From an uncultured Bacilli bacterium (lineage in GTDB: Bacteria > Bacillota_I > Bacilli_A > RF39 > UBA660): a stretch of DNA of 10,897 nucleotides. The stretch is taken from the NCBI GenBank assembly GCA_947624095.1, contig CANQIR010000028.1, positions 1 through 10,897 on the forward strand, in the 5' to 3' direction. Below, in pieces: positions 1-10,897 of the stretch (its first letter is position 1; every line of letters starts with the position of its first letter). Below the pieces are notes generated by a model that had not been told where the DNA came from, ran no database searches, and saw nothing but the letters and a program-made list of their open reading frames with translations. The position numbers and the translations under genes are program-made.

Positions 1-89
1 TATATATATTTTCTCTTTTTCTCTGATTTTATCTATTTGTCAATATTTTTTAGTTATTTTTTCATGTCTTTATCCTGGAAGTAAATAAC
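1..89. other. Non-coding leader region with nothing assignable
   Basis: This is an AT-rich stretch with T-runs (for example 45-50 and 57-62) and no credible reading frame, ribosome binding site or hairpin terminator. It may be the far end of the preceding intergenic region. Confidence 0.4.
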
Positions 90-119
90 TTGATATTTTC
101 CTTGATAGAGATGTATAAT
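90..119 (+). promoter_or_regulatory. Sigma-A type promoter overlapping the start region of the signal peptidase gene
   Basis: A -35 TTGATA (90-95) is followed after 18 bases by a perfect -10 TATAAT (114-119). Transcription would begin near 126, downstream of the first in-frame ATG at 124. If this promoter is used, translation must begin at a later ATG (133, 136 or 157). GGTGA at 126-130 lies five bases before the ATG at 136, which fits that start. AT-rich DNA produces chance -10 boxes, but the paired -35 makes this one credible. Confidence 0.55.
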
Positions 120-123
120 CTAG

Positions 124-660
124 ATGGTGAAGATGATGAAGAAAAAAGATAAAGTAATGGAAAAGGATAATAGTGAAGAAAAGTCTTTTTCAATTAAGAG
201 TTTGATTCCATATGTAATAATTTTAGTAGTAGTGGTTTTATTTAGAACATTTATTGCTACGCCGATAATTGTAGATGGAGATTCAATGGATCCAACTTTA
301 AAAGATGGGGAAATGATGTTACTTTATAAATTAGCGAAGATTGATTATGGAGATATTGTAGTAATTAATAATAAAGAGGGATATATCATTAAGAGAGTTA
401 TAGCAATGCCTGGAGATACTATATCGTGTTTAGATCATATCATATATCGTAATGGGGAAGCAATTGAAGATGATTTTAGTAATGTTACTGATGATTTTGC
501 AGAAGTTAAACTTAGTACAGGACAATATTTTGTAATGGGAGATAATCGTCAAATATCTTTGGATAGTCGAATATTTGGGGTAGTGCATGAAAAGGAAATA
601 TTAGGGACAACTAATTTTGCCTTATATCCTTTTTCTAAATTTGGACGAGTAAATAAATAA
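124..660 (+). CDS. lepB: Type I signal peptidase (S26 family)
   Basis: This membrane serine protease removes signal peptides from exported proteins at the outer face of the cytoplasmic membrane. The product is at most 178 residues, the short Gram-positive form. A basic N-terminus (1-25) precedes one membrane helix (about 27-42). The catalytic serine is Ser54 in the box DGDSMDPTL, the general-base lysine is Lys90 in IIKRVIAMPGD, and the conserved C-terminal box GDNR...S.DSR.FG spans 139-152. All key residues are present, so the enzyme looks active. The start is uncertain: the ATG at 124 has no ribosome binding site and lies only four bases after a TATAAT, while ATG 136 has GGTGA five bases upstream. 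Changing the start removes only basic residues before the helix. The gene stands alone, with its own promoter and a terminator right after the stop codon. The family call is secure; the precise substrates are not known. Confidence 0.95.
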   Translation: MVKMMKKKDKVMEKDNSEEKSFSIKSLIPYVIILVVVVLFRTFIATPIIVDGDSMDPTLKDGEMMLLYKLAKIDYGDIVVINNKEGYIIKRVIAMPGDTISCLDHIIYRNGEAIEDDFSNVTDDFAEVKLSTGQYFVMGDNRQISLDSRIFGVVHEKEILGTTNFALYPFSKFGRVNK

Positions 661-684
661 AGTGGATTGAAATCCGCTTTTTAT
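661..684 (+). terminator. Rho-independent terminator after lepB
   Basis: The arm AGTGGATT (661-668) pairs with AATCCGCT (671-678) through one G-U wobble. The innermost pairs open to make a loop of about six bases. The stem is followed by a run of T (678-682). It begins directly after the TAA at 658-660, so it ends the signal peptidase transcript and separates it from the next gene. Confidence 0.75.
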
Positions 685-753
685 CTTGGACAAACGTAAT
701 TGGCGGAATTTAAGGTAGTAAATAAAATATAGATAGGAGTAGGGATTTAAATA

Positions 754-762
754 TGGTAAAAT
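754..762 (+). promoter_or_regulatory. Extended -10 promoter for the UDG-like/macro unit
   Basis: TGGTAAAAT at 754-762 matches the extended -10 form TGnTAtAAT with one change. No good -35 is visible 16-18 bases upstream, which extended -10 promoters can tolerate. Transcription would begin around 769, giving a leader of about 24 bases before the ATG at 793. The same TGn-type -10 occurs before the ASCH gene and before the protease gene. Confidence 0.5.
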
Positions 763-780
763 TTAAGTAAGATAATTATT

Positions 781-787
781 AAAGGAG
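781..787 (+). promoter_or_regulatory. Ribosome binding site of the UDG-like gene
   Basis: AAAGGAG at 781-787, five bases before the ATG at 793, is a near-ideal Shine-Dalgarno sequence and fixes the start of this gene. Confidence 0.8.
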
Positions 788-792
788 CAGTT

Positions 793-1458
793 ATGAAGTT
801 AGAGGATTTAAAGAAGGAATATGATAAATTACAGAAAAAGTATGGTGCGAAAGAATTAGATTCAATATATAATGGTGGATGTTCTAATGAACCAGATATT
901 TGTTTTGTTTTTATGAATCCAACGGGAAGAAATATAGCTTCTAATAAAAGTTGGCAGGGAATTAAATCACCTTGGATTGGGACAAAAAATATTTGGGATT
1001 TATTTGTTAGGGTGGATTTATTAGATAAAAAAATATATCAAAAAATTAAGACGATAAAGGGAAGTGAATGGACAGAAGAGTTTGCAAAAGAAGTTTATGA
1101 TGATGTAACTAAACATAAGTACTTTATAACTAATCTTGGTAAGTGTACGCAAGTGGATGCAAGACCTTTACCGGATAAGGTTTATAAGGAATATTTACAT
1201 TTATTAGAAAAGGAAATTGCCATTATAAAGCCAAAGGTGATTGTTCTTTTTGGCAATCAAGTAAGTTCAATTGTTCTTGGAGAAAAGATTAGTGTATCGA
1301 AATGTCGAAAGAAATTATTTCTAAAAGAGATAGATGGGGTTATATATAAGTTTTATGCTGTTTTTTATCCAGTAGGAAATGGAAGATTTAATATTGATAA
1401 GTCAATTGAAGATATTAAATATATAAGACAAGTGATAAAAGAAGAAGTTGGTGTTTAA
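793..1458 (+). CDS. Uracil-DNA-glycosylase-superfamily protein
   Basis: The 221-residue protein has the layout of the uracil-DNA glycosylase fold, whose members excise damaged or mismatched bases from DNA. A first active-site-like loop, FMNPTGRN, lies at 40-47; its Asn42-Pro43 resembles the NPG loop of Mug/TDG-type enzymes. The central strand typical of the family, IKPKVIVLFGNQ, spans 145-156. The region where family enzymes carry an HPS/HPN motif reads FYPVGNGRFN (191-200), so the usual histidine is replaced by Tyr. Another well-ordered block, TNLGKCTQVDARPLP (113-127), resembles the CRPPGNRTP region of family 4 enzymes. The cysteines (30, 37, 118, 171) are not arranged in an obvious iron-sulfur pattern. 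The fold assignment is good, but the true substrate and even glycosylase activity are inferred. The stop codon touches the start of the macro-domain gene, so the two are almost certainly co-transcribed and may be translationally coupled. Confidence 0.8.
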   Translation: MKLEDLKKEYDKLQKKYGAKELDSIYNGGCSNEPDICFVFMNPTGRNIASNKSWQGIKSPWIGTKNIWDLFVRVDLLDKKIYQKIKTIKGSEWTEEFAKEVYDDVTKHKYFITNLGKCTQVDARPLPDKVYKEYLHLLEKEIAIIKPKVIVLFGNQVSSIVLGEKISVSKCRKKLFLKEIDGVIYKFYAVFYPVGNGRFNIDKSIEDIKYIRQVIKEEVGV

Positions 1459-1974
1459 ATGGGAAAAATAAGGATGATATTAAATGATATTAGTCTTAGT
1501 GAAACGGATTGTGTAGTAAATGCTGCTAATATTAGACTGATGAATGGTTCAGGAGTTTGTGGGGCGATATTTAGAAGAGCTGGAGTGAGGGAATTAACTG
1601 AAGCTTGTATGCAGATTGGACATTGTAATGTAGGTGAAGCGGTGATAACACCAGGTTTTAATTTAAAAAGTAAATATATTATTCATACAGTGGGACCTAT
1701 CTATGATGAAGAAGATAGTAGATGTCCTAGATTATTAAGAGATTGTTATAGAAATTCTTTAGATTTAGTACTTAAAAATAATTGTAAATCAATAACTTTT
1801 CCTTTAATATCGACGGGAATATTTGGATATCCAGTTGATGAGGCGTTAGAAATAGCTATTGATACTTGTACCGAGTTTTTACAAAGTCATAAGGATGTAG
1901 ATATTTCAGTAGATTTGGCAGTTATTGATCAGGAAATTTATGAAAAGGGAGTAAATCTTATAAATAATCGATAA
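1459..1974 (+). CDS. Macro-domain protein (MacroD/YmdB-like ADP-ribose hydrolase or binder)
   Basis: Macro domains bind ADP-ribose and in many bacteria remove it from proteins, nucleic acids or O-acetyl-ADP-ribose. The 171-residue protein is a single complete domain. It has the adenine-side Asp (Asp10 in NDIS), the NAAN motif (21-24), a glycine-rich loop GSGVCGAIF (30-38), KYIIHTVGP (72-80) and the distal phosphate loop STGIFGYP (118-125). In E. coli YmdB and human MacroD1 the glycine-rich loop reads GGVDGAIH, with a catalytic Asp. Here that position is Cys34 and the following His is Phe38, so the chemistry may differ; Asn24 remains. The ATG follows the TAA of the upstream gene with no gap and only a weak AGAAG upstream, which suggests translational coupling. 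No terminator is visible after the gene. No ADP-ribosyltransferase is present in the window to serve as its partner. Confidence 0.92.
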   Translation: MGKIRMILNDISLSETDCVVNAANIRLMNGSGVCGAIFRRAGVRELTEACMQIGHCNVGEAVITPGFNLKSKYIIHTVGPIYDEEDSRCPRLLRDCYRNSLDLVLKNNCKSITFPLISTGIFGYPVDEALEIAIDTCTEFLQSHKDVDISVDLAVIDQEIYEKGVNLINNR

Positions 1975-2011
1975 AATGTGAAAATTTAGTGTCAAAAAGA
2001 AGGGAAAATTA

Positions 2012-2041
2012 TTTAAATTGGATCTCTAAATGTGGTATATT
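2012..2041 (+). promoter_or_regulatory. Possible upstream promoter (P1) of the protease gene
   Basis: TGGTATATT at 2033-2041 resembles an extended -10, with a weak -35-like TTTAAA at 2012-2017 (18-base spacer). A transcript from here would begin near 2048, so the nested inverted repeat at 2045-2091 would fall at its 5' end. The call is weak because the surrounding DNA is AT-rich. Confidence 0.25.
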
Positions 2042-2044
2042 TTA

Positions 2045-2091
2045 TTTGAAGATGATTGTTTGCATAAAAAAATGCAAAAAGGGGCTTCAAA
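2045..2091 (+). repeat. Nested perfect inverted repeats upstream of the protease gene
   Basis: The outer arms TTTGAAG (2045-2051) and CTTCAAA (2085-2091) enclose the inner arms TTTGCAT (2059-2065) and ATGCAAA (2072-2078). Both seven-base pairs are perfect. The inner loop is six A (2066-2071), and the two stems are separated by unpaired stretches of seven and six bases. No T-run follows, so this is not a standard terminator of the macro gene. The right outer arm overlaps the -35 of the promoter candidate at 2086-2114, as an operator would. A 5'-leader RNA structure is the alternative reading. Confidence 0.5.
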
Positions 2092-2114
2092 AAAACAAAC
2101 AAATGTGTTAAAAT
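2086..2114 (+). promoter_or_regulatory. Promoter candidate (P2) of the M26 protease gene
   Basis: TGTTAAAAT at 2106-2114 is an extended -10, with a TTCAAA -35 at 2086-2091 (four of six consensus bases) and a 17-base spacer. A second -10-like TATAAT overlaps it at 2114-2119. Transcription would begin around 2121, leaving a leader of about 36 bases. The protease ATG at 2157 has only a weak GGGG (2144-2147) nine bases upstream, so translation initiation looks poor for so large a product. Confidence 0.45.
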
Positions 2115-2156
2115 ATAATAACTTTTTAGAAAAGTTAGGGAATGGGGTTGTTTTGA

Positions 2157-5100
2157 ATGAAAAAAGTTAAATATTTTTTAGTAGTTATAGTAGCTATTTT
2201 GCTTATGCCTATATTTGTATCGGCAAGTAGTGGTATAACGCTTACAACAGATAAAAGTGATTTAGAGCTTGGTGATGAGGTTACAGTTACGGCTAAGTTT
2301 GAAGGGGAAGCCAAGATTTATGCTTTAACAGCAACTTTAAATTACGATAAAGATGTATTTGAAAGTTTGGATAGTAATAGTTTAGTTAGTTTAAATGATG
2401 CTATTGAAGTAGTTTATAATCCAGCTAATAATAAATTTGGTTTAGTTAATAAAGCTGGTGATATTGGTAATGAATTATTTGTTGTGCATTTAAAAGTTAA
2501 AAAGAATGCTAACGTAGGGGATGCTAATATTACTTTAACTAACATTACTTCTTCTGATGGGGAAGTTAAGACTGATTATGGTAAAGTTAGTACGCAAGTT
2601 TTAGTTACCAAAGATGCCGAAGATGGCGAAGTTATTCCAGTTAATCAAGAAAAGGAATTTGAAGATAGTGAAGAAAATATTATAGAAGTATTTACTAATA
2701 AACCAATACTTATTGTTTTAGCAGGAGTTTTTGTTATTCTAGGAGTTGTGGCTTTATATTTTGCAATTAAGAAGAAAAATATCAAGGTAACTCTTGGTTT
2801 AGGGGTTGCTATGGCAATTGTATTTGTTAGTACGATACCAATATTAATCATGAATAATAGTAAAAAAGATGTTAACGATGATGGAAAAAGGGATTACGAA
2901 GATACTAAGGAAATTCTTAAGTATTTAATTGAGATGGAAGGTACTAAAGAGGATGAAAGTAAACAAGAATCAACTAATAAGAATCCTAAACCATTAAAAG
3001 ATTATGATGTTAATAATGATGGTAAAGTAGATATTAATGATGCTGGTGGTAGTGCTCAGGATACAACTAATAAGACTAATTATAAAGTTAGTTTAAGTGC
3101 TACTACTGATGATGAATTCTATATTGCTAAGGGGAAAGTTACTTTAAATTTTGTTGCTAGTGTAGATCCTAACGAAAAAATTAAAGAAGTAATGGTAAAT
3201 GGTAGTTATTATCCAGTAGTCAATAATAATACATATTATAGTGTAACAGTTGATACACCTAATATTTCTGGAGTTTGTGAATTTAATATTACGAAAGTTA
3301 AATTAATCAATAATAGGGAAGTTGAAACTACATTAGGAATTAAAAAAGAAGTATTAAAAGATGCTCCATATGTTGATATGTTTAATTTTGATGATAAAAA
3401 TGATATTTTAAGTTTTAAATTGGAAGATAAAGATAAGGCGTTTATTAGTGGTCATATTGTAATTGCTGATAAAGATGGTAATGAAGTTGTTACAGAGGAA
3501 ATTCAGGAAGAAAATAGTATCCATTATGAGTTTAATATTGGAGAAAATTATTCAGTAATGATATTTGCTACTTATGATTTAGATACTAATACTTATAATA
3601 GTGTTACGGGAGATCAAAACAGAGTAGAAAATAAAGCTATTTATAGTCATAATTTATCGATAGATAAAAACTATGATTTTACGATTAAGAATATTACAAT
3701 TACTGATGCTATTGAAAAGGGAGAGAAACCAACTATTACTTTTGAAAGTACAAATAGTAAAGATTATAGTGTAGAGTATATAGTAATTAAGGGAGTTAGA
3801 TATGAAGCATCTTTGAAATATGGAACACAACAATATGTGGTAACTTTAGATGATGTTGATACTTCTAATTTTGGTAGATATTATGTGGACATTGAAGAAG
3901 TTGAAATTAGTAATTATAAAGTATTTAAGAAGGATGTTGATTATCAAGCAAATACTTTAAGTTATACTGTACTTAAAAATGCTCCAAGAGTTGAAAATAT
4001 TAAATTAGAAGATGATAAGGTTAACCAGGAAATTAAAGTTAAGTATGATGTAATTGATACTGATAAAACTTTGACTGATTTAAATTTATATTTAGTTGAT
4101 CCAGATAATAAGATAGTAAATACAATATACTCTGTACAAAATGGCGATAGTATGCCAGTATCTTATAAAGATAATTTAGCTGGTGGTTATAGTGTTAAGT
4201 TTTTAGCTGATTATAATTTAGGAACTGATAGACATAGTTATAATGATGTAAATGTTGGAGATGCTGGAATTATTACGCAAACAGATGTTAAGATTACAGG
4301 GGCGATAGTTGGAGTCAATAATAATCAAGCTAATCCTTTCCCAGTTAAGAATCAATCTAAGTATCAAATTATGTATAATATTACTTTAAGTAATGAAATG
4401 ATGAAAAAATATAATAGGTTTACTGGGGTAACAATTAATGGCTTAAATTTTGATGGATCTTCTAATGCAGTTAATGCAAGTGGTGATGGTAATACCGTTA
4501 TTAGTTTTACAGTACCAAGTGAATCTGGGGTAGTTAATTTAAAAGTTAATAGGGTAAAACTATCTGTTGAATCATATCAAGGAGTTTCACAAGCTTATTT
4601 TGCGGTAGTACCTTATGAAACCCAAATTGATGTTTTAAAAGACAAACCAACAATTGAAAATTTGGAAGTAATTGAGGAAGATTATAATACTAAGACAGTA
4701 ACCTTCAAATTTAAGGTAGTAGATGATAATGGGGGATTTGAAAGTGGTTATGTAGTTTTAGGTAACCAAAAGCAAGATATTGTTAAAGGTGAAAACACTA
4801 TTACATTTACAGGTATTGAATTAGGTAAAGATTTAGATTTAAAATTTTATGGAAATTATGATTTGGATTCTAATTCAATAGCTGGTTATGATAATACTTT
4901 AAATCATTATACTGATACGGAATTATATACAACTACTTATGGTCTTTATAGTGAAGATGTTTATGAAAATATTGAACTTATTGATGGTGTTGTAAGTAGT
5001 AATTATATTGAAAAGTTAACTGATATTCAATTAAGTTTTGGAGTTTCTACAACTGATATGGCTTTTGAAATTGATAAGGTTATTATTGATAATAAAGAAT

Positions 5101-8100
5101 ATAAAGCAGATATTAAAGATAATAATTATGTAGTAAATATTCCAGGATATAATGCTGCCGGAGTTAAAACTATTAGTATTAATGAAGTAGTATTAAAAAA
5201 TGGTAAAAAGATTACTTTGGCTAAGCCATTAGAGGTTAAAGTGGAGGTATTAAAAGATAAAGTTAGCTTATATGATTTTAAATATGAAATTAGTGATGAT
5301 AATATCAAGTTAAAGTTAAATTTAAAAGATAATGATAAAGCTATATTTGAGGATGTTAAACAAGCAGTTTTGGTTAAAGTTTATGATGAACAAAATAATT
5401 TACTATATACTTTACCTTATAGTGATGAATTAACATTTAATAGAATAAATGGAATTTTAAGATATTATATTAAGATAGAAGTTACATATGATAGAGATAT
5501 TTCTCGAGGAGGAGAAAATTATTATCAAGCGGAAAATATTTTAGATGATGTTATTTCAATAGATAAAAATTATATTGAAATAAAAGATATTACGGATGTA
5601 ACTTTATATAAACAAAATACTGATAAAACAGAAATAATTGATAAGGTAAATGTAATTGATATTGAAGCGAATACGGGAAGTTATTTCGTTATGATTACAA
5701 TGTCAAAGATGCCTAGTGTTTATGCAAAAATTAAAGAGGTTTTAGTAGAAGATAATCATTTAATTTTGATTCTTGATTATGAATATGTAGTCCAAGAGAA
5801 TAAGAAAGAAAAACAAGATTTAAGAATTGATTATGGGGAGATTGCAACAGATGGAACTGTAGAAAATACAGCTAGACCTGATTCTTTACAAACTTTAATC
5901 GAAAAGATTCAAAATAATCCAGCAGCCAATATTGTTTTAACTAGAGATTATGATATTAGTGAAATAAGTGTAATAACGGGAGCTTTATTTGATGTTAACT
6001 TTACTGGTAGTTTTGATGGTAATGGTCATACAATTAGTAATTTAAAGAATCCATTATTTAAATCAATAACTGGTGGTACTGTTAAAAATATTAAATTGGA
6101 AAAAGTTAATTTAGCTTCTAGTGTACAACAGGGAACTATTGCTAATACTGCTAGTGATGCTGATATTAACAATATTATAATTAATAATATTACGATGAGT
6201 GGTACTGGTCATGATTCGGGAGCTATTGTAGGAACAGCATCAAATGGAACAACAATTGAAAATTGTGCGGTTAAAAATTTACAATTAAATGTAGGTTGGA
6301 ATTCACAACGTAATGGTGGACTTGTTGGTACATTAAATGGTTCAACAATAAATAATTGTTATGTTAATGGTAATGTTAGTGCTAACTGGAACTATATTGG
6401 TGGGTTAGTAGGAAATGCAACAAATAGTGTTATTACTAATAGTTATGGTAAAGGTAATGTAAGTGGGGCATTGTCTTGTGAAATCAATTGTTCAACTTCT
6501 GGTAGCAATGGAAATGTAATTAAGAATAATGTAAGTTTATTTGTTGGTGCTAGAAATGGTTTTGCTAGTCGTTATGCTACATTAGAAAATAATTATCGTT
6601 TAGGTGATGTTACTGGGGCGGCGACTAATGGTCTTACTAATATTACTAAAGAACAAGTTAATACCCAATTATTTATGGATGCACAGTTTAGTAGTGATAT
6701 TTGGAATATTAGCAATGTAAATTATGATAATACACCGGTATTTAATGAAGAAAGAAAATCAGTACTAAATTTACAAGAAGTAGGAAGCAATTATGATGAA
6801 AATAAGGAATTATTATATAGTAATTTAATGTTATTAATGCCTTATTATGATAGTAGTAAAATTGTGGATAGTGCTAGAGCTATTAGTAATGATAATTTAC
6901 TTGCTACGCAAAAAATAGCTCATATTATTCCAATAGATGATGAAGGACATTTAGTATCTTATTTAACTACTGATAAACCAAATAAGATTAAACAAATTGT
7001 TTTAATATTTGATAATAATGAAGTTCAAAGATATGATGTACGTTATGATAAAACTTATGATATGATTGCTAGTTATCGAATTAATTCATTATTAATTGAT
7101 TATTCTTATAATCATTATGTAATTGATAGTAATACTCAATTAGTTAATAATTTAACAAATTATTTAGCAAGTTTAAGTTATCTTGATAATTTAGATATAT
7201 TAACTAAGAATGATGATAGTAGATTATATAGAGAATTTTATGAAGAAGTTACCAAGAATGAATTAAAAGAATTTGTTCTTAAGTATTTAGCAAATAGTAA
7301 TTATGCTATTACTAATTCTAATGAAGCAATTAGTGATTATATTGAAAGAGAAGTTAAGGAAGATCAAAAATTAGTAAAGGCTTTATATGTTTATAATTAT
7401 TTAAGAAAATTCTATAGTGTATCTTTTGATGGTGTGATGTTAAATGATTTAATATTATTTAATTCACGTGGTTTTAATACAGATTTAACTGTTGATAAGA
7501 TAACGCAATTATTCTTAAATGATGCGAAGAACTTTGATACCAATAGAACTAATGATGTATATAAAGCATTATTAAGTAAATATACTGGACTTACTAATAT
7601 TACAGATTTAATGGCTTTCTATGTTAATACTTTAACGGATTTAGATCCTGCTACGTGGTATGCACAAGAATTTAAGGGATATTTAAAGGAGATTAAAGTT
7701 GATGATAATCCTAACATTCAATATAGATTATGGGATCATTTAACTCATACAGATTTAAATACTAAGGTTTCTTGGTACAATTATGTATTACCTATATTAA
7801 CAATTCCAGAAAATGGTGCATATATCATTTCTAGTCCAGTTCAGTTTATAATTGGTTCACAAAGAACTTATATAAATGATCCGAATGATCCAGTAGAAGC
7901 TGCTAAACTTATGAAGAAAATTGAGGATTATTCGACAAGAATGAAAGATTATTATACGACAGCTTATAGGATATTACAGGATGAGAAAATATTTAATGAT
8001 ATTCATACTGTTCAAATAGATAAACGTTATGTCTATGAAAATGGGATAATGACTTTCCAAAGTCCTTATTCAACACAGGATGCCTTTCATAAGTATTTTA

Positions 8101-9392
8101 TAGAAGCTATTGGTCAATGGGCTTATAATGATTATAATGCTGCAACTGCTAATGGAGCTTATGTAATATGGCGTGTTGAAGGAGTTATGGATGGGGATTT
8201 TGATGCAGGATATGAATATACATTCCATACTTGGAGTCATGAATCAGCTCACAATATTGATGCTAGATTATTCTTAAGAAATTATGAGAGAAGATTTGAT
8301 GCTGGTGGCGAAGATTATGCAGATGGTAATTTAACTCAATCATTTGGTGATGGGGATATCGTTATGAATCTTTCTAGACATTTTACTAGTGATGCTAAAA
8401 TAAGTGCTAACTTAGATCCTAGTAGAATTGATAGTCCAAAGGAAATTAAAGATTTCTATAGTAAATTATTTGATACACTATATATTATGGATTATCTAGA
8501 AGGGCAAGCATTCTTAAAGTTATCAGCAGAAGAACAAGCTGCTTTAGCAGTGCAAGCTAATTATCCAAGAGAAAGTGAAAGCTTATTTGATGGTCAAGAG
8601 TATTTAAAGAGACAACATACGGTATATAAGGAAGTAACAGTTGAAGAAATACAACAGATGAATTTGGATGATATGGAAAGCTTATATGATGGTAGATTAG
8701 TTATGTGGCCAGGAGTTATTTATTCTACTTATACTACTAATAGGTATGGAGGAGAAAATATTTATAAGACTCGTTGGTATCAACCACATAATGATTTAGG
8801 TAGACCAGATTCTTATAGTCTTAAATGGTTAGCTTATGAAATGATGGGTTATGCTGGATATGATAAAGGATATGTTGCTTACTATAGTAATATTAATTCA
8901 GTTTCTAAATCATTCCCTTCAATTAAGGATGGTAAATTAGTTTATAATAATGAAGGAGTGCAACAATTCTATAGTGCTAATTACAAGACTGATTTGATGG
9001 CTTTAAAAGAAATAACTGGTAACGAGAATATTACTTTTAAAGATTATAAATTAGGTAGATTTGATTATGTTGCACAACATCTAAGTGATATTCAACAGAT
9101 TAATGTAAATGAATATTTTAATAAATTCTATAATGCTTTAAAAACGGATGCTACTGCGGTAATTAAAGCTCGTAAGGAAGCTATTGAGAAGTATCCTGAA
9201 GGTACAGATAATTATGTAAATAATCGTAATCAATATGTTATTAATACAAAAGCTAAAAACTTTGATAATAGCGTTGGCGTTAGAAGAGAATTATATTATG
9301 CAATGAAAAATGGTACTAATGATTTTACTGGCTTAGTATATGATTCTACTAATCAACATATTGTTAATCCATTTGTAGTTTCTGGTAATTAA
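2157..9392 (+). CDS. Giant cell-surface M26 (IgA1 protease/Zmp-like) zinc metallopeptidase with cohesin-like and dockerin-like modules
   Basis: The predicted product is a membrane-anchored extracellular zinc protease of 2411 residues. Modules in order: signal peptide (1-23, ending VSA); cohesin-like beta domain (about 26-151, with YALTATLNYD and FVVHLKVK); a hairpin of two membrane helices (about 183-204 and 211-232) joined by the basic loop KKKNIK; dockerin-like calcium loops DVNDDGKRDYED (238-249) and DVNNDGKVDIND (284-295); four beta-rich repeats (about 308-1250); a GLUG region (about 1282-1490); and an M26 domain to the C-terminus. Zinc ligands are His2028 and His2032 of HESAH with Glu2052, 24 residues after the first His, as in IgA1 protease/ZmpB. 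The C-terminal block VRRELYYAMKNGTNDF is also Zmp-like. Streptococcal M26 proteins have an N-terminal LPXTG before a similar hairpin; none is seen here. IgA, mucin-type or other host glycoproteins are possible substrates, but sequence cannot decide. The gene is monocistronic and ends at its own terminator. Confidence 0.9.
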   Translation: MKKVKYFLVVIVAILLMPIFVSASSGITLTTDKSDLELGDEVTVTAKFEGEAKIYALTATLNYDKDVFESLDSNSLVSLNDAIEVVYNPANNKFGLVNKAGDIGNELFVVHLKVKKNANVGDANITLTNITSSDGEVKTDYGKVSTQVLVTKDAEDGEVIPVNQEKEFEDSEENIIEVFTNKPILIVLAGVFVILGVVALYFAIKKKNIKVTLGLGVAMAIVFVSTIPILIMNNSKKDVNDDGKRDYEDTKEILKYLIEMEGTKEDESKQESTNKNPKPLKDYDVNNDGKVDINDAGGSAQDTTNKTNYKVSLSATTDDEFYIAKGKVTLNFVASVDPNEKIKEVMVNGSYYPVVNNNTYYSVTVDTPNISGVCEFNITKVKLINNREVETTLGIKKEVLKDAPYVDMFNFDDKNDILSFKLEDKDKAFISGHIVIADKDGNEVVTEEIQEENSIHYEFNIGENYSVMIFATYDLDTNTYNSVTGDQNRVENKAIYSHNLSIDKNYDFTIKNITITDAIEKGEKPTITFESTNSKDYSVEYIVIKGVRYEASLKYGTQQYVVTLDDVDTSNFGRYYVDIEEVEISNYKVFKKDVDYQANTLSYTVLKNAPRVENIKLEDDKVNQEIKVKYDVIDTDKTLTDLNLYLVDPDNKIVNTIYSVQNGDSMPVSYKDNLAGGYSVKFLADYNLGTDRHSYNDVNVGDAGIITQTDVKITGAIVGVNNNQANPFPVKNQSKYQIMYNITLSNEMMKKYNRFTGVTINGLNFDGSSNAVNASGDGNTVISFTVPSESGVVNLKVNRVKLSVESYQGVSQAYFAVVPYETQIDVLKDKPTIENLEVIEEDYNTKTVTFKFKVVDDNGGFESGYVVLGNQKQDIVKGENTITFTGIELGKDLDLKFYGNYDLDSNSIAGYDNTLNHYTDTELYTTTYGLYSEDVYENIELIDGVVSSNYIEKLTDIQLSFGVSTTDMAFEIDKVIIDNKEYKADIKDNNYVVNIPGYNAAGVKTISINEVVLKNGKKITLAKPLEVKVEVLKDKVSLYDFKYEISDDNIKLKLNLKDNDKAIFEDVKQAVLVKVYDEQNNLLYTLPYSDELTFNRINGILRYYIKIEVTYDRDISRGGENYYQAENILDDVISIDKNYIEIKDITDVTLYKQNTDKTEIIDKVNVIDIEANTGSYFVMITMSKMPSVYAKIKEVLVEDNHLILILDYEYVVQENKKEKQDLRIDYGEIATDGTVENTARPDSLQTLIEKIQNNPAANIVLTRDYDISEISVITGALFDVNFTGSFDGNGHTISNLKNPLFKSITGGTVKNIKLEKVNLASSVQQGTIANTASDADINNIIINNITMSGTGHDSGAIVGTASNGTTIENCAVKNLQLNVGWNSQRNGGLVGTLNGSTINNCYVNGNVSANWNYIGGLVGNATNSVITNSYGKGNVSGALSCEINCSTSGSNGNVIKNNVSLFVGARNGFASRYATLENNYRLGDVTGAATNGLTNITKEQVNTQLFMDAQFSSDIWNISNVNYDNTPVFNEERKSVLNLQEVGSNYDENKELLYSNLMLLMPYYDSSKIVDSARAISNDNLLATQKIAHIIPIDDEGHLVSYLTTDKPNKIKQIVLIFDNNEVQRYDVRYDKTYDMIASYRINSLLIDYSYNHYVIDSNTQLVNNLTNYLASLSYLDNLDILTKNDDSRLYREFYEEVTKNELKEFVLKYLANSNYAITNSNEAISDYIEREVKEDQKLVKALYVYNYLRKFYSVSFDGVMLNDLILFNSRGFNTDLTVDKITQLFLNDAKNFDTNRTNDVYKALLSKYTGLTNITDLMAFYVNTLTDLDPATWYAQEFKGYLKEIKVDDNPNIQYRLWDHLTHTDLNTKVSWYNYVLPILTIPENGAYIISSPVQFIIGSQRTYINDPNDPVEAAKLMKKIEDYSTRMKDYYTTAYRILQDEKIFNDIHTVQIDKRYVYENGIMTFQSPYSTQDAFHKYFIEAIGQWAYNDYNAATANGAYVIWRVEGVMDGDFDAGYEYTFHTWSHESAHNIDARLFLRNYERRFDAGGEDYADGNLTQSFGDGDIVMNLSRHFTSDAKISANLDPSRIDSPKEIKDFYSKLFDTLYIMDYLEGQAFLKLSAEEQAALAVQANYPRESESLFDGQEYLKRQHTVYKEVTVEEIQQMNLDDMESLYDGRLVMWPGVIYSTYTTNRYGGENIYKTRWYQPHNDLGRPDSYSLKWLAYEMMGYAGYDKGYVAYYSNINSVSKSFPSIKDGKLVYNNEGVQQFYSANYKTDLMALKEITGNENITFKDYKLGRFDYVAQHLSDIQQINVNEYFNKFYNALKTDATAVIKARKEAIEKYPEGTDNYVNNRNQYVINTKAKNFDNSVGVRRELYYAMKNGTNDFTGLVYDSTNQHIVNPFVVSGN
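3078..5906 (+). repeat. Four tandem degenerate protein repeats (205-221 residues each) in the protease stalk
   Basis: The motif VLK(D/N)(A/K)(P/V) recurs at residues 399, 605, 826 and 1031, a spacing of 206, 221 and 205 residues. In each unit it is followed by an acidic D.D-type motif (LEDKDKAF, VIDTDKTL, VVDDNGGF, LKDNDKAI) and then by an aromatic-acidic motif (TYDLDTN, DYNLGTD, NYDLDSN, TYDRDIS). It is preceded by a V.I(N/D)G or D..Y strand and an I..V.L strand. SIDKNY begins the stretch after copy 1 and again after copy 4, which suggests a fifth, half-length copy ending near residue 1250. The likely role is an extended beta-sandwich stalk holding the peptidase away from the membrane. Streptococcal Zmp proteins have comparable mid-regions, but I cannot prove homology by eye. 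Confidence 0.7.
6219..6420 (+). repeat. GLUG motifs of the protease
   Basis: Three GGLVG-type motifs occur at residues 1355 (GAIVG), 1387 (GGLVG) and 1415 (GGLVG), 28-32 residues apart. Each is followed by an I.N.Y/C-type strand such as INNCYVNGNVS and ITNSYGKGNVS. A preceding FTGSFDGNGHTISNL segment (1282-1296) is the usual lead-in. GLUG motifs commonly precede the catalytic part of M26 IgA peptidases and form a beta-helix-like module, so they support the family assignment. Confidence 0.85.
8238..8312 (+). other. Zinc-binding catalytic site of the M26 peptidase
   Basis: Codons for His2028-Glu2029-Ser-Ala-His2032 (8238-8252) form the HExxH signature, with Glu2029 as the catalytic base. The third ligand is Glu2052 (8310-8312) in GGEDYADGNLTQS. 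The downstream context NIDARLFLRNYERR...E.YA.G.LTQ matches the layout of streptococcal HEMTHN(S/F)DG...RR...E.YA.GLLQ. All catalytic residues are present. Confidence 0.9.
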
Positions 9393-9397
9393 AAAGA

Positions 9398-9430
9398 AAA
9401 GATCATTATTAAGATTTAATGGTCTTTTTT
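9398..9430 (+). terminator. Rho-independent terminator after the protease gene
   Basis: The arm AAAGATCATTA (9398-9408) pairs with TAATGGTCTTT (9417-9427) over 11 bases with one G-U wobble, around an eight-base loop. The T-run spans 9425-9430. It starts six bases after the TAA (9390-9392), so it isolates the giant gene from the ASCH-rarA unit. Confidence 0.85.
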
Positions 9431-9474
9431 ATATTGGAAAAAGTTTGGTAATAATTTTTTAATTGGGGGAGTTA

Positions 9475-9483
9475 TGATATAAT
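9475..9483 (+). promoter_or_regulatory. Extended -10 promoter of the ASCH-rarA unit
   Basis: TGATATAAT at 9475-9483 is a perfect extended -10 (TG, one base, TATAAT). The -35 region is a T-run (9455-9460) without a clear hexamer. Transcription would begin near 9490, leaving a leader of about 23 bases before the ATG at 9513. A ribosome binding site GAGGTG (9501-9506) lies in that leader, six bases before the ATG. Confidence 0.65.
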
Positions 9484-9512
9484 AATTTAGTGATATATGT
9501 GAGGTGTAATAA

Positions 9513-9851
9513 ATGATATATGAGATGTGATTACATAATGAGCCATTTAGAAAGATTGTAGAAGGGACAAAGACGATTGAATTAAGGCTTAATGATGAGA
9601 AAAGACAATTATTAAAAGAAAAGGATTTAATTAAATTTACAAATAGAAAGACTTTAGAAAGTATTGTAGTGGAAATAATTAAGTTACATAGATATTCAAG
9701 TTTTACAGAACTGTATAAACATTTTGATAAAATAGCATTGGGCTATAATGAAGATGAAGAAGCAAAACCGGAAGATATGGAACTTTATTATTCTAAGGAA
9801 GAACAGAATAAGTATGGAGTAGTGGGAATAGAAATTCAAGTTGTTAAGTAG
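9513..9851 (+). pseudogene. ASCH-domain protein gene interrupted by an in-frame TGA at codon 6
   Basis: The frame from ATG 9513 to TAG 9849-9851 encodes 112 positions. It reads MIYEM, then TGA (9528-9530), then LHNEPFRKIVEGTKTIELRL and on to the C-terminal YYSKEEQNKYGVVGIEIQVVK. The blocks EPF..I..GTKTIELRLNDEKR and the KYGVVGIEI ending are hallmarks of small stand-alone ASCH proteins, which have an RNA-binding fold related to PUA. Promoter, ribosome binding site and the frame after the TGA are all intact, so the lesion is either a very recent nonsense mutation, a sequencing error, or a TGA that is read through or decoded as Trp. The codon could derive from TGG, AGA or CGA by one change. No good start codon follows soon after the TGA; a GTG at 9669 lies inside the conserved domain and is not credible. 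The gene precedes rarA by 27 bases in one probable operon. The exact function of the family is unsettled. Confidence 0.75.
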
Positions 9852-9863
9852 TAAGAAAAAGAG

Positions 9864-9873
9864 AAAGGTGGAG
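9864..9873 (+). promoter_or_regulatory. Ribosome binding site of rarA
   Basis: AAAGGTGGAG at 9864-9873, five bases before the ATG at 9879, resembles the full anti-Shine-Dalgarno complement and fixes the rarA start. Confidence 0.75.
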
Positions 9874-9878
9874 ATTGG

Positions 9879-10897
9879 ATGGAACAGTCATCATTATTTG
9901 ATAAGCCAATGAGTGAGCCTTTAGCATCTAGAATGCGGCCAAGATCTTTAGAAGAATTTGTTGGTCAAGATCATTTGATTGGCGAAAATAAAATTTTAAG
10001 AAAGATGATTGAAAGTGATAATATATCTTCGATGATATTTTGGGGACCACCAGGAGTAGGGAAGACTACTCTAGCAAGAATTATTGCTAAATGTACTAAG
10101 TCGGAGTTTATTACTTTTTCGGCAGTAACTTCAGGAATTAAAGAAATAAAAAAAGTAATGGAGGACGCGGATAATAATAGAAATTTAGGAATAAGAACCA
10201 TTGTATTTGTTGATGAAATTCATCGTTTTAATAAAGCTCAACAGGATGCTTTTTTACCTTTTGTTGAGAAGGGAGCAATAATTTTAATTGGAGCAACAAC
10301 GGAAAATCCATCTTTTGAAGTAAATAATGCCTTGCTATCTAGATGTCGGGTATTTGTTTTAAAAGAATTAACTACCGAAGATATTTTAAATTTATTAGAA
10401 AGAGCGATTAAAGATGAGAGAGGCTTTGGTAAAGAGAATATTAAGATAACTGAGGATAATTTAAAAGTAATTGCAAAGTTTGCTAATGGAGATGCTAGAG
10501 CAGCTTTAACAACGTTAGATATGTTAGTTATTAATGGTGATGTAGATAAAGAGGGTAATATAAATATTTCTGATGAGACGATACAGGAATGTTTGACGAA
10601 AAAGACATTATTGTATGATAAAGATGGTGAAGAACATTATAATATTATTTCAGCTTTACATAAATCAATGCGAAATAGTGATCCTGATGCAGCTGTTTAT
10701 TGGTTGGCAAGAATGTTAGAAGCGGGTGAAGATCCAATTTATATAGCTAGAAGAATTACTAGGTTTGCTTCAGAAGATATTGGACTTGCGGATACTAATG
10801 CATTAAATGTGGCGATAAATGTTTATCATGCTTGTCATTTTATTGGAATGCCAGAGTGTAATGTTCATTTAGCAGAGGCAGTAATTTATATGTCGTT
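9879..10897 (+). CDS. rarA: Replication-associated recombination ATPase RarA (MgsA), 3' end cut by the window
   Basis: RarA is a cytoplasmic AAA+ ATPase of the clamp-loader/Mgs1-WRNIP1 group that acts at stalled or gapped replication forks. The 339 complete codons present cover roughly the first three quarters of a protein usually a little over 400 residues. Visible motifs: PLASRMRP (14-21), Walker A GPPGVGKT (56-63), SAVTSGIKEI (81-90), Walker B VFVDEIHRFNK (109-119), sensor 1 GATTENPSFE (138-147), Arg-finger region LLSRCR (152-157), sensor 2 GDARAAL (204-210), and the C-terminal tetramer-region signature ISALHKSMR.SDPDAA.YW.ARM (257-279). Residues 3-7, QSSLF, resemble a beta-clamp-binding peptide, which would suit a fork protein; this is inference. 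The gene lies 27 bases after the ASCH frame with its own strong ribosome binding site, so its translation need not suffer from the TGA upstream. The reading frame is open to the window edge. Confidence 0.96.
   Translation, partial: MEQSSLFDKPMSEPLASRMRPRSLEEFVGQDHLIGENKILRKMIESDNISSMIFWGPPGVGKTTLARIIAKCTKSEFITFSAVTSGIKEIKKVMEDADNNRNLGIRTIVFVDEIHRFNKAQQDAFLPFVEKGAIILIGATTENPSFEVNNALLSRCRVFVLKELTTEDILNLLERAIKDERGFGKENIKITEDNLKVIAKFANGDARAALTTLDMLVINGDVDKEGNINISDETIQECLTKKTLLYDKDGEEHYNIISALHKSMRNSDPDAAVYWLARMLEAGEDPIYIARRITRFASEDIGLADTNALNVAINVYHACHFIGMPECNVHLAEAVIYMS

Follow-up and report, generated by a model that had tools for sequence, protein, structure and literature searches.

Cellulosomal adaptor scaffoldins combine cohesin and dockerin modules in a single protein, the two being of differing types that are not known to bind each other. 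The protease described here has in common with them the presence of both modules on one protein. A further enzyme with this combination, Amy4 (Sca1) of Ruminococcus bromii, is described as having a potential for self-aggregation (PMC5814915); Amy4 differs in being an amylase of the amylosome, and the consulted part of that report mentions no membrane hairpin between its modules. The statement of the initial annotation that cohesins and dockerins normally sit on different proteins was thus too strong. The cohesin-like modules of Clostridium perfringens (2vo8, 2jh2, 2w1n) differ in that, judging by titles and names, they sit in glycoside hydrolases. On the catalytic side, the comparable systems are the Gram-positive M26 IgA1 proteases of Streptococcus and Gemella, which share with our protein a zinc-motif M26 region, an N-terminal anchor region and a large size. 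Known members are described as having an N-terminal LPXTG (PMC9637739), whereas [LIN]PxTG was found within the first 330 residues in 0 of the 60 proteins of the present type that were checked. For the IgA1 protease of the pneumococcus and related Gram-positive enzymes, a cut 56 residues past this LPXTG is reported (PMC9637739), and the mature pneumococcal enzyme is numbered from residue 154 (PMC7695701).

We analyzed a stretch of 10,897 nucleotides, hereafter the window, from an uncultured Bacilli bacterium. Its protease gene (Table 1) is a layout of known modules, newly arranged, in which a cohesin, a membrane hairpin and a dockerin precede an M26 part. No such protease layout appeared among the literature matches listed for intramolecular cohesin-dockerin binding, for dockerins with M26 or IgA1 proteases and for non-cellulosomal cohesins, which consisted of titles and abstract starts from few subscription journals. 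Elsewhere in the window (793-1974), a macro-domain gene directly follows a gene of the uracil-DNA-glycosylase superfamily.

Table 1. Coordinates of the protease gene and its parts, counted from the first nucleotide of the window.
Feature	Position	Strand	Evidence
ORF, 2411 aa, M26 (IgA1-protease family) zinc metalloprotease	2157..9392	+	Pfam and PDB matches
Signal peptide, about residues 1-24	2157..2228	+	hydrophobic N-terminus judged by eye
Cohesin module	2238..2582	+	
Membrane helix 1, residues 184-202	2706..2762	+	hydropathy; model helix 159-183 = residues 182-206
Short basic loop, cytosolic by assumption	2763..2792	+	sequence; charge count in relatives
Membrane helix 2, residues 213-231	2793..2849	+	hydropathy; model helix 186-211 = residues 209-234
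Dockerin module, insert between two calcium loops	2865..3044	+	Pfam PF00404 (length-dependent), conserved ligands
Dockerin calcium loop 1, Tyr at position 10	2868..2903	+	sequence, alignment
Dockerin calcium loop 2	3006..3041	+	sequence, alignment
Peptidase_M26_N region	5460..6182	+	PF05342, E 1.1e-20
Peptidase_M26_C catalytic region	7068..9266	+	PF07580, E 4.1e-27
HESAH zinc motif (residue 2028), Glu 20 residues downstream	8238..8252	+	sequence

Membership of the M26 family was evident from the Peptidase_M26_N and Peptidase_M26_C profiles together with an HEXXH motif and a downstream Glu, which is kept in 47/47 relatives with HEXXH. The PDB matches of the window protease (n = 5) were IgA1 proteases or one LPXTG-anchored relative, and the NCBIfam models ZmpB (172 bits) and ZmpA (164 bits) scored far below their cut-off of 3000. 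The M26 zinc residues are retained in this payload, and its function as an IgA1 protease is putative.

The reading frame, the signal peptide (judged by eye) and a two-helix membrane hairpin with the basic loop KKKNIK, all proposed in the initial annotation, were found in the hydropathy and sequence of the protein; the loop carries a net charge of +2 to +6 in 54/58 relatives counted. The cohesin proposed at residues 26-151 was likewise recovered, Pfam Cohesin (PF00963, cut-off 24.1 bits) scoring 31.3 bits over residues 28-141 when residues 1-348 were scanned, and 34.2 bits in the genome scan; the module has the cohesin fold. Cohesin was absent from the matches of a full-length Pfam scan (2411 residues, E 0.01). 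A dockerin with two calcium loops had been placed at residues 238-298, and Dockerin_1 (PF00404) matched residues 237-296. This Pfam assignment is fragile, passing or failing with the scanned length: the score was 24.9 bits against a cut-off of 22.9 for residues 1-348, 27.7 bits in the genome scan, and 20.8 bits, under the cut-off, with all 2411 residues. A relative of group B (below) reached 49.1 bits.

The dockerin is more than a chance resemblance because its calcium-ligand columns are invariant or nearly so. Among 58 aligned proteins, D238, D242, Y247 and D249 of loop 1 are among the invariant columns, and in loop 2 conservation is 90% or more at D284, N286, D288, G289 and D295. Both 12-residue calcium loops are followed by a helix in the model (model 224-238 and 270-283), and the unusual feature is a low-confidence insert between the dockerin halves (model 240-252). 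It had been suggested that loop 2 is followed by little helix and that the dockerin may be degenerate; the model instead has a 14-residue helix there (model 270-283, residues 293-306 of the window protein), and the label fits poorly since the module, while divergent, conserves its calcium ligands. A PDB search with a profile of group-A dockerins alone placed EF-hand proteins on top (E about 1e-5), with the first row of a cellulosomal complex (4fl4_A, E 0.0012) below them.

Relatives were sought in one genome per species (84,980 genomes) with an eight-sequence alignment as the query, and 59 were found, of which 44 have complete ORFs and 43 of these HEXXH. Both calcium loops were detected by pattern in 42 of the 43; in the remaining protein (L144), loop 2 lies further on, at residue 412, and the loops are 174 residues apart. 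Two sub-types were distinguished. Group A, which is window-like and comprises 65/74 proteins, has 31-172 residues from loop 1 to loop 2 (64 measured by pattern), while group B (9/74 proteins) has a canonical dockerin with a loop spacing of 34 residues (8 measured); most of its members also have a longer low-complexity linker between the cohesin and helix 1. The dockerin starts 3-17 residues past helix 2 across the set of relatives, and the cohesin of the window protein ends about 30 residues before helix 1. Alignment A3 omits L153 and L138, and the dockerin alignment A4 holds 49/57 stretches (L113, L116, L118, L127, L131, L134, L139 and L151 were omitted, mostly for length). No relatives were found in the viral contigs scanned.

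Within the family, M26_C matches occurred in 17/145 genomes, amounting to 19 genes counted by place. For 16/19 of these genes, a cohesin match shares the contig, the strand and the length of the frame; two of the others are cut at a contig end (G085, G093), and the third (G010:C13) starts at hairpin helix 1, its reading beginning about 390 bases from the contig end. Two M26_C matches (G180:C3 and G198:C1, in genomes of 0.8 Mb) contain 8 and 7 in-frame TGA codons, as is usual where TGA encodes tryptophan. Recombination is suggested by L109 and L145, two hairpin M26 proteins of a single bin that begin with the same residues and diverge thereafter. One relative (L084, 1061-5665) encodes 1535 residues with a hairpin and a cohesin match but neither dockerin nor HEXXH. 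The idea of a hairpin cassette with varied payloads was unsupported, as the candidates (L075, L076, L077, L150) look repeat-only or truncated, and no other catalytic domains were found by Pfam in the seven hairpin proteins scanned. A frame of 26,554 residues in G467 was dismissed as an artefact, with 72,000 N among 90,000 bases. Outside the family, four M26 proteins were inspected in their N-terminal stretches. Two of them (L155, L157) have a signal peptide, about 60 residues and then a two-helix hairpin, without LPXTG, and inspection of these stretches by eye revealed neither cohesin nor dockerin; within the stretches inspected, L154 shows no such helices and L156 an N-terminal helix only. 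The hairpin may therefore predate the cohesin-dockerin pair.

A scan of the window genome for other cohesins and dockerins, proposed in the initial annotation, returned two further dockerin proteins and one further Pfam cohesin. With regard to a cellulosome, in which a scaffoldin gathers dockerin enzymes through several cohesins, the count is thus 3 dockerins and 2 Pfam cohesins, each of the latter in a frame of its own, from a genome of 927 kb that is 77% complete and in which Pfam misses a cohesin-like module on contig C35. On contig C4, a papain-like protease ending in a dockerin is followed by a cohesin-bearing protein with one C-terminal membrane helix (by eye), and on C35 an SH3-domain protein ending in a dockerin is followed by a membrane protein whose N-terminus is cohesin-like. 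The M26 gene represents a third arrangement, with cohesin and dockerin within one chain. Across the family, 109/145 genomes have a dockerin and 73/145 a cohesin. The cohesin ORF begins -8 to +73 bases after the dockerin ORF in 39/40 pair regions, the exception (L170) being cut by a contig end; this is no rate, since the regions were selected for adjacent dockerin and cohesin rows. Such adjacent pairs, in many genomes of this family with genomes of about 1 Mb, perhaps represent a general surface-display scheme.

A dockerin-ended protein adjoins a cohesin-type membrane anchor in L006 (10001-15651) and L007 (2244-5873), and in L006, from a genome of about 1 Mb, a gene for CotE (outer spore coat protein E, 9376-9897) lies beside the cohesin anchor gene. 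L081 (267-5300) encodes an M60-like peptidase with two dockerin stretches and with fibronectin type III and F5/8 type C domains. Giant proteins with a C-terminal dockerin and 12 and 17 cadherin-like stretches are encoded in L079 (1913-10249) and L078 (2335-8841), and each adjoins a smaller protein with a cohesin match and a membrane helix; L078 also gave a weak N-terminal cohesin row in one scan that was absent from another.

Judged by a tree and by the loop residues, the cohesins and dockerins of the hairpin proteins form classes distinct from those of neighbouring pair systems. All 74 hairpin cohesins fell into one clade that contains 0/51 pair cohesins (support 0.693, moderate). Position 10 of loop 1 is Tyr in 73/74 hairpin proteins versus 0 of the 45 parsable pair dockerins (45/51), a count that is partly circular because the loop-1 search pattern required Tyr; the 74th hairpin protein (L080) was simply unmatched. 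In cellulosomes, this position is known to influence specificity.

We then compared evolutionary distances among the modules of the 46/60 proteins in which HEXXH and, by pattern, both loops are present. The dockerin showed a partial distance correlation of 0.40 with the cohesin, against 0.13 with the hairpin, 0.04 with the next domain and 0.05 with the protease; the value of 0.40 was reached by 0/500 permutations, in a test that ignores relatedness. From the cohesin side the covariation is not pair-specific, because the cohesin tracks the next domain equally (partial correlations of 0.405 with the next domain and 0.404 with the dockerin), and its highest raw correlation was with the next domain (0.66, versus 0.60 with the dockerin). 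Owing to this tie, the covariation offers modest support.

An AF2 single-chain model reached a pTM of 0.79 and was confident without a partner. Arithmetic with assumed errors gave a pTM of about 0.44 for an undocked cohesin, about 0.61 for a docked pair with a free hairpin and about 0.79 for full packing. Docking is here read from pTM alone, and in a monomer model binding in cis is indistinguishable from a domain swap in trans. The model and the sequences suggest that the cohesin and dockerin bind, and that they do so in cis. We give about an even chance to the N-terminus being a self-docking membrane anchor with its cohesin and dockerin bound within one chain. After cleavage of the signal peptide, the cohesin would lie outside, tethered to helix 1, and helix 2 would return outward and run within a few residues into the dockerin. 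Both modules should therefore face outward, and they could meet at the outer membrane face because the dockerin starts so soon after helix 2. The two modules of the same chain would then bind each other with calcium. More speculatively, cleavage of the chain might occur within the dockerin insert or close to helix 2, much as a cut past the N-terminal anchor motif is reported for the pneumococcal IgA1 protease. We would guess that the pair may then retain the cleaved enzyme, the clasp tethering it to the cell for as long as calcium is present. It was ruled out that the clasp replaces LPXTG for want of a sortase, as sortases were found in 129/145 family genomes, with three matches in the window genome.

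The initial annotation had offered three readings: intramolecular locking, homotypic polymerisation and a hub for other surface enzymes. Locking within the chain emerged as the best supported, though indirectly, by the conserved layout, the model and its pTM, the tree and Tyr residue, the closeness of the dockerin to helix 2 and the covariation, and a cis clasp is the simplest reading, which we favour. The main rival is homotypic pairing in trans, in which adjacent protease molecules would be linked, cohesin to dockerin, into membrane dimers or chains. Its interface would be the same as in cis, and the long linkers of most group B members would give it reach. Binding in trans nevertheless appears unlikely given the short distances of both modules from their helices, the confidence of the single-chain model without a partner, and the advantage that local concentration would confer on binding in cis.

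A hub would mean either that the cohesin draws in dockerin proteins from elsewhere or that the protease uses its dockerin to lodge on other cohesin anchors; its potential partners would be the two other dockerin proteins and the other Pfam cohesin of the window genome. Both of those dockerin proteins, however, precede a membrane protein of their own, as in the adjacency-selected regions, and loop-1 position 10 differs while the cohesin clades separate; dockerins also extend well beyond the M26 genes (109 versus 17 of the 145 genomes). We accordingly disfavour the hub as quite improbable. That the modules are relics, remnants of folds serving as spacers only, would suit the inserts that set the group A loops so far apart and the one relative without a dockerin (L084). 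Against this, few columns are as well conserved as those of the calcium ligands. The mean distance was 0.42 in the dockerin halves and 0.49 in the cohesin, as compared with 0.47 in the protease core; the modules thus change about as fast as the catalytic part, and a relic is in our judgment likewise quite improbable.

The fullest form of the favoured cis clasp combines several steps: an intramolecular, calcium-dependent clasp across the hairpin, at the site where kin have their sortase signal, would hold the cleaved protease and release it as calcium falls, in a small-genome lineage of the rabbit gut. As a whole, this combination is tentative and would have to be called unlikely. The rabbit host is inferred from the sample name, all 59 named relatives (59/59) deriving from Lapin-nnn records ('Lapin' being French for rabbit), of which 54 are labelled 'uncultured Bacilli' and 5 'uncultured Clostridia'. 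The restriction to rabbits may reflect search or sampling because the search patterns derived from close relatives. Rabbits are described as having 14-15 IgA subclasses (PMC6082545, PMC10435986), and those rabbit IgA hinges that were tested are reported to resist the IgA protease of C. ramosum (PMC9247829). An arms race between this protease and rabbit IgA is an attractive, speculative reading.

The main known role of cohesin-dockerin pairs is to join one protein to another. If the reading in cis is true, their conserved placement on either side of a membrane hairpin would put these modules to a new use, as a reversible clasp for surface proteins, and it could show how an enzyme of the IgA1-protease type stays on the cell without a sortase motif at its N-terminus. 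Should the link to rabbits hold, a diversified set of proteases would be paired with an unusually expanded IgA system.
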